Source: Desulfobacteraceae bacterium (GTDB lineage Bacteria > Desulfobacterota > Desulfobacteria > Desulfobacterales > SURF-7). Taken from it: a stretch of 64,000 bases of DNA. How positions within the stretch are numbered: position 1 is the first letter of the stretch; each line of letters begins with the position of its first letter. The notes under the pieces are model-generated. The model ran no database searches. It saw only the letters and a program-made list of their open reading frames with translations, and was not told the DNA's origin. Positions 1 through 64,000 of the stretch are shown here, piece by piece. A program made the translations under genes and the position numbers. Where the stretch lies: positions 58,423-122,422 of the forward strand of contig QZKS01000064.1 in the NCBI GenBank assembly GCA_003599865.1. The letters run 5' to 3'.

Positions 1-146
1 TCAAACACGATGGCGGATCTGGCATGACCGATATGACAGGAATCATAAACGGTGGGGCCGCAGACATACATGCCTACCTTCCCTTCCCGAAGCGGGATGA
101 ATATTTCTTTTTTACCGGTCAATGTATTGTATAGTGAAATGGTCAT
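1..146 (-). CDS. cysS: Cysteinyl-tRNA synthetase, N-terminal fragment (runs off window start)
   Basis: Reverse translation [61 protein letters not shown] is the CysS signature. Confidence 0.93.
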
Positions 147-240
147 GGTCCGTTCCTAACCCGGCATCAGCCAGTCGTCATCAACAGCATCCGACATCTT
201 CGGATACCTGAATAGTAAGAAATTGAAATACGGCAGCTTT

Positions 241-732
241 TCAGGGCTGCATCTGCTTCGATAATCCGATCAGGCAGACGCACACGGCCCCTATTCCCTC
301 CCCGATACCGGTAAAACCAAGACCCTCCGTGGTGGTTGATTTAATATTAACCATATCCGGGTCGATTTGAAGTGCATCGGCGATATTTTTTTTCATTTTT
401 TCATAGTGGGGTGACAGCCTGGGGGCTTCCGCAAAAATTGTCGCATCAAGGTTCCATACCGCAAATCCTTTTTGTCCGATCATCAGGCTTGTCTTTTTCA
501 ATAGTTGAATGCTGAAAATATTTTTATAGGCAGGATCGCTGTCCGGGAAATGGATCCCGATATCGCCCAGCGCAGCCGCTCCGAGGAGTGCATCACAGAC
601 AGCATGAACCAGTACATCTGCATCCGAATGCCCCAGCAGTCCTTTGGAAAAGGGTATGGTTTCTCCCCCCAGAACCAGTTTACGATCCGGCACCAGACGA
701 TGAACATCGCTTCCAAAACCAATACGCATCAT
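241..732 (-). CDS. ispF: 2-C-methyl-D-erythritol 2,4-cyclodiphosphate synthase
   Basis: RIGFGSDVHRL, GLLGHSDADVLVHAVCDALLGAAALGDIGIHFPDSD, STTTEGLGFTGIGEGI motifs; start overlaps the upstream stop (TAATG). Confidence 0.96.
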   Translation of the reverse strand: MMRIGFGSDVHRLVPDRKLVLGGETIPFSKGLLGHSDADVLVHAVCDALLGAAALGDIGIHFPDSDPAYKNIFSIQLLKKTSLMIGQKGFAVWNLDATIFAEAPRLSPHYEKMKKNIADALQIDPDMVNIKSTTTEGLGFTGIGEGIGAVCVCLIGLSKQMQP

Positions 733-2129
733 TATTTTTCCTTCCTGCCTGTATCGCTTTCCGATGAATTCTTTTCAATGTATTGTAAAAACAGGGAAAC
801 ACAGTCCGGACAAAGCTGACGTCCTTTTTCCTTTTCAATCATGTGAAGCGCGTTCTCGCGGCAGCAGGCCTTTCGGTAAGGACGGTCGCTGGTCAGCGCG
901 TGAAATGTGTCTGCAACAGCCGTCATTCGTGCCCATAAGGGAATTTTTGATCCTTTTAACCCATCCGGATAACCTGCCCCATCCATTCTTTCATGATGAT
1001 GTTTCACCATATCAACAATATTGTGAAGGCTGGGAATCGGTTCGAGGATTCCGGCACCGATCACCGGATGCATTTTGATTTTATGGAACTCTTCCTTGGT
1101 GAGGCGCCCTTCCTTGAACAGGATGCTATCGGTAATTCCAATCTTCCCGATATCATGAAGGCGGCCGCCCAGAAGGCCGTTTTCAATTTCAATCCTGTCG
1201 GCTCCGGATAGAGCCAGCATTCCCGAAACAATTTTACCCACAGCTTCAGAATGGCCTTTGGTGTAGGCGTCTCGTGCCTCCAATGCCGTAACCAGACTTG
1301 TGATGCTTGCTACCATCAGGTTGCGCTCCGACATCAGTCTTTCCTTTTCATGAAAAAGCATCAGAAACTGGTCTGAAAGCGTTTTTTCAACCATAATGAC
1401 AAGCTGATCAATATTAAACGGTTTACAGATATAGGCAGAGGCGCCGTATTTTAACATCCGTTTCATAGAGCCTCGGTCACTGTTGGCGCTCATTACGATA
1501 AACGGAATATCGGAAAATTCATGTTTTGATCGAACAATCTCCCGGAACCGAAAACCATTCATCACCGGCATATCAATGTCGCTCAGAATCAAGTCGGGTT
1601 TGATATTTTTGAGAAGATCCATTGCCTGTTGCCCGTTTTCTGCGGTAATCGTCTGATAGCCGTTTTTTTCCAGCCCATTTTGAACAACATGGCGTATGGT
1701 TTCCGAATCATCAACAACCATGATGACCTGCCGGCGCTGAAAGCCGGCTTTTTTCATGACTTCTTTGACTTTATCGCACAGCTGCTCCTTGGCATGGTCT
1801 TTTGAAAGATAATCGGCAGCACCGGCCTGAAAACCTTTATTGACATCCTCTTCAGAATCAAAAGCGCTGACGACAATGACCGGAATCCCGCGGGTTTCCG
1901 GTCTGTTTTTTAATTCACGGCAAAATTCGATCCCGTCCATGACCGGCATATCGATATCACTGATAATTACATCAAAATTATGGTTGCCGGCAAGGTTCAG
2001 GCCGATCTTTCCATTTTCCGCCTCGACAATATTCACGTCCAGTGGTTCCAACAGGTTGATCAGGCTTTTACGGATGGCAGGACTATCATCAACAACCAGA
2101 ATATCGGCTTTCGTGCTTTTGTTTTCCAT
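732..2129 (-). CDS. Response regulator with two tandem REC domains and a C-terminal HD-GYP phosphodiesterase domain
   Basis: Two VVDDS...DIDMPVMDG/NG receiver domains; HDIGKIGI...HHERMDGAGYPDGLKG HD-GYP motif; ORF extends to 2159 but the internal ATG (MENKSTKADILVVDD) is plausible. Confidence 0.93.
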   Translation of the reverse strand: MENKSTKADILVVDDSPAIRKSLINLLEPLDVNIVEAENGKIGLNLAGNHNFDVIISDIDMPVMDGIEFCRELKNRPETRGIPVIVVSAFDSEEDVNKGFQAGAADYLSKDHAKEQLCDKVKEVMKKAGFQRRQVIMVVDDSETIRHVVQNGLEKNGYQTITAENGQQAMDLLKNIKPDLILSDIDMPVMNGFRFREIVRSKHEFSDIPFIVMSANSDRGSMKRMLKYGASAYICKPFNIDQLVIMVEKTLSDQFLMLFHEKERLMSERNLMVASITSLVTALEARDAYTKGHSEAVGKIVSGMLALSGADRIEIENGLLGGRLHDIGKIGITDSILFKEGRLTKEEFHKIKMHPVIGAGILEPIPSLHNIVDMVKHHHERMDGAGYPDGLKGSKIPLWARMTAVADTFHALTSDRPYRKACCRENALHMIEKEKGRQLCPDCVSLFLQYIEKNSSESDTGRKEK

Positions 2130-2300
2130 TATCACAGCTTTGTTTATAAAAGGTTCCATAATGATCGTTCAAAAAACAGTTCCGGCAAACCGAACCCAAT
2201 GTTCAAAAGTCGCAGGAAAACAGTTTGGCCAAGTAAATATCAAACAGGATTTCAGGTCAAACGAAATCTGCCGGGTTCATGAAAATATGGTGATAAAAAG

Positions 2301-2930
2301 CTACTGCACTGATTTTGTAAAGGAGGGAATGGCAAAAAATTTGATGGTTTCTTTGGCCTGCCTGATGTATTCTTCACGGTCCACCTCGAGCATGGGCAGA
2401 AAAAAGCTTTCACCGGAAACATAATTATGGATGGCGTTTATGATGGCAAGCACCTGCATCTTGGCTTCCGCCGGGCATTTTTTCCGGCTTTCCGTCAGCC
2501 CCATGGAATAGGCAATATCGGAAATAAATTCGGGAACCTTCGTATCAAATGTGCTTTCGTGTCGATTTTTTGTAAAATATCGGAATATCGTGAGATTCGA
2601 TATCTCCGGGCGCTCAAAGAGATATTCGACCATCTCATCAATGGCAATCCGGAGGCGCTCCGAAAGAGGTCGTCCCTTGATTTTTTTTTCCAGTTCCGCC
2701 AGTTTGGAGCGCATGCCCTCATTGATATCCAGCACCACCGCTTCGTACAAGTCCCCCTTCTCTCCCCAATGATAGTAAAGGGTTGAGATGTCAATACCGA
2801 CCTCCTTGGCGATCATTCGGGTGGTGGTTCCGTGAAAGCCATATGTGCCAAAAAGCCTGCGGGCGGAGGTCAGTATTTTTGCCTTCATTGAGTTGGGGTT
2901 TTGTCTTGCTTTATCCAGCGGGGTTGCCAT
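2301..2930 (-). CDS. TetR/AcrR family transcriptional regulator
   Basis: N-terminal HTH: AKILTSARRLFGTYGFHGTTTRMIAKEVGIDISTLYYHWGEKGDLYEAV. Confidence 0.93.
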   Translation of the reverse strand: MATPLDKARQNPNSMKAKILTSARRLFGTYGFHGTTTRMIAKEVGIDISTLYYHWGEKGDLYEAVVLDINEGMRSKLAELEKKIKGRPLSERLRIAIDEMVEYLFERPEISNLTIFRYFTKNRHESTFDTKVPEFISDIAYSMGLTESRKKCPAEAKMQVLAIINAIHNYVSGESFFLPMLEVDREEYIRQAKETIKFFAIPSFTKSVQ

Positions 2931-2964
2931 CCATATTCTCCTTTGGTTGGTTGAAACTCCATAT

Positions 2965-4140
2965 TTATATCACATTATTGGCCTTGAAAACCTGTATTTC
3001 TTCCTTCGTGTAACCGAATTCCTGCAAAACGTTTTCCGTGCTTTGTCCGAACTGATCCGGTTCCCGATGAATCGATCCGGGTGTTTCGCTCAACTTAATC
3101 GGGATGCCGAGGGTCACGGCTTTCTTGTTGCCGTCACTTGCGACATCCACAAACATTTTCCGCTCCCGAAGGTGCGGATCCTGAATCGCTTCCGGCAGGC
3201 TGTTTACAGGAGACCAGCAGAGTTCCCGCTCACCAAATTCCTGCGTCCACTCCTGCAGCGTTTTTTCCGCTATTTTCGTACGGAAAAACCGGATGATTTC
3301 CTCACGCTTTTGATCATCGTATTGATGCGGAATATATTCCGGCACTCCCATTTTTTCACAGATGTTTTTCCAGAATCGTGTTTCCACAGCACCGAGAGTG
3401 AGGTATTTTCCATCCTTTGTTTCATAGGTGTTATAACATGCATATCGATGGGAAAGCATGTTGTCTCCTCTTTCCGGGAAAAGCCCGGTGAGCTGATGAA
3501 AAAAAAGTGCAACCGGCAGCAGTCCGACCATTCCATCGGTCATGGAGATGTCGACATACTGTCCTTTTCCGGTTCTTTCCCTGGACTGAAGAGCAAGGAG
3601 GATTCCAATGGCTGCATTCATTCCGCCTCCGGCGATATCGGCAATCTGAACTCCCGGAATGGACGGCGGCTGATTTTTATTGCCGATGAGATCCAGCACG
3701 CCGGCGATACTGAGATAGTTTGCATCATGTCCCACGCGATCCTTGTAAGGACCGGTCTGACCGTATCCGGTAATGGAACAGTAGATAATTTTCGGATTGA
3801 TATTTTTAACGGTTTGGTAGTCAACTCCCAACCGTTCCACAACGCCCGGCCGGAACTGCTCCAGAATGACATCGGCTTTTTTGGCGATCTGGAAAAAGAT
3901 CTTTTTCCCCTCTTCTGTTTTTAAATTCAGGGAAACATGCTCTTTGTTTCGGTTCAGCGACTGCACAAAATGACCTTCGGCCAAAAACTTTTTATCCTCC
4001 ACCGAGATTACGCGGGCACCATGATCAGCGAGAATCATGGAACAATACGGGCCGGGGAGAAGACGGGAAAGATCCAGAACGGTTATTCCGGAAAGAGCAC
4101 CTCTTACTGACATAACAACCTCCCAATATTGATGTTTCAA
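2965..4140 (-). CDS. CaiB/BaiF family CoA transferase (alpha-methylacyl-CoA racemase-like)
   Basis: LSGITVLDLSRLLPGPYCSMILADHGARVISVED, VILEQFRPGVVERLGVDY, YCSITGYGQTGPYKDRVGHDANYLSIAG motifs. Confidence 0.93.
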   Translation of the reverse strand: MKHQYWEVVMSVRGALSGITVLDLSRLLPGPYCSMILADHGARVISVEDKKFLAEGHFVQSLNRNKEHVSLNLKTEEGKKIFFQIAKKADVILEQFRPGVVERLGVDYQTVKNINPKIIYCSITGYGQTGPYKDRVGHDANYLSIAGVLDLIGNKNQPPSIPGVQIADIAGGGMNAAIGILLALQSRERTGKGQYVDISMTDGMVGLLPVALFFHQLTGLFPERGDNMLSHRYACYNTYETKDGKYLTLGAVETRFWKNICEKMGVPEYIPHQYDDQKREEIIRFFRTKIAEKTLQEWTQEFGERELCWSPVNSLPEAIQDPHLRERKMFVDVASDGNKKAVTLGIPIKLSETPGSIHREPDQFGQSTENVLQEFGYTKEEIQVFKANNVI

Positions 4141-4284
4141 TACACGCCAAAAAAGAATTTTTTCCTGCTATATGAGTTGTGCGGAAATGACTTTCCGTCA
4201 GCTGTTTCCATCATATGATGGATTTTTATTTATCATAATTCCGGGTCAAGTCAAGCTTGATTTTCATCGAAAAATCATCCGATG

Positions 4285-4914
4285 TCAGGCCTTGGGTAAG
4301 GATTGTTTCTTAATCCTCATCAATCCGGGTGAGTTGTGAAAATACATCAGGGGGGATGAAAATCCCTGTTGGATAAAAATGGTTTCCAGTTCATCAAACA
4401 GAACCGGTTTGTCCGGCCATTTGAACTGTTTCTCCTGCCGTCTGAATTTTTCCCACTCTTCTTTCAGCCCGTTGTTTCCGGAAAATGCTTCATTTATAAC
4501 GGAATCACACAGGAACATCTCGCAGACAATCGGTTTGACCTGCCACATGCACCCCTGTTCTCCCAGATAGACACATTTGTTTCCGGAATGATTGTTTTTT
4601 AATGCATGAATAATCTGATTCCGCCGGACCGGTGCAGAGCACAACACGTTCACCACCATATCCGCGAAAAAGGTAATGATCCCTTCACGGGTGCAGCATG
4701 CGCTGAGTTTGCTTTCATAACATTTCCGCATGCAGATGATATTCAAGTGCCGCTCGAAAAAAGCAGAAACATCTTTCCGGAATGCCAGGTAATCCGTAAT
4801 TTTATTTCTCAATTCATCCAACTGGGAGACGGACAGGGATTCCATGTAATCGATGATGAAAAGCATGGTGTCCAGCTGTTCTTTGTTGTAGGGAGTGATA
4901 TTCAATTGCGGCAA
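4285..4914 (-). CDS. Cys-rich protein, YkgJ-like putative Fe/Zn-chelating cluster
   Basis: CMRKCYESKLSACC ... CVYLGEQGCMWQVKPIVCEMFLC cysteine pattern resembles YkgJ/CxxCxxCC family. Confidence 0.5.
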   Translation of the reverse strand: MPQLNITPYNKEQLDTMLFIIDYMESLSVSQLDELRNKITDYLAFRKDVSAFFERHLNIICMRKCYESKLSACCTREGIITFFADMVVNVLCSAPVRRNQIIHALKNNHSGNKCVYLGEQGCMWQVKPIVCEMFLCDSVINEAFSGNNGLKEEWEKFRRQEKQFKWPDKPVLFDELETIFIQQGFSSPLMYFHNSPGLMRIKKQSLPKA

Positions 4915-5309
4915 GGCTTTTGTCTGTTGCCCGGCAGGGCTGCAGGACCGTTTCCGTTCGCAGGAAAAACATCCTGAATAAACTGCTTGATGTTTTTCAC
5001 AAACGCCGGATCATGATCCGGGCATCTGTGTATCACGCCAAGAAAATGGCCTTGAACGGGAAATACATAGAGCTTTTCTCCTTTTTCCCGGGATACCATT
5101 AGATAGTGATACCGACTGAAACCCATGGTTTTGCGGAGGGAATTGCAGTCCTGACCGCTCAATATCATCATGGCCGCCAGGGTTTGCGGTCTGGTGGACA
5201 TATCTGTTTTGGATGCCAGAATCTGGCCGTCACCCTGTATCAGGATAAAGCCGCCGACCCCTTGAATCTGCAAAATCCGGTTTGCAAACAGTTCTTGAAC
5301 GACAGCCAC
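4902..5309 (-). CDS. Roadblock/LC7-like domain protein
   Basis: ~110 aa with VGGFILIQGDGQILASK...AMMILSGQDCNSL..., typical roadblock-fold layout; overlaps the 3' neighbour start. Confidence 0.5.
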   Translation of the reverse strand: MAVVQELFANRILQIQGVGGFILIQGDGQILASKTDMSTRPQTLAAMMILSGQDCNSLRKTMGFSRYHYLMVSREKGEKLYVFPVQGHFLGVIHRCPDHDPAFVKNIKQFIQDVFPANGNGPAALPGNRQKPCRN

Positions 5310-5336
5310 TTTTCATTCCCTCCGGTCGTGAACAGC

Positions 5337-7274
5337 TTAATTATTGACCCATATATAGGGCGTAATATTTTTCCGGTATGTATCAAATCGTTCAGGGTCG
5401 TTGATTTCCTTCCGCAGAATATCCACAAGACCTTGAATCGTTGAAAAATCAGGCTGATCGGTTGCAATCCATTCCTTGAGTGCAGCGGTGAACAGAATCG
5501 GAGCAATGGGGCCGATTACCTTTGTGAGAGCTGTCTGCATCTCCTGAAGCACGCCGGCCATGGGACCCGATGATATCAATGTGTCCGGATCGATGATGAC
5601 CGGGTCTTTCTCGTCCATGGCTATTTCCGGGAAGTCATCGATTCCGGTTGACGGCCTGGTTTCCGGTTCGGCAGGTTTTTTCTGTTCCGCATGAGGGGAA
5701 TCTGCTGCCGCAGTCTGGTCTGCCAATTGTTTCAGGTCCGTCACGATCATGTTCACGGAAGTGAAAAGATGATTCATTCTCATGGCGGGATCATACATAA
5801 CCACAAGATACATCTGCTCGGAAATCTCCCGGATGGTGATGACCGATTCTTGATAAAACAAGGTGATTTCGGAAATATCCCGGATGCTCATTTTCCCGGC
5901 AAGATAGATTTTAGCCAGCAGCCTGCCGATGTCCAGAAGTTTGGTTCCGGTAAAAACAGGCGGCATTTTGTTTGCGATCACGCGTTTTTTCAAACTCAAT
6001 ACGTATGATCCCATGATGCCTTCTGTCCGGTTGAGTTTTTCGAGCAGTTTTTCCATTTTTTCATCTCTTGTAATGTGTCGTATGCTGCATTCCGGCTCCT
6101 GATTTTTTTCAAAAGCGGCGATTCCTTGCAGGGGTTTTTCAAACAGCCCGGCAATTTGAAAATCCGGATTCACAACAATCCAGAACCATTTTTTTCGGTA
6201 CCGAAACAGGATGTGGTGGAAATTGATTGTTTTGATCATCATGCATTTGAATGGTCCGCTGTTGATCCGGCCCAGGATGGATAAAGCCGGCCTGTAAAAA
6301 ACAGACGGCCTGCATTGTTCAAAAAGATCGGATTCCGAAAGGGCTGCCATAAGGACGTCATGGCTGTCATAGATTCCATATGCGGCTATATTGGAATCCA
6401 TTTTCAGCATTTTGATAACCGGATCAATAATGGTTCCGGAAGCCGGCTTTTCCGGGGAGACACTCTGTTCCTCGATGTTTAACGACTGAATTTGTTCAAT
6501 CTGGGCAATAAATTCTTTGGTGAGTGAATAATGTTCGGAAAAGTCTTGTCCCTGCTTTTCATCCGGTTTTGGATCAATTGCCAATCCACCCTGCTCTGCT
6601 TTTTTGTCTTCCGGTTTGTTGATGGGAGCGGATAATCGGCTGTCCAATGGATGGTTTTCCTTTTTCAGGCAAGGTGGTCCGTCTTCCGGAATCTCAATGG
6701 TGATATCGTTCCATCTGTTGATTTCATGGACCGCTTCTGTTCCTTCCAGATGATTTGTCCTGGCGGAAATGATGTTTCCATGGGAAAAACAGACCTCTCC
6801 GGTGCGATCGGTGGACCGGACCAAAAGACGACATGATTTTTGTTCATTCTCAATGAGCTGTAGAAAAGAAGAGAACCGGAGCCCGGTAATCCGTCCTTCA
6901 AACCGGGGTGGAAAAAGCTCCTGAGAAATGGTTCTGGTGATGACATCCATTTCCAGAGGCTTTTCAAAAAAGCGGCATTTTCGAATTCCTTCGATTTTTT
7001 TCTGAATCTCCGGTGTGCCAAAAGCGGTAACGGCAAAAATGAAAAGATTCGGATATTCATTGCTGATCAGGGTCAGGAGGGAGAATTCATCACTGTGGCT
7101 GATCTGTAAATCGATGATGAGGAGATCAATGGTTTTCAGGCTGAGCTGGTTCAATGCCTGATATTCATCGCTTGCACTCAGAACCTCAAATCGTTCCGAA
7201 CCGGAAACAATGAATCGTGTCAGCATCTCACGCGTCACCGGATCATCGTCAGCGATTAGAATTTTTTTCAACAA
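5337..7274 (-). CDS. Receiver domain protein with PATAN (DUF4388)-like region and C-terminal extension
   Basis: N-terminal REC: KKILIADDDPVTREML...LLIIDLQISHSDEF; followed by GRITGLRFSSFLQLIENEQKSCRLLVRSTDRTGEVCFSHGNIISARTNHLEGTEAVHEINRW (PATAN/DUF4388 pattern). Confidence 0.82.
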   Translation of the reverse strand: MLKKILIADDDPVTREMLTRFIVSGSERFEVLSASDEYQALNQLSLKTIDLLIIDLQISHSDEFSLLTLISNEYPNLFIFAVTAFGTPEIQKKIEGIRKCRFFEKPLEMDVITRTISQELFPPRFEGRITGLRFSSFLQLIENEQKSCRLLVRSTDRTGEVCFSHGNIISARTNHLEGTEAVHEINRWNDITIEIPEDGPPCLKKENHPLDSRLSAPINKPEDKKAEQGGLAIDPKPDEKQGQDFSEHYSLTKEFIAQIEQIQSLNIEEQSVSPEKPASGTIIDPVIKMLKMDSNIAAYGIYDSHDVLMAALSESDLFEQCRPSVFYRPALSILGRINSGPFKCMMIKTINFHHILFRYRKKWFWIVVNPDFQIAGLFEKPLQGIAAFEKNQEPECSIRHITRDEKMEKLLEKLNRTEGIMGSYVLSLKKRVIANKMPPVFTGTKLLDIGRLLAKIYLAGKMSIRDISEITLFYQESVITIREISEQMYLVVMYDPAMRMNHLFTSVNMIVTDLKQLADQTAAADSPHAEQKKPAEPETRPSTGIDDFPEIAMDEKDPVIIDPDTLISSGPMAGVLQEMQTALTKVIGPIAPILFTAALKEWIATDQPDFSTIQGLVDILRKEINDPERFDTYRKNITPYIWVNN

Positions 7275-7395
7275 CCTGCTTCCATCCTTTCAGCAAACAT
7301 CATGAAAAAAATGACATCCATGGATCAGCCGTTAAACCTTTGGTTTCATAATTATTCGTATCTGTTTGCTGATATATGTAAATGGATATGGGGTG

Positions 7396-7686
7396 TCAAG
7401 GAAAAATCCGGCTCTTGAGTCGTTTCAGCGCTCTGATTCTTTTATACTTCAAGGTCCATTCCACCCAGGATTCAAACAGACCGGCGAGATCGGTTTTTTT
7501 TGAAAAAGCCTGACCCGTAAACGCCGGATCGGCATTTTCCAGCTCGGATATGGTGTTCTTCAAGGTTTGATCATCCGGTGCGTTTTGCAGAAGGTGCCGG
7601 TAAAGTTCAAGGGCTTTTTGAATATGACCCTGCGAGGCATATGTTTTTGCCAGAGAAACGGTTACATATTCCGGATGTTTGATCAT
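7396..7686 (-). CDS. Small TPR-like protein
   Basis: VSLAKTYASQGHIQKALELYRHLLQNAPDDQTLKNTISELE; start MIKHPEY immediately after the upstream stop. Confidence 0.55.
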   Translation of the reverse strand: MIKHPEYVTVSLAKTYASQGHIQKALELYRHLLQNAPDDQTLKNTISELENADPAFTGQAFSKKTDLAGLFESWVEWTLKYKRIRALKRLKSRIFP

Positions 7687-7687
7687 A

Positions 7688-7963
7688 TTACGGTGTCCCC
7701 TTGTTTTTAAATTTAATGATGATTTCATCCTTGCCGGTCATCCCCAGTTCTTGTCTGGCAACACTTTCGATATATTGGGGGTCGTGCTTCAGCCGTTTGA
7801 TGGTTCTGTACAATTGCAGATTTTCCGCATTGATGGCCTCATTCGTTTTCATGAGAGCCAGTTTTTCTTTTTCAAAACGTTTCAGCGCCATATAGCCGTT
7901 CTCGCTGAAGAGAATAGCGGCCAACAATCCAAAGAATACCAGGGAGGCAATTGCCAATATCAT
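7688..7963 (-). CDS. Septum formation initiator family (FtsB/DivIC-like)
   Basis: Single TM plus coiled coil: MILAIASLVFFGLLAAILF...LMKTNEAINAENLQLYRTIKRLKHDPQYIESVARQELGMTGKDEIIIKF; an upstream TTG overlapping the murJ stop is an alternative start. Confidence 0.82.
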   Translation of the reverse strand: MILAIASLVFFGLLAAILFSENGYMALKRFEKEKLALMKTNEAINAENLQLYRTIKRLKHDPQYIESVARQELGMTGKDEIIIKFKNKGTP

Positions 7964-7977
7964 TCTCTTTCGGTTAT

Positions 7978-9555
7978 TCAAGCGCTTATCTTTTTCCTTC
8001 GTAAAATGGCAAATACATCTTTCAGTTCTTCCATTTTCAATACCATGGAAAGCCCGACAAACGATGTCAGGCCAATGCCGATACAGCCAAACAGACGAAT
8101 CAGGAGAATCATCCGGCCTCCCTTTCCCGGAGGGATTGCATGAACAGCAGCCAGCCATACAACCATGCCCATGATCAGGGAGATGATGACTGATTTTGCG
8201 GTGGAAAAAATAATACTTCGCCACCCAAGAGACCCCAGCTTTTTGCGAAGCATATAAACCAGAATTGCCAGGTTGATGGTTGATGCAATGGATGTCGCCA
8301 GGGCAAGACCGCTATGCTGCATCGGCACCATCAGAATAACAGAGACGAAAATATTTGCAAGAATCGATATCACGGCTGCCGTCACCGGAGCCCGGGAGTC
8401 GCCTAACGCATAAAAGACCCTTACCACAATGCTGACTGCTGCCGTTGCCCAGATGCCGCTGCTGTAATACAGGAGAGCGTCGGAGGTCATCAGGACGGCA
8501 TATTGATCGAATTTACCCCTTTCCAGCAGCAGGGAAATCATGGGGTCACGCAGTGCAATCAGTCCGGCAATGGATGGGAGCATGATGTACAGAATCAGTT
8601 TGAATGAGTAAGCGAACGTGCTTTTCAGGCCGTTCATGTCACCGGCGGAAGCATGCCGGGAAAGAGAGGGCAGCACGGCCGTCGCAATGGCAATGGCAAA
8701 TATCCCCAGGGGAAACTGAACCAGACGGTCCGCATAGTACAGATAGGAAATGCTGCCTGTGGGAAGAAGCGATGCCAGAAAGGTTCCGATCAGCATATTG
8801 ATCTGATAAACCCCTGCTCCCAGAACCGCCGGAAGCATCAGCCTGCCGACCTGTTTCAATCCCGGATGGACCAGGATTGATTTTTGAAAAAAAGAAAACC
8901 CTTCTTTGAGCAGATAGGGAACCTGCAGAACCAGCTGCAGAATTCCTCCGGCCAGGACTCCGCAGGAAAGTCCGATAATCCGTACAGTCGTGTCCGCAGA
9001 AAAGTAGGATACGATCATGACGGCCAGGATCATGGCAATGTTCAACAGAACCGGAGCCAGTGCCGGAGCGGCAAAATGTCCCAGGGTGTTCAGAATGCCC
9101 ATGAAGAGGGCAACAAGGCTGATCAACAGGGCATAGGGGAACATGATCCTTGTCAAAAGAACGGTCAGTTCAAACTGTTCTATTCTGTCTTTGAATCCAA
9201 AGGCAATGGCTTCCACAATCATCGGGCTGAAAATAATGCCGAGGATCACAATAACCGAAAGAATGACAAACAGCATAAACATGGCGGATCTCGCCAGATC
9301 GAACGCCTCTTTTTTTCCTTCCTGGTGGATATGTCTTGTAAAGATGGGAATAAACGCGATGGTCAGGGTTCCTTCGGCAAAGAGACGCCGCAAAAGGTTG
9401 GGAATCCTGAATGCAGCGATAAATGCATCCGAATGAAGACCTGCACCGAAAAAGGCGGCAATAATAATATCCCGGACAAAACCGAATATCCGGCTCAACA
9501 GCGTGGATATACCGACAATGCCCGCAGCCCTGGTTACTTGTTCTTTTTCCGTCAT
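7978..9555 (-). CDS. murJ: Lipid II flippase MurJ (MviN)
   Basis: GIVGISTLLSRIFGFVRDIIIAAFFGAGLHSDAFIAAFRIPNLLRRLFAEGTLTIAFIPIF; multi-TM. Confidence 0.97.
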   Translation of the reverse strand: MTEKEQVTRAAGIVGISTLLSRIFGFVRDIIIAAFFGAGLHSDAFIAAFRIPNLLRRLFAEGTLTIAFIPIFTRHIHQEGKKEAFDLARSAMFMLFVILSVIVILGIIFSPMIVEAIAFGFKDRIEQFELTVLLTRIMFPYALLISLVALFMGILNTLGHFAAPALAPVLLNIAMILAVMIVSYFSADTTVRIIGLSCGVLAGGILQLVLQVPYLLKEGFSFFQKSILVHPGLKQVGRLMLPAVLGAGVYQINMLIGTFLASLLPTGSISYLYYADRLVQFPLGIFAIAIATAVLPSLSRHASAGDMNGLKSTFAYSFKLILYIMLPSIAGLIALRDPMISLLLERGKFDQYAVLMTSDALLYYSSGIWATAAVSIVVRVFYALGDSRAPVTAAVISILANIFVSVILMVPMQHSGLALATSIASTINLAILVYMLRKKLGSLGWRSIIFSTAKSVIISLIMGMVVWLAAVHAIPPGKGGRMILLIRLFGCIGIGLTSFVGLSMVLKMEELKDVFAILRRKKISA

Positions 9556-9666
9556 CGGATTTCCAAGCCGTTAAAAAGTGAACAATTCATTTTCGAGCAT
9601 GCTATACCACTGTTTCAGGTAGATGAAAATCCATAAAAACAAAACACCATCAAAAAGAAAAAAGTT

Positions 9667-9695
9667 TTGACACCTTCCATTTATTCCTTTAAAAA
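9667..9695 (+). promoter_or_regulatory. Candidate sigma70 promoter upstream of the PilZ protein gene
   Basis: TTGACA (9667-9672), 17-nt spacer, TAAAAA (9690-9695). Confidence 0.4.
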
Positions 9696-9779
9696 TGAAT
9701 TCATCAAATGCAATCTAATATGGATACACGCCTACTCTTGCCGCCTCATTCGTATTGAAAAAATAGATTCTTTGAGGAC

Positions 9780-10262
9780 ATGGAAAAGATGACACATAAA
9801 GTATTTATCTTAAACAATAAAGCGACTTTTATCTGTCCGAAATGTGACAATGTCAAAACCATTGACGCGACACCGTATGCCAAAACCAGATCAAAGGTTG
9901 AGGTCAATTGCAAATGTCCATGCGGACATTTTTTCAAGGCCATCATGGAGAGACGCAATTACCTCAGAAAAGACATAATGCTGCCGGGGATCTATTGCCG
10001 ATTTTCAAATGGGGAGGAGATTGAAAAAGGTCAAATGGTGGTCATGAACCTGTCCCGTGCGGGCTTGAAATTCAAGCCCCGCGTGCAGACGGCATTTCAG
10101 GTCGGAGATCGGCTTCATATTGTTATCAATCTGAATGATCCGGAAAAGACATTGATCGACAAGATGGCGACGATCATGAACATCAATGACGAGTCGAATG
10201 TGGGAATGGAATTTTGTGAAAAAGAGTCTTACGGCAAGATCGGCGCCCTGCTGTTCGGTTAA
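9780..10262 (+). CDS. PilZ domain protein with N-terminal Cys-rich (zinc-ribbon-like) region
   Basis: ICPKCDN...VNCKCPCGHFF, then RRNYLRKDI...MVVMNLSRAGLKFKP (PilZ RxxxR and D/NxSxxG type motif). Confidence 0.8.
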   Translation: MEKMTHKVFILNNKATFICPKCDNVKTIDATPYAKTRSKVEVNCKCPCGHFFKAIMERRNYLRKDIMLPGIYCRFSNGEEIEKGQMVVMNLSRAGLKFKPRVQTAFQVGDRLHIVINLNDPEKTLIDKMATIMNINDESNVGMEFCEKESYGKIGALLFG

Positions 10263-11206
10263 TTGTTTCTCATTTTCTGTCGGTCCTGTAAAATCTCTTT
10301 CAGTTCCTGCCGGGAAAAATGATACCTTGTGTTGCAGTGATGGCATGTCAGTTCCATGGGAAAAGGACCGTTTTGGGCAAGATCCGTCAAGTCTTTGGGA
10401 GGCAGCAGCAACAGGTAATTTTTCATTCGATCCTGATTGCAATGGCACATGAACTCCACCCTGTGGCTTGAGAGAATCTTGGGGTTGCCATGACGGAAAA
10501 CCTCATGAATCAGATCCTCAATTTTTTTCTTTTCAGCAAAACATTCTCCCAGTGACGGCAGTCTCTGTACCAGCTCCTCCAGTCCGTCAATTGTTCGATC
10601 ATCCGCACCGGGCATGACCTGCACCAGCAGTCCGCCGGCCCCGGTCACCTCTCCGTCCGTATTAAATCGGATGCTCAGGCTTACTGCCGACGGGATCTGT
10701 TCGGAGGTTGAATAGTAATAGGTCAGGTCTTTTGCAATACTCCCGTATTGAAGTTCCACCTGCCCGGTAAAGGGCTGTTTCGCATCTTCAAGATATTTGG
10801 TGACAAACAGAAATCCGGCTCCGAAAAAAGGAGACAGATTGAAATTTTCAAGCGGCTTGTCGATGGGTATGGGGACATTTTTCAGGTAACCGCGAACTTC
10901 CCCAAAGGCATTGGCTTCCACGACAATTCCTTTGATCGGCCCGGAACAGTCAATCCGAAACCCGACCTGGTCACTCCCTTTCAGTCCGGAGGCAAGCAGT
11001 GTTCCGGCAATGTAGGCATGGCCCAGTACCAGTGTCTCAAGGATTCCCAATTGATGGTTTGCCCTCATTTCATTCACCATCTTGGTGGTATGCACCATAC
11101 AACCGCGCACCATGCCGTCATTCATGATAAAGGAGTAGGATTTGTCAAGGGCGCCTGCTTTTAATTGTGCTTTGAGATCGCTTCCGTAAATAGCTGTCTT
11201 TTTCAT
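10259..11206 (-). CDS. hslO: Hsp33 redox-regulated chaperone
   Basis: C-terminal CHC-x31-CHHC zinc/redox switch; GCMVHTT, YLKNVP, GGLLVQVMPGA motifs; start MKKTAIYGSDLKAQL chosen over the longer ORF. Confidence 0.93.
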   Translation of the reverse strand: MKKTAIYGSDLKAQLKAGALDKSYSFIMNDGMVRGCMVHTTKMVNEMRANHQLGILETLVLGHAYIAGTLLASGLKGSDQVGFRIDCSGPIKGIVVEANAFGEVRGYLKNVPIPIDKPLENFNLSPFFGAGFLFVTKYLEDAKQPFTGQVELQYGSIAKDLTYYYSTSEQIPSAVSLSIRFNTDGEVTGAGGLLVQVMPGADDRTIDGLEELVQRLPSLGECFAEKKKIEDLIHEVFRHGNPKILSSHRVEFMCHCNQDRMKNYLLLLPPKDLTDLAQNGPFPMELTCHHCNTRYHFSRQELKEILQDRQKMRNN

Positions 11207-11310
11207 GTTTTTCCTTATCCATTTTGTCCTGTGCCCAAAAAAATCCATCAGGATCCGTTCAACAGGAGACTCACTTTTCGGTGCTTACATATATCAATTG
11301 TAACTGTTGA

Positions 11311-11985
11311 CTATTTTCCGGTTTTTCCCAATACCCTTTTCACCAGAATATACAGAAGAAGAAGCAATAAGATCAAACCGAATCCCATCTGGATTTTCTG
11401 TTCAATCCGCCCAAAAAACAAACTCGGCGATAACAAGGTGTCATGCAGAAAGAAGCCGAGCCAGAAACTGAATTGGGAAACGATTGCCGCTCCGGATAAT
11501 GACGCGATAATGAAATCTTTTGATTTAATGGCGGAAAGACCGCAGACGAAAAAACAGGGGTTGCGGATGCCGCCGGGGATAAACCGGACAATAAAAACGG
11601 CCCAGACCCCATATTTATAGACAAGCTGCAACGCCTTATCCTGTTTCTTGGGTGAGAAAATTCTCCGCACGATCTTATGGTTTAAAAAATTTTGTCCAAA
11701 CCGTTTGGCCAGCAGGAAGTACCAGTAGTCGGTGATAAATACCCCCGCGATTCCGCAAACAAGGGTTGGGAGCCAAACCATTTGACCATGATCCGCCGCA
11801 AGCAATCCGCCGGTAAATAAAATCAGTTCCTCCGGGATCGGTACCAGGAAGAGAAGCAGAAAAAATGCCGACAGAACCAGAATATACGGATACGCTGCAA
11901 AATAGGTGGTGAGTATGTCCAGATATTCCATATCCGATTCTGCCCCTGATCCATTACAATCCGCTTCACATTGCAGGGAAATCAT
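11311..11985 (-). CDS. DedA/VTT (SNARE-associated) family membrane protein
   Basis: PIPEELILFTGGLLA...GVFITDYWYFLLAKRFGQNFL...FIVRFIPGGIRNPCFFVCGL; internal start at 11931 (MEYLDILTTYF) also possible. Confidence 0.82.
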   Translation of the reverse strand: MISLQCEADCNGSGAESDMEYLDILTTYFAAYPYILVLSAFFLLLFLVPIPEELILFTGGLLAADHGQMVWLPTLVCGIAGVFITDYWYFLLAKRFGQNFLNHKIVRRIFSPKKQDKALQLVYKYGVWAVFIVRFIPGGIRNPCFFVCGLSAIKSKDFIIASLSGAAIVSQFSFWLGFFLHDTLLSPSLFFGRIEQKIQMGFGLILLLLLLYILVKRVLGKTGK

Positions 11986-12049
11986 TCCTCTGCCGGTTTA
12001 GAAATCAGGACGTCATACCACTTTTTGAACGGGAAGAAAAGATTTCTCG

Positions 12050-12919
12050 TCATGGTCTCATCCGCTCGCCTTTTTCCGTTACCAGATGATTGATCAGGTT
12101 CAAATCAACAAAATCATTGGAAAAAGACGTCATATGGAAGATCGTATCGGATTCGATGATATCCTTCTTTTCCATATAAATATGTTGATCCTGCAGAGGG
12201 GTATGGGAAAATTTAAGGGTTTCGATAAACAGATACACCGGAACGTTGTGCGTATGACAAATGCTGACCACATTGGCGGTTCCAAAGCCGGTTACGGCTT
12301 TTTGGTCGGTCGATATGGAAACCGCTCCAATAAAAAGCTTGTTGGCCTTCCCCAGGAAATGGCTGAGGTTATACTGAGGAATCAGCACATATTCGATACC
12401 ATGGTTTTCCAGTGTGTTGACCATGTCTCGGGTACGAAGATAATCCTGTTTCAGCACAAGTACCTTGAATTGTTTTTTCAAGGCCGTATGCGCCAGAATG
12501 AATGCTTTGCTGAGATATTCCGTAGGTGAACTGGTGATGATGAAATCTCCGGGCTCGATCCGTTCGGCACATTGCGCAGTGACGCTTTTGGTGTCGGCTT
12601 CAAAACGCTTCAATTGCTGTTCCAGATAAGCCGTTGCCCGGCTTTTAAATGCTTCCATGCCGGAGTCCCAATGCTGTTTCATCTCTTCCTCAAATACCTC
12701 GATCAGATGGGCAAGGGAAACGATTTTGGGCTCTGTTTTTTTAAGCACCTCATTTAATTCCAAAACCAGACCTTTCAATTCCTGTTCCGTGCAATTGAGT
12801 CGTTGGATGGCGTCAATATAGGACTTGAGGGCAACGATTGTGGTCCGGGAGGTCCCCATGGTGTACATGTAATCCCGGATCAGATGATACAGTATCTGAT
12901 TTTTTTCAGTGGTTTTCAT
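12050..12919 (-). CDS. eIF2B alpha/beta/delta-like (IF-2B superfamily) protein
   Basis: ~290 aa; ERIEPGDFIITSSPTEYLSKAFILAH...FKVLVLKQDYLRTRDMVNTLENHGIEYVLIPQYNLSHFLGKANKLFIGAVSIS resembles the eIF2B/MtnA Rossmann-like core. Confidence 0.6.
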   Translation of the reverse strand: MKTTEKNQILYHLIRDYMYTMGTSRTTIVALKSYIDAIQRLNCTEQELKGLVLELNEVLKKTEPKIVSLAHLIEVFEEEMKQHWDSGMEAFKSRATAYLEQQLKRFEADTKSVTAQCAERIEPGDFIITSSPTEYLSKAFILAHTALKKQFKVLVLKQDYLRTRDMVNTLENHGIEYVLIPQYNLSHFLGKANKLFIGAVSISTDQKAVTGFGTANVVSICHTHNVPVYLFIETLKFSHTPLQDQHIYMEKKDIIESDTIFHMTSFSNDFVDLNLINHLVTEKGERMRP

Positions 12920-14223
12920 AGAAAGACCTTCAAATAAATGATTAAAATGATGGAACAGATGATCAGAGATAGAATGGTACCCGGTGCGCTTTTACGGGTA
13001 TATTCACGGAAAGAGATCGGATAACCGTACTTTTTCAGCATACCGGCGGAAACAATGTTGGCCGAGGCGCCGATCAAGGTCAGGTTGCCGCCCAGACAGG
13101 CCCCTAATGAGAGCGCCCACCATAAGATGTTGTGGGGTATGGGGTTCGCTTCCAGCATCATCCGGACAATGGGAATCATGGTGATGGTGAAGGGGATATT
13201 GTCAATCAATCCCGAGGCTATGCCGGATACCCACAATACCATCAAGGTCATTACATACGGATCGCTGCCGGCTTTCATGAAAATGTTCCGGGCCACCCAT
13301 TCGATAACGCCTTTTTCCTCCATGGCACCGACCAGAATAAACAAGCCGGCGAAAAACATCAACGTACTCCATTCCACTTCCAGCAGCACGTGTTCGATCT
13401 CCATGCGGGTGATGATAAACAGAATCATGGCCATACTGAGGGCCACCACGCCGGGACTCAGATGGGTAATGGTGTGGGTGACAAACAGCAGCAGGGCAAT
13501 TCCAAGACAGATGATGCTTTTCAGCAGGAATGTGCGGTCTATTTTAACGGTCAGAAAATCGAATTCGATTTTTTCAATCAGCATTTGTACGGAAAAAAGC
13601 TTGGTTAAATCATTATCGATGGATTTGAAGCTCTCCCGGTTGGTCACCCAAAAATAGGCGATGACGCAAACAGTCGAGATCACCACCGGGATAAACAGAT
13701 AGATCGCAAACTGATTAAAGGTCAGGCCGACTTTTGAACCGATAATGATGTTGGGCGGGTCACCGATCAAGGTGGCCGTGCCGCCCAGATTGGAAGCCAT
13801 GACCAGGGCGACGACATATATCTTGGGGTCAAGCCCCATCCCACGGGTCAACTCGATAATGATGGGAACCATGATCAGAACCGTGGTAACATTATCGAGA
13901 AAAGCGGACAAAACTGCGGTCAGGGCGCAAAACAGGACCAGGATTCGCAGGGGCTGTCCACCGGTCAACTTGGCGATCCGGACGGTCAGGATGGTAAAAA
14001 AACCGGATTTTTTCAGGACGGCAACGATTCCCATCATGCCTACCAGCAGCATGATGGTTTCAAAATCAATATAACGGGCCGCGGCGTTAACATCGATAAC
14101 ACCAAAAACAAACAACGTCATAACGCCGAGAACGGCGGCAACGGCCTTGTTCAACCATTCAAAGGAAATGGCTGCATAAACCGCAATAAATACGGCAACA
14201 GGAATCAGTGCTTGGGTTGTCAT
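12916..14223 (-). CDS. ArsB/NhaD (ion transporter superfamily) permease
   Basis: AAVLGVMTLFVFGVIDVNAAARYIDFETIMLLVGMMGIVAVLKKSGFF, DNVTTVLIMVPIIIEL, ASNLGGTATLIGDPPNIIIG motifs. Confidence 0.9.
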   Translation of the reverse strand: MTTQALIPVAVFIAVYAAISFEWLNKAVAAVLGVMTLFVFGVIDVNAAARYIDFETIMLLVGMMGIVAVLKKSGFFTILTVRIAKLTGGQPLRILVLFCALTAVLSAFLDNVTTVLIMVPIIIELTRGMGLDPKIYVVALVMASNLGGTATLIGDPPNIIIGSKVGLTFNQFAIYLFIPVVISTVCVIAYFWVTNRESFKSIDNDLTKLFSVQMLIEKIEFDFLTVKIDRTFLLKSIICLGIALLLFVTHTITHLSPGVVALSMAMILFIITRMEIEHVLLEVEWSTLMFFAGLFILVGAMEEKGVIEWVARNIFMKAGSDPYVMTLMVLWVSGIASGLIDNIPFTITMIPIVRMMLEANPIPHNILWWALSLGACLGGNLTLIGASANIVSAGMLKKYGYPISFREYTRKSAPGTILSLIICSIILIIYLKVFL

Positions 14224-14324
14224 CTCTGTAATCTCTTCTGATGTTGTGGTAATTTTTATATGATGATCAAATGAAAAGGCAGTGTATCTGCAAAAAATTT
14301 GCCATCAATACAAACGCGTAATCA

Positions 14325-15764
14325 TTATAGCGGCAAAGGTGTTTTACGGCGGAAATCCTGTTTTTGCAGTCCGCAGCGCTGCATTTTTTCATATAGGGAC
14401 CTTGGTGCGATGCCTGCTTGTCTGGCAGCCTCACCGATGCGCCCTCTGGTTTTTTGAAGAAGATGGGTCAGGTACTCTTTTTCAAAAGCAGTCAGGACGG
14501 CAACCCTGGCCTCCGCCCAAGGTATGTCCAGAGCGGATTGAAATCGATCTGGCGTGGCGGATACATTGACGCCGGATAGTGTCGTCGTGATCGTATCGTT
14601 AAAAAATTCAGGAAGATCGGAAAGGAGAATTTCTTCTCCGGTGCTGAGAAGAACGGCTCTTTCGATGATATTGATCAATTCGCGTACATTGCCCGGCCAT
14701 GAGTAGGCAACCAGCGCCTGTCGGGCTTTCGGATTCAGTGATAAAAGCGGACGGTTGAATCGAAAACAGAAATGTTTGATGAAATGATCAAGCAATTGAG
14801 GGATATCTTCCCTTCTTTGCCGCAACGGAGGAATTTTCAGTGATACCACGCTCAACCGATAGTACAGGTCTTCCCGAAACCGTTTGGCCTTCATTTCGCT
14901 TTCCAGTTCCCGATTGGTAGCCGCGATAATCCGGACATCCACGGTTATGTTCTTTTCGCTTCCCAGAGGGCTGATGATGCGATCCTGCAACACCCGTAAA
15001 AGTTTCGCTTGCAGCTGAAGCGGCAGATCTCCGATTTCATCAAGAAAAATGGTTCCTTTGTGGGCCAGTTCAAAATGTCCCCTCCGGGTGCGGAGCGCAC
15101 CGGTAAAGGCGCCTTCAACATGTCCGAACATTTCGCTTTCCAACAAGGTTTCCGGGAGTGCGGCACAGTTCAGGTGAATAAAAGGTCCCCGTGAGCGCGG
15201 GCCTTCATTGTGAAGCGCGCTTGCCAGTCTTTCTTTGCCGACGCCTGTTTCCCCGAGTATCAGAAGGGAGCTGTCCACCGTGACGACTTTATGGACGATA
15301 GTCATAAAAGACTGCATGGTGGGGCTCAAGGATAAAAAATCCCGCAGGCCGGGTTTTTGAGCGGTCCATTGAGCATGGAAACGGCGGGCGCCTTCTTCGC
15401 GTTTTCGGCCCATCAGCGTGTTCAGGACGGCGCTGATCTGAATGTCAGGCAGGTTCTCAAAAATTACGGCATAACAACCGGCCGCCAGAAGTTTTGCCCG
15501 TTCCTCCGGATTTTCCTGATCGCTGATGACGACAACTTCCGGTTGATCCGGTAATTTTCTGATTTCACGAGCTAAAACTTCAATAGAACCAGGAATTGCC
15601 GCATCATTCAGGATAACCAGATCACAGCTTTGATGGGCCAGTTCATTCCAGATATCGGTTTTTCCGCCATATGACAGTACCAGCGTATGGGGATCGGCGA
15701 TCAGCCTGTCGAACCGTTTTCGGAGTTTGGCAGGTTCCAGTGCTAATAGAATGCGGATTAACAT
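14325..15764 (-). CDS. Sigma54-dependent transcriptional regulator (NtrC family) with atypical receiver domain
   Basis: AAA+ with GETGVGKE, GAFTGA and FLDEIGDLP; C-terminal Fis-type HTH (IGEAARQAGIAPRSLYEKMQRCGL). Confidence 0.93.
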   Translation of the reverse strand: MLIRILLALEPAKLRKRFDRLIADPHTLVLSYGGKTDIWNELAHQSCDLVILNDAAIPGSIEVLAREIRKLPDQPEVVVISDQENPEERAKLLAAGCYAVIFENLPDIQISAVLNTLMGRKREEGARRFHAQWTAQKPGLRDFLSLSPTMQSFMTIVHKVVTVDSSLLILGETGVGKERLASALHNEGPRSRGPFIHLNCAALPETLLESEMFGHVEGAFTGALRTRRGHFELAHKGTIFLDEIGDLPLQLQAKLLRVLQDRIISPLGSEKNITVDVRIIAATNRELESEMKAKRFREDLYYRLSVVSLKIPPLRQRREDIPQLLDHFIKHFCFRFNRPLLSLNPKARQALVAYSWPGNVRELINIIERAVLLSTGEEILLSDLPEFFNDTITTTLSGVNVSATPDRFQSALDIPWAEARVAVLTAFEKEYLTHLLQKTRGRIGEAARQAGIAPRSLYEKMQRCGLQKQDFRRKTPLPL

Positions 15765-15843
15765 CGGATATTGAACCTCCTATTCAGCAATCTATATCCG
15801 ATTTTATCGGCAGTCAAGATCCGATTTTTTGATGTTGACGGCT

Positions 15844-16284
15844 TCAACCGATTCGCATGATCATCTGTCCGGTGTTCACCTCTGATCCCTTCTGAACACT
15901 TATTTCCTGAACGATGCCTGCAACAGAGGAGTTTAAATTGTTTTCCATTTTCATGGCTTCCATGGTAGCGACACATTGACCGGCTGTAACCGAATCACCC
16001 ACCTTCACTCTGATTTCCGATATCAAACCCGGAATCGGTGCGATCACCATTCCGCTGCCCGCGGCCGGTCTGACGGCCGGTATTTCCTGTTTGGGGATCA
16101 CGGGTTCCGGCACATGGGCGGCTGGTAACGGGATTGATTTCGGTGTTTCATCAGACAAGTTTTGTACGGCTACCTGAAAGGTTTTGCCGTTTACCGCCAC
16201 CTCAACCTGCCCGGCTGCAATTTCACCGACATTTACCGTATATGTTTTGGAATCTATTGTCAGGGCATATTTCATTAACGTCAT
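15844..16284 (-). CDS. Biotin carboxyl carrier subunit of a sodium-translocating acyl-CoA decarboxylase
   Basis: C-terminal biotinyl domain with EAMKMENN lysine motif. Confidence 0.9.
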   Translation of the reverse strand: MTLMKYALTIDSKTYTVNVGEIAAGQVEVAVNGKTFQVAVQNLSDETPKSIPLPAAHVPEPVIPKQEIPAVRPAAGSGMVIAPIPGLISEIRVKVGDSVTAGQCVATMEAMKMENNLNSSVAGIVQEISVQKGSEVNTGQMIMRIG

Positions 16285-16289
16285 CCTTT

Positions 16290-17234
16290 TCAGTTGTCGT
16301 ATCGATTGAAACGGTTAAAAACAATAAGACGATCATTCATAATCCGCTTGCGTCCTTCCGCCGCCCATAAACCATAGGTGGATGTCGTCTCTTTCCCATC
16401 GGCGGCAGATGAAGCATATGAATGTTTCATCTGCATATGCAATGCAACTGCAATCACGGCAACCTCATTTTCCGAAACGGCCGCCACTTCCAACCTGTCA
16501 TTTTCCGGTCGGTTGTTAACGTCGGAATCCCCTGAAATGTCTTTTTTGTTTTGATCAAAACGCCTGAAAACAAAACCGGAAAGGATCATTCCCATCATCA
16601 AAACGGAAAGGACGATAAAAATACCGAAAAACCGGATAAACAAAGTTCCGAGGGCGTATCCCCAGAATGAGTCCCGAGGGCCGCCGATGAGTGTGATAAC
16701 ACCGTCGGCCGCACCGTCCGCATCCAGAGTACCGCCGTCCTTTACCGTAACGATCATCTCCCGGACACGCCCCTGTTGCGCAAGATTCGTTGCATGTGTA
16801 TCTATCCAGGGCTTTTCCAGGTTTGGATTAAATGCATAGAAAGCGGTTGAGGCGGTAAAAAAGTCCGAGAATATGGATACGCCGGCTTCTCTGTCCTGTG
16901 CCGCACCTTTGATGCGGATTTCGAACGCGGCGGATTTGAAGTTTTTCACATCGACTTCCGGCCGGTCCACTGTCGCAAAATCAACCCCTTTTACGAGTTC
17001 CATTTCCCCGCCGTCGGTCACGCGGAAATGAATCTCGACGCTGCTGCTTTTGGCACGTGGAACGAGTCTGGCGGTGACCACGCCATTGCTGCGGGCAAAT
17101 TCGGGTTTAGGCTTCTCAATGTCTTCAAATGTGAACAAACCGGCGGCATTGCCGAATCCGGCCCAGCCCACGATTGTCACCAACAGGAAAAATTGGATTG
17201 TTTTCCTGAAATTTTTGGTATTATTCTGATTCAA
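16290..17234 (-). CDS. OadG-like gamma subunit with large extracytoplasmic domain
   Basis: Signal peptide, ~200-aa domain, then single TM (FFGIFIVLSVLMMGMILSGFVFRR); likely TTG start with AAGGAGG RBS. Confidence 0.68.
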   Translation of the reverse strand: MNQNNTKNFRKTIQFFLLVTIVGWAGFGNAAGLFTFEDIEKPKPEFARSNGVVTARLVPRAKSSSVEIHFRVTDGGEMELVKGVDFATVDRPEVDVKNFKSAAFEIRIKGAAQDREAGVSIFSDFFTASTAFYAFNPNLEKPWIDTHATNLAQQGRVREMIVTVKDGGTLDADGAADGVITLIGGPRDSFWGYALGTLFIRFFGIFIVLSVLMMGMILSGFVFRRFDQNKKDISGDSDVNNRPENDRLEVAAVSENEVAVIAVALHMQMKHSYASSAADGKETTSTYGLWAAEGRKRIMNDRLIVFNRFNRYDN

Positions 17235-17244
17235 TGTAGCCTCC

Positions 17245-18393
17245 TTATTGGAACATGGCGATAAACATGCCGGCTGCGGCTGCCGAACCGATAACACCGG
17301 CCAGGTTGGGGCCCATGGCATGCATGAGCAGCCAGTTGTCCGGATCTGCTTTCAGTCCCTCGGCATGGCTGACGCGGGCCGACATGGGAACCGCCGATAC
17401 ACCTGCAGATCCGATAAGCGGATTCATTTTTTCTTTGCTGAAATAATTCATAATATGCACGGTGAGAATTCCGCCGATGGTGCATATCGCAAAATCAAAA
17501 AGCCCAAAGGCAAATATCAGCATCGGTTTCGGTGTCAGGAATTTATCCGCGGCCATGGTCGCTCCCACGGACAGCCCGAGAAAAATGGTTACGATATTCA
17601 TCAAAGCGTTCTGGGAAGTATCGGAAAGACGTTTGACCACACCGCATTCCCGCATAAAATTGCCGAACATGAACATGCCCATCAACGGCGCTACGGCAGG
17701 TACCAGAAATATGATCAGGGCTGTGGCGATGAGGGGGAACAGAATTTTTTCTCTGACCGAGACCGGCCGCAGTTGCCGCATTCTGATGCGTCGCTGGGCC
17801 GGGGTGGTCATCATACGCATGATGGGCGGCTGGATCAGCGGCACCATGGCCATATAGGAATAGGCTGCCAGGGCATTGGCTCCCAGCAAGTGGGGCGCCA
17901 ACTTGGTGGTCAGATAGATGGTCGTCGGACCGTCCGCTCCGCCGATGATGCCGACTGAAGCCGCCTCCTTGAGGGTAAAACCGAAAAAAAGCACCCCGAT
18001 ATAGGTAACAAATACACCGAGCTGGGCACCCGCACCGATGATCAGCGTTTTGGGATTGGCGATCAGCGGACCGAAATCGGTCATGGCCCCCAGCCCCAGA
18101 AATATGACGCAGGGTATGATTTCCCACTCCACACCGTATTTATAAAAAGCCCGGATCAATTCAGGCGTTCCGTGCTCCGTATAACCCATCAATGGAGCAA
18201 GCGGAAAATTCACGAGAAAGATGCCGAACCCGATGGGAACCAGCAGCAGCGGCTCGAATTTTTTGGCCACCGCCAGATAGAGAAACAGCAACGCCACTCC
18301 CAGCATAAAAAGCTGATTGAGAGCCAGATTGGGCAAACCCGTTTGGGTTGTAAAAATACTGATAATCAGATCTAATACCTGTTGCCACGACAT
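17245..18393 (-). CDS. Sodium ion-translocating decarboxylase beta subunit (OadB/MmdB/GcdB family)
   Basis: [74 protein letters not shown] motifs; ATG at 18393 preceded by AAAGGAGATC. Confidence 0.96.
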
Positions 18394-18434
18394 GAAGTGA
18401 TCTCCTTTGCCAGGTGCCGGTTTACCGGCAGGCA

Positions 18435-19985
18435 CTATAATGGAATGTTACCGTGTTTTTTGGGCGGATTGGTATCCCGTTTGGTTCTGAGCATCCTGAG
18501 AGCCTGTATAATTCTGGGTCGACTTTCCGCCGGGTCGATTACATCGTCGACATAACCCAGTTCTGCGGCTTTATAAGGGTTGGCGAATTTTTCACGGTAC
18601 TCCTCCACAAGTATTTTTCTTTGTGCCGCCGGATCGGCAGCGTTCTTGATCTCCTCGCGGCTGATGATATTGACCGCCCCTTCGGCGCCCATGACGGCGA
18701 TTTCCGCTGTGGGAAAGGCCAGCACCATATCCCCCCGTATGTGGCGGGAACTCATTACGCAATAAGCGCCCCCGTATGCCTTGCGGGTAATGACGGTAAT
18801 ACGCGGAACCGTGGCTTCGCAGAAAGCATAAATCAATTTGGCGCCGTGCTTGATGATACCGCCGTGTTCCTGGTGCGTACCGGGAAGAAATCCCGGTACA
18901 TCTTCATAGATGATCAGCGGAATGTTGAAAGCATCGCAGAACCGGACAAAGCGGGCACCTTTTAACGAGGCATCGATATCCAGGCAGCCTGCCTTGACAT
19001 TGGGCTGGTTGGCGATAATGCCTGCGGCCATACCGTCAAGACGCCCGAAACCGACCACGATGTTTTTGGCGTAATGCTCATGTGCTTCGAAGAAATAGCG
19101 GTTATCCAGATTGGAACAGATAATCTCTCTGATATCATATGGTTTATTAGGATCTGATGGAACGACTTCCCGCAGTGTTTCGTCCAGGCGCATGGGGTCA
19201 TCACCGGTTTCTAGACGCGGGGGTTCCTCCATGTTGTTTCGGGGCAGAAACCGCAGCAGTTCACGGATTCCATCCAGGCAGGCGTCATCATCGCTTTTGG
19301 CGAAATGCGCCACGCCGCTGACGGCGTTGTGCGTCATGGCGCCCCCCAGCGTTTCCTTGGTAACCGCTTCCCGGGTCACCGCCTTGATCACTTCGGGACC
19401 GGTGATGAACATGTGGCTGGTCTTCTCCACCATGAAAATCCAGTCGGTCAGGGCCGGGGAATAAACGGCACCTCCTGCCGAAGGGCCCATGATGGCTGTA
19501 ATCTGCGGGATGACACCCGAAGCCATGACATTGCGCAGAAAGATATCCGCATATCCGGCCAGGCTCATCACCCCTTCCTGAATACGGGCACCCCCGGAGT
19601 CGCAGAGTCCGACCACCGGTGCGCCGACTTTCATGGCCGTTTCCATGACCTTGCAGATTTTTTCCGCATGCGACAAGGAAAGCGAACCACCGAAAACTGT
19701 AAAATCCTGGGCATATACGAATATCTGCCTTCCATGTACCAGACCATGCCCGGTCACCACGCCGTCGCCCATGATTTTGTTTTTCTCCATGCCGAAATCA
19801 TTACAGCGATGGGCTTTGAAACGGTCCATTTCGATAAAACTCCCTGCGTCAAGGAGGCGGTCAATTCGTTCCCGGGCAGTGCGCTTGCCTTCGGCATGCT
19901 GTTTGGTGATGCGTTCTTCGCCTCCACCGGTTAATGCTTGCTGACTTTTTTTTGCCAGAACGTCAAGCAGATCTCTGGAATCCAT
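18435..19985 (-). CDS. Acyl-CoA carboxyltransferase/decarboxylase alpha subunit (methylmalonyl-CoA decarboxylase or propionyl-CoA carboxylase beta-like)
   Basis: [111 protein letters not shown]. Confidence 0.95.
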
Positions 19986-20294
19986 ACATATTCCTTTCAT
20001 AATGATTTTGGGGTCGTTTTAAGACTTTTTGTAGATGACCTTCTCCTGTTGCAAGGGAGCGCTGGAAAGTGTTATCGGCATCCGCATCATCGGCCGGATA
20101 ACCGCTACGGAAACCGCCGGATGATGCCTCATGACCAGTTGAGGATGGATTCATCAAGAGAAGTGGTTTCCGTTATAAATTTGCTCCAGGCCATCTCCTG
20201 ATTAGAGGTTTATGTTAAAAATATCGGAAGGTATGAGAGCAAATGATATGCCAGAAGGCTATCAGGCGTTGGTTATTTTTTTTCAGCATTTATA

Positions 20295-21134
20295 GTGATT
20301 TATCCTGTTGACTTCATCATGGATTTCCACAATAATCAGCGGCCACGAAACGCCCCGCGGGATATTGCCCAAGGCCGGGTCAAAATGATGCGACCGGAGA
20401 AGTCGTCTCGTCCAGTGCATATGGTCAACAGTTTTCCCCCTCCAGACAACCGGCAGCAGTTTTTACGCTACCTGGAACATATGCGAAGGGATTTAATCCA
20501 TATCGGGATCGCCATTGTCATCGCTTTCATCGGCATTTATCCGGTTTCCCTGTCGGCATTACGTTATCTGAAATCTTTAATTCATGCGGATCTGGCGGCT
20601 TTCGGTATCCCGGAGGCTTTTTTCGCCATACTAACGCTTGATCTCGGAATCGCCGTGTTCATCTGTATTCCGTTCATATCCTGTAAAATACTGGCACCGC
20701 TGCCGCAACACTTTTCCTCATTTTCAAACCGAGCCATTTTTGCCTTCTGGCTGACTTCGACGGCATTGTTTTATGGCGGTGTTCTTTTCTGTCTTACGGT
20801 TACGCTTCCTTTTGGAATTCAGTTTCTGCTCAGTTTTGAGGCCTCTTATGTAAAGCCCCTGATATCGGTTAGCAAATACATCTCCTTTTGTTTCCTGTTT
20901 CTTTTTGGTTTCGGCCTGATTTTTCAGATGCCGGTGGTTATGGTGCTTCTGGGCAGACTTTTTTCCATTGATGCAAAACAACTGGCAAAGCATCGTCGTC
21001 AGGCCGTATTGATTCTTACCATTGTCGCCGCCGTCCTGACACCTACCCCTGACGCGTTGAACATGATGTTGATGGCGGTTCCCCTCTATCTGTTATTTGA
21101 AATCGGTTTGCTGGGGATGCGTTTTTTCAGGTAG
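20295..21134 (+). CDS. tatC: Sec-independent protein translocase TatC
   Basis: FLRYLEHMRRDLIHIGIAI, FGLIFQMPVVMVLLGRL, LTIVAAVLTPTPDALNMMLMAVPLYLLFEIGL; N-terminal start uncertain. Confidence 0.88.
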   Translation: MIYPVDFIMDFHNNQRPRNAPRDIAQGRVKMMRPEKSSRPVHMVNSFPPPDNRQQFLRYLEHMRRDLIHIGIAIVIAFIGIYPVSLSALRYLKSLIHADLAAFGIPEAFFAILTLDLGIAVFICIPFISCKILAPLPQHFSSFSNRAIFAFWLTSTALFYGGVLFCLTVTLPFGIQFLLSFEASYVKPLISVSKYISFCFLFLFGFGLIFQMPVVMVLLGRLFSIDAKQLAKHRRQAVLILTIVAAVLTPTPDALNMMLMAVPLYLLFEIGLLGMRFFR

Positions 21135-23027
21135 CTGCTCTGACATGTTTGTTTGTTGTTTATGGGATGAAGGATAAGGCGATAATCCGTAATGCAATAT
21201 GTCCTTCAGCCCGGAAATCCGTTCGACCCTTTTTTGTATGGCAGCGTGCAGGACAGATGCATCGCCCCAGATCATGACCTGTTTTCGGGCCCGGGTGATG
21301 GCCGTGTAGACCAGCTCACGGGTCAGGACCGGAGATTCCCGGTCCGGAAGCAGCAGCAGGATGTTGTCGAATTCCGAGCCCTGGCTTTTGTGAACGGTCA
21401 TGGCGTACACGGTTTCATGTTCGCCGATTCGGGAGGGATGGATGGTCCGGAATCCGTTTGCCTCATCCGGAAAAAAAACCCGCAATTCAAAATCTTTCGG
21501 ATCCTGCCATGCAATCCCCACATCTCCGTTAAACAGATTCAGACGGTAGTCATTGCGGGTGATCATGACCGGGCGTCCATGATACCACAGGCTGTCTGTT
21601 TTCCGGATCCGGCCGGAAGAGACCAGGATTTCTTCGATCAGCCGGTTGACGGCATGCACACCATAAGGACCTTCCCGCAATGCGCAAAGAATCTGGAATT
21701 GTCCAAACATCATCAGGGCGTCGGACGGGTTTTCTGCAGACAAATAGTCATGGAATTCTTTGATGACCGAATGTTTTAATTCTGCCTGCAGGTGTCTCTG
21801 CCCCGGTACTTTTTGCCAACGGATATCCGGATACTTCCGTTCTTCCAGATATTCCACGGCAAGGGTGTCGTTGCCGGCATTAATCGCCCGGCTGATTTTC
21901 CGGATCCCGCTGGTCTCACCAAAACGGTAGCTTTTCACCAGTTGAACCATGCAGTCCCGGATTTGGGTTTCCGGATTGCTTTCGAAATCGTCTTCCATTT
22001 CCATTTCCATGCCGGTTGCATCAAAGATCATTCGGGAAACCGGTTCGGAAAAGGAGTTGATCCGGCAGGTATCACAGATATCTCCAAAGGCGGAACCGGC
22101 CTCGACCGATGCCAGCTGATCCTTGTCCCCTACCAGTATCAGCCGGGCGTGATCCGGCAATGCCATCGTCAGCTTGGACAGAAGCGCCAGATCCACCATG
22201 GAGGATTCATCAATGATCACCATATCCACGTCCAGCCGGTTGTTTTCATGATGCCGGAAATGGGGAGACCCGGAAATGGACCCCAGAAGCCTGTGAATGG
22301 TGGAAGCAGCCGAGGGAATTTTCGACTTGATCTCTTCCGCGCAGGGCAGACTGTCCCTGGCTTCCCGTATGGCATCCTGAAGCCTTGCGGCAGCCTTTCC
22401 GGTGGGAACGGCAAGGGCGATTTTGGGATTTTTTTCCGGATTCATGGCCAGAAAAAGGGAGATGATTTTAACGATTGTAGTGGTCTTGCCGGTTCCCGGG
22501 CCTCCGGAAATCACCGTGAATCCATTGATAACGGATAGAAGACAGGCGATTTTCTGCCAATCGATTTCCCCTTCGGACGGGTTGCCGTCAAACAGCAGGT
22601 TGAGATGCTGTTTCAGGTCGGAGACCATGACGGGATCGGATGCAGCCGGCCGGGATTTGATAAAGGATGCCAGCCGGGTCTGATACACGGAATACCGGTG
22701 CAGGTACAGTTTGGAGTTTCCGTCAAAGATCAGCGGTTTGAATTCGCCAGGGCGCCCCACAGCCGGGCTTTTCTGCAGAACATCACGCCATGTTCCAAGA
22801 TCCGGATAGAAAAAATCCGCCCCTTCGGAAACCTTCCGGCCGGCAAACTGTGAAAGCTCCAGGCAGATATGGCCATGGCGGTTCATGCTGCTGACGCAGG
22901 CCGCAGCCAGAAACAGGGAGGCATCATCCTTTCTTCCATCCAGTTTCTGCATGAAATCGGCAAAGTGCAGATCCAGGGAGGTGAAGCTTTCCGTCCGGGT
23001 CAGCCTGTCCCGCAGCAGCTTATTCAT
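21093..23027 (-). CDS. recD: Exodeoxyribonuclease V alpha subunit RecD
   Basis: ISGGPGTGKTTTIVKIISL Walker A, DESSMVDLALLSKL, MTVHKSQGSEFDNILLLLP, LVYTAITRARKQVMIWG. Confidence 0.96.
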   Translation of the reverse strand: MNKLLRDRLTRTESFTSLDLHFADFMQKLDGRKDDASLFLAAACVSSMNRHGHICLELSQFAGRKVSEGADFFYPDLGTWRDVLQKSPAVGRPGEFKPLIFDGNSKLYLHRYSVYQTRLASFIKSRPAASDPVMVSDLKQHLNLLFDGNPSEGEIDWQKIACLLSVINGFTVISGGPGTGKTTTIVKIISLFLAMNPEKNPKIALAVPTGKAAARLQDAIREARDSLPCAEEIKSKIPSAASTIHRLLGSISGSPHFRHHENNRLDVDMVIIDESSMVDLALLSKLTMALPDHARLILVGDKDQLASVEAGSAFGDICDTCRINSFSEPVSRMIFDATGMEMEMEDDFESNPETQIRDCMVQLVKSYRFGETSGIRKISRAINAGNDTLAVEYLEERKYPDIRWQKVPGQRHLQAELKHSVIKEFHDYLSAENPSDALMMFGQFQILCALREGPYGVHAVNRLIEEILVSSGRIRKTDSLWYHGRPVMITRNDYRLNLFNGDVGIAWQDPKDFELRVFFPDEANGFRTIHPSRIGEHETVYAMTVHKSQGSEFDNILLLLPDRESPVLTRELVYTAITRARKQVMIWGDASVLHAAIQKRVERISGLKDILHYGLSPYPSSHKQQTNMSEQLPEKTHPQQTDFK

Positions 23028-26000
23028 GGTCGCTCCTTCCCGGATCTCCGATCAGATCGGATATCGCCCGAATCAGTTGCTCCGAAGGCCTGTCCTTGAA
23101 TATCCCTGCCTGCGGACGGCTGTCGGACCCGAAACCTCTCAGGAAAAGATAGAACACCCCGCCGAAATGCCGTTCATACGCATATCCGGTCAGACGCTGT
23201 TTCAGATACCGGTCCAGGGCCACAGAGTAGATATGATACTGAAGAATATACAGGTCATTTTCCATGACGGTCTGCAAAGCCGCATGGGAATAATGTTCGT
23301 TTTCGTTTCCCAGGTAGTTGGATTTCCAGTCCACGATGTAAAAACGGTTTTGGTATTGGAATACCAGATCGACAAAACCTTTCATAAACCCGTCCACCCT
23401 GCCGAATCCCAGTTTCCCGATACGGTCTGTAAACTCCTTTGAGATCGGAGGACCGGGATGGGTCCTGAAAACCGTTTCCAGCTTTTTTGCGGTCAGGGCA
23501 TGAACAGGGTAACAGAACTCCAGCTCATTGATCCGGTGTTCCGGACGCAATCGGGACAGCATGAAATCCGGGTCCTTTTCATCCAGCGGTGTGTTGAGCA
23601 GACGGATGAGCATATGGTAAAGGGTGTCGGTCCAGTTCGGGTGAAATCCGTATTGAACCAGTTTTTCATGGATCAACGAACGGACAAGATCCGGATCCTG
23701 ATTCGAAAAATCAAGATGTTCCAGAATATCATGCAGGCAGGTTCCGGGAAGCGCGCCTCTGGGGAACAGAAAAATATCCATCCATTGATTTTTAGACGGC
23801 TGGATATCCGGTGAAATGGAGTCCGGCGCATCCTCCTCTCCCTTTTGCAGGGTTTCGGATAAATCCATGTTTTCATGATGGGAGTGGACAAGGGACGAAA
23901 AGCTGGACAAGGTCAGGCCGTTCCGGATTCGGGTGGTGAAATGCCGGCATGACAGATCCCGGCGGCTGTTTTCCGGCGGCAGATAGGATGATCCGGGTTC
24001 CTGCGGCATTTTCCCGACGTGCAGGCATTTGTCGGATCTTTTTGAGAGCCGGTAAAGGTCGGACAGCAGGGTCTGATCATCGATGGTTTTCATATCTCTT
24101 GTGGAACCGGATTCCGGCCCCGGTTCCGGGAAATGAAACAGATATCCCGGTGCGGAGGACTCGGCATGGGAGAATCGGCCCCAGACCATATAGCAGATGT
24201 ATTTCGCCCGGGTCAGGGCAACATACAGGAGCCGCAGGTTTTCAGAAAGTGCTTCTTTTTCCGCATACCGGAGAGATTCGTCCCGGTTTTCCGAACCCAG
24301 ATCCAGTGTCAGTCCCCTCCGGCCGGTATCATCGTGATAAGCGATCAGGTCTGCAGAAGGTTTGATTTTCGAGCCTTCCCAGGTGAACGGGCAGAATACC
24401 ACGGGATATTCCAGGCCTTTGCTCTTGTGGATGGTGATCAGTTTCACTGCATTTTCATCACTTTCCAGGCGGAGCTGGTGTTCGTCCAGGCGTTCCCGGC
24501 CGGGCTGACGTTGCCCCTGAAACCATTCCAGGAGTTCGCCCATTCCCTTTTTTTCCGCAAGGCCTGCCTGATGAATCAGTTCCGTCAGATGGCGGATATT
24601 GGTGATGCGGCGTTCCGCGTCATGATACTGCATCAACCGTTCCTGAATTTTTTCCAACCGGTAAAGCCGGGAAAACATCCGGAGAAAGCCGTGCTTTTCC
24701 CAGATAAAGTGATGGTCGACAAAGGATGAATACCGTTTTTCGTATTGGTCTTCATGGGTGAGGATTTCCATCAGATCCTGCGTATTGCAGCCCAGCATTT
24801 CCGTTGTCAGGGCGGATCGGATCTTGTCTTCCCGGCCGGGAAACACAACAGCAGACAGCAAGCGCTCCATTTCAAAAGCCTCAAAGCTGTCGAAAATCGA
24901 TGCACTGCTGAAAATGACACTGGGAATGCCGTATGCGGAAAGCGCGTTCTGAACCAGTGAGGCCTCCCTGTTTTTACGGACCAGAACCGCGATATCTCCG
25001 GCAGCTGCCGGTTTCCCCTCGATACTGATCCGGACCTGGGTCTGATTCAGCAGACGGGATATTTCCGCGGCCACGGCATCGGTGATCAGCCGGGTCGCAA
25101 GGCTTTTGGAAATCGGCTTTCCGTCTGTCGATTCCAGATACCACAGTTGGAAAGGAGCGGTTTCCAGACCGTTGATTTCCATGCGGATGTTGTTTTTTCG
25201 GTCTGGTGAGGCATCCGCATCATGGTATTGGATATCGTGAAAAGCAAAGGGATTGTTCACGTTCCCAAATACGGTATTCACCGCATGAACCAGCCGTTTT
25301 TCAGACCGCCAGTTTGTACTCAGGGTATACTGCCTGGAAATTTGGGCGGCGGCATTCATATAAGCAAAAATATCCGCTCCCCGAAAACTGTAAATAGCCT
25401 GTTTGGGGTCACCGATGAGAAACAGAATGGAACAGGAGGGGTCTCCGAATATGGTTTGAAATATCGTATACTGTACCGGGTCCGTATCCTGGAACTCATC
25501 AATCAGGGCGGCCGCATACTGTTTTCGAAGGGATTCGACCAGATCCGCTGCGCTGTTCCGATCTGCAAGCGCATGACGGCAGTCTAACAAGAGATCATCA
25601 AAGGACCGGAAATTTTTCTGCTTTTTCCGTTTTGCGCTCTCCTTGTGAAGATAATGAAAAAAGTCCGTTTTCAGCCGGATCAGCTTTTGATGGTGGATTT
25701 CATCCAGCTGTTCCTGCTGTTTCTGTAAATCAGCACAAAGATCAAAAAAAGGATGACAGGGCAGAGGATATCCTTTTTTAACCGCCCCCCGGATAAAACC
25801 TGCGGTGAATTTTTCAAAACCGGGAAAATGCACCGGAGCAAAAGCCGTTGACCGGGAAAATTCATCCATGCTTTCCATCAGGCCTGGAATCAGTGAGGTC
25901 TTGAACCGGTTTCGGTTGAGGCCGGGATCCGTTTGCAGTATTTCAGCAACTTCGGAACGGACCTGCGGCCATGAGGATGTAATTTTCACAAAAGAGTCCC

Positions 26001-26640
26001 GGCATTGCCGTTCCAGGTCCGAAGAATCCGTGACAGCGACTTCCGGGGTCAGCCGGATATCCGGAACGGACAGATAACGCTGGAAAGCCGGCCGCAGGGT
26101 ATCGGGAAGAATATTATGCTGAATGAGATACCGGTTGAAAAACGGTGAACCGTCATAGACGGACTGCCGCCAGAAATCATCGGCAATCTCCTGATAAAAT
26201 GCGTCCTGATTCATGGAGAGTTCTGCATTGAACGTATTCCCGCTCTCAAAGGGATGTTCCTGCAGCACCCGCAGACAAAACCCGTGGATGGTAAATATGG
26301 CAGCCTGATCAAAGGAACGGATGGCGGTTTCCAGCCGGAATATGGCGGTTTTCCTGTCCGGATGTTGATCCACCAGCGGTTTCAGAAACGGTTCCGTACA
26401 CAACCCACCGGCAAATGCGGTATAGGCTTGCCGGAGCAGGGTTAAAATCCGGTCTTTGAGTTCCGCAGTGGCCGCTTCGGTGAAGGTGACCACCAGAATC
26501 TGATCCACATTGAGATGATTTTCCAGAAGCAGCCGTAAGTATATGCCGGAAATCGTATAGGTTTTTCCGGTGCCGGCGCCGGCTTCGATCAGGTTGGTTC
26601 CCTGGAGCGGGCTTTTGATGAGGTTGAATGGTTGTTTCAT
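23020..26640 (-). CDS. recB: Exodeoxyribonuclease V beta subunit RecB
   Basis: LIEAGAGTGKTYTISGIYLRLLLE Walker A, LIDEFQDTDPVQYTIFQTIF, ITIHKSKGLEYPVVFCPF, C-terminal FVDLVFQYQNRFYIVDWKSNYLG nuclease motif. Confidence 0.97.
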   Translation of the reverse strand: MKQPFNLIKSPLQGTNLIEAGAGTGKTYTISGIYLRLLLENHLNVDQILVVTFTEAATAELKDRILTLLRQAYTAFAGGLCTEPFLKPLVDQHPDRKTAIFRLETAIRSFDQAAIFTIHGFCLRVLQEHPFESGNTFNAELSMNQDAFYQEIADDFWRQSVYDGSPFFNRYLIQHNILPDTLRPAFQRYLSVPDIRLTPEVAVTDSSDLERQCRDSFVKITSSWPQVRSEVAEILQTDPGLNRNRFKTSLIPGLMESMDEFSRSTAFAPVHFPGFEKFTAGFIRGAVKKGYPLPCHPFFDLCADLQKQQEQLDEIHHQKLIRLKTDFFHYLHKESAKRKKQKNFRSFDDLLLDCRHALADRNSAADLVESLRKQYAAALIDEFQDTDPVQYTIFQTIFGDPSCSILFLIGDPKQAIYSFRGADIFAYMNAAAQISRQYTLSTNWRSEKRLVHAVNTVFGNVNNPFAFHDIQYHDADASPDRKNNIRMEINGLETAPFQLWYLESTDGKPISKSLATRLITDAVAAEISRLLNQTQVRISIEGKPAAAGDIAVLVRKNREASLVQNALSAYGIPSVIFSSASIFDSFEAFEMERLLSAVVFPGREDKIRSALTTEMLGCNTQDLMEILTHEDQYEKRYSSFVDHHFIWEKHGFLRMFSRLYRLEKIQERLMQYHDAERRITNIRHLTELIHQAGLAEKKGMGELLEWFQGQRQPGRERLDEHQLRLESDENAVKLITIHKSKGLEYPVVFCPFTWEGSKIKPSADLIAYHDDTGRRGLTLDLGSENRDESLRYAEKEALSENLRLLYVALTRAKYICYMVWGRFSHAESSAPGYLFHFPEPGPESGSTRDMKTIDDQTLLSDLYRLSKRSDKCLHVGKMPQEPGSSYLPPENSRRDLSCRHFTTRIRNGLTLSSFSSLVHSHHENMDLSETLQKGEEDAPDSISPDIQPSKNQWMDIFLFPRGALPGTCLHDILEHLDFSNQDPDLVRSLIHEKLVQYGFHPNWTDTLYHMLIRLLNTPLDEKDPDFMLSRLRPEHRINELEFCYPVHALTAKKLETVFRTHPGPPISKEFTDRIGKLGFGRVDGFMKGFVDLVFQYQNRFYIVDWKSNYLGNENEHYSHAALQTVMENDLYILQYHIYSVALDRYLKQRLTGYAYERHFGGVFYLFLRGFGSDSRPQAGIFKDRPSEQLIRAISDLIGDPGRSDHE

Positions 26641-29600
26641 GATTTCTTCTGATTTTCCGAATGCATCATCATGGGTTTGAAGATATCCACAGCGATTTTC
26701 GCAAATGCCTCATCCAGGACCATTTCGTTTTTGAAACAGAACTGAACGTACCGGTCATGAGATTCTCCGGAGACGTGGTCATTGCCGATCCACAGGGTTT
26801 CCGCCTTTTTCAGGGCTTCTCCGGGGGAATGGCCTGCATTCTGGATCAGATCGGCAAACCGGTAGGATGTTTTGGGAAAAAATTTCAATGGTCGTCGGAT
26901 TCCGGACAGGTAGCATTCTGCCAGACCAGTCAGAAGTTCTCCGGTGTTGTCCACCGGCAAAAACCGGTTTTCCGTCCAGGATGCATCCTTGACGGAACTG
27001 CCGGAAAGCCCTCCCAGAACCGTGCACCTTGGATAATTTGCCGGAGCAATATGGTTGATGATCAGGTGCTTTACCCAGGCGGCAAAGAGATCTTTGGGAC
27101 CGATCACGCCATACCGGTAAAAAAATGCATGGTCCGGATAGATGGAATCGATTTTTCCCTGGATCGTTATTCCGGCAACCGGAAAGGAAAAAGAAAGCGG
27201 ATCGCATTTCTCCGGCCGGATAAAGGGTTCTAATTTCCGGAAGAACCCGCTTGCTCGGTCCTGGGCCATTTCAAAAACAACATCACCGGTGGTCCTGTGC
27301 GGCAGTATGCCTTTAGCGCGTATCCGCGAACGGATATCGGAAGGATCGGCCCCTTGAATCATCTGTTCCAGAAGATCGTTGAACAGCTGATACCGCTCAA
27401 GGGATTCCATGGAAAAGGGCTCCCGGTCGGCCGGCTCCATTTCCGGCCGATCCAAAAAAATACCAAGCCGGTTGTTGACGATATATTGGCACGGATTATT
27501 CCAGAAGTGGAGAAAGGACGGCAGATCAACCTCCGGAGATTCCGGAGCCGGCAGGTCATCCGTAAAAAACGGTCCGGGATGGCAGCGCTGGTTTTGCAGG
27601 CTTTCAGCTCCTTTCAGGTCTTCTTCCGAGTAGCTGAAATATTTGTCCGGACAGGCGTTTTCTCCGGAAGCGGTAAAATACAGGGAATGAAACGGCTGCA
27701 GCTTGTGTTCCGTCAGAACATGCCGGCGGATGGAATTATTTTTCGTGAAAAATCCGGTTTCGATAGTTTGCATCAGCTCGGAAACCAGCACGGACGGCGG
27801 GATGGAACTGTTATCCTGAATACTTCTTCCCATATAACTGACATACAGGTTTTTCCGGGCGGAAAGGATGGATTCCAGAAAAAGGTACTGGTCGTCATTC
27901 CGCCGGGAACGGTCACCGGGACGCGGATGCCGGGAAATCAGGTTGAATTCCGAATCCCGGTTCTGCCGCGGATAGGCGTCGTGATTCATTCCCAGAAGGC
28001 AGATCACATCAAAGGGAATGCTCCGCATGGGAAGCATGGCGCTGAAGGTGATGCCGCCGGAAATAAAACCGGTTCCGAATCCCTTGTTTTCCATGGTTTC
28101 TTTCAGGTGGCTACGGATGACTTCCAGGGTTGTCTTCTGATGAAAAGCAGCACTCACAGCTTTTTCTCCAAGGGTATGTAGGGCCTCACGCAGGGCATGA
28201 ACGTCCATGTCTCCATGATCGGTTGATGAAAAAAAGACATGCAGCAGGTCTTCAAAAAAAGGTATCCAGTCCGGAATTGTCCGGGGTAGCGAAAGAGACT
28301 GGACCTTCGTGAACAGATCATGAATAAATGCCAGAAATTTTCCCAATGCTTCCGTACTGCTTCCTTCTATGACATCATAGGGTAAAATTCCTTGAAAGGT
28401 TTGCTCCTGCGGATTCAGCATGGCGTATCCGAGAAGCAGTCTCTCGATGCCGGCTTCCCATGTATTGTCGCCAATGCCCGGGAGTCCGATTTTTTCCCGG
28501 AATGCGGAATCGATCCCCCAGCGGATGCGTGTTTCCGCAACCCATTTCCGGATGAGCGCCATGTCTTCACCGGTCAGTTGATAGCTTGCCCGGATGTCGG
28601 AAGATTCGAGTATCTGCAGAATGTCCGTCAGACGAAAGCGGCTGCTGTGCAAATCCAGGATGGCAAAAAAAGTCCGGATTACCATGCTCTCATTGAGCAT
28701 GCTTCGATCGGCAATACTGTAGGGTATCCATTGGGGATCGTCCTTCTGCCGGTTAAAAACCGCATGGATGTAAGGGGCATAGGATTCAATATCCGGCGTC
28801 ATCACCAGGATGCTGCCGGGGGTCAGCGTCCTGTCGTGTTCAAAAAAAGACAGGATATGGTTGTGAAGCACTTCCAGTTCTCTCATGGGACTGTGGCAGG
28901 AGTGAATGGAGACGGACCGGTCGGTCTCCGGGATCTCCACGGTTCCGGATTCTCCGGCCGAAGCGGCTGTGAGATCCAGAATGTCGGACTGGATATGCTG
29001 AAGCAGGGTATCCCTGCCCGGCTCGGTAAAGATATCGATTTCATCACATTCCAGGGTGTGAACCATGTCGAAGAAATCCCGGCCCATGGTTCCCATGGCA
29101 GCCAGAAGCGGATTCCCCTGGGCAAGATGCAGATCTTCCGCTGAAGCCGGAGCGCGGGATAAAGACGTTTGTCTTCCGGCGATTTCCCGGTTGGAGAGAA
29201 TGTCCCCCCAGTACTGCCTGCATGGATTCATCAGAAACAGGTTTACCGGGATAAAACGGGAAAGGATATCGAACAGCTGCATATGGAATCCCGGCAGAGC
29301 CGAGATGCCGAAAACCGTAATCCGTTCCGGAAAACCGGAAGGAAGGGACTGCTTCTGCCGGCAATACTCCGTAAGGATACGGTTCTGCCTGGCCCGGTGC
29401 CGGATGTCTCCCTCCCGGGAAAGCCTTCTCCAGAGTTCCGCCTGCCAGTGGTCCTCCTTTCCGTTTTCCCATTCCAGGATCATTTCCGGCCGGAACAGCA
29501 GGTACTGGTCAAAGGTGTCTGCCAGTCGGCCTGCCAGCTGGAATCGTTTTACTTCATCCATATCGTCTTCCAGATACTGCCGGATTTGGATAAACCGGTC

Positions 29601-29918
29601 GTTATCCGCCAGTTCCGGCAGCATCCTCATCAATATCCACGTGACGGTTGCCCGGTCATTCAGGACAGAGTCGGAAAAATCCGGAACCAGGCGATGGAAG
29701 ACAAACTGCAGAAAATCGTTTGGGAAAAAAAATTTCAGGTTGGCACTGATGCCGAGATGTTTTGCGACTTCCATGGTCAGCCAGCGGGACATCCCCTGAC
29801 TTTGAACAATGATGATTTCCGGATCAAGGGGCGACGACAAAGGAGTTTTCAGGATCTCGGAAAGCATTTCCGAGAGCATTTCAAGCCGGTTTCCATGGAT
29901 CAGTCTGAACTGCTTCAT
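26637..29918 (-). CDS. recC: Exodeoxyribonuclease V gamma subunit RecC
   Basis: IIVQSQGMSRWLTMEVAKHLGISANLKFFFPNDFLQFVF, VFGISALPGFHMQLFDILSRFIPVNLFLMNPCRQYWGDI. Confidence 0.96.
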   Translation of the reverse strand: MKQFRLIHGNRLEMLSEMLSEILKTPLSSPLDPEIIIVQSQGMSRWLTMEVAKHLGISANLKFFFPNDFLQFVFHRLVPDFSDSVLNDRATVTWILMRMLPELADNDRFIQIRQYLEDDMDEVKRFQLAGRLADTFDQYLLFRPEMILEWENGKEDHWQAELWRRLSREGDIRHRARQNRILTEYCRQKQSLPSGFPERITVFGISALPGFHMQLFDILSRFIPVNLFLMNPCRQYWGDILSNREIAGRQTSLSRAPASAEDLHLAQGNPLLAAMGTMGRDFFDMVHTLECDEIDIFTEPGRDTLLQHIQSDILDLTAASAGESGTVEIPETDRSVSIHSCHSPMRELEVLHNHILSFFEHDRTLTPGSILVMTPDIESYAPYIHAVFNRQKDDPQWIPYSIADRSMLNESMVIRTFFAILDLHSSRFRLTDILQILESSDIRASYQLTGEDMALIRKWVAETRIRWGIDSAFREKIGLPGIGDNTWEAGIERLLLGYAMLNPQEQTFQGILPYDVIEGSSTEALGKFLAFIHDLFTKVQSLSLPRTIPDWIPFFEDLLHVFFSSTDHGDMDVHALREALHTLGEKAVSAAFHQKTTLEVIRSHLKETMENKGFGTGFISGGITFSAMLPMRSIPFDVICLLGMNHDAYPRQNRDSEFNLISRHPRPGDRSRRNDDQYLFLESILSARKNLYVSYMGRSIQDNSSIPPSVLVSELMQTIETGFFTKNNSIRRHVLTEHKLQPFHSLYFTASGENACPDKYFSYSEEDLKGAESLQNQRCHPGPFFTDDLPAPESPEVDLPSFLHFWNNPCQYIVNNRLGIFLDRPEMEPADREPFSMESLERYQLFNDLLEQMIQGADPSDIRSRIRAKGILPHRTTGDVVFEMAQDRASGFFRKLEPFIRPEKCDPLSFSFPVAGITIQGKIDSIYPDHAFFYRYGVIGPKDLFAAWVKHLIINHIAPANYPRCTVLGGLSGSSVKDASWTENRFLPVDNTGELLTGLAECYLSGIRRPLKFFPKTSYRFADLIQNAGHSPGEALKKAETLWIGNDHVSGESHDRYVQFCFKNEMVLDEAFAKIAVDIFKPMMMHSENQKKS

Positions 29919-32194
29919 ATCAGCCCTTTTTTGGAATGGTTCTTCAGCATCTTGAAATAGGTGATTCCGGCTTCTCCGTCCGCATAGTAATCTTCGATGG
30001 TGGATATGATCCGATATCCGCAGCGTTCATAAAATAACCGCAAGGATGCATTGTGAATCCGCTCGGAGGTTTCGGCATAGATCCGCAAACCACCCTGGGA
30101 CTGAATGGATTTTTCGGTCTCCAGGATGATCTTCCGCCCCAGCCCCCGTCCCTGCAGCCCCGGCTGGATCACGATCCAGTAGAGCTTAAAGGATGTAACC
30201 GAACAAGGCACAGGACCATAAGCGGAAAAACCAATCAGCCGGCCGTATTGTTCGGCCAGCAGGAAATAACAGCCGCTTCCGGTATCATGGTCCAGTCTGT
30301 CCTGCAGGAGTCTCAAAGCCATTTCCGTTTCAATAGCGGTGAAAATACCCGTTGCATTCATCAGGGTTCGCAAGCGCCGCATATCTTCCGGAACCGGTTC
30401 CAGGCGATATGACAGGCCGTGAAATACCGCACGTTTGTGGTTATCGGGTTTTGCCGGTTTCTGATTGGCGTAAAAAAGGCCTTTTAAAAAGCGCACGGCA
30501 TTCTGCCCCAGTGTCCGGGTCCGGTAACCTCCTTCCTGGATGACAATCGTGGGGATATTCAATTCGCCGATCATCCGTCCGTTCTGCTCAAAATCCCCGG
30601 GCATCAGGGACCATGTTCCGGTGGGGTCCCCTTTGGCGGTGTCCAGTCCCAGTGCAACAATCAAAAACAGGGGTTTATACTCGGTGATCCGGAGAAGTGC
30701 CTTGGACAGGGTCTTGCGGTACTTCTCACCGTCCATTTCTTCCGGAAGAGGAAGATTCAGGTTGAATCCCTCCCCTTCCTCCTTGCCGGTTTCGTTTTCA
30801 AAACCGGAAAAATAAGGGTACGCGAATTTGGGATGCCCGTGTATGGAAACGGTCAGGACATCCGCACGCCGGTAAAAAATATTCTGCTGCCCGTTTCCAT
30901 GGTGATAATCAATGTCCAGAATGGCAATCCTGCCGAAGCGGCTCAGGTATTGGGCGGCAATGGCGTTGTTGTTGAAATAGCAGAAACCGCCGAAAGACCG
31001 TCTCTCGGCATGGTGTCCGGGCGGCCGCAGCAGCGCATAGGCGACTCTTCTGCCTTCCACTACCTCCTGGGCGGCCGTCAACGCGCAATCCACGGCGCGC
31101 CTTGCCGCGGGATAGGCATTCCGGTTGATCGGCGTGAAGGTGTCGATGCAGTAATACCCGGACAGAACCGATTTTTCTTTGGGCGGCCGCATTCTGTTTC
31201 GAATGGGGAAGATATACGGATAAATAGATTTTTTTTCCGGAACCGATTCACAGGCCCTGCGGATATAATTCACAAAATCCGTATCATGAACGGCAAGCAT
31301 ATGTTTTTCGGGAAACGTCCTGACACCGATGGTTTCAAACATGGTTGTTTTCTGAAGCACGGACTGGATGCTTTGAATGCGTACCGGCGATTCCACATAA
31401 CCCTGTTCATGGACGTGGTGGATGGCATGCCGGTCATGGATAACCAGTGCGATCCGTTCCATATAGCGATCATCGACCTCGATCCGGGCAGCCTCGGGTT
31501 TGACATAACGGAACTCCCGCAATTGTACGGGATTCTCCTTGATGGAGCCCAGAACAAGCCGGACATATGCAGGCGGACAGTAATCCCGGTATTTCCTTTC
31601 CAGGATTGCCCGCACCACTTTTTTCAGAAAGCCCGGGAAAAGCGGTTTCCGGGATTGCAGCCCGTCATAAACCAGATGCGGCATGCATGTTTCTCCCGGC
31701 TTGACCGGGGCTTCATATGCGGTATGGATAATGGGACGGGCACCGTATTGTTCGTAAAAACTCAGACGGGCCTTATTTTTCTTGATGTTGTCACGGCTGT
31801 CGTCACAGGCCTTAGGATCATCCGGCAGGCATTCAAAAAAAAGTCCTTTGACACCCAGAGAGGCGGCTTCCTCCCTGACTCTTTCATACAGTACACCGCC
31901 CAGCCCTCCGCTGGATTTTCCTTTGGCAATGGCAATCCAGTCCAGAAAACAGAAATTGATCTGCGGTTCATAGAGAAGCATGGAAAAACCAAGCACCTTG
32001 GCACGGTCATTTTCAGCCGCAAAGAGGATGGAGGCGAATCGCTGTTTAAAGGGGTTTCGAAGTTTTTCGCCGATGGAGTCGATCTCATCCTCGGAAACCA
32101 GATCAAATCTGGTTTTTAAAATTTCTTTGATCTGTTTGAGCGCATCCCGGTTTACCGGCAGGATGTCATCATGAATCCTACGGATTTTCAGCAT
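29915..32194 (-). CDS. Trifunctional GNAT acetyltransferase - HDAC-family deacetylase - GNAT acetyltransferase fusion
   Basis: N-terminal GNAT-like region (FCFLDWIAIAKGKSSGGLGGVLYERVREEAASLGVKGLFFEC); HDAC core (LLRPPGHHAERRSFGGFCYFNNNAIAAQYL...ILDIDYHHGNGQQNIFY...VALGLDTAKGDP...EGGYRTRTLG); C-terminal GNAT (IVIQPGLQGRGLGRKIILETEKSIQSQGGLRIYAET...FYERCGYRI). Confidence 0.88.
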   Translation of the reverse strand: MLKIRRIHDDILPVNRDALKQIKEILKTRFDLVSEDEIDSIGEKLRNPFKQRFASILFAAENDRAKVLGFSMLLYEPQINFCFLDWIAIAKGKSSGGLGGVLYERVREEAASLGVKGLFFECLPDDPKACDDSRDNIKKNKARLSFYEQYGARPIIHTAYEAPVKPGETCMPHLVYDGLQSRKPLFPGFLKKVVRAILERKYRDYCPPAYVRLVLGSIKENPVQLREFRYVKPEAARIEVDDRYMERIALVIHDRHAIHHVHEQGYVESPVRIQSIQSVLQKTTMFETIGVRTFPEKHMLAVHDTDFVNYIRRACESVPEKKSIYPYIFPIRNRMRPPKEKSVLSGYYCIDTFTPINRNAYPAARRAVDCALTAAQEVVEGRRVAYALLRPPGHHAERRSFGGFCYFNNNAIAAQYLSRFGRIAILDIDYHHGNGQQNIFYRRADVLTVSIHGHPKFAYPYFSGFENETGKEEGEGFNLNLPLPEEMDGEKYRKTLSKALLRITEYKPLFLIVALGLDTAKGDPTGTWSLMPGDFEQNGRMIGELNIPTIVIQEGGYRTRTLGQNAVRFLKGLFYANQKPAKPDNHKRAVFHGLSYRLEPVPEDMRRLRTLMNATGIFTAIETEMALRLLQDRLDHDTGSGCYFLLAEQYGRLIGFSAYGPVPCSVTSFKLYWIVIQPGLQGRGLGRKIILETEKSIQSQGGLRIYAETSERIHNASLRLFYERCGYRIISTIEDYYADGEAGITYFKMLKNHSKKGLI

Positions 32195-32291
32195 GTTATT
32201 ACCTTATTTCAAATGGTTCCGGACTCCGGTGTTCATCGGAGCGGCGATTCAGGGACAGTTTACGGGTTCATCAAACAAATAGTCATATTAT

Positions 32292-32323
32292 AAAAAAAAG
32301 GGCAACCGGTAAACCGTTGCCCT
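32292..32323 (-). terminator. Intrinsic terminator for a minus-strand transcript
   Basis: Minus-strand GGGCAACGG-TTTA-CCGGTTGCCC hairpin followed by TTTTTTTTA. Confidence 0.8.
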
Positions 32324-32346
32324 CTTCTCTTTTTGCATGCACCAAC

Positions 32347-32469
32347 TTATTCTTTTGACAGAATTTCCTGATTCCGCACGATTCGTTTCTGATCGGCCTT
32401 GCGATTGGCTTTGTGCGCACGTTTCTTGTTTTTTCGAATCAGTTTTATTTGAAAGGTTTTTGATGTCAT
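32347..32469 (-). CDS. Small (40-aa) highly basic protein
   Basis: MTSKTFQIKLIRKNKKRAHKANRKADQKRIVRNQEILSKE; strong GGAGGAG RBS upstream and terminator downstream. Confidence 0.6.
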   Translation of the reverse strand: MTSKTFQIKLIRKNKKRAHKANRKADQKRIVRNQEILSKE

Positions 32470-32625
32470 CGGTTGCTCTCCTCCGACGGTAATGCCGCAG
32501 GCAGCGGTTGGTGACGGACCGTCCGACATCCAGATGCCGCTGTTTGAGTCCGACCCGCGTCATGATAAATTTTATATATCATATTGGTGAAATGCGGTGC
32601 AACTGAAATTCCGCGCTTCCCATGC

Positions 32626-32654
32626 TTTACAACGCCGGAAGGATCATATATAAA
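32626..32654 (+). promoter_or_regulatory. Candidate sigma70 promoter upstream of the outer-membrane protein gene
   Basis: TTTACA (32626-32631), 17-nt spacer, TATAAA (32649-32654); each box 5/6 to consensus. Confidence 0.55.
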
Positions 32655-32715
32655 GCAAAATCATCGCAATGACACAAAACAATCCCATGATTTCCGATAA
32701 AAAAAGGAGTTACAA

Positions 32716-33231
32716 ATGAACTGTTTACGAATGGATAAAAAATGGTTGCTGAAAATCACTGTATTGTCTCTGACCGTCCTTTTTCTGCCGGCTGCCGTCT
32801 TTGCCGCACCCCAGTTCGGACTGGGAATTTCGATCACGGAAGACGGACAGGTTATTCATTGTCCGATAAAGCTGGAGCAGAATCTCAGACTGGAAGGATC
32901 GCTGGGAATCCATTCCTATGACCGGGAAAACTCCGGTGCAAGCGATACGGATTCGATTGTCCTGAAGTTCGGCGGATACATGGTACGGAACGTGTACGAA
33001 AAAACGGATATTTATTACGGCGGTAAAGTGATTTATGAAAAAAATGACACCGGCATCACGGATCAGAACGGTTATGGAATCGGCCCTGCCTTTGGGTTTG
33101 AATACTACATCACCGGTCACATCTCCGTAGGCGGCGAAGCGGAGGTGTATTACATGTTCCATGACCGCAGCGGCGGCGATGCCAAAGAATACGGTACGGA
33201 CAGCCGTGTGATTCTGCGGTATTATTTCTAG
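32716..33231 (+). CDS. Secreted/outer-membrane beta-barrel protein
   Basis: Signal peptide (KWLLKITVLSLTVLFLPAAVFAA), alternating beta-strand pattern, C-terminal ...SRVILRYYF aromatic terminus; AAAGGAG RBS. Confidence 0.72.
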   Translation: MNCLRMDKKWLLKITVLSLTVLFLPAAVFAAPQFGLGISITEDGQVIHCPIKLEQNLRLEGSLGIHSYDRENSGASDTDSIVLKFGGYMVRNVYEKTDIYYGGKVIYEKNDTGITDQNGYGIGPAFGFEYYITGHISVGGEAEVYYMFHDRSGGDAKEYGTDSRVILRYYF

Positions 33232-33281
33232 TCATGCCAAAAAAGACCAGCCGTTGGGATTGAACGGGAGGGCTGTAAATC

Positions 33282-34127
33282 ATGACGACAACCGGACATG
33301 AGTTGACATTGGGATACTCCACCTGCCCCAATGATACGTTTCTGTTTCATGCCCTGGCCCATGGTCTGGTCCGGTGTGATGATGTTCGATTTTCCGTTTT
33401 TCTGGAAGATGTGGAAACCCTGAACCAGAATGCGAGAAGCGCTCTTTTTCATGTTTCCAAGCTGTCGTTTGCGGCCATCGGGAATCTTCTGGACACATAC
33501 GCCCTCCTGCGGTCCGGAGCGGCTCTCGGCAGGGGCTGCGGGCCGCTGATTGTGGCCCGTCCCGGGATGAAACTCGACAATATGGCATCCGGCAGAATCG
33601 CGGTTCCCGGACTGTGGACAACCGCCTTTCTTCTCCTGACCCTGTATCTTGGCCGGACACCGGAAACCATGCCCATGACCTTTGACCGGATCATGCCGGC
33701 CCTTCGGAACGGGGAAGCCGATTATGGCATTATTATCCATGAAGGACGGTTCACCTATCCGGAGTATGGACTGGTCAAATTGCTGGATCTGGGGGAATGG
33801 TGGGAACAGACCACGGCCCTGCCCATTCCGCTGGGCGGGATCTGCATTCAGCGAAGCCTGGGACCGGAAATCGCTCAACAGGTGGAAGCGTCCATCCGGG
33901 AAAGTGTTGAATTCGCGTTCCGTCATCCGGAAGCATCCAAAGAGTATACTGCCGGACATGCAAAGGAAATGTCTCCGGATATCATCCGGAACCATATTGA
34001 TCTTTATGTCAATGCCTTTACGGTCGACCTTGGCGAAACAGGTGCAGAAGCTGTGGAAACACTTTTTTCAATGGCAAGGGCAAGTGGATCAATCCCAGAT
34101 TCAACAAGGCCGCTTTTTGCCTGTTGA
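33282..34127 (+). CDS. mqnD: 1,4-dihydroxy-6-naphthoate synthase
   Basis: LTLGYSTCPNDTFLFHALAHGLV, LEDVETLNQNARSALFHVSKLSFAAIG, LRSGAALGRGCGPLIVAR, DYGIIIHEGRFTYPEYGL motifs. Confidence 0.95.
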   Translation: MTTTGHELTLGYSTCPNDTFLFHALAHGLVRCDDVRFSVFLEDVETLNQNARSALFHVSKLSFAAIGNLLDTYALLRSGAALGRGCGPLIVARPGMKLDNMASGRIAVPGLWTTAFLLLTLYLGRTPETMPMTFDRIMPALRNGEADYGIIIHEGRFTYPEYGLVKLLDLGEWWEQTTALPIPLGGICIQRSLGPEIAQQVEASIRESVEFAFRHPEASKEYTAGHAKEMSPDIIRNHIDLYVNAFTVDLGETGAEAVETLFSMARASGSIPDSTRPLFAC

Positions 34128-35058
34128 TGGACTTCATGTATCCGGACAAAATGTATGCCGATTCCGGCCCAATGAGAGATTTTGTTTTTTTCCCTTGAAT
34201 CAGGGTCGGGAAAAAGGACAGTTTTACACGTTCCGGAACGATTTTTTCCGCATACAGCCCCTGATAAAAAGTTTTCAGGCCCTGCAATTCAAAATGTCCG
34301 AGGCCGTATTGCAATTTTTCAAAATAGGTTCTGCATTCATTCGGGTCCAGATTAAGAAGGTTTGACGCAGCTTTCCGGATTTCCGGCATATTCATTCTGC
34401 CGAGCTGCTTGGATCGCTCAAAATGCCCGGCAATGTCTGTAACGATCCTGGAATTTTCCCGGGCAAATGTCTTTCTGACCGCCCAGACCGCAAACACAAA
34501 GGGAAGTCCGGTCACCTGTTTCCAGAGCTCTCCCAGGTCATAAACATATTGAAACCGGTTTTGCCATCCGCCGGTCAGGGCACTATTCCCGATCACCAGA
34601 ACCGCATCATGGTTTTCCCAGGTTGAACTGTTGTCCGGATGGATTGCCCCGGTTTCAAACTGCGGAAAGATTTTTTTCCAGGACAGTATGAGTTTCAGCA
34701 TATCTGCTGCAGATGCGGATTCATCGGAAAGCAGGATATTCCGGTTTTCCAGTTTTTCCAAAGGATGATTGGATACCAGAAGAACGCTCATGACTTTTCC
34801 AAAGGCTGAAATGGAAAGATTGGGAAGAAGAGACCAGTCATGGTGATTCCGGGCAAAGGCTGCGGAAGACACCGGACTGATATCGATCATCCCCTGCTCC
34901 ATCATTCGGTTCAGCACCGCAGGCGGCTGGGATATCAGTCTGATATGGGAAGGGGTTCCTGCCTGTTCAAGACCGTAATAGACAGGCGCGACATTGATAT
35001 ATCCAATCCGTCCTACCCGGATGATTTTTGGATCTGTAATATGTTGCAGTTGATTCAT
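34018..35058 (-). CDS. mqnA: Chorismate dehydratase, C-terminally extended ORF
   Basis: IRVGRIGYINVAPVYYGLE, MMEQGMIDISPVSSAAFARN, LLPNLSISAFGKVMSVLLVS, DLGELWKQVTGLPFVFAVWAVRK; final 36 codons antisense to the mqnD 3' end. Confidence 0.92.
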   Translation of the reverse strand: MNQLQHITDPKIIRVGRIGYINVAPVYYGLEQAGTPSHIRLISQPPAVLNRMMEQGMIDISPVSSAAFARNHHDWSLLPNLSISAFGKVMSVLLVSNHPLEKLENRNILLSDESASAADMLKLILSWKKIFPQFETGAIHPDNSSTWENHDAVLVIGNSALTGGWQNRFQYVYDLGELWKQVTGLPFVFAVWAVRKTFARENSRIVTDIAGHFERSKQLGRMNMPEIRKAASNLLNLDPNECRTYFEKLQYGLGHFELQGLKTFYQGLYAEKIVPERVKLSFFPTLIQGKKTKSLIGPESAYILSGYMKSINRQKAALLNLGLIHLPLPLKKVFPQLLHLFRQGRP

Positions 35059-35104
35059 ATGCTTGATACTTTTTTTTATCCTTTATATTCATCTACCATG
35101 TTCA

Positions 35105-36328
35105 TCATGCCGGTATCCGGTTTACGGGTCCCTGAAACGATGCATGAGCAATGGATTCCATAAGCTGTTTCACATTGCCTGCCGGCAAATCCAGATACGG
35201 AAACGATCCCAGTTCACCGGGCCGGAGGGTTCCGGTCAGTCCGTCCAGTCCGAGAGCTCTCGCGCCGTTTGCCGTGGCCATTTCCAGAATATCCACAGGG
35301 GGGATTTCCGGAAAACGGGCGGCTGCAAATTTCATTTCATCAAACATACTGAGTGTATCAACGCTTGCCAGGCTGTCTGTTCCCAGGCACAGATTGATGT
35401 TGTGTTTCATCATGGACGGCACATCCGGCAATGTTCCATGAAGGGCCTGATTGCTCCGCAGACACAGACATACGGATGACCCGTTTTTACGCAGGATTTC
35501 AAAATCCGTTTCATCCGCCCGTATTACATGGACTGCAATGGTTCCGGAATGCAGCAGACGGATCTGGTCCGCATACCGAACCGGCGAAAGGTTCCTGCCG
35601 ATACCCCAGGATGAAAAGTCAATTCCTCTTTCCGAAAGAAAGTCGGCCCATGCCCCTTTGCCGGTTGCAAGAAATTCAACCTCTTCTATGGATTCTGCCA
35701 GATGGATGGAAAACCGCAGCTTCGCTTTTAAAGACAGGGTTTTCAATCTCGTCAGGAGCTCGGGCGATGTGGTATGGGGTGCATGTCCGGCCAGGGAAAT
35801 GCTTTGCCCTGGTCCTTTCCGGCAGGTAAGGGTCTTGTCCGGATGGCTGCCGAGAAATTCCTGAAACCAGATGCCGAGAAGCGGTGACCGGGCAAAAAGC
35901 TCCTGAGTGATCCCCATTGTGGAAACATCCCCTGCGGCAATGCATCCGGATGAGAGGAGCTGGTCAATCCCGAGCGCCGCTTCCTGTAGAAGGGTTTCCG
36001 GTTCAAACCCGGATCGCTGTGCCAGCAGTTCCTGCACCCATGATAGAAATCCATTTTGAGATGCAACACGGTTTTTCAATGCGCAAAGTTCCAGATGGGT
36101 ATGCGCATTGACCAGACCCGGCAATATCACGCCGTTGCCATGATCGATAATCGGGCCGTCGACCGATTTGCTTCCCTTCCCGATTTCAATGATAAATCCG
36201 TCATGAACCACAACATATCCGTTCTGAAGAATGTTGTTTTTTTCAACGACAACCCATTCCGCACGGTGCGTAACCGGTTTGACATGATGCGCCTGCGCCT
36301 GTTCGTTGATGGCTTCCGTATTATCCAT
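35105..36328 (-). CDS. Amidohydrolase, likely aminodeoxyfutalosine deaminase (MqnX-type)
   Basis: GVILPGLVNAHTHLELCAL, FSIHLAES, NLCLGTDSLASVDTLSMFDEM; located inside the mqn cluster; internal ATG at 36328 chosen. Confidence 0.82.
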   Translation of the reverse strand: MDNTEAINEQAQAHHVKPVTHRAEWVVVEKNNILQNGYVVVHDGFIIEIGKGSKSVDGPIIDHGNGVILPGLVNAHTHLELCALKNRVASQNGFLSWVQELLAQRSGFEPETLLQEAALGIDQLLSSGCIAAGDVSTMGITQELFARSPLLGIWFQEFLGSHPDKTLTCRKGPGQSISLAGHAPHTTSPELLTRLKTLSLKAKLRFSIHLAESIEEVEFLATGKGAWADFLSERGIDFSSWGIGRNLSPVRYADQIRLLHSGTIAVHVIRADETDFEILRKNGSSVCLCLRSNQALHGTLPDVPSMMKHNINLCLGTDSLASVDTLSMFDEMKFAAARFPEIPPVDILEMATANGARALGLDGLTGTLRPGELGSFPYLDLPAGNVKQLMESIAHASFQGPVNRIPA

Positions 36329-37406
36329 GTGACGACCCGCCATTGACCGGATTATAGAAACAATCCCGTTGCCGGGGCTGATATCCGGCATCCCGGATCA
36401 GCCGGATCATCTCTTCTTTCGGCAGCCGGAAGGAAACGCCTGCGGCAGCGACCACGTTTTCTTCAATCATCGTGCTTCCCAGATCATTGGCGCCGAATGC
36501 CATCGATGCCTGTGCGATCTTGTCTCCCTGGGTCACCCAGGAAGCCTGGATGTTGTCGATGTTGTCCAGAAAGAGCCGGGATACGGAGAGGACCCGCAGA
36601 TATTCGACCGCAGTGGCTTTTCGGACATTCAGCCGGGTATGGGAAGGCTGGAATGTCCAGGGGATGAATGCGGTAAATCCGCCGGTTTCATCCTGAAGGC
36701 TGCGTATTTTTTCCAAATGTTCAATGATCTTCGCTTTGGTTTCAATATGCCCGAACATCATGGTCGCCGTAGTCCGTAAACCCAGGTGATGCGCCTCTCT
36801 CATGACATCAAGCCATTGTCCGGACCGGTACTTGTTCGGAGAAATTTGCTTTCGCACGTCGTCCACCAGAATTTCCGCCCCGCCCCCGGGAATCGAATCC
36901 AGACCGGCCTGAATCAGTTCTTTGAGGGTATCGGTGATGGACAGGCCGGCCCGTTCCGCCATAAACAGGATCTCCGGAGGGGAAAAACCATGAATATGAA
37001 TGGGAAAGCCGGATTTGATAAACCTTAGCAGATTCAAATAATAATCAAAATCAAGATGGGGGTTGAGCCCTCCCTGAAGCAGGATCTGGGTTCCGCCCAG
37101 AGAGAGGGTTTCCTCGATTTTTTGTTTCAGCGATTCTTCGGAAATCAGGTAGCCTTTTTCCGGCTGCATTGCATCCTTGTAAAACGCACAGAACCGGCAG
37201 CCGGATGAACAGATGTTGGTGTAATTGATATTCCGGTCAACAACATAGGTGACGATCGGTTCCGGATGAAGCCTGCGCTTCATCCGGTCTGCCGCATAGG
37301 CAAGATCGAGGAGTTCCGCGTCAACCAGAAGCCTCAGAGCATCTTGTGCCTGGAGCCGCTCATACTGTTCGATTTGATGATATATGGATTTCAGGTCTTT
37401 CATCAT
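36321..37406 (-). CDS. mqnC: Cyclic dehypoxanthinyl futalosine synthase (radical SAM)
   Basis: NYTNICSSGCRFCAFY CxxxCxxC motif, GGTQILLQGGLNPHLDFDYYL, AGLDSIPGGGAEIL. Confidence 0.95.
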   Translation of the reverse strand: MMKDLKSIYHQIEQYERLQAQDALRLLVDAELLDLAYAADRMKRRLHPEPIVTYVVDRNINYTNICSSGCRFCAFYKDAMQPEKGYLISEESLKQKIEETLSLGGTQILLQGGLNPHLDFDYYLNLLRFIKSGFPIHIHGFSPPEILFMAERAGLSITDTLKELIQAGLDSIPGGGAEILVDDVRKQISPNKYRSGQWLDVMREAHHLGLRTTATMMFGHIETKAKIIEHLEKIRSLQDETGGFTAFIPWTFQPSHTRLNVRKATAVEYLRVLSVSRLFLDNIDNIQASWVTQGDKIAQASMAFGANDLGSTMIEENVVAAAGVSFRLPKEEMIRLIRDAGYQPRQRDCFYNPVNGGSSHG

Positions 37407-38512
37407 GAAACATTTTCAATAGGATGGTAGAAGGAGTCCCGTTCCACCGGCTCGAATCCTGCCGATTGGATCAGGTTAACCATCTGATCGCGTGACAGTC
37501 CCTTGGCTGTCCTGGCTCCTGCCATGTGGGTGATTTTTTCCTCGATGATGGTTCCGTCCAGATCGTCCGCCCCAAAGGAAAGTGATAGCTGGGCCAAAGG
37601 TTCCCCGATCATGACCCAGTAGCCTTTGATATGGTCGAAATTGTCCAGCATCAATCTGGCGACCGCAATGGTTGTCAGATCATCAAAGGCCGTTGTCCGG
37701 GGCAGATGGGACAGCTTTGTATTTTCCGAATGGAAGGCCAGCGGTATGAATGCGGAAAACCCGCCGGTTTCATCCTGAAGATTCCGGAGGCTGATCAGGT
37801 GGTCCACTCGTTCTCCGATGGTTTCAATATGCCCGTACAGCATGGTTGCATTGGATGTCAGACCGTTTTCATGAACGGTTTTCACAATTTCCAGCCATCT
37901 TTCCTTACCGATTTTCCGGGGAAAAAGCTGCTGCCTGACCCGCTGATTCAATACTTCGGCTCCGCCGCCGGGCATCATGGAAAGCCCGGCCTGTTTGAGT
38001 TGAACAATCACTTCGGAAACGCTTAACCCGGAAATTTCCGAAAAATAATCGATTTCAACAGCGGTAAATGCTTTCACGGCTGCATCGGGTCTACGTTCCT
38101 TTACGGTTTCAATCAGTCGGATATAATAATCAAACGGAAGGGAAGCGTTCAGGCCGCCGACCATATGAATTTCCCGGATGGGCTCCCGGGCTCTTTGATC
38201 AAGCTGTGCCTTCACGTCTTCAATGGAGAGTGTGAAGGCCCCCTGTTCCTCTTTTTCCCGGGAAAACGCACAGAACAGGCAATGATTTTTGCAGATATTG
38301 GTATAATTGATGTGCTGATTATACACAAAATAAGCTGTTTTCCCATGACGTTTCCGGCGGATATAATCGGCAAGGCGGGCCTTTCCGATCAGATCCGTGC
38401 TGTGAAACAGGGTACAGCCATCGGCGTAATCAAGACGCTGCCCGTGCAGGATCTTATCCCTGATGGGTAAAAGGTTATGATCAGAAAAAGAGATGTCCGG
38501 CATTCCGTTCAT
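37403..38512 (-). CDS. mqnE: Aminodeoxyfutalosine synthase (radical SAM)
   Basis: NYTNICKNHCLFCAFSR, EIHMVGGLNASLPFDYYIRLI, AGLSMMPGGGAEVLNQRVR, DDLDGTIIEEKITHMAGA; ORF extends to 38596, start uncertain. Confidence 0.94.
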   Translation of the reverse strand: MNGMPDISFSDHNLLPIRDKILHGQRLDYADGCTLFHSTDLIGKARLADYIRRKRHGKTAYFVYNQHINYTNICKNHCLFCAFSREKEEQGAFTLSIEDVKAQLDQRAREPIREIHMVGGLNASLPFDYYIRLIETVKERRPDAAVKAFTAVEIDYFSEISGLSVSEVIVQLKQAGLSMMPGGGAEVLNQRVRQQLFPRKIGKERWLEIVKTVHENGLTSNATMLYGHIETIGERVDHLISLRNLQDETGGFSAFIPLAFHSENTKLSHLPRTTAFDDLTTIAVARLMLDNFDHIKGYWVMIGEPLAQLSLSFGADDLDGTIIEEKITHMAGARTAKGLSRDQMVNLIQSAGFEPVERDSFYHPIENVS

Positions 38513-38675
38513 TTGCCCCTGATCTGAGAAAATCGATATATTCGGATTAATGACCACATGGTCATATGTATAAATCAGAAGCATGGTGTAAAGCAAGTTT
38601 TTTCCGGATTTTTACAAAAGGGATTTCCGGATTTTTCCGTATGGATACGCAGAAAAAGGCCGAAGTGATGGAATC

Positions 38676-39332
38676 CTATTTCAATGCTTTTATTTTTTTA
38701 ATGTCATCGGATTTCCCCAGCATAATCAGGATGTCGCTGTCCTTTATGACAAAACTTGCCGGCGGGACCAGCAGAAAATTTTCCGGGACCAGTTCCTTGA
38801 TGGCGATAATATGAACATTGTATTTTGCCCTGAGATTGATCTCTTTCAGGTTTTTCCCGATAAATTCTCGTGGAGGCCCTACCTGCAGAAGATCGAAATC
38901 ATCGGAAAGCGGTATGAAATCCAGAACATTGGGTCTGGACAGGCTGCGGGATATGCGCAGGGCCATGTCTCTTTCCGGATGGATAATTTCGGTTGCCCCG
39001 ACCCGTTTCAAAATTTTTTCATGATCATCATCCAATGCCTTGGCCAGAATTTTTTTGACGCCTATTTCCTGAAGATACAGACAGATCAGGATGCTGATGC
39101 TGATTTTGGTGCCGGTGGATACCAGTACCCCATCCATGTTTTCCAGCCCCAGGGATTTTAAGGCTTCCCTGTCCGTGGAATTGAGGACTACCGCTTCCGT
39201 GCAATGGGGATCAATGGCCTGCACCCGCGATTTGTCAATATCAATGGCAATGACTTCATTCCCGTCTTCATATAAAGCCTTGGCAACATGAAATCCGAAT
39301 TTGCCAAGCCCGATTACTGCGAATTTTTTCAT
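38676..39332 (-). CDS. ktrA: K+ uptake regulatory subunit (TrkA/KtrA family, RCK domain)
   Basis: KKFAVIGLGKFGFHVAKALYEDGNEVIAIDIDKSRVQAI Rossmann motif; TrkA-C domain (FIGKNLKEINLRAKYNVHIIAIKE). Confidence 0.92.
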   Translation of the reverse strand: MKKFAVIGLGKFGFHVAKALYEDGNEVIAIDIDKSRVQAIDPHCTEAVVLNSTDREALKSLGLENMDGVLVSTGTKISISILICLYLQEIGVKKILAKALDDDHEKILKRVGATEIIHPERDMALRISRSLSRPNVLDFIPLSDDFDLLQVGPPREFIGKNLKEINLRAKYNVHIIAIKELVPENFLLVPPASFVIKDSDILIMLGKSDDIKKIKALK

Positions 39333-39346
39333 GGTTTGCTCTCCGT

Positions 39347-40720
39347 TTATCCGATCATCATGTTTTCTTCCGCGTATTCAATCCCGTTTGTGGAACCCGA
39401 TCCGATAATGATGTATGAGAAAGTGAGTATCCCAACCCGGCCGATAATCATGGTAAAAATGATCCAGCATTTACCCCATACGCTGAGCGTTGCCGTTATC
39501 CCCATGGACAGTCCCACGGTTCCAAAAGCGGATACGGTTTCAAACAGATAGGGCAGAAACGCCCCTCCCTGGTTTATACCACGGTAATTGCTTATTGAAT
39601 CACCTGCCAGAAGGAAAAACAAGACCAGGCCGATGATGGTGATTGAAATCAGAATCAAGGATACGCTCTTGGTGACCGTTTCCGCAGGGACACTTTTTTT
39701 GAACAGATTGACTCTACGCTTTCTGCGTACCCGGCTGACGGCAAAAACAGTCATCAGCGCCAGTGTTGTTGTCTTGACGCCGCCGCCGCAGGAACCGGGG
39801 GATGCGCCGAAAAACATTAAAAAAATCATCATGGCAAGTGTTGCATCTTTCAGGGATGCAATGTCAACCGTATTAAAACCGGCGGTTCGGCATGTGATGG
39901 ACTGAAAAATCGGCGCCATGATGCGATACGAAAGAGATTGCCCCCCGCTGCCCCTTGCGGAATCCTCGATGAAAGCAAACAGAAAAGCACCGGACAGGAT
40001 CAGAATCAATGTTGTCAGCAGCACGGTTTTGGTCTGAATGGAAAGCTTGCAGCGTTTTTGTTTGTTGTATCTTACCCAGCATTGAAGGTCATACAGAACG
40101 GAAAAACCTATTCCGCCGATCACAATCAATCCGCAGATGGTCACGTTCAGGATAATGTCATTGCCGTAACTCATCATGCTGTCCGGAAACAGGGCAAATC
40201 CGGCATTGCAGAAGGCTGAAACCGAATGAAAGATGCCTTTATATACAGCCTGCGGAAATGGCAGGTCCCGGCAGAAACGAATGGTCAGCAGAGCAGCGCC
40301 AACGGCTTCCGCCCCGATGGTGACAAATACAATGCTTTTGATTACCTGAAAGATATCCTTTCGAGGGGTATGGGCAAACATATCCTGCATGGCCATACGC
40401 TGCCGAAAAGAGATGGATTTGCCGATCCACTGGAACATGGTAACGGATATGGTCATGACACCCAGTCCGCCGATCTGGATCAGAATCAAAATGATACATT
40501 GTCCAAAGACGGTGAAATAGCTTCCGGTGTCCACAACGACCAGACCCGTAACACAGACAGCGGAAGTGGCTGTAAATATCGCATCAATCAATGGTATATA
40601 GCCGGTTTTCGTCGCCGGCGGAATTTTAAGCAGAAGCGCGCCCACTAAAATGGCAGACAAAAAACTGATCAGCACCAGAGTCGCTGGATGCTGTTTGAGG
40701 ATTCGATTGGCGAACGTCAT
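39347..40720 (-). CDS. ktrB: K+ uptake membrane subunit (TrkH/KtrB family)
   Basis: DAIFTATSAVCVTGLVVVDTGSYFTVFGQ, SVSAFCNAGFAL, ITCRTAGFNTVDI, GASPGSCGGGVKTTT, ETVSAFGTVGLSMGIT selectivity-filter motifs. Confidence 0.95.
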   Translation of the reverse strand: MTFANRILKQHPATLVLISFLSAILVGALLLKIPPATKTGYIPLIDAIFTATSAVCVTGLVVVDTGSYFTVFGQCIILILIQIGGLGVMTISVTMFQWIGKSISFRQRMAMQDMFAHTPRKDIFQVIKSIVFVTIGAEAVGAALLTIRFCRDLPFPQAVYKGIFHSVSAFCNAGFALFPDSMMSYGNDIILNVTICGLIVIGGIGFSVLYDLQCWVRYNKQKRCKLSIQTKTVLLTTLILILSGAFLFAFIEDSARGSGGQSLSYRIMAPIFQSITCRTAGFNTVDIASLKDATLAMMIFLMFFGASPGSCGGGVKTTTLALMTVFAVSRVRRKRRVNLFKKSVPAETVTKSVSLILISITIIGLVLFFLLAGDSISNYRGINQGGAFLPYLFETVSAFGTVGLSMGITATLSVWGKCWIIFTMIIGRVGILTFSYIIIGSGSTNGIEYAEENMMIG

Positions 40721-41298
40721 GATCCGGTCCTTGGATTTAAAAAATATTCACAGTGCAGATATGTATCGGTTTCACAGACTTCATGCAATCGTTTTCCTGC
40801 CAATACCATCCGGTTTCCATATGCCCGGCAGGTTATCAATTCACGCTGATCATCAATCGGATAATAATGGAGAAAAGGACACAGCCTGGAAAGCGTCAGA
40901 CGGATGTTATCCATGGTTTCCCCTCTTTGCATGCCCTTTACTATTTTTTCAAGTTTATCAAAAGATGAATCTGCAGAAAAGATCGCTAAAAACTTGACCC
41001 CGATCCTTTTCATTTCAACAACAATATCCCGGTGCGGTATTTCCATGATCACAAAAAGCGGCGTTTCACTTGTCAACGGGTTGCTTTTCAGGCATTCACA
41101 TAATTCAAAAACTCCTTTGCGAGCGGATAGGGGCCGGGTGGAAAAACAGATACCGATCAACCCGAAATGCCTGCCGGTCGCCTCGTTCAGGCAGGCTAAC
41201 GGCGTATGCGTCATGATTATTTTTTCCGATTGCAGCATTTCCGGTTGATCATAAAGCTGACAGATTAGTATCGGTTTTTGATGATACGACAGGGTCAT
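40717..41298 (-). CDS. Hypothetical protein translationally coupled to ktrB
   Basis: 4-bp overlap with the ktrB start; N-terminal region receiver-like in length, no recognised catalytic motif. Confidence 0.6.
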   Translation of the reverse strand: MTLSYHQKPILICQLYDQPEMLQSEKIIMTHTPLACLNEATGRHFGLIGICFSTRPLSARKGVFELCECLKSNPLTSETPLFVIMEIPHRDIVVEMKRIGVKFLAIFSADSSFDKLEKIVKGMQRGETMDNIRLTLSRLCPFLHYYPIDDQRELITCRAYGNRMVLAGKRLHEVCETDTYLHCEYFLNPRTGS

Positions 41299-41476
41299 CG
41301 GATTTTATTTCCCGCCTTTCCGGTATGATTCAAACGCACGATTGCCATTCATGGCGATTCAACCAGAGCAAGATCGATGCCTGTCGATATATCTATTTGT
41401 ATTTTAAGCTAATGCCGTATTTGAGAAATCTCATCTCCTTGCATTTTTCAAGAAACCGGCATTGCATCATGCAATG

Positions 41477-42802
41477 TCAGTCGATCTGATATTTTTTACG
41501 CTTTCGCCACAGGGTTGCCGGATCAATCTCCAGAATCTTGGCAGCCTCTTCCAGTGAAGCGGTATGGAGAATCACATTTTGGATATGCTGTTTTTCAACC
41601 TCGGCCAGACTTTGCAGGGATTTATCCGGGGAGGCCGAAGGTTTGAAAAATGCAATGTTGGGAGGCAGATCCTTTGGTCGGATCTCCGTGCCGGTTGTCA
41701 TAATCACGGAACGTTCGATGGTGTTAATCAGCTCCCGGATATTGCCGGGCCATGGGTAGTTTTGCAGGCACTGCATGGCTTCGGGTGAAATAAGATGGAT
41801 CTTTTTTTCGTTCAGGCGTACGGAACGTTTCAGGTAGTGTTCGGCCAGCAGCTGGATATCTTCCGGACGTTCCCGTAACGGTGGCAGAAACAGTTCCAGG
41901 ACATTGAGGCGGAAATAAAGATCCTCCCGGAAAACCCCGTCACGGACCCTCTCCTCCAGGTCTTTATTGGTGGCTGCAATGATGCGGACATCCACCTTCT
42001 GCAATGCCGGATCGCCAAGCCTTTCATACTCATGGTGCTGTATAAAGCGAAGCAGTTTTCCCTGAACCGTCGTCGGGATCTCCGAGACCTCATCCAGGAA
42101 AACGGTTCCGCCTTCCGCCAGTTTCAACTTGCCGGCCTTATCCCGTAACGCTCCTGTAAACGCGCCTTTGACATGACCGAACAAATCGCTTTCCAGCAGA
42201 TTCTCATGCAAGGCTGCACAGTCAACCGTTATAAATGGACGACCGGCTCGCGGACTCCAGTCATGTGTCAGTCGCGCCAGCAGGCCCTTCCCTGTTCCGC
42301 TTTCCCCGCTGATCAGGACAATTGCCTCGGAATCGGCTGCCTGGCGGGCGGTCTGTAGAATTTTTCGCATTCTTCGATTATGGGTTAGAATCCCTCCCTC
42401 ACAAAAAAGACCTTTAAGGGAGGCAATTTCCACTTCCATATGATGAAACCGCTTCAGCCTTTCCAGGACAAGATCCAACTGGCCGGGGACAAACGGTTTC
42501 GGGAGATAGTCAAACGCCCCCATTTTAACCGCATTGACCGCCGTTTCAATGGTGGCATAAGCGGTGATCATCAGCACATGGGTTTTAATGCCTCCGGCCA
42601 TAATTTCCTTCAGCACTTCAAGTCCGTTTATATCCGGCAGCATCATGTCCAGCAACACCAGATCAGGGGTGCCTTTCCGGAAATGCTGAAGACCTTCCGC
42701 TCCGGAAGCCGCTGTGGACACTTGCAGTCCTTTATCTTCAAGATACATCGCGAGGGTCATGACAATATGATGGTCATCATCGATAATCAGCGCTGTTTTC
42801 AT
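41477..42802 (-). CDS. Sigma54-dependent response regulator (NtrC family)
   Basis: REC ([10 protein letters not shown]...[15 protein letters not shown]...ITAYA...LPKPF), [15 protein letters not shown]-terminal Fis HTH. Confidence 0.95.
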
Positions 42803-44328
42803 GCTTTTTCCTCCATTGAGACCGGTATCCAGAACGTGAATGTGGTGCCCTTCCCCATACTGCTTTCAACCTGGATATCCCCTCCATGCTGTTCAATGAT
42901 GTCCTTGACAATGGCCAGCCCGAGTCCGATGGTGCCGCTTTTCCCGCGTTCGGAGAACTGGGTGAACCGATCAAAAATGTACGGCAGATAGTCCGGGTCG
43001 ATCCCGCTTCCGGTATCACTGCACTGAAAATAAAAACGCGTTCCCTGTTTGTAGACCTTTAAGACAATCCGTCCTCCCTGGTCGATATAACGCAGGGCAT
43101 TTCCCACAAGGTTGGTGATCACCCATGGAAAACGAAAGGAATCGATGGTTACCCGGGGCAGATTGTCCGGTATCCGGAGGTCTATGGAGATCTCTTTTTT
43201 TTCGGTTTGTTTGATCAACGGCGCAAGACACTCCCGAATCACCACAGCGATATCGAGGGTTTCTTTCGGACGTGGACGCGACATGGCTTCAAGACGGGAA
43301 ATATCGACAAGCTCGTTGATCAATGCCGTTAACCGTGAGCAATCCTCATTGGCCATGGCGCAGAGTTTTATTCTTTTTTCAGCAGCGAGCGATTCTCCCC
43401 GGTTGTTCAGCATCCCCACACTCATGGCCAGGGAAGTCATCGGCGTTTTTAATTGATGGGAAATGTCGGCAATAAACCGGCCTTTGGCTTCCTCGCTGCG
43501 ACGAACCTTTTCCCGTTCCGTTGCAAGGATTTCGTCCCGATGATGATCGTATTGCTCGAGACGGCTGAGCAGACGGTTAAAAGACTTTCGTAAAAAACCA
43601 ATTTCATCATTGGTCTGTGAAGGAATCATCGGATAGGTGCCGGTTCCTTCCTGAATGCCTGAAATCTGTTGTGCCAGTGCCATGATGGGTTTTGCAATGC
43701 GAAAGGACCAGAAATAGCTTAAAGCCAGGATCGCGGTGATGATGACACCAAAAAGGATGGCCGCCTGTTGCTGCGCCCTGCCGGCCAGCAAACGGGTCTG
43801 GTGCTCTGCATGTTCCATGGCGTTTTCATTGATCGCCACCAGATTCTCTATGATATTGATCATTTCAGCGGTAATTTCCAGAAATCCGGTAAAACGGTCC
43901 CCTGACCAGCTGTTTTGCCTATCTTCTTTCAGGGTGCGGGCAAGGGTTTCATATCGATCGAATCCGTCATATAACCGGTCGATCATTTCCTGCTCACCGA
44001 TTTCGGTGACATTTCTCCGGCATATATTCAGGTTGTCGGATAAATTTTGCAGCCTTTCTGCGGGAATCACAATGATGCCTTGCCGTCCGGATACCTGTTC
44101 CAGCATCCGGTTCCGTAATTCTTCCAGTGTTTTTCGTGCTTCCTGGGCAGCCCGGATACTTTTATAATTTTTCGAAAGAATCTGTTCGGCGCTGTCTCCC
44201 AGATCGCTGAGATATTGGTTGTTGAGAAATGCCGCTGCCAGCAATGCAATCGTCGGCAGGAGGCTCACGAGAAATATTTTGAACCGGATCGAATACCGGA
44301 TTGGGGTTTCTGTTTGTTTTTGATTCAT
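42799..44328 (-). CDS. Membrane sensor histidine kinase (HAMP, HisKA, HATPase)
   Basis: FIADISHQLKTPMTSLAMSVG H-box, NLVGNALRYIDQGG N-box, DTGSGIDPDYLPYIFDRF, GTIGLGLAIVKDIIEQHGG. Confidence 0.95.
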   Translation of the reverse strand: MNQKQTETPIRYSIRFKIFLVSLLPTIALLAAAFLNNQYLSDLGDSAEQILSKNYKSIRAAQEARKTLEELRNRMLEQVSGRQGIIVIPAERLQNLSDNLNICRRNVTEIGEQEMIDRLYDGFDRYETLARTLKEDRQNSWSGDRFTGFLEITAEMINIIENLVAINENAMEHAEHQTRLLAGRAQQQAAILFGVIITAILALSYFWSFRIAKPIMALAQQISGIQEGTGTYPMIPSQTNDEIGFLRKSFNRLLSRLEQYDHHRDEILATEREKVRRSEEAKGRFIADISHQLKTPMTSLAMSVGMLNNRGESLAAEKRIKLCAMANEDCSRLTALINELVDISRLEAMSRPRPKETLDIAVVIRECLAPLIKQTEKKEISIDLRIPDNLPRVTIDSFRFPWVITNLVGNALRYIDQGGRIVLKVYKQGTRFYFQCSDTGSGIDPDYLPYIFDRFTQFSERGKSGTIGLGLAIVKDIIEQHGGDIQVESSMGKGTTFTFWIPVSMEEKA

Positions 44329-44534
44329 ATGCGTGGCTTCAGATTATAGTATCATTGCCTGCTTCCGGAAATTGAATCCGTCATACCACAAATTACCGGG
44401 TTGGTACCTGATAAATTTTAATTTTTAATGAGATTTGTTGTTTCAGGCATGCTTTTCCGATTGACACCCGGATGCGGAATTACAATATTGAACCCCAAAA
44501 CAGTCATTCGATAAAAATGAAAGGAAAAACCCGT

Positions 44535-44918
44535 ATGAAAATACAGACGCATCAGTTGATTAACCGGGAATACTGCGGAACCCCTCTTGTGCTGGAAAAG
44601 GGATACAGCAAGGTGGAGCTGAAGACCTCAGATACGATGATGGTGGATGAAACCGGTCTTGTTCATGGCGGATTTATCTTCGGACTGGCGGATTATGCGG
44701 CAATGATCGCCGTAAACCATCCCCATGTGGTTCTGGGAGGGGCACAGGTGAAATTTGTCAAACCGGTAAAAAACAATGAAACGGTCTGGGCGGAAGCGGT
44801 TGTGGAAGATGGTGACGGGAAAAAAAGGAATGTAAATGTTACGATTACCAACGGAAAAGAAACGGTTTTTCAGGGGTTGTTCACCTGTTTTGTCCTGGAC
44901 AGGCACGTATTGAAATAA
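44535..44918 (+). CDS. PaaI-like hotdog-fold thioesterase
   Basis: MMVDETGLVHGGFIFGLADYAAMIAVN...VLGGAQVKFVKPVKNNETVWAEAVV; ATG at 44535 with AAAGGA RBS. Confidence 0.82.
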   Translation: MKIQTHQLINREYCGTPLVLEKGYSKVELKTSDTMMVDETGLVHGGFIFGLADYAAMIAVNHPHVVLGGAQVKFVKPVKNNETVWAEAVVEDGDGKKRNVNVTITNGKETVFQGLFTCFVLDRHVLK

Positions 44919-44926
44919 CCATGGAA

Positions 44927-46324
44927 TCAGCTTCTTCTTTTGACCCTTCTGACCAGTTTTCTTTTTTTGCCGGGGGATGAAGCCGTATCGGTCTGGGGCG
45001 GACCAAGGTGATCCTGCCGGAATGAGCAGGTCGATCTTGGGCACTTCAGACCGCGCTGGCCGCCTTCCGCAGGGATTTCGATCAAAAATTTATTTTTGCA
45101 CAACGGACATTCAAACGGATAGGGTTTGCCCCAGCTGATAAATCCGCAGTGTGAATTGGAACATGAATAGTATTCCTGTCCTTTTTCCGTGGTACCGGAC
45201 AAGACCTTTCCAATGTTGCATGCCGGGCAGGAGATCGCTATGGTTTCCTGAAAGGCCGCGATCTTTTTTTCAATGTTGTTCTGGTCAATGGATGCGGGTT
45301 GTGCGATCTCATCACGGATTTCATCTTTCCGGCTATCCACTCGTGTTTGTTCTTCGCGTGCGGCAATTTCCGCCTCTTTGGCCTTCAATTCCGCCTCTCT
45401 GGCTTTTATCGCCGCCTCCTGGGCTGCGATAGCGGCGGCTCTCAACTCAGCCTCTTTAGCCGTTTTTTGGGCTTCCGCAAGCACTGCCTTCTTTTCCGCT
45501 TCCAGCTCAGCCTTTGCTTCCGCCTCTCCGGCTGCCTTTTCGGCAGCTTCTTTTGCCTGAATTTCCGCTTCACTGGGGCCCTTGGGAAAAATTTCCTTTA
45601 CTGCCGGTTTTCGGTCGGATGAGATGCTTTTTCCCTCCTGCGCCAATGAACCGCCGCTGGACATCCGGGTTCGCATTCTTTCGAGTTTCTGAACATAGGC
45701 TTTTTTCAAATCATCGGATATCTGTTTGGCTTCTTTTTGATCCAGCCGGCTGCGAGGCTGGATGGAAAGTGATTTTTTTTCATCAATTTTGATATGCTGC
45801 CGGGAAAGAGGGATTCCTTTGGACTCCAGTGTCTGGTCAAACTGGCTGATTGCTTCATCCAAACCTTTACGTTTGCTGGTGACTTCGGAAATCATCTGTA
45901 GAATATACCCGACCAGATTCATTCCCTTCATTCCGGGGAACAGATTGTCCAGGAAACTCACCAGGGCAAAGGCGGAAATCTGGGCATTGTACCGGTTGCG
46001 CTTGTCGATTTCAACGTAGCCATGCTGGGCCAGTCCCTGGAATGAAACCATCAGATTATCATCAATGTCCAGTCCGATATTGGAAAGCTCATCCAGAAAG
46101 GCCTCTCTCGTGTATCGATCCGGTGGGGACTGCGGGGAGTTTTTAATCTCATTCTCCCTTTCGACCAGCACCAGCAGACAGGCGATTGTAGAAAGGTTGA
46201 AGGACAAGGATGCTGCAAGGGTATCGATTTCCAGAAGCCGCTGGATATGTCTCACCAGAATTTCATCAAACAGTGATTTGACCTCTGACAATTCCATTTT
46301 TTTTTCTTCATTGATTTCATTCAT
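44927..46324 (-). CDS. Alanine/glutamate-rich coiled-coil protein with C-terminal topoisomerase-type zinc ribbons
   Basis: Long AEAKAELEAEKKAVLAEAQKTAKEAELRAA coiled coil; CPACNIGKVLSGTTEKGQEYYSCSNSHCGF and CPLCKNKFL...LKCPRSTC zinc ribbons. Confidence 0.72.
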   Translation of the reverse strand: MNEINEEKKMELSEVKSLFDEILVRHIQRLLEIDTLAASLSFNLSTIACLLVLVERENEIKNSPQSPPDRYTREAFLDELSNIGLDIDDNLMVSFQGLAQHGYVEIDKRNRYNAQISAFALVSFLDNLFPGMKGMNLVGYILQMISEVTSKRKGLDEAISQFDQTLESKGIPLSRQHIKIDEKKSLSIQPRSRLDQKEAKQISDDLKKAYVQKLERMRTRMSSGGSLAQEGKSISSDRKPAVKEIFPKGPSEAEIQAKEAAEKAAGEAEAKAELEAEKKAVLAEAQKTAKEAELRAAAIAAQEAAIKAREAELKAKEAEIAAREEQTRVDSRKDEIRDEIAQPASIDQNNIEKKIAAFQETIAISCPACNIGKVLSGTTEKGQEYYSCSNSHCGFISWGKPYPFECPLCKNKFLIEIPAEGGQRGLKCPRSTCSFRQDHLGPPQTDTASSPGKKRKLVRRVKRRS

Positions 46325-46529
46325 TTGTATTCACCTGATGGGTTGTTTTGTGTTGTTACCCTCATGCGGTTGCAGAAAAAAGGATTGATACCTTTCATTT
46401 GAAATCCTTTAAGAATGTTTGTGATTTGACAGCCGGAGATCGAGCGTGGTTCGGTCTTGTATGTCTAAAAATATTTAAAATCGAAATGTTACAGGCAAGC
46501 TGGAAACCAGGAAGAACCCGGTGGTAACG

Positions 46530-47006
46530 TTAATCCTGATTGATTTCCGATATCATATCGGCAATTTTTGAGGCCATCTGCGAAACGTTTTCATTTACTT
46601 CGACCTCGGATTCAACCAGTGAATCTTCCATGAGTTCTTCATTCCCGTCCGGGCTGTTATCGGTCCTGGAATGTTTCGCGGAAGGTGAAGACAAGGAGCC
46701 TTCTTCATCCGCTTTCTGATCATCGGTCAGTGCCGTAACAGTCAGGCACTCACCCTTGCGGTCAAACAGAACGGAAAGAGAAATCCGGACATCAAAATTC
46801 AGTTTATAGGCAATCTGATTGTTGTGAACAACGATGTCGCCGTTTTTATACTCAATATCTTCCTGGAATCCCAGATGATATTTATTCTTAAAAATTTTTT
46901 CTATGGCTTCCCAGTCCAGATCTCCGGTGATGGCATCAATCAATTCCTTTTCTCCCATTTGTATGACATCAGAATCCGTTACTTTCACCAGGCCCCCTTT
47001 AAGCAA
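46530..47006 (-). CDS. Hypothetical protein with acidic C-terminal half
   Basis: Intact 158-aa ORF, globular N-terminus (KVTDSDVIQMGEKELIDAITGDLDWEAIEKIFKNKYHLGF...). Confidence 0.55.
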   Translation of the reverse strand: MLKGGLVKVTDSDVIQMGEKELIDAITGDLDWEAIEKIFKNKYHLGFQEDIEYKNGDIVVHNNQIAYKLNFDVRISLSVLFDRKGECLTVTALTDDQKADEEGSLSSPSAKHSRTDNSPDGNEELMEDSLVESEVEVNENVSQMASKIADMISEINQD

Positions 47007-47164
47007 ATGTCTGCCGGAATGCGTCGTCTCGTGACTGTTATTTTTTATTGATGGACAAAAAAGTGGATCGAAATCATTTTATCGGGCTTTATTTTATCGC
47101 AATCCGATGGTTCTGGCAATAACCGTTTGCGATTCATATCAAAAAAAACGTGATGATGCAGACA

Positions 47165-47929
47165 TCAGGCAATTTTCTTCAGCAGCTCAACCGAAAAATC
47201 AAAATAGGCCTGAGCCGCTTCAGAACGGATATCGCAAAGTGCAACCGGTTTTCCGGATCGGCTTGCTTTTTGGACCATATCATCCCGGGGGATGGTCGTC
47301 TTGAAAGATGGATACGGGATTTGTTTCCGTTCACCTTCTGAAAGAAAGCGGTCCGGACCATCTTTTCCGGAACACATATTCCACAATGTCCCGGCAATTT
47401 TCAAATCCGGATTCAACTGATCCTGTACCATTTTGATGATCTCATCAAGGTCGGACAATGCCTCCCGTGTGGAAACATTGCACGCTGCCGGCAATATGGA
47501 CCAGTCCGAAGCCGCCATTGCACAGATCGTAAAAAAACCCAGGGAAGATGGGGAATCAATGATGACATACTGAAAGTCATTTTTGATTTCCTGAATGATT
47601 TTTTTTAAAATCAACTCTTTTCCCGGTTTGATCGCCAGCCGGTGCTCGGTCAGAAAGAGACTGGGACCGGATGGTATAAACGTCAAATACGCAATCGGTG
47701 TTTGAACCGCAACCTGTCCGGCAGACGCCTTTCCCATGAATGCGTGGTACAGGGTATCCGTGATTTCCATGGGCCGGATGCCGGCATATCGGGTCAGATG
47801 GCTTTGCGGGTCGCCGTCGATTAACAGTGTTTTTTTCTCATAAAGGGCAAGGGTGGCGGCAATGTTGGCTGCAATCGTTGTTTTGCCGACCCCTTCTTTT
47901 TGGCTGATAATACTGATGGTTTTGGTCAT
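47165..47929 (-). CDS. ParA/MinD/Soj-family ATPase
   Basis: ISIISQKEGVGKTTIAANIAATLALYEKKTLLIDGDPQSHLTRYAG deviant Walker A; YVIIDSPSSLGFFTICAMAASDWSILPA. Confidence 0.92.
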   Translation of the reverse strand: MTKTISIISQKEGVGKTTIAANIAATLALYEKKTLLIDGDPQSHLTRYAGIRPMEITDTLYHAFMGKASAGQVAVQTPIAYLTFIPSGPSLFLTEHRLAIKPGKELILKKIIQEIKNDFQYVIIDSPSSLGFFTICAMAASDWSILPAACNVSTREALSDLDEIIKMVQDQLNPDLKIAGTLWNMCSGKDGPDRFLSEGERKQIPYPSFKTTIPRDDMVQKASRSGKPVALCDIRSEAAQAYFDFSVELLKKIA

Positions 47930-47983
47930 AATGGGGCAAATTTATCATAAAACTTGGTTTTTGAACAGATTGATTTTCAAAAG

Positions 47984-48012
47984 TTGCAAATCTTTTCAAG
48001 CAGGTATAAAAT
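47984..48012 (+). promoter_or_regulatory. Candidate sigma70 promoter for the SUMF1-domain gene
   Basis: TTGCAA (47984-47989), 17-nt spacer, TAAAAT (48007-48012). Confidence 0.35.
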
Positions 48013-48095
48013 AGCAGACAAACATCAAAGCAACCGGCTGGAAATCAACAAACCTCAGATGTATCATCCCAAATAATATTCAAGGGACCTTATTA

Positions 48096-50276
48096 TTGAG
48101 TTCAACGATTACCAAAAATGGTCTGGAAACGGCGATTTCAAATCTCCGGTACCGGAATCCCAAGCTTCCCAAAACCCGTCTGATAGAGGCGATTCGGTCT
48201 TTCTATACGGCTGAGGATGCACTGGAAACCGTTTCCCGGATTGACACTGATACCCTCATCGGAATGATATGGGAACCTGACGACAACCCCGAGCTGATCA
48301 AATCCAGACGGAAGAATCTGAACAGTGTCAAAGCAATTGTAAACAATGACCTGACGCGCCTTTTTCAGGAGGATAAAAATCCGGAAGGGATTATCATCGG
48401 TCCGGCGAACACCTTTGTCATGTCGGATGCGGCAAAGGAAAGACTCTTGTCCTCATTTGCCGACTCGGCCAAGGCCCAGGGTAACCTGCCGCTGGAGAGA
48501 GTCGCGGAAGTTTTGAATGTCATCAGTCAGTTCATATCTGAGATGGAGCAGCGCAGCGACGGCAATCCAAAAGATGAGGTTAAAAAAATACTGGATTTGA
48601 TCAAAGGAATGGCTGCAAAAGCCGGGTTCGATGGAGAGTCGGATGCCGGCGTGGAGGAAGTAAAAACGGATGCTTTTCAAGAGGTCGATGAAGACGAAAT
48701 AGAAGAAATTGATGCGGATGAAATTGAGGAAGTGGAAGAAATCACAGATGATGATCTGGAGATCCTGGAAGATACCGAGCTTGAAGAAATAGACGAAGAC
48801 GTTGATCTTGAGGAGGTGGATGCAGATGAAATTGAAGAGATCGATGATACGGACATAGAGAAAATCGATGCCGATGAAGTGGAAGAAATCGACGATGAGG
48901 ATGTGGAGGAAATAGAAACGGATGATTTTGAAGAGTTCGATGGAAGCGAAATAGAAGAAATTGATGCGGATGAAACTGAGGAAGTGGAAGAAATAACAGA
49001 TGATGATCCGGAGATTCTGGAAGATACCGAGCTTGAAGAAATAGACGAAGACGTTGATCTTGAGGAGGTGGATGCAGATGAAATTGAAGAGATCGAAGAT
49101 ACAGACCAAATCGATGCTGATGAAGTGGAAGAAATCGACGATGAGGATGCGGAGGAAATAGAAACGGATGATTTTGAAGAGGTCGATGAAGACGAAATAG
49201 AAGAAATTGATACGGATGAAATTGAGGAAGTGGAAGAAAATGCAGATGATGATCCGGAGATTATAGAAGATACCGAGGTCGAAGAAATAGACGAAGACGT
49301 TGATCTTGAGGAGGTGGATGCGGACGAAATTGAAGAGATCGATGATACGGACATAGAAGAAATCAATGAAGACGATCTGGAAGAGATCGATGAAGATCAA
49401 TTGGGCCTGCCCCGTGACAACCTTGAACAAAACGATTTTCAAACCGATGAAAACCTTCTTGCCGAGCAGTTTGACGGTTTTCTCGGCAGCATGGAACGAT
49501 ATTACAACCAGTATCTCCTGGTGCCCGGCGGAAACTATCGGATTGGAAATCAATCTCATTCCGATATTGATCTGCCGGAACAGCAGATCTCCCTGCCGGA
49601 TTTTTATATCGGAAAATATCCGATATCCAATGCCTTGTTTGAGGTATTCGTGGAAAGGACAGGCTACAAGACAACCGCCGAAAAACTAGGATATGGATGG
49701 GTGTATTCCGGCCGTTTCCGTAAACATGAAAATCTGAAAACCGGTGTCAGAAGTTCCGAATGGAAGGCAACCTATTCCAGGGAAAAAGTGAGCGGCGCTT
49801 ACTGGTATCAGCCAACAGGTCCGGGAAGCACCCTTCACGGCAAACGAAACCATCCGGTGGTTCAGGTCAGTGTTCAGGATGCGGTCCATTTTTCCGCATG
49901 GGTTGGGAAACGTCTTCCTGCTGAATTTGAATGGGAGGCGGCAGCAAGAACATCAGAAGGATATCCCTATCCCTGGGGGAATGAATGGATGGAGAATGCC
50001 TGCAATTATGAACGGAGCGCGATCTCCGACACCACTCCCGTGGATCGGTATCCCCAGGGCGAAAACAGCCTCGGGATCGCGGACACCCTCTGCAATGTCC
50101 TGGAGTGGACATCCGATCAGGTCAAGCCGGTTTCCGGAAAAATCGTGGGAAAGACATACAATATCGCCAAAGGCGGGTCGTGGATTTCCGACCGGACAAT
50201 TCAACTGTCCAACCGGTTCCGTTTTGAGTCCGGCTTCACGGCGAATATTCTGGGATTCCGCTGCGTGGCGGATTGA
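48096..50276 (+). CDS. SUMF1/formylglycine-generating-enzyme domain protein with acidic tandem repeats
   Basis: C-terminal FGE-sulfatase domain (LVPGGNYRIGNQS...YPISNALFEVFVERTGY...HPVVQVSVQDAVHFSAWVGKRLPAEFEWEAAAR...YPYPWGNEW...VLEWTSDQ...KGGSWISD...NRFRFESGFTANILGFRCV); TTG start. Confidence 0.9.
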   Translation: MSSTITKNGLETAISNLRYRNPKLPKTRLIEAIRSFYTAEDALETVSRIDTDTLIGMIWEPDDNPELIKSRRKNLNSVKAIVNNDLTRLFQEDKNPEGIIIGPANTFVMSDAAKERLLSSFADSAKAQGNLPLERVAEVLNVISQFISEMEQRSDGNPKDEVKKILDLIKGMAAKAGFDGESDAGVEEVKTDAFQEVDEDEIEEIDADEIEEVEEITDDDLEILEDTELEEIDEDVDLEEVDADEIEEIDDTDIEKIDADEVEEIDDEDVEEIETDDFEEFDGSEIEEIDADETEEVEEITDDDPEILEDTELEEIDEDVDLEEVDADEIEEIEDTDQIDADEVEEIDDEDAEEIETDDFEEVDEDEIEEIDTDEIEEVEENADDDPEIIEDTEVEEIDEDVDLEEVDADEIEEIDDTDIEEINEDDLEEIDEDQLGLPRDNLEQNDFQTDENLLAEQFDGFLGSMERYYNQYLLVPGGNYRIGNQSHSDIDLPEQQISLPDFYIGKYPISNALFEVFVERTGYKTTAEKLGYGWVYSGRFRKHENLKTGVRSSEWKATYSREKVSGAYWYQPTGPGSTLHGKRNHPVVQVSVQDAVHFSAWVGKRLPAEFEWEAAARTSEGYPYPWGNEWMENACNYERSAISDTTPVDRYPQGENSLGIADTLCNVLEWTSDQVKPVSGKIVGKTYNIAKGGSWISDRTIQLSNRFRFESGFTANILGFRCVAD
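48681..49400 (+). repeat. Three tandem ~246-252 bp coding repeats (acidic, E/D/I-rich)
   Basis: GATACCGAG..GAAGAAATAGACGAAGACGTTGATCTTGAGGAGGTGGATGC recurs from 48771, 49023 and 49269 (periods 252 and 246 bp). Confidence 0.9.
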
Positions 50277-50322
50277 TGAAAAAACCATGGACTTCCTGAG
50301 CAGGATACACTAAAGAAGCTGC

Positions 50323-51210
50323 ATGGATCATTTCATCGATCAATACTTGCAGCATCTGACGATTGAAAAAGGGCTTTCCGCCAATACCATCGAGTCTTAC
50401 CAGCGGGATCTTTTCCGGTTTTTCGATTTTCTGAACCACAATGGAATAAAAGACCTTTCAGAATGTGATACGGCCGTTCTCCTGAAATACATCATTGACA
50501 TGAGAAAGGAAGGACTCTCCGCCCGATCCAGAGCCAGGCATATCGTCACCTTAAGAGGATTTTTCAATTTTCTGGTGCAGGAAAAAAGCCTGGGAACCGA
50601 TCCCACTGAAATCATCGATCTGCCCAAAACAGGACTGCGCCTTCCGGACTTTCTTTCTGTGGATGAAATCAGTCTGCTTCTGAAAATGCCGGATACCGGA
50701 AATCCCAAAGGAGTCAGAGATTCCGCCATGCTGGAACTGCTGTATGCTGCCGGATTGCGCGTTTCCGAGCTGGTGAACATACAGCTCGGAACGGTTTATC
50801 TGGAATCCGGATTTGTCCGGGTAATGGGCAAGGGTTCCAAAGAGCGGGTGGTCCCCATCGGCGGATTTGCAAGGGAATCCCTTGAAACCTATATCCGGAC
50901 GGCCCGGCCTCTTTTACTGAAAAACATCCAGAGCAAGTATCTTTTTGTGGCAAGAGCCGGGAAACCGATGACCAGGCAGGGATTCTGGAAACTGTTAAAA
51001 AAATATGCCCGTCAGGCAGGCATCCAGAAGAAAATCACGCCCCATTCCATTCGTCATTCTTTTGCCAGTCATCTTCTGGAAGGAGGAGCGGATTTGAGAT
51101 CCGTGCAGGTCATGCTCGGACACTCGGATATATCCACTACCCAGATCTATACCCACGTGGCCCATGAACACCTGGTGAATATGCACCGGAAATATCATCC
51201 GAGAGGATGA
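50323..51210 (+). CDS. xerD: Site-specific tyrosine recombinase XerD
   Basis: IDQYLQHLTIEKGLSANTIESYQRDLFRF; LLYAAGLRVSELVNIQLGTV; VMGKGSKERVVPIG; HSIRHSFASHLLEGGADLRSVQVMLGHSDISTTQIYTHV. Confidence 0.94.
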   Translation: MDHFIDQYLQHLTIEKGLSANTIESYQRDLFRFFDFLNHNGIKDLSECDTAVLLKYIIDMRKEGLSARSRARHIVTLRGFFNFLVQEKSLGTDPTEIIDLPKTGLRLPDFLSVDEISLLLKMPDTGNPKGVRDSAMLELLYAAGLRVSELVNIQLGTVYLESGFVRVMGKGSKERVVPIGGFARESLETYIRTARPLLLKNIQSKYLFVARAGKPMTRQGFWKLLKKYARQAGIQKKITPHSIRHSFASHLLEGGADLRSVQVMLGHSDISTTQIYTHVAHEHLVNMHRKYHPRG

Positions 51211-51220
51211 CTTCCCTGCC

Positions 51221-51430
51221 CTACTTTTTCCGGATCTCGGAAACCAGATCCTTGATGATGGACAGTACATTGCTTCCCCGCTCTTTTGCAATGCGATGGG
51301 CGTCGTCCACCACCTTTTCCGCCTGCTGTTCGATAACCGAATCTTCGGGCAGCGGAGATCCGGCATTCTGATATTTCCATTTCAGCAGACGAACCGCCAG
51401 GCTGACTTCCTGCTTTCTGAAAAAACCCAT
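51221..51430 (-). CDS. Small hypothetical protein
   Basis: 69-aa ORF just downstream of holA in the same orientation: MGFFRKQEVSLAVRLLKWKYQNAGSPLPEDSVIEQQAEKVVDDAHRIAKERGSNVLSIIKDLVSEIRKK. Confidence 0.55.
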   Translation of the reverse strand: MGFFRKQEVSLAVRLLKWKYQNAGSPLPEDSVIEQQAEKVVDDAHRIAKERGSNVLSIIKDLVSEIRKK

Positions 51431-51436
51431 GAGAAA

Positions 51437-52879
51437 TTATCCTTTCCGGCAGATACGAATGATCATTTCTTCCAGTACGATCTTGTGGTTCAATGCGGTG
51501 GTCTTCAATCGCATATCGGCTATGGACAGTGTTTCCAGAGCCTGGATCATCTCCTCTCCGGTAAAATTTTCCGCCTTTAACAGGGATTGAAACACCGGAT
51601 ATGGATTGTTCGCATTTTTCGCAATCAGGAGATCGGTATGGACCTTTTTTTTCCGGCCGCCGTTTTTTTGCAGCATGGCTTCATTCTCTTCTCCGGTTTC
51701 CAGCGCATTCTGCATTTCCTGGTCATAGGCAATTATGCCCGGCATCACGCTGTTTCGAAACTGGTCAAAGGAGATCCTTTTGTTCCAGTTCTTTCCGTAT
51801 TCGCTCTGGGAAAAGTCCTTCAAAATTAGCAGTTTCCGCATCTGATTGATGACGGCAGCCAGAATCTGGAGCGGGAAAATACCGGCGGAAAGAAGTGAGG
51901 CAAGGAAAAAAAGAGCCTGCTCGGTATTCCGGTCGGCAACCGCACCGGTAAGTTCATAAATCGGATCTTCCCGTGTCCGGTTCAGTACAGCAGCAACATG
52001 CTCGACAGTGATCCGCGGTTCGGTTCCGGAAAAATCAATCAGTTTTTTCAGGCTTCCGGCAAAGATGTTGAAATCAAATCCGGTATTCTCCAGAACACCC
52101 CGGTATGCGGCAGGGTCGATTTTTTTTCCGGATTCGGACAGGATCTGCTCCATGACTTCCTTCATCATCGTTTCCTGTATCTTCCTGTCCGCCATCCGGT
52201 TTCCCTTTGGTACGGAACAGTCGATGATCATGCCGGTTTTTTTAATGCTTTTAAAAAGGGTTTTCCGCTTGTCGATCTGATCCGTGGTAATGATCAGAAT
52301 ATTTCCCTTGGGAAAACCGTTTTCAATGGTGTCCTGAAGCATTTTGGCATAGTCGCGGTCAGGCGGTACGGCAAGGCTGTTTTCGGAAGCATACTGAAAA
52401 ATATCGTTGAAAAACGCCGTGTCCATTCCGTTCCGGACAACCTCCTGTATTTTGGGATTCCGGTTGTTCTCCGAAAGTTCATCAAAGGTCAGCCCCATGA
52501 CGCCCAGATAGCTTGCCATATGCTTTACGGCTTTTTTCATTTCATTCTTGTCATAAGCTGCTTTTGCCTTTTCCAGAAGTTTTTCTTCATCGGTTTTGGA
52601 ATAGAAGATTTTTGCATCCGTATAGGCAATCACTTTCCGTTTGGATAAAAATGAGAAGGTTTTCAGGGCTTCGGCAAGAGAAGATACGTTATCTTCCGAA
52701 CCTTCGATCTCCTCATAGTGGAAGCTTTTGTCGGAACCCGGAAGCAGGATATCCACAATCTGTTTAAAGACCGACCGGTACAGGTATTCCTCCCCGTATA
52801 TCAGGTATACGGGAAACGGCGCACCTTTCCGAAGTTCTTCAAGATACTGTTTCAGGTTTTGATAGGCAATATCCGGCAT
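51437..52879 (-). CDS. holA: DNA polymerase III delta subunit, with internal insertion
   Basis: PVYLIYGEEYLYRSVFKQIVDILLPG; NILIITTDQIDKRKTLFKSIKKTGMIIDC; GFDFNIFAGSLKKLIDF; LTGAVADRNTEQALFFLASLLSAGIFPLQILAAVINQMRKLL. Confidence 0.88.
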   Translation of the reverse strand: MPDIAYQNLKQYLEELRKGAPFPVYLIYGEEYLYRSVFKQIVDILLPGSDKSFHYEEIEGSEDNVSSLAEALKTFSFLSKRKVIAYTDAKIFYSKTDEEKLLEKAKAAYDKNEMKKAVKHMASYLGVMGLTFDELSENNRNPKIQEVVRNGMDTAFFNDIFQYASENSLAVPPDRDYAKMLQDTIENGFPKGNILIITTDQIDKRKTLFKSIKKTGMIIDCSVPKGNRMADRKIQETMMKEVMEQILSESGKKIDPAAYRGVLENTGFDFNIFAGSLKKLIDFSGTEPRITVEHVAAVLNRTREDPIYELTGAVADRNTEQALFFLASLLSAGIFPLQILAAVINQMRKLLILKDFSQSEYGKNWNKRISFDQFRNSVMPGIIAYDQEMQNALETGEENEAMLQKNGGRKKKVHTDLLIAKNANNPYPVFQSLLKAENFTGEEMIQALETLSIADMRLKTTALNHKIVLEEMIIRICRKG

Positions 52880-52891
52880 ATGATAACAGGC

Positions 52892-53389
52892 CTAATCGTC
52901 CATCGGCATTTTTTTGGCCAGAATATGATAGATGAATATCGCCATTCCGATGGAGATGGCGCTGTCTGCAATGTTGAATGCCGGCCAATGCATGTTCCGG
53001 ATGTACACATCCAGAAAATCCACCACTGTGCCGAACCGAATCCGGTCGATCATATTGCCGACGGCACCGCCAAATATCAGGGCAAAGCCGGATGCCAGCA
53101 TTTTGTGGGTATCGGGTGTGTTTTTGTAAAAATACAGAATAAAGCCAAGCGCGAGAAAAGAGACAAAAATAAAAACAAAACTCCGGACTTCAGGACTCTG
53201 GTTGGCAAAAAAGCCGAATGCGCCTCCGGGATTCAGGATGTGGGTAAGATTAAAAAACCCGGGAATGACCGGAACCGAATGGTACAGATCCAGATTCTTC
53301 TGGACGATGTATTTTGAAGTCTGGTCCAGTCCGGCAACAATCGCCGCGATCACCACCAACTTTCGATATTTGATCAGGTCTATGGTCAT
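52892..53389 (-). CDS. lspA: Lipoprotein signal peptidase (signal peptidase II)
   Basis: GLDQTSKYIVQKNL; LTHILNPGGAFGFF; FGGAVGNMIDRIRFGTVVDFLDVYIRNMHWPAFNIADSAISIG. Confidence 0.96.
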   Translation of the reverse strand: MTIDLIKYRKLVVIAAIVAGLDQTSKYIVQKNLDLYHSVPVIPGFFNLTHILNPGGAFGFFANQSPEVRSFVFIFVSFLALGFILYFYKNTPDTHKMLASGFALIFGGAVGNMIDRIRFGTVVDFLDVYIRNMHWPAFNIADSAISIGMAIFIYHILAKKMPMDD

Positions 53390-53399
53390 GAATGCCCGG

Positions 53400-56210
53400 C
53401 TAATCCGTTTTCAGATCCAGCTCCGCCAGAGCGGTGCAGCATCTGGTGCAGATGGTTGGATGTTCGCTGTGTTGTCCGACACTGGGATCATAGATCCAGC
53501 AGCGTTCGCATTTTTGGTCGGAAGCCGCCTCAATCAGGATGTTGATCTCTTCCTTTGTTTCACCGCTAAACACATCTCCCTGAAGTTTTTCCCGGGTCAG
53601 CTGCACCTTGGAAACAATGAAGATGCTTTTCAGTTCGTTTGCGTATGAATCCAGCAGCGCAAACAGATCACCCGTTGTCTGGATGGTGATTGATGCATCC
53701 AGGGGATGGCCGATCAGTTTTTTCACCCTTGCCGCTTCCAGTGCCTTGGTGATTTCGCCCCGGACGATAATCATCTTCTCCCATTTCCGGGCAAGAGAAT
53801 CCTGTTTCCATTTTTCGTCCACAACCGGCAGTGCAGACATGTGCACACTTTCCTCTTTGGTTCCGGTTTCCGGCATATAGGACCAGATCTCTTCGGAAGT
53901 AAACGGCATGATCGGGGCCATGATTTTCACAATGGAATCCAGAATGATGTGCATGGCGGTCTGCGCACTTCTTCTCCGGATCGATTTCGGAGGAGATGTG
54001 TACAGCCTGTCTTTCAATATATCCAGATAAAATGCCGACAGATCCACCGTGCAGTAGTTGTAGAGGGCGTGATAAATAATATGGAATTCATAGGTATGGT
54101 ATGCCTTGCGGGCCTTGTTTACAATGTCGCAGAGCTTATGCAGGGCAAAACGGTCGATATCCGTCATTTCTTCCAACGAAACGGCATCCTGTTCCGGCTG
54201 AAAGTCGGAGATGTTGCCGATGATGAAACGGCAGGTATTCCGGATACGGCGATAGGCATCGCTCAACTGCTTCAATATGGCATCCGAGATCCGGACGTCA
54301 TCGCGATAGTCTGATGCAGCCACCCACATCCGCAGGATTTCAGCCCCATACTTCTGGATGACTTCCTTGGGCGCCACTACGTTTCCGACGGACTTGGACA
54401 TTTTTTTGCCGGCGGCATCCACTACAAAACCATGGGTCAGGACAGACTTGTAAGGAGCGCTGTTCCTGGTTTCAACCGCCGTCAGAAGGGTGCTGTGAAA
54501 CCAGCCTCTGTGCTGGTCGCTTCCTTCCAGGTACAGGTCCGCCGGCCAGGCAAGATAGTCTCTTTCCTCAAGCACTGCGGCGTGGCTCACGCCGGAATCA
54601 AACCAAACATCCAGAATATCAGTCTCTTTGACAAAAGAAGTGCTGCCGCATTTTTGGCAGACCGCTCCGGGCTCCAGAAATTCCGACACATCCTTTTCAA
54701 GCCATGCATCCGCGCCATGTTCATCGAACAGGGAAAATATTTTTTCGACAATGGTTTCGTTGATATGGATCGTATCGCATTTTTCACAGGTGATCACCGT
54801 AATGGGAACCCCCCAGGACCGCTGACGGGAAACACACCAGTCCGGGCGGTTTTCAATCATGCCGTAGATTCTTTCCCGTCCCCATGACGGAATCCATTTT
54901 ACCCGGTCGATCTCCTTTAAGGATTTTTCTCTTAAATTGGTTTTGTCCATGGAAATAAACCACTGGGGCGTGGCCCGGAAAATTACCGGTTTTTTGCACC
55001 GCCAGCAGTGGGGATAGCTGTGGTCAATTTTTTCTTCCGCCAGCAGTGCATTGTTTTCTTTCAGTTTCTGGATAATTTCATGGTTGGCCTTGAAGACAAA
55101 CTGCCCGCTGAAAAATTCGACATCATCCGAGAAACAGCCGTTGTCCTCCACCGGCGAATAGGCGTCGATGCCGTACTGGAGAGAAATCTCATAATCCTCC
55201 CGTCCATGACCAGGCGCCGTATGAACACAGCCGGTACCGGCATCCAGGGTCACATGGTCTCCCAGAATGATCATGGATTCCCGGTTATAAAAGGGATGAA
55301 CGCATGCTTTCCTTTCCAGTGTCTTTGCATCAAACTCCCTGATGATGGTATAGTCTTTCATCCCGAAGGTTTTCATGCACCCTTCCACCAGGTCTTTGGC
55401 CAGTATCAGGACTTCGCTGCCGGAAATTTCCACGGCTGCATAGATGAAATCCGGGTGAAGCGCGATGGCCAGGTTGGCCGGCAGGGTCCAGGGAGTGGTG
55501 GTCCAGATCACAACCGATGTCTTTTTGCCGGAAAGCTCCGGAATCGCATGATCAGAGCTGTCCTTCAGGGCAAATTTTACAAATACCGAAGGGGATTTGT
55601 CGTCGGCATATTCGATTTCCGCTTCCGCCAGGGCGGTTTTGCAGCTGCAGCACCAGTGAATCGGTTTTTTGCTTTTGAACAGGCTTCCCTGCAGGGCGAA
55701 CTTACAGCACTCTCTGGCAATAATCGCTTCATAGCGGTACTTCATGGTCAGATAGGGATTGTCCCACTCCCCCATGACGCCGAGCCGCTTGAATTCCTCC
55801 CGCTGAATATCGATAAAACCTTCTGCATAGGAACGGCATTCTTTCCGGATTTCAACCTGGGTCATGCCGTTCTTTTTGGAACCAAGCTTCTGGTCCACAT
55901 TATGCTCAATGGGGAGACCGTGGCAGTCCCAACCGGGAACATAGGGGGCGTCGAACCCTTCCATCTGTTTGGAACGGACAATGATGTCTTTTAAAATTTT
56001 GTTCATGGCCGTGCCGATATGAATATGACCGTTGGCATAGGGAGGACCGTCGTGGAGGATAAACTTGTCTTTTCCTTTGGAGGCTTTCCTGATTTTTTCA
56101 TATAAACGGTCTTTTTCCCATTGTTCCAGCTGGACCGGTTCTTTGCCGGCTAGACTGGCTTTCATGGGGAATTGGGTGTTGGGAAGGTTTAACGTGTTTT
56201 TGTAATCCAT
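53400..56210 (-). CDS. ileS: Isoleucyl-tRNA synthetase
   Basis: [24 protein letters not shown] (HIGH), KKMSKSVGN (KMSKS), C-terminal zinc motif [24 protein letters not shown]. Confidence 0.98.
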
Positions 56211-56234
56211 GGATCCTCCGGCAATATGTAAAAT

Positions 56235-56256
56235 ATTCGGGCGGAAACACCCGAAT
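56235..56256 (-). terminator. Hairpin between ileS and rsmG, possible weak terminator for upstream minus-strand transcript
   Basis: Minus-strand ATTCGGGTG-TTTC-CGCCCGAAT followed by ATTTT; one mismatch in stem. Confidence 0.35.
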
Positions 56257-56292
56257 TGATCATTAATAATCCGTACTGAAAAGTTTTAAACA

Positions 56293-56979
56293 CTATGGCA
56301 AATTGTCGTCTTGTGTCAAGGGAATAGTGGGCGGGTCAAGAATAATCAGGGTTCGAATCGAACCCTGGAACGGAAGCGTATAAGTCTCCACAATCGGTTG
56401 TCTGCATGGGGTATCCATCGATTGCAGCTCGGCTTCCCCTTTCTGACTCTTCATGGCAATCAGCCGTCCGGTCGGATTCAGGAAAGGACTTGCCAGTCCG
56501 GCAAAACGTGAGAGCTCGGTAAAGGCCCGGCTGATGGCAAAATCAAATGCATTTTGATACCGGGGATCTTTGGCCAGGTCTTCAATGCGGGCATGAACCG
56601 CCTCGATTTTTTCAAGATTCAGCGTGCGGATTACATGTTTGATGAAGTTCACTTTTTTACGGGAAGAATCCACGAGGGTCATGGAGATGGACGGCCGCAT
56701 GATTTTCAAGGGTATGCCCGGAAAACCGCCGCCTGTGCCGATATCGATCAAAGAAGCTTGATCCGGTATCCTGCAGGACGGAACAATGGAATCGATAAAG
56801 TGTTTGATGGCAATATCGGCCGGATCGGTGATGGCGGTGAGGTTTGTTTTCCGATTCCACTTCATCAGCTCCTCGGCATGAACCGCCATCATTTCCGCCT
56901 GCCGATCCGTGACCGGCATTCCGAACCCCGCGGCTCCTTTTTGGATGATGGATTTCCAGCTGTCGGTATGAAATGTCAT
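56293..56979 (-). CDS. rsmG: 16S rRNA (guanine527-N7)-methyltransferase
   Basis: WNRKTNLTAITDPADIAIKHFIDSI; LIDIGTGGGFPGIPLKIMRPSISMTLVDSSRKKVNFIKHV; ISRAFTEL. Confidence 0.95.
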   Translation of the reverse strand: MTFHTDSWKSIIQKGAAGFGMPVTDRQAEMMAVHAEELMKWNRKTNLTAITDPADIAIKHFIDSIVPSCRIPDQASLIDIGTGGGFPGIPLKIMRPSISMTLVDSSRKKVNFIKHVIRTLNLEKIEAVHARIEDLAKDPRYQNAFDFAISRAFTELSRFAGLASPFLNPTGRLIAMKSQKGEAELQSMDTPCRQPIVETYTLPFQGSIRTLIILDPPTIPLTQDDNLP

Positions 56980-56999
56980 AGGGGAAAGAGAAAAAACGG

Positions 57000-58895
57000 T
57001 TAGGTGTTTTTCTTGCGTTTGGGTTTTGAATGACTGAAATCCATCAGAATTTCAACTTCCGTATCTTTTGTGATGACCCGGGCATTGGGATACCGTTTGG
57101 TAAACACATGCAGCATGGCCGTGTTTTCTTTCAGCACGGTGGCCATAAACTGTTTGTATCCGTTTTCAATGGCAATGTCTTCCAGCACCTCTATCAGATA
57201 GGAGGCAACACCCTTGTTCTGATAATCCTCCCGCACGACAAAAGCAATTTCGGCAATGGTATCGTCTACATTCGCATAGGTTCCAATGGCGATGATGTCT
57301 TTGTATCCGCCCTTCTGAACCAGTCCGATAATGGACATGTTTTTCCGGTAATCCACGGACGCCCATTGCCGTTGAACCATCTCATGAGAAAATATGCTGA
57401 TTTTATAAAAAAACCGCGAATAAATCGTTTTGTCCTGCAGGGAATAGAAAAAATTCCGGGAAGAAAACTCATCCGTGGGCAGAATCGGCCTGAACTCTAT
57501 GGTTTTTCCGCCTTTGACCTTCAGGGAACTCTTATACCCCTCCAGGAACAGCAGGTCTTCCTGGGTCGGCGGAAGCTGATCGGCAAATATATAATGGTGC
57601 TTTCTGGCTTCACGCACCAGCCCGTCCCGGAATTTGGGATGGGCGATCTGGGCCAGCTCCATGACCCGCTGATAAATGCCCTTGCCCTGCAGCTCGGCAA
57701 TACCATATTCGGTGATGACGAAATTCACATCCCCGCGGGTGGTGGCCACCCCTGCCCCTTCGCTTAAATGCGAAACAATCCTGGATACCTTTCCCCGCTG
57801 GGCGGTTGACGGCAGGGCGATGATGGAAAATCCGCCCTTTGACATGGAGCTGCCCCGGAGAAAATCAACCTGATCCCCGATACCGCTGTAAAACATGTAG
57901 CCCACGGAATCGGTGCAGACCTGGCCGGTAAGGTCAACCTCCAGTGCGGAACTGATGGAAATCAGGTTGTCATTTCTGGCAATCACCGTGGGATCATTGA
58001 CGAATTCCGATGACCGGAAGTAGAACATGGGGTTGTTGTCGACATAGTTATAAATTTTTTCCGACCCCATGCAGAGGGATGCCACCACACGTCCGGGCAG
58101 AAGTGATTTCCGTTTGTTGGTGATCACATTTTTTTCAAACAGGGGCAAAAAGCCGTCCGTAATGACCTGGGTATGGATCCCGAGGTCCTGTTTCTGATCC
58201 AGGTATTTCAGGATTGTGTTGGGCAGCTGTCCGAATCCGATCTGAAGTGTCGCCCCGTCATCAACAAGCTGCGAAACATAATGGCCGATCCGCAAGGCGA
58301 TTTCATTGTCTTTTGAGGGAGGGATATTGGTGACGATCGGCTCCGGATGATTTACACAGTAATCGATTTCATCCATGTGAACAAAGCTGTCCCCCCAGGT
58401 TCTGGGCATCATGGGATTGATCTGCGCGATCACCATCGCCGCATTTTCCATACCGGACCTGGTAATGTCAACGGAAATACCCAGACTGCAATATCCGAAT
58501 TTATCCGGAGGGCTGACCTGAATCAGCGCGGTATCAATACCGATCCTCTGGGTGGAAAACAGGTGCGGAATCTGGGAGAGATATGCGGGAATATAGTCGA
58601 TTTTTCCCTCAAAAGCCGCTTCACGAAGGGGTTTGCTGATAAAGAACAGCTTCAGGGAGAAACGTTCCAGAAAAGACGGGTCATTCACAAATTCCGACAA
58701 GGTAAAAGAAAGCATCTGATACATGGTGATATCCTGCTTTGATGCGTCTTTAACCAGTGTCCGTATGAGATGCTGCGGCTCCCCGCATCCGGTCCCGATA
58801 AAAATCCGGCTTCCGCCCCTGATTTTGGAAATCGCCTCATCGGCGGTCACCAGCTTGTCCTTGCAGTGGTCCGCCAGCCAATCCTTGTAAACCAT
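57000..58895 (-). CDS. Acetyl-CoA hydrolase/transferase family protein with C-terminal GNAT domain
   Basis: ADEAISKIRGGSRIFIGTGCGEPQHLI; GATLQIGFGQLPNTILKYL; GVATTRGDVNFVITEYGIAELQGK; C-terminal IAEIAFVVREDYQNKGVASYLIEVLEDIAIENGY GNAT motif A. Confidence 0.9.
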   Translation of the reverse strand: MVYKDWLADHCKDKLVTADEAISKIRGGSRIFIGTGCGEPQHLIRTLVKDASKQDITMYQMLSFTLSEFVNDPSFLERFSLKLFFISKPLREAAFEGKIDYIPAYLSQIPHLFSTQRIGIDTALIQVSPPDKFGYCSLGISVDITRSGMENAAMVIAQINPMMPRTWGDSFVHMDEIDYCVNHPEPIVTNIPPSKDNEIALRIGHYVSQLVDDGATLQIGFGQLPNTILKYLDQKQDLGIHTQVITDGFLPLFEKNVITNKRKSLLPGRVVASLCMGSEKIYNYVDNNPMFYFRSSEFVNDPTVIARNDNLISISSALEVDLTGQVCTDSVGYMFYSGIGDQVDFLRGSSMSKGGFSIIALPSTAQRGKVSRIVSHLSEGAGVATTRGDVNFVITEYGIAELQGKGIYQRVMELAQIAHPKFRDGLVREARKHHYIFADQLPPTQEDLLFLEGYKSSLKVKGGKTIEFRPILPTDEFSSRNFFYSLQDKTIYSRFFYKISIFSHEMVQRQWASVDYRKNMSIIGLVQKGGYKDIIAIGTYANVDDTIAEIAFVVREDYQNKGVASYLIEVLEDIAIENGYKQFMATVLKENTAMLHVFTKRYPNARVITKDTEVEILMDFSHSKPKRKKNT

Positions 58896-58922
58896 CAGAA
58901 ATATCTCCGCATACAGTGCGTG

Positions 58923-59318
58923 TTACCGCTGAATGTTGTCTACCTTATCCGCCGGAAATTTTTTGGACTGTTTGTCGATGAACGTCAACTGGCTGACAAA
59001 ATTATCCGGGAATTTCCTGGCAGCCTGCCCCTTGATCACGTTCATTTCCTGATCGGTAATCAACTCATTCCGGTATTCCTGAACCTTGAAATAGGCTTTT
59101 GTCTGCAATGAGATCAGGCGCTGCTGCAATACTTCATTACCAGGATAACGTTCTTTTGCCTGTGACTGGATTTTGGACCGGACCTGGTCAGGCAGATAAT
59201 CTGCCGCATCTGCACTTGAAAATGAAACAACCAGTGAAAAAAGAAGCAGCATGGTTATCGAGAAAACTGTTTTTTGCATAACGCCTCCGGTAAATAGGAA
59301 ATCCAAAAAAGTAACCAT
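58923..59318 (-). CDS. Small secreted hypothetical protein
   Basis: Signal peptide (MQKTVFSITMLLLFSLVVSFSSADAA) followed by ~95-aa soluble domain; likely start MQKTVF. Confidence 0.6.
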   Translation of the reverse strand: MVTFLDFLFTGGVMQKTVFSITMLLLFSLVVSFSSADAADYLPDQVRSKIQSQAKERYPGNEVLQQRLISLQTKAYFKVQEYRNELITDQEMNVIKGQAARKFPDNFVSQLTFIDKQSKKFPADKVDNIQR

Positions 59319-59402
59319 TTGTTAAATAGGGATAATCTGTTTATTCCATCCCAGATATCATTGAAGCATTTGAATATCAAGCAATTGATGAAAAATGCCG
59401 AC

Positions 59403-59436
59403 AAAAAAAACCGATCGAATTCAGATCGGTTTTTTT
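59403..59436. terminator. Bidirectional intrinsic terminator
   Basis: AAAAAAAACCGATC-GAATTCA-GATCGGTTTTTTT: stem flanked by poly-A and poly-T. Confidence 0.8.
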
Positions 59437-59472
59437 AAAAAAAATAATACCTGTCAGCCGTTGATGAATATT

Positions 59473-60027
59473 TTATTCTCCGCAACCGCAACCACGATCA
59501 CTGTCGCAGCCGCAATCATCTTCGCATCCGCAATCATCTCCGCTTCCGCAGCTGCAATCATCTCCGCAGCCGCATCCGTCGTGTTCCTGGGTCGGGGTGT
59601 CACTGATTCCGACCACTTCGATTTCAAATGTCAATGCCTCGCCGGCCAGCGGGTGGTTCAGGTCAAACGTGATGCTCTCGTCCTCAACCTTTATGATTTG
59701 AGCAGGTATCTGATGACCGTCCGGAGTGGAAAGCGAGATAATCTCCCCTTCCTGGGGATCCATCTCCGGAGGGACTTCCTGTCTGGAAATGGAATGAACG
59801 GCGTCTTCATGCCTTTGTCCGTATGCATCCTCCGGGGCAATGGTAAAGGTCTTTTTTTCATTCAACGACATATCCATAAGCTGGGCTTCAAAACCCTGAA
59901 TCAACTGCCCGGCACCCATCTCGATTTCAAGGGGTGGACATCCCTGGCTGGTGTCGAATACCTCACCGTTCTGCAAGGTTCCGGTGTATTCAACACAGAC
60001 AAACATGCCATTTTTAACTTTTTTCAT
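59473..60027 (-). CDS. slyD: FKBP-type peptidyl-prolyl isomerase SlyD with Cys-rich tail
   Basis: VCVEYTGTLQNGEVFDTSQGCPPLEIEMGAGQLIQGFEAQLMDM; FDLNHPLAGEALTFEIEVV; tail HDGCGCGDDCSCGSGDDCGCEDDCGCDSDRGCGCGE. Confidence 0.93.
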   Translation of the reverse strand: MKKVKNGMFVCVEYTGTLQNGEVFDTSQGCPPLEIEMGAGQLIQGFEAQLMDMSLNEKKTFTIAPEDAYGQRHEDAVHSISRQEVPPEMDPQEGEIISLSTPDGHQIPAQIIKVEDESITFDLNHPLAGEALTFEIEVVGISDTPTQEHDGCGCGDDCSCGSGDDCGCEDDCGCDSDRGCGCGE

Positions 60028-60232
60028 GAAATGCTCCTTTGGATAAAAAGTAATAAGTTGCAAATAACATAGCCATGAAATCGGGATATTCAAGATGACG
60101 TTCGATTATTCTTTTTTGGGGTCATTCCGCGGTTTCCGAATATTTCCTTATTCTCATTTATCAAACAATGTTGTATTCCGGTTCGAATAGGATATGTTCT
60201 GGTATAAAAACAGCCGAAGGGGGAGAAAATTC

Positions 60233-61690
60233 ATGACCATTTTTACAGGGGATCAATACCGGGAGAGTCTTAAGGAACTATCACCGGAGATTTATGTGAG
60301 AGGGGAACGGATCGATGATGTTGCAGCGCATCCCCTGCTGCGTCAGACCGTAAACCACATTGCGTCCGGATATGACCTGATATCGGAACCTGAAATGAGG
60401 GATCGGGCAATCATGCGTTCGCCCATATCCGGAGAGGAGATCCCGCGGCTTCTCATGCACATCCAGCAGGAAAAGGAAGACCTGATCATCAAGGCGGAAC
60501 TGACCCGTGAAATCAGCGCACAGCGAATCTGCACCGGTTGCGGATCCAACATGCTGTCGGTCACATGGTCCATGATCCATGACATCGATGCCGCCCATGG
60601 CACCGATTATCTGAGCCGGTATCGGGATTTCATCGTCAGGCTTCATACCTCCGGATGCCCTCCCTTTGCATGGTGCATGATGGACCCCAAGGGGGATCGC
60701 ATGCTGCCGCCTTCCCGGCAGAAGGAACCTTCCGATCTCCGGATTGTGGAACGGAAACCGGGCGGAATTGTGGTCAGCGGCGCCAAACTGCATACCACGT
60801 TAGGGCCGGGCGCACATTATGTGGTGGCGGTCCCCTGCAGGGCGCTGGGCAGGGAGGATGCGAATTTTGCCGTATCCTTCGCGGTTCCCATAGACACAAA
60901 AGGCATCAGGATGATCGCACGGCCGTCTCCCGGCCCGTCCCGGGATGTCTTCATGGAAAGCCCCTTGAGTTCCCGGTTTCTCGGGGTCGAGGCCCTGACG
61001 ATTTTTGATAATGTCTTTGTTCCCGAAGAAAATATCTTCATGTGCGGTGAATGGGAACAGGCCGTCAACCTGTCTCTTTATTTCGCCTCCCTGCACCGCC
61101 AGTCCAAATGCGCGTGCAGTGCCGGGCATTGCGACCTGTTCGCGGGTGCGGCGGCTCTTGCTGCGGAGGTAAACGGCCTTGGCATGAAAACCGGCCATAT
61201 CCGCGACAAGATTACCGAAATGATAATGAATGGCGAGACCGGGTATGGATGTGCCCTGGGAGCGGCGGTAAGTGCACGCCGTCATCCCGGCGGGGTCTGG
61301 CTGCCGGACCCCCTGATCGTCAATTCCGGATTGAACACGATCCGTTCCAATATCGGCAAGCATCTGGAATATCTTCATGACATCGCCGGAGGGCTGATCA
61401 CGACCATGCCGACCGAAGCGGACTGGAACAACCCGGTGCTGAGACCTTTTATTGACAAGGCACTGAGAGGGAATGCCCGATACACAACCGAAGAACGGCT
61501 GCGGGCGCTGAATCTGGTGCAGGATCTGGCCGCATCCCGGACCACCGGAACCATCCTGGGATTTACCATCAATGCCGCCGGATCACCGGCCACCAATCAG
61601 GTGGTTGTCCGAAGGCTGTATGATCTGCAAAAACAGATCGACCGTGCCAGACAGATCGCTTCTATTGGAATACCGATCCGGAAAGAATAA
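60233..61690 (+). CDS. 4-hydroxyphenylacetate 3-hydroxylase / 4-hydroxybutyryl-CoA dehydratase superfamily protein
   Basis: RDRAIMRSPISGEEIPR; ISAQRICTGCGSNML; DPKGDR; ASLHRQSKCACSAGHCDLFAGAAALAAEVNGL...HIRDKITEMIMNGETGYGCALGAAVSA; ATG at 60233 with GGGGGAG RBS. Confidence 0.85.
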   Translation: MTIFTGDQYRESLKELSPEIYVRGERIDDVAAHPLLRQTVNHIASGYDLISEPEMRDRAIMRSPISGEEIPRLLMHIQQEKEDLIIKAELTREISAQRICTGCGSNMLSVTWSMIHDIDAAHGTDYLSRYRDFIVRLHTSGCPPFAWCMMDPKGDRMLPPSRQKEPSDLRIVERKPGGIVVSGAKLHTTLGPGAHYVVAVPCRALGREDANFAVSFAVPIDTKGIRMIARPSPGPSRDVFMESPLSSRFLGVEALTIFDNVFVPEENIFMCGEWEQAVNLSLYFASLHRQSKCACSAGHCDLFAGAAALAAEVNGLGMKTGHIRDKITEMIMNGETGYGCALGAAVSARRHPGGVWLPDPLIVNSGLNTIRSNIGKHLEYLHDIAGGLITTMPTEADWNNPVLRPFIDKALRGNARYTTEERLRALNLVQDLAASRTTGTILGFTINAAGSPATNQVVVRRLYDLQKQIDRARQIASIGIPIRKE

Positions 61691-61726
61691 AAGGAAGAAA
61701 ATATCTGTGGCGGTTTGGGGTGAAAT

Positions 61727-61803
61727 TGGTCGGGACAGCAGGATTTGAACCTGCGACCCCAGCGTCCCGAACGCTGTGCTCTACCAGACTGAGCCATGTC
61801 CCG
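61727..61803 (-). tRNA. tRNA-Pro (anticodon CGG), CCA encoded
   Basis: CGGGACA...TGTCCCG acceptor stem, anticodon loop TTCGGGA in stem CAGCG/CGCTG, T-loop TTCAAAT, 3' ACCA. Confidence 0.95.
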
Positions 61804-61869
61804 ACTTCGGTTGGATTTTTTATGTTACAATCCGCTGATTGTCAATCAAAAAGATGGACCGGGCGGTTT

Positions 61870-63688
<1,819 letters not shown>

Positions 63689-63764
63689 GTGAATATATAA
63701 AGCAGAGAAACTTCCCGTTGACAATTGTTAATTTTTAGCTTATCTGAAATAACTTCATTCATGT

Positions 63765-63841
63765 GCGCCCGTAGCTCAGCTGGATAGAGTGCCGGACTAC
63801 GAATCCGTTGGTCGGGGGTTCAAATCCCTCCGGGCGCGCCA
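63765..63841 (+). tRNA. tRNA-Arg (anticodon ACG), CCA encoded
   Basis: GCGCCCG...CGGGCGC acceptor stem, anticodon loop CTACGAA, T-loop TTCAAAT, 3' GCCA. Confidence 0.96.
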
Positions 63842-63854
63842 CCTTGAAATCGCC

Positions 63855-63887
63855 AAAGCCCGTCGGAGATCCGACGGGCTTTTTTTG
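63855..63887 (+). terminator. Intrinsic terminator after tRNA-Arg
   Basis: AAAGCCCGTCGG-AGAT-CCGACGGGCTTTTTTT perfect hairpin plus poly-T. Confidence 0.9.
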
Positions 63888-63938
63888 CGGACAAATAAAT
63901 ATGATAAAACCGTAAAAAGTCGAAAATTACTTTTTTTG

Positions 63939-64000
63939 TCATTCTGACGAAAGTCAGAATCCAGCAATTTCAAACGCTTCTGGATGCCGGATCAAGTCCG
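63939..64000. repeat. Probable dispersed intergenic repeat (REP/MITE-like), truncated by window end
   Basis: GTCATTCTGAC-GAAA-GTCAGAATCCAG...TTCTGGATGCCGGATCAAGTCCG: 8-bp perfect stem with GAAA loop, typical wording of 'gtcattc...gaatccag...tggatgccgg' repeat families. Confidence 0.55.

Follow-up and report, generated by a model that had tools for sequence, protein, structure and literature searches.

A predicted non-catalytic SUMF1/FGE-fold protein with a tandemly duplicated hyperacidic linker and its putative partner, a degenerate topoisomerase I, in Desulfobacterota

The gene located at positions 48096–50276 of the analyzed window (i.e., the whole 64,000-nt stretch of DNA, situated on contig C5 of the 97%-complete, 5.0 Mb host assembly G000) encodes a protein which joins a SUMF1 domain of the formylglycine-generating enzyme (FGE) fold to a hyperacidic, repeat-containing linker, and which occurs together with a degenerate relative of topoisomerase I, called here pseudo-TopA. 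Among 395 genomes, 18 encode both proteins, 377 encode neither and none encodes one alone. This pairing is well supported, and it is very probable that the two proteins work together; they probably form an undescribed DNA-associated complex. The host is a bacterium of the sulfate-reducer type, its closest named relatives are Desulfobacterales MAGs labelled Desulfosudis oleivorans, and it should be stressed that the genomes compared in this work were mostly draft or metagenome assemblies. The features distinguished within the window are presented in Table 1.

Table 1. Features of the SUMF1/pseudo-TopA locus and its neighborhood (positions refer to the window).
Feature	Positions	Strand	Basis
Pseudo-TopA (465 aa), a degenerate topoisomerase I devoid of TOPRIM and the catalytic core	44927–46324	-	Domain series, co-occurrence
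Polybasic C-terminal tail of pseudo-TopA, GKKRKLVRRVKRRS	44930–44971	-	Found in 44/44 partners seen to the C-terminus
C4 zinc ribbon pair, homologous to the final two ribbons in the true TopA of the genome	45026–45229	-	Alignment
Topoisom_bac core remnant, profile positions 311–403	45869–46153	-	E 0.19 alone; intermediate forms
Small conserved acidic-tailed protein, no known family	46530–47006	-	Ortholog comparison; paired with ParA
ParA/MinD-like ATPase, divergently transcribed	47165–47929	-	AAA_31 E 4e-42; 8ray E 2e-81
Whole gene: N-domain, hyperacidic linker and predicted non-catalytic SUMF1/FGE domain, 726 aa	48096–50276	+	ORF; single-copy orthologs
N-domain (aa 1–180), helical, beta-hairpin after long helix	48096–48635	+	38-ortholog alignment; AF2
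Hyperacidic linker (61% D/E) with an EIEEIDAD-like unit of 8 residues	48636–49400	+	Composition, ortholog comparison
Acidic repeat, copy 1	48642–48898	+	DNA self-comparison
Acidic repeat, copy 2; identity with copy 1, 83%	48894–49150	+	DNA self-comparison
Acidic repeat, copy 3; identity with copy 1, 88%	49140–49396	+	DNA self-comparison
SUMF1/FGE (PF03781) domain, predicted non-catalytic	49509–50267	+	Pfam E 3.9e-49; alignments
Two FGE copper-binding cysteine positions: Ser (50187–50189) and Gln (50202–50204)	50187–50204	+	Alignments
XerC/D-type tyrosine recombinase, frequent downstream neighbor, not claimed as a functional member	50323–51210	+	Pfam; neighborhoods

The open reading frame, listed previously from the nucleotide sequence, is real, with a TTG start preceded by AAGGGA, and its product is composed of the N-domain, the linker (aa 181–435) and the SUMF1/FGE domain (aa 472–724), the latter being recognized in the earlier note and confirmed here by Pfam. 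The earlier reading was right about an FGE fold without FGE chemistry; what it overlooked were the partner, the genes encoding a ParA-like ATPase and a small protein, and the wide conservation of the gene. When the SUMF1 domain was used as the query (ortholog threshold: E<1e-60), 105 of the 390 genomes sampled from the order, in 40 of 150 genera, each yielded a single strong match. With the N-domain profile, in turn, a single match was obtained in each of 62 genomes out of the 86 examined from one family, 20 of the 21 genomes of genus g89 being among them, and the profile reached further classes of the phylum. The orthologs are single-copy in Desulfobacterota.

As judged by sequence, the nearest solved structures of the SUMF1 domain are human and bacterial FGEs (E 2e-52), and this strong family match speaks for an active FGE or a related oxidase of the EgtB/OvoA/SenA type. 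Such an activity is, however, highly improbable. The inspection of the FGE active-site cysteines, proposed in the earlier note, revealed that both are absent here, with Ser and Gln in their places, and the copper-binding pair (C336 and C341 in the human enzyme) was found in 0 of 57 orthologs, for which reason an active FGE was rejected; the NCBIfam equivalog models of EgtB, OvoA and SenA scored 51–72 bits, far under their cut-offs of 360–420. The alignments therefore show a SUMF1 protein which, by its predicted active site, is a non-FGE, and the non-sulfatase use of the fold supposed previously agrees with the finding of neither a sulfatase role nor a sulfatase locus. The protein shares with the FGE/SUMF1 family (PF03781, including SUMF2-type and FGS forms) the fold and sequence family of its C-terminal domain, but it differs in the replacement of both copper-binding cysteines, in the fusion of a new N-domain and the hyperacidic linker, and in being partnered by a pseudo-topoisomerase.

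The fold alone allows two other readings. Variable proteins of diversity-generating retroelements share the C-type-lectin/FGE fold, and 2y3c was among the distant PDB matches of the SUMF1 domain. A retroelement target was nevertheless rejected as having next to no probability, since no reverse transcriptase is present in the ORF list of the 40–58 kb region (the two RVT_1 matches of the host are on other contigs) and the C-terminal region is conserved among species and not diversified. By analogy with FGS domains, which have been proposed as sensors or effectors in prokaryotic conflict systems (PMC8195603), the inactive FGE-fold domain might also be an invader sensor of an immunity system. This is unlikely: PADLOC gave no match, neither a STAND, MoxR-vWA or effector-associated domain nor a reverse transcriptase was found at the locus, the C-terminal region lacks diversification, and a gene that is single-copy and near-universal in some genera (such as g89) is unlike a mobile defence gene.

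The linker was described in the earlier note as built of near-identical 252- and 246-bp tandem repeats. Three real copies of about 257 nt each are present, spaced by 252 and 246 nt (starts at 48642, 48894 and 49140), and TRF reported a period of 246 with a score of 1191 for the array, although the wording was a little strong for copies of 83–88% identity. The best 225-nt self-match reached 92%, a level which none of 300 block shuffles approached (62% at the highest), and copies 1 and 3 use the same codon at 58 of 65 matched residues, where 34 would be expected from codon usage; the copies are therefore true duplications and not merely a result of biased composition. As they differ by 12–17%, an assembly artefact is also argued against for this array. 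In three ortholog linkers (L008, L010 and L102), N-runs, translated as 34 X, were observed inside the acidic repeats, which suggests that short-read assemblies collapse or break at such arrays.

At the protein level, the linker is disordered-looking and contains only 2 K/R among its 255 residues, while its hydrophobic residues, placed every 3 and 5 positions, follow a period of 8 residues (autocorrelation 0.54). In 48 complete orthologs, all linkers are acidic (27–70% D/E, net charge from -23 to -269), their length ranges from 57 to 506 aa, and in 33 of them exact internal peptide repeats exceed those of shuffled sequences. The linkers of sister species have different repeat units, from which it follows that the expansion recurs independently; linker length changes through internal duplication. 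The comparison of repeat number suggested in the earlier note, run here between species, thus revealed strong variation and no conserved, non-variable unit, which bears out the expansion and contraction of the acidic repeats. Its suggestion of an acidic Ca2+-binding or structural protein, with which a linker of 61% D/E would be compatible, is very unlikely, as both the periodic I/L/V pattern and the strict association with a DNA-type partner point to an intracellular binding role. For the basic-protein binding also raised in that note, the adjacent pseudo-TopA, with its conserved polybasic tail, is a candidate partner.

The N-domain, aligned for 38 orthologs, has the invariant residues L17, Y19, W59, N74, N83, D85 and L86, and its AF2 model (pLDDT 79) can in one reading be described as winged-helix-like in the order of its elements. 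No significant match to it was found in Pfam, PDB sequences or the Foldseek fold search. RNA polymerase delta (RpoE), in which a very acidic tail containing I/L/V follows a small folded N-domain, is similar in architecture, but the N-domain profiles are dissimilar (hhalign probability 0.4%) and the SUMF1 domain is extra here, and a delta-like N-domain was rejected on the hhalign result. A search of the host genome for HARE-HTH (PF05066) gave no match above the cut-off.

Across loci, the partner has a helical N-terminal region and a middle of low complexity, to which two C4 zinc ribbons and a basic tail are added. By itself, the short protein of the window matches Topoisom_bac insignificantly (E 0.19), and its identity as pseudo-TopA therefore rests on a series of intermediates. 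In long forms from further classes (L125, L127 and L128), Toprim and Zn_ribbon_Top1 are recognized along with Topoisom_bac (E 3e-24 to 5e-21), and in the short form of L122 Topoisom_bac is still found at E 8e-5. When aligned with the true TopA, which the host genome keeps separately, the long forms are devoid of the catalytic tyrosine and of part of the TOPRIM triad, and the catalytic GLITYMRTDS is changed into GLTTTPFVRS, GLVSSFNPQG or GLVTAPFAIN. In the short forms, including that of the window, TOPRIM and the cleavage core are gone and the two remaining pieces are joined directly. All 44 partners seen to the C-terminus end with a K/R-rich, KKKLVRRVKRR-like tail (KKxKLVRRVKRR in the window), which the true TopA of the genome does not have. 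The alignments show in this way a protein that is best read as a stepwise-degraded bacterial topoisomerase I (TopA, type IA): core remnants and two zinc ribbons are kept (TOPRIM and Topoisom_bac as well in the long forms), whereas the catalytic function appears to be lost and the polybasic tail gained. No description of an inactive type IA topoisomerase paralog, or of a non-catalytic partner derived from one, was found in the literature.

The pseudo-TopA gene also carries a tandem repeat of its own (45370–45422, 21-bp period), coding for an A/E/K-rich helical stretch, so that both partner genes have repetitive, fast-changing middles; EVQKE repeats were observed in the partner of L132.

The co-occurrence given above was derived from profile matches in the 395 genomes, i.e., 17 for the N-domain and 17 for the partner (E<1e-25), 16 of them common to both. 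The mismatches were settled by inspection: in G515 the partner adjoins the SUMF1 gene (L124), and in G077 the SUMF1 gene is present, with its start lost at a contig end. The Fisher test gave 2e-31, a nominal value before allowing for relatedness, for a pair that spans at least nine families. In a targeted check, which included genomes without the partner nearby, the partner was found in 12 of 12 genomes with the SUMF1 protein (several pairs being on separate contigs) and in 0 of 7 genomes without it, the latter having only the true TopA. Depending on the lineage, the two genes are divergent, co-directional or convergent, and with gene order varying in this manner the pairing outlasts rearrangement. 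It must be added that mirror-tree correlations were high throughout, the distances of all module genes being correlated with those of the Xer gene as well (r 0.87–0.93); this demonstrates co-inheritance and not a specific interaction, and both co-occurrence and co-divergence can also stem from shared inheritance.

For the mechanism, we favor, with a probability of about 45%, a scaffold associated with DNA or RNA polymerase, made of two dead enzymes and held by the engagement of the acidic repeats with the basic tail of the partner. Pseudo-TopA would hold DNA or RNA polymerase via its zinc ribbons and tail, as real TopA does with its C-terminal zinc domains. In Escherichia coli, TopoI binds RNA polymerase via its zinc and C-terminal domains and is displaced from it by the free CTD or the inactive Y319F variant (PMC9352719), and competition of the free C-terminal domain or Y319F with active TopoI raises negative supercoiling (PMC9352719; PMC9369019). 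The acidic E/D/I repeats would engage the basic tail and mimic DNA, or compete with it; D/E repeats that are disordered and negatively charged can autoinhibit DNA-binding proteins electrostatically (PMC10250230). Such engagement would regulate or tether the complex under loose selection on linker length, with the SUMF1 domain and the N-domain acting as binding heads. Against this scaffold counts the observation that the length and charge of the linker vary widely, while the tail shows no matching variation.

The main rival to the polymerase- or DNA-associated scaffold comes from the neighboring genes. In most Desulfobacterales, a gene of a ParA-like ATPase and a gene of an approximately 150-aa protein lie ahead of the pseudo-TopA gene, co-oriented and often overlapping. 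The ParA-like protein of the window has a deviant Walker A motif and the ParA fold (best solved relative: the ParA 8ray), and Walker A is variable among its orthologs; for the small protein no family was matched, and its AF2 model has a pLDDT of 39. Considering the adjacency of the ParA-like gene, the acidic repeats could form a polar landmark, i.e., a cytoplasmic scaffold or condensate recruiting the ATPase, for which HubP/FimV and PopZ are analogous scaffolds, and it is owing to this analogy that we treat the reading as the main rival. HubP has acidic repeats whose number and length differ among closely related species (PMC12918733), and the acidic linker of PopZ tunes condensates (PMC9512792). 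With HubP/FimV, our protein shares cytoplasmic acidic repeats of variable number and a link (here, by gene neighborhood) with ParA-family ATPases, but its Pfam scan gave PF03781 only, with no LysM, transmembrane or FimV domain reported, the link with ParA is optional, and the obligate partner is a TopA relative. An acidic, length-tunable linker between two folded parts is likewise present in PopZ, but that of PopZ is rich in proline and conserved in length, and no homology was found. A ParA hub is made doubtful by loci in which either gene pair stands without the other: the SUMF1/pseudo-TopA pair is found without ParA in several lineages (L089, L122–L125, L133 and L134), and ParA with the small protein occurs without the SUMF1 protein and pseudo-TopA in L147 (7170–8545) and L148 (8107–9431). 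As the two pairs are separable, ParA was rejected as an obligate partner and is regarded as an associated part, not the defining partner. In L148 the Xer gene is still nearby, and this looks like a loss of the SUMF1/pseudo-TopA pair from the same locus.

Returning to the favored scaffold of two dead enzymes, the ParA-like ATPase and the small protein may, in most Desulfobacterales, position the complex on the nucleoid. A broader and more tentative proposal, which we consider possible but rather less probable than the scaffold itself, is that an obligate system of a pseudo-FGE with a DNA-mimicking repeat and a pseudo-topoisomerase I senses or organizes supercoiled or transcribed DNA on the Desulfobacterota nucleoid, with a ParA-type motor coupled in some lineages. 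If the pair acts on DNA or RNA polymerase, it would constitute a non-enzymatic layer controlling supercoiling or transcription, and this layer would have an electrostatic linker evolving via tandem duplication. Stages of topoisomerase decay survive across classes of one phylum, namely full-length proteins minus the tyrosine, proteins with the core deleted, and zinc ribbons with the basic tail only, and the pseudo-TopA offers a concrete partner for testing the role of hyperacidic bacterial repeats.

Seven PF03781 proteins were identified in the host genome. Among those other than the SUMF1 protein described here, two have their PF03781 domains (G000:C20:25379–26041 and G000:C4:118549–119208) in ORFs of about 1,000 aa, of which the stretches inspected resemble kinase-type fusions. 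Elsewhere in the window, an FKBP/SlyD-like peptidyl-prolyl isomerase gene (59473–60093, minus strand) contains a 24-bp tandem repeat, which codes for a Cys/Asp/Gly-rich tail of a metal-binding type.
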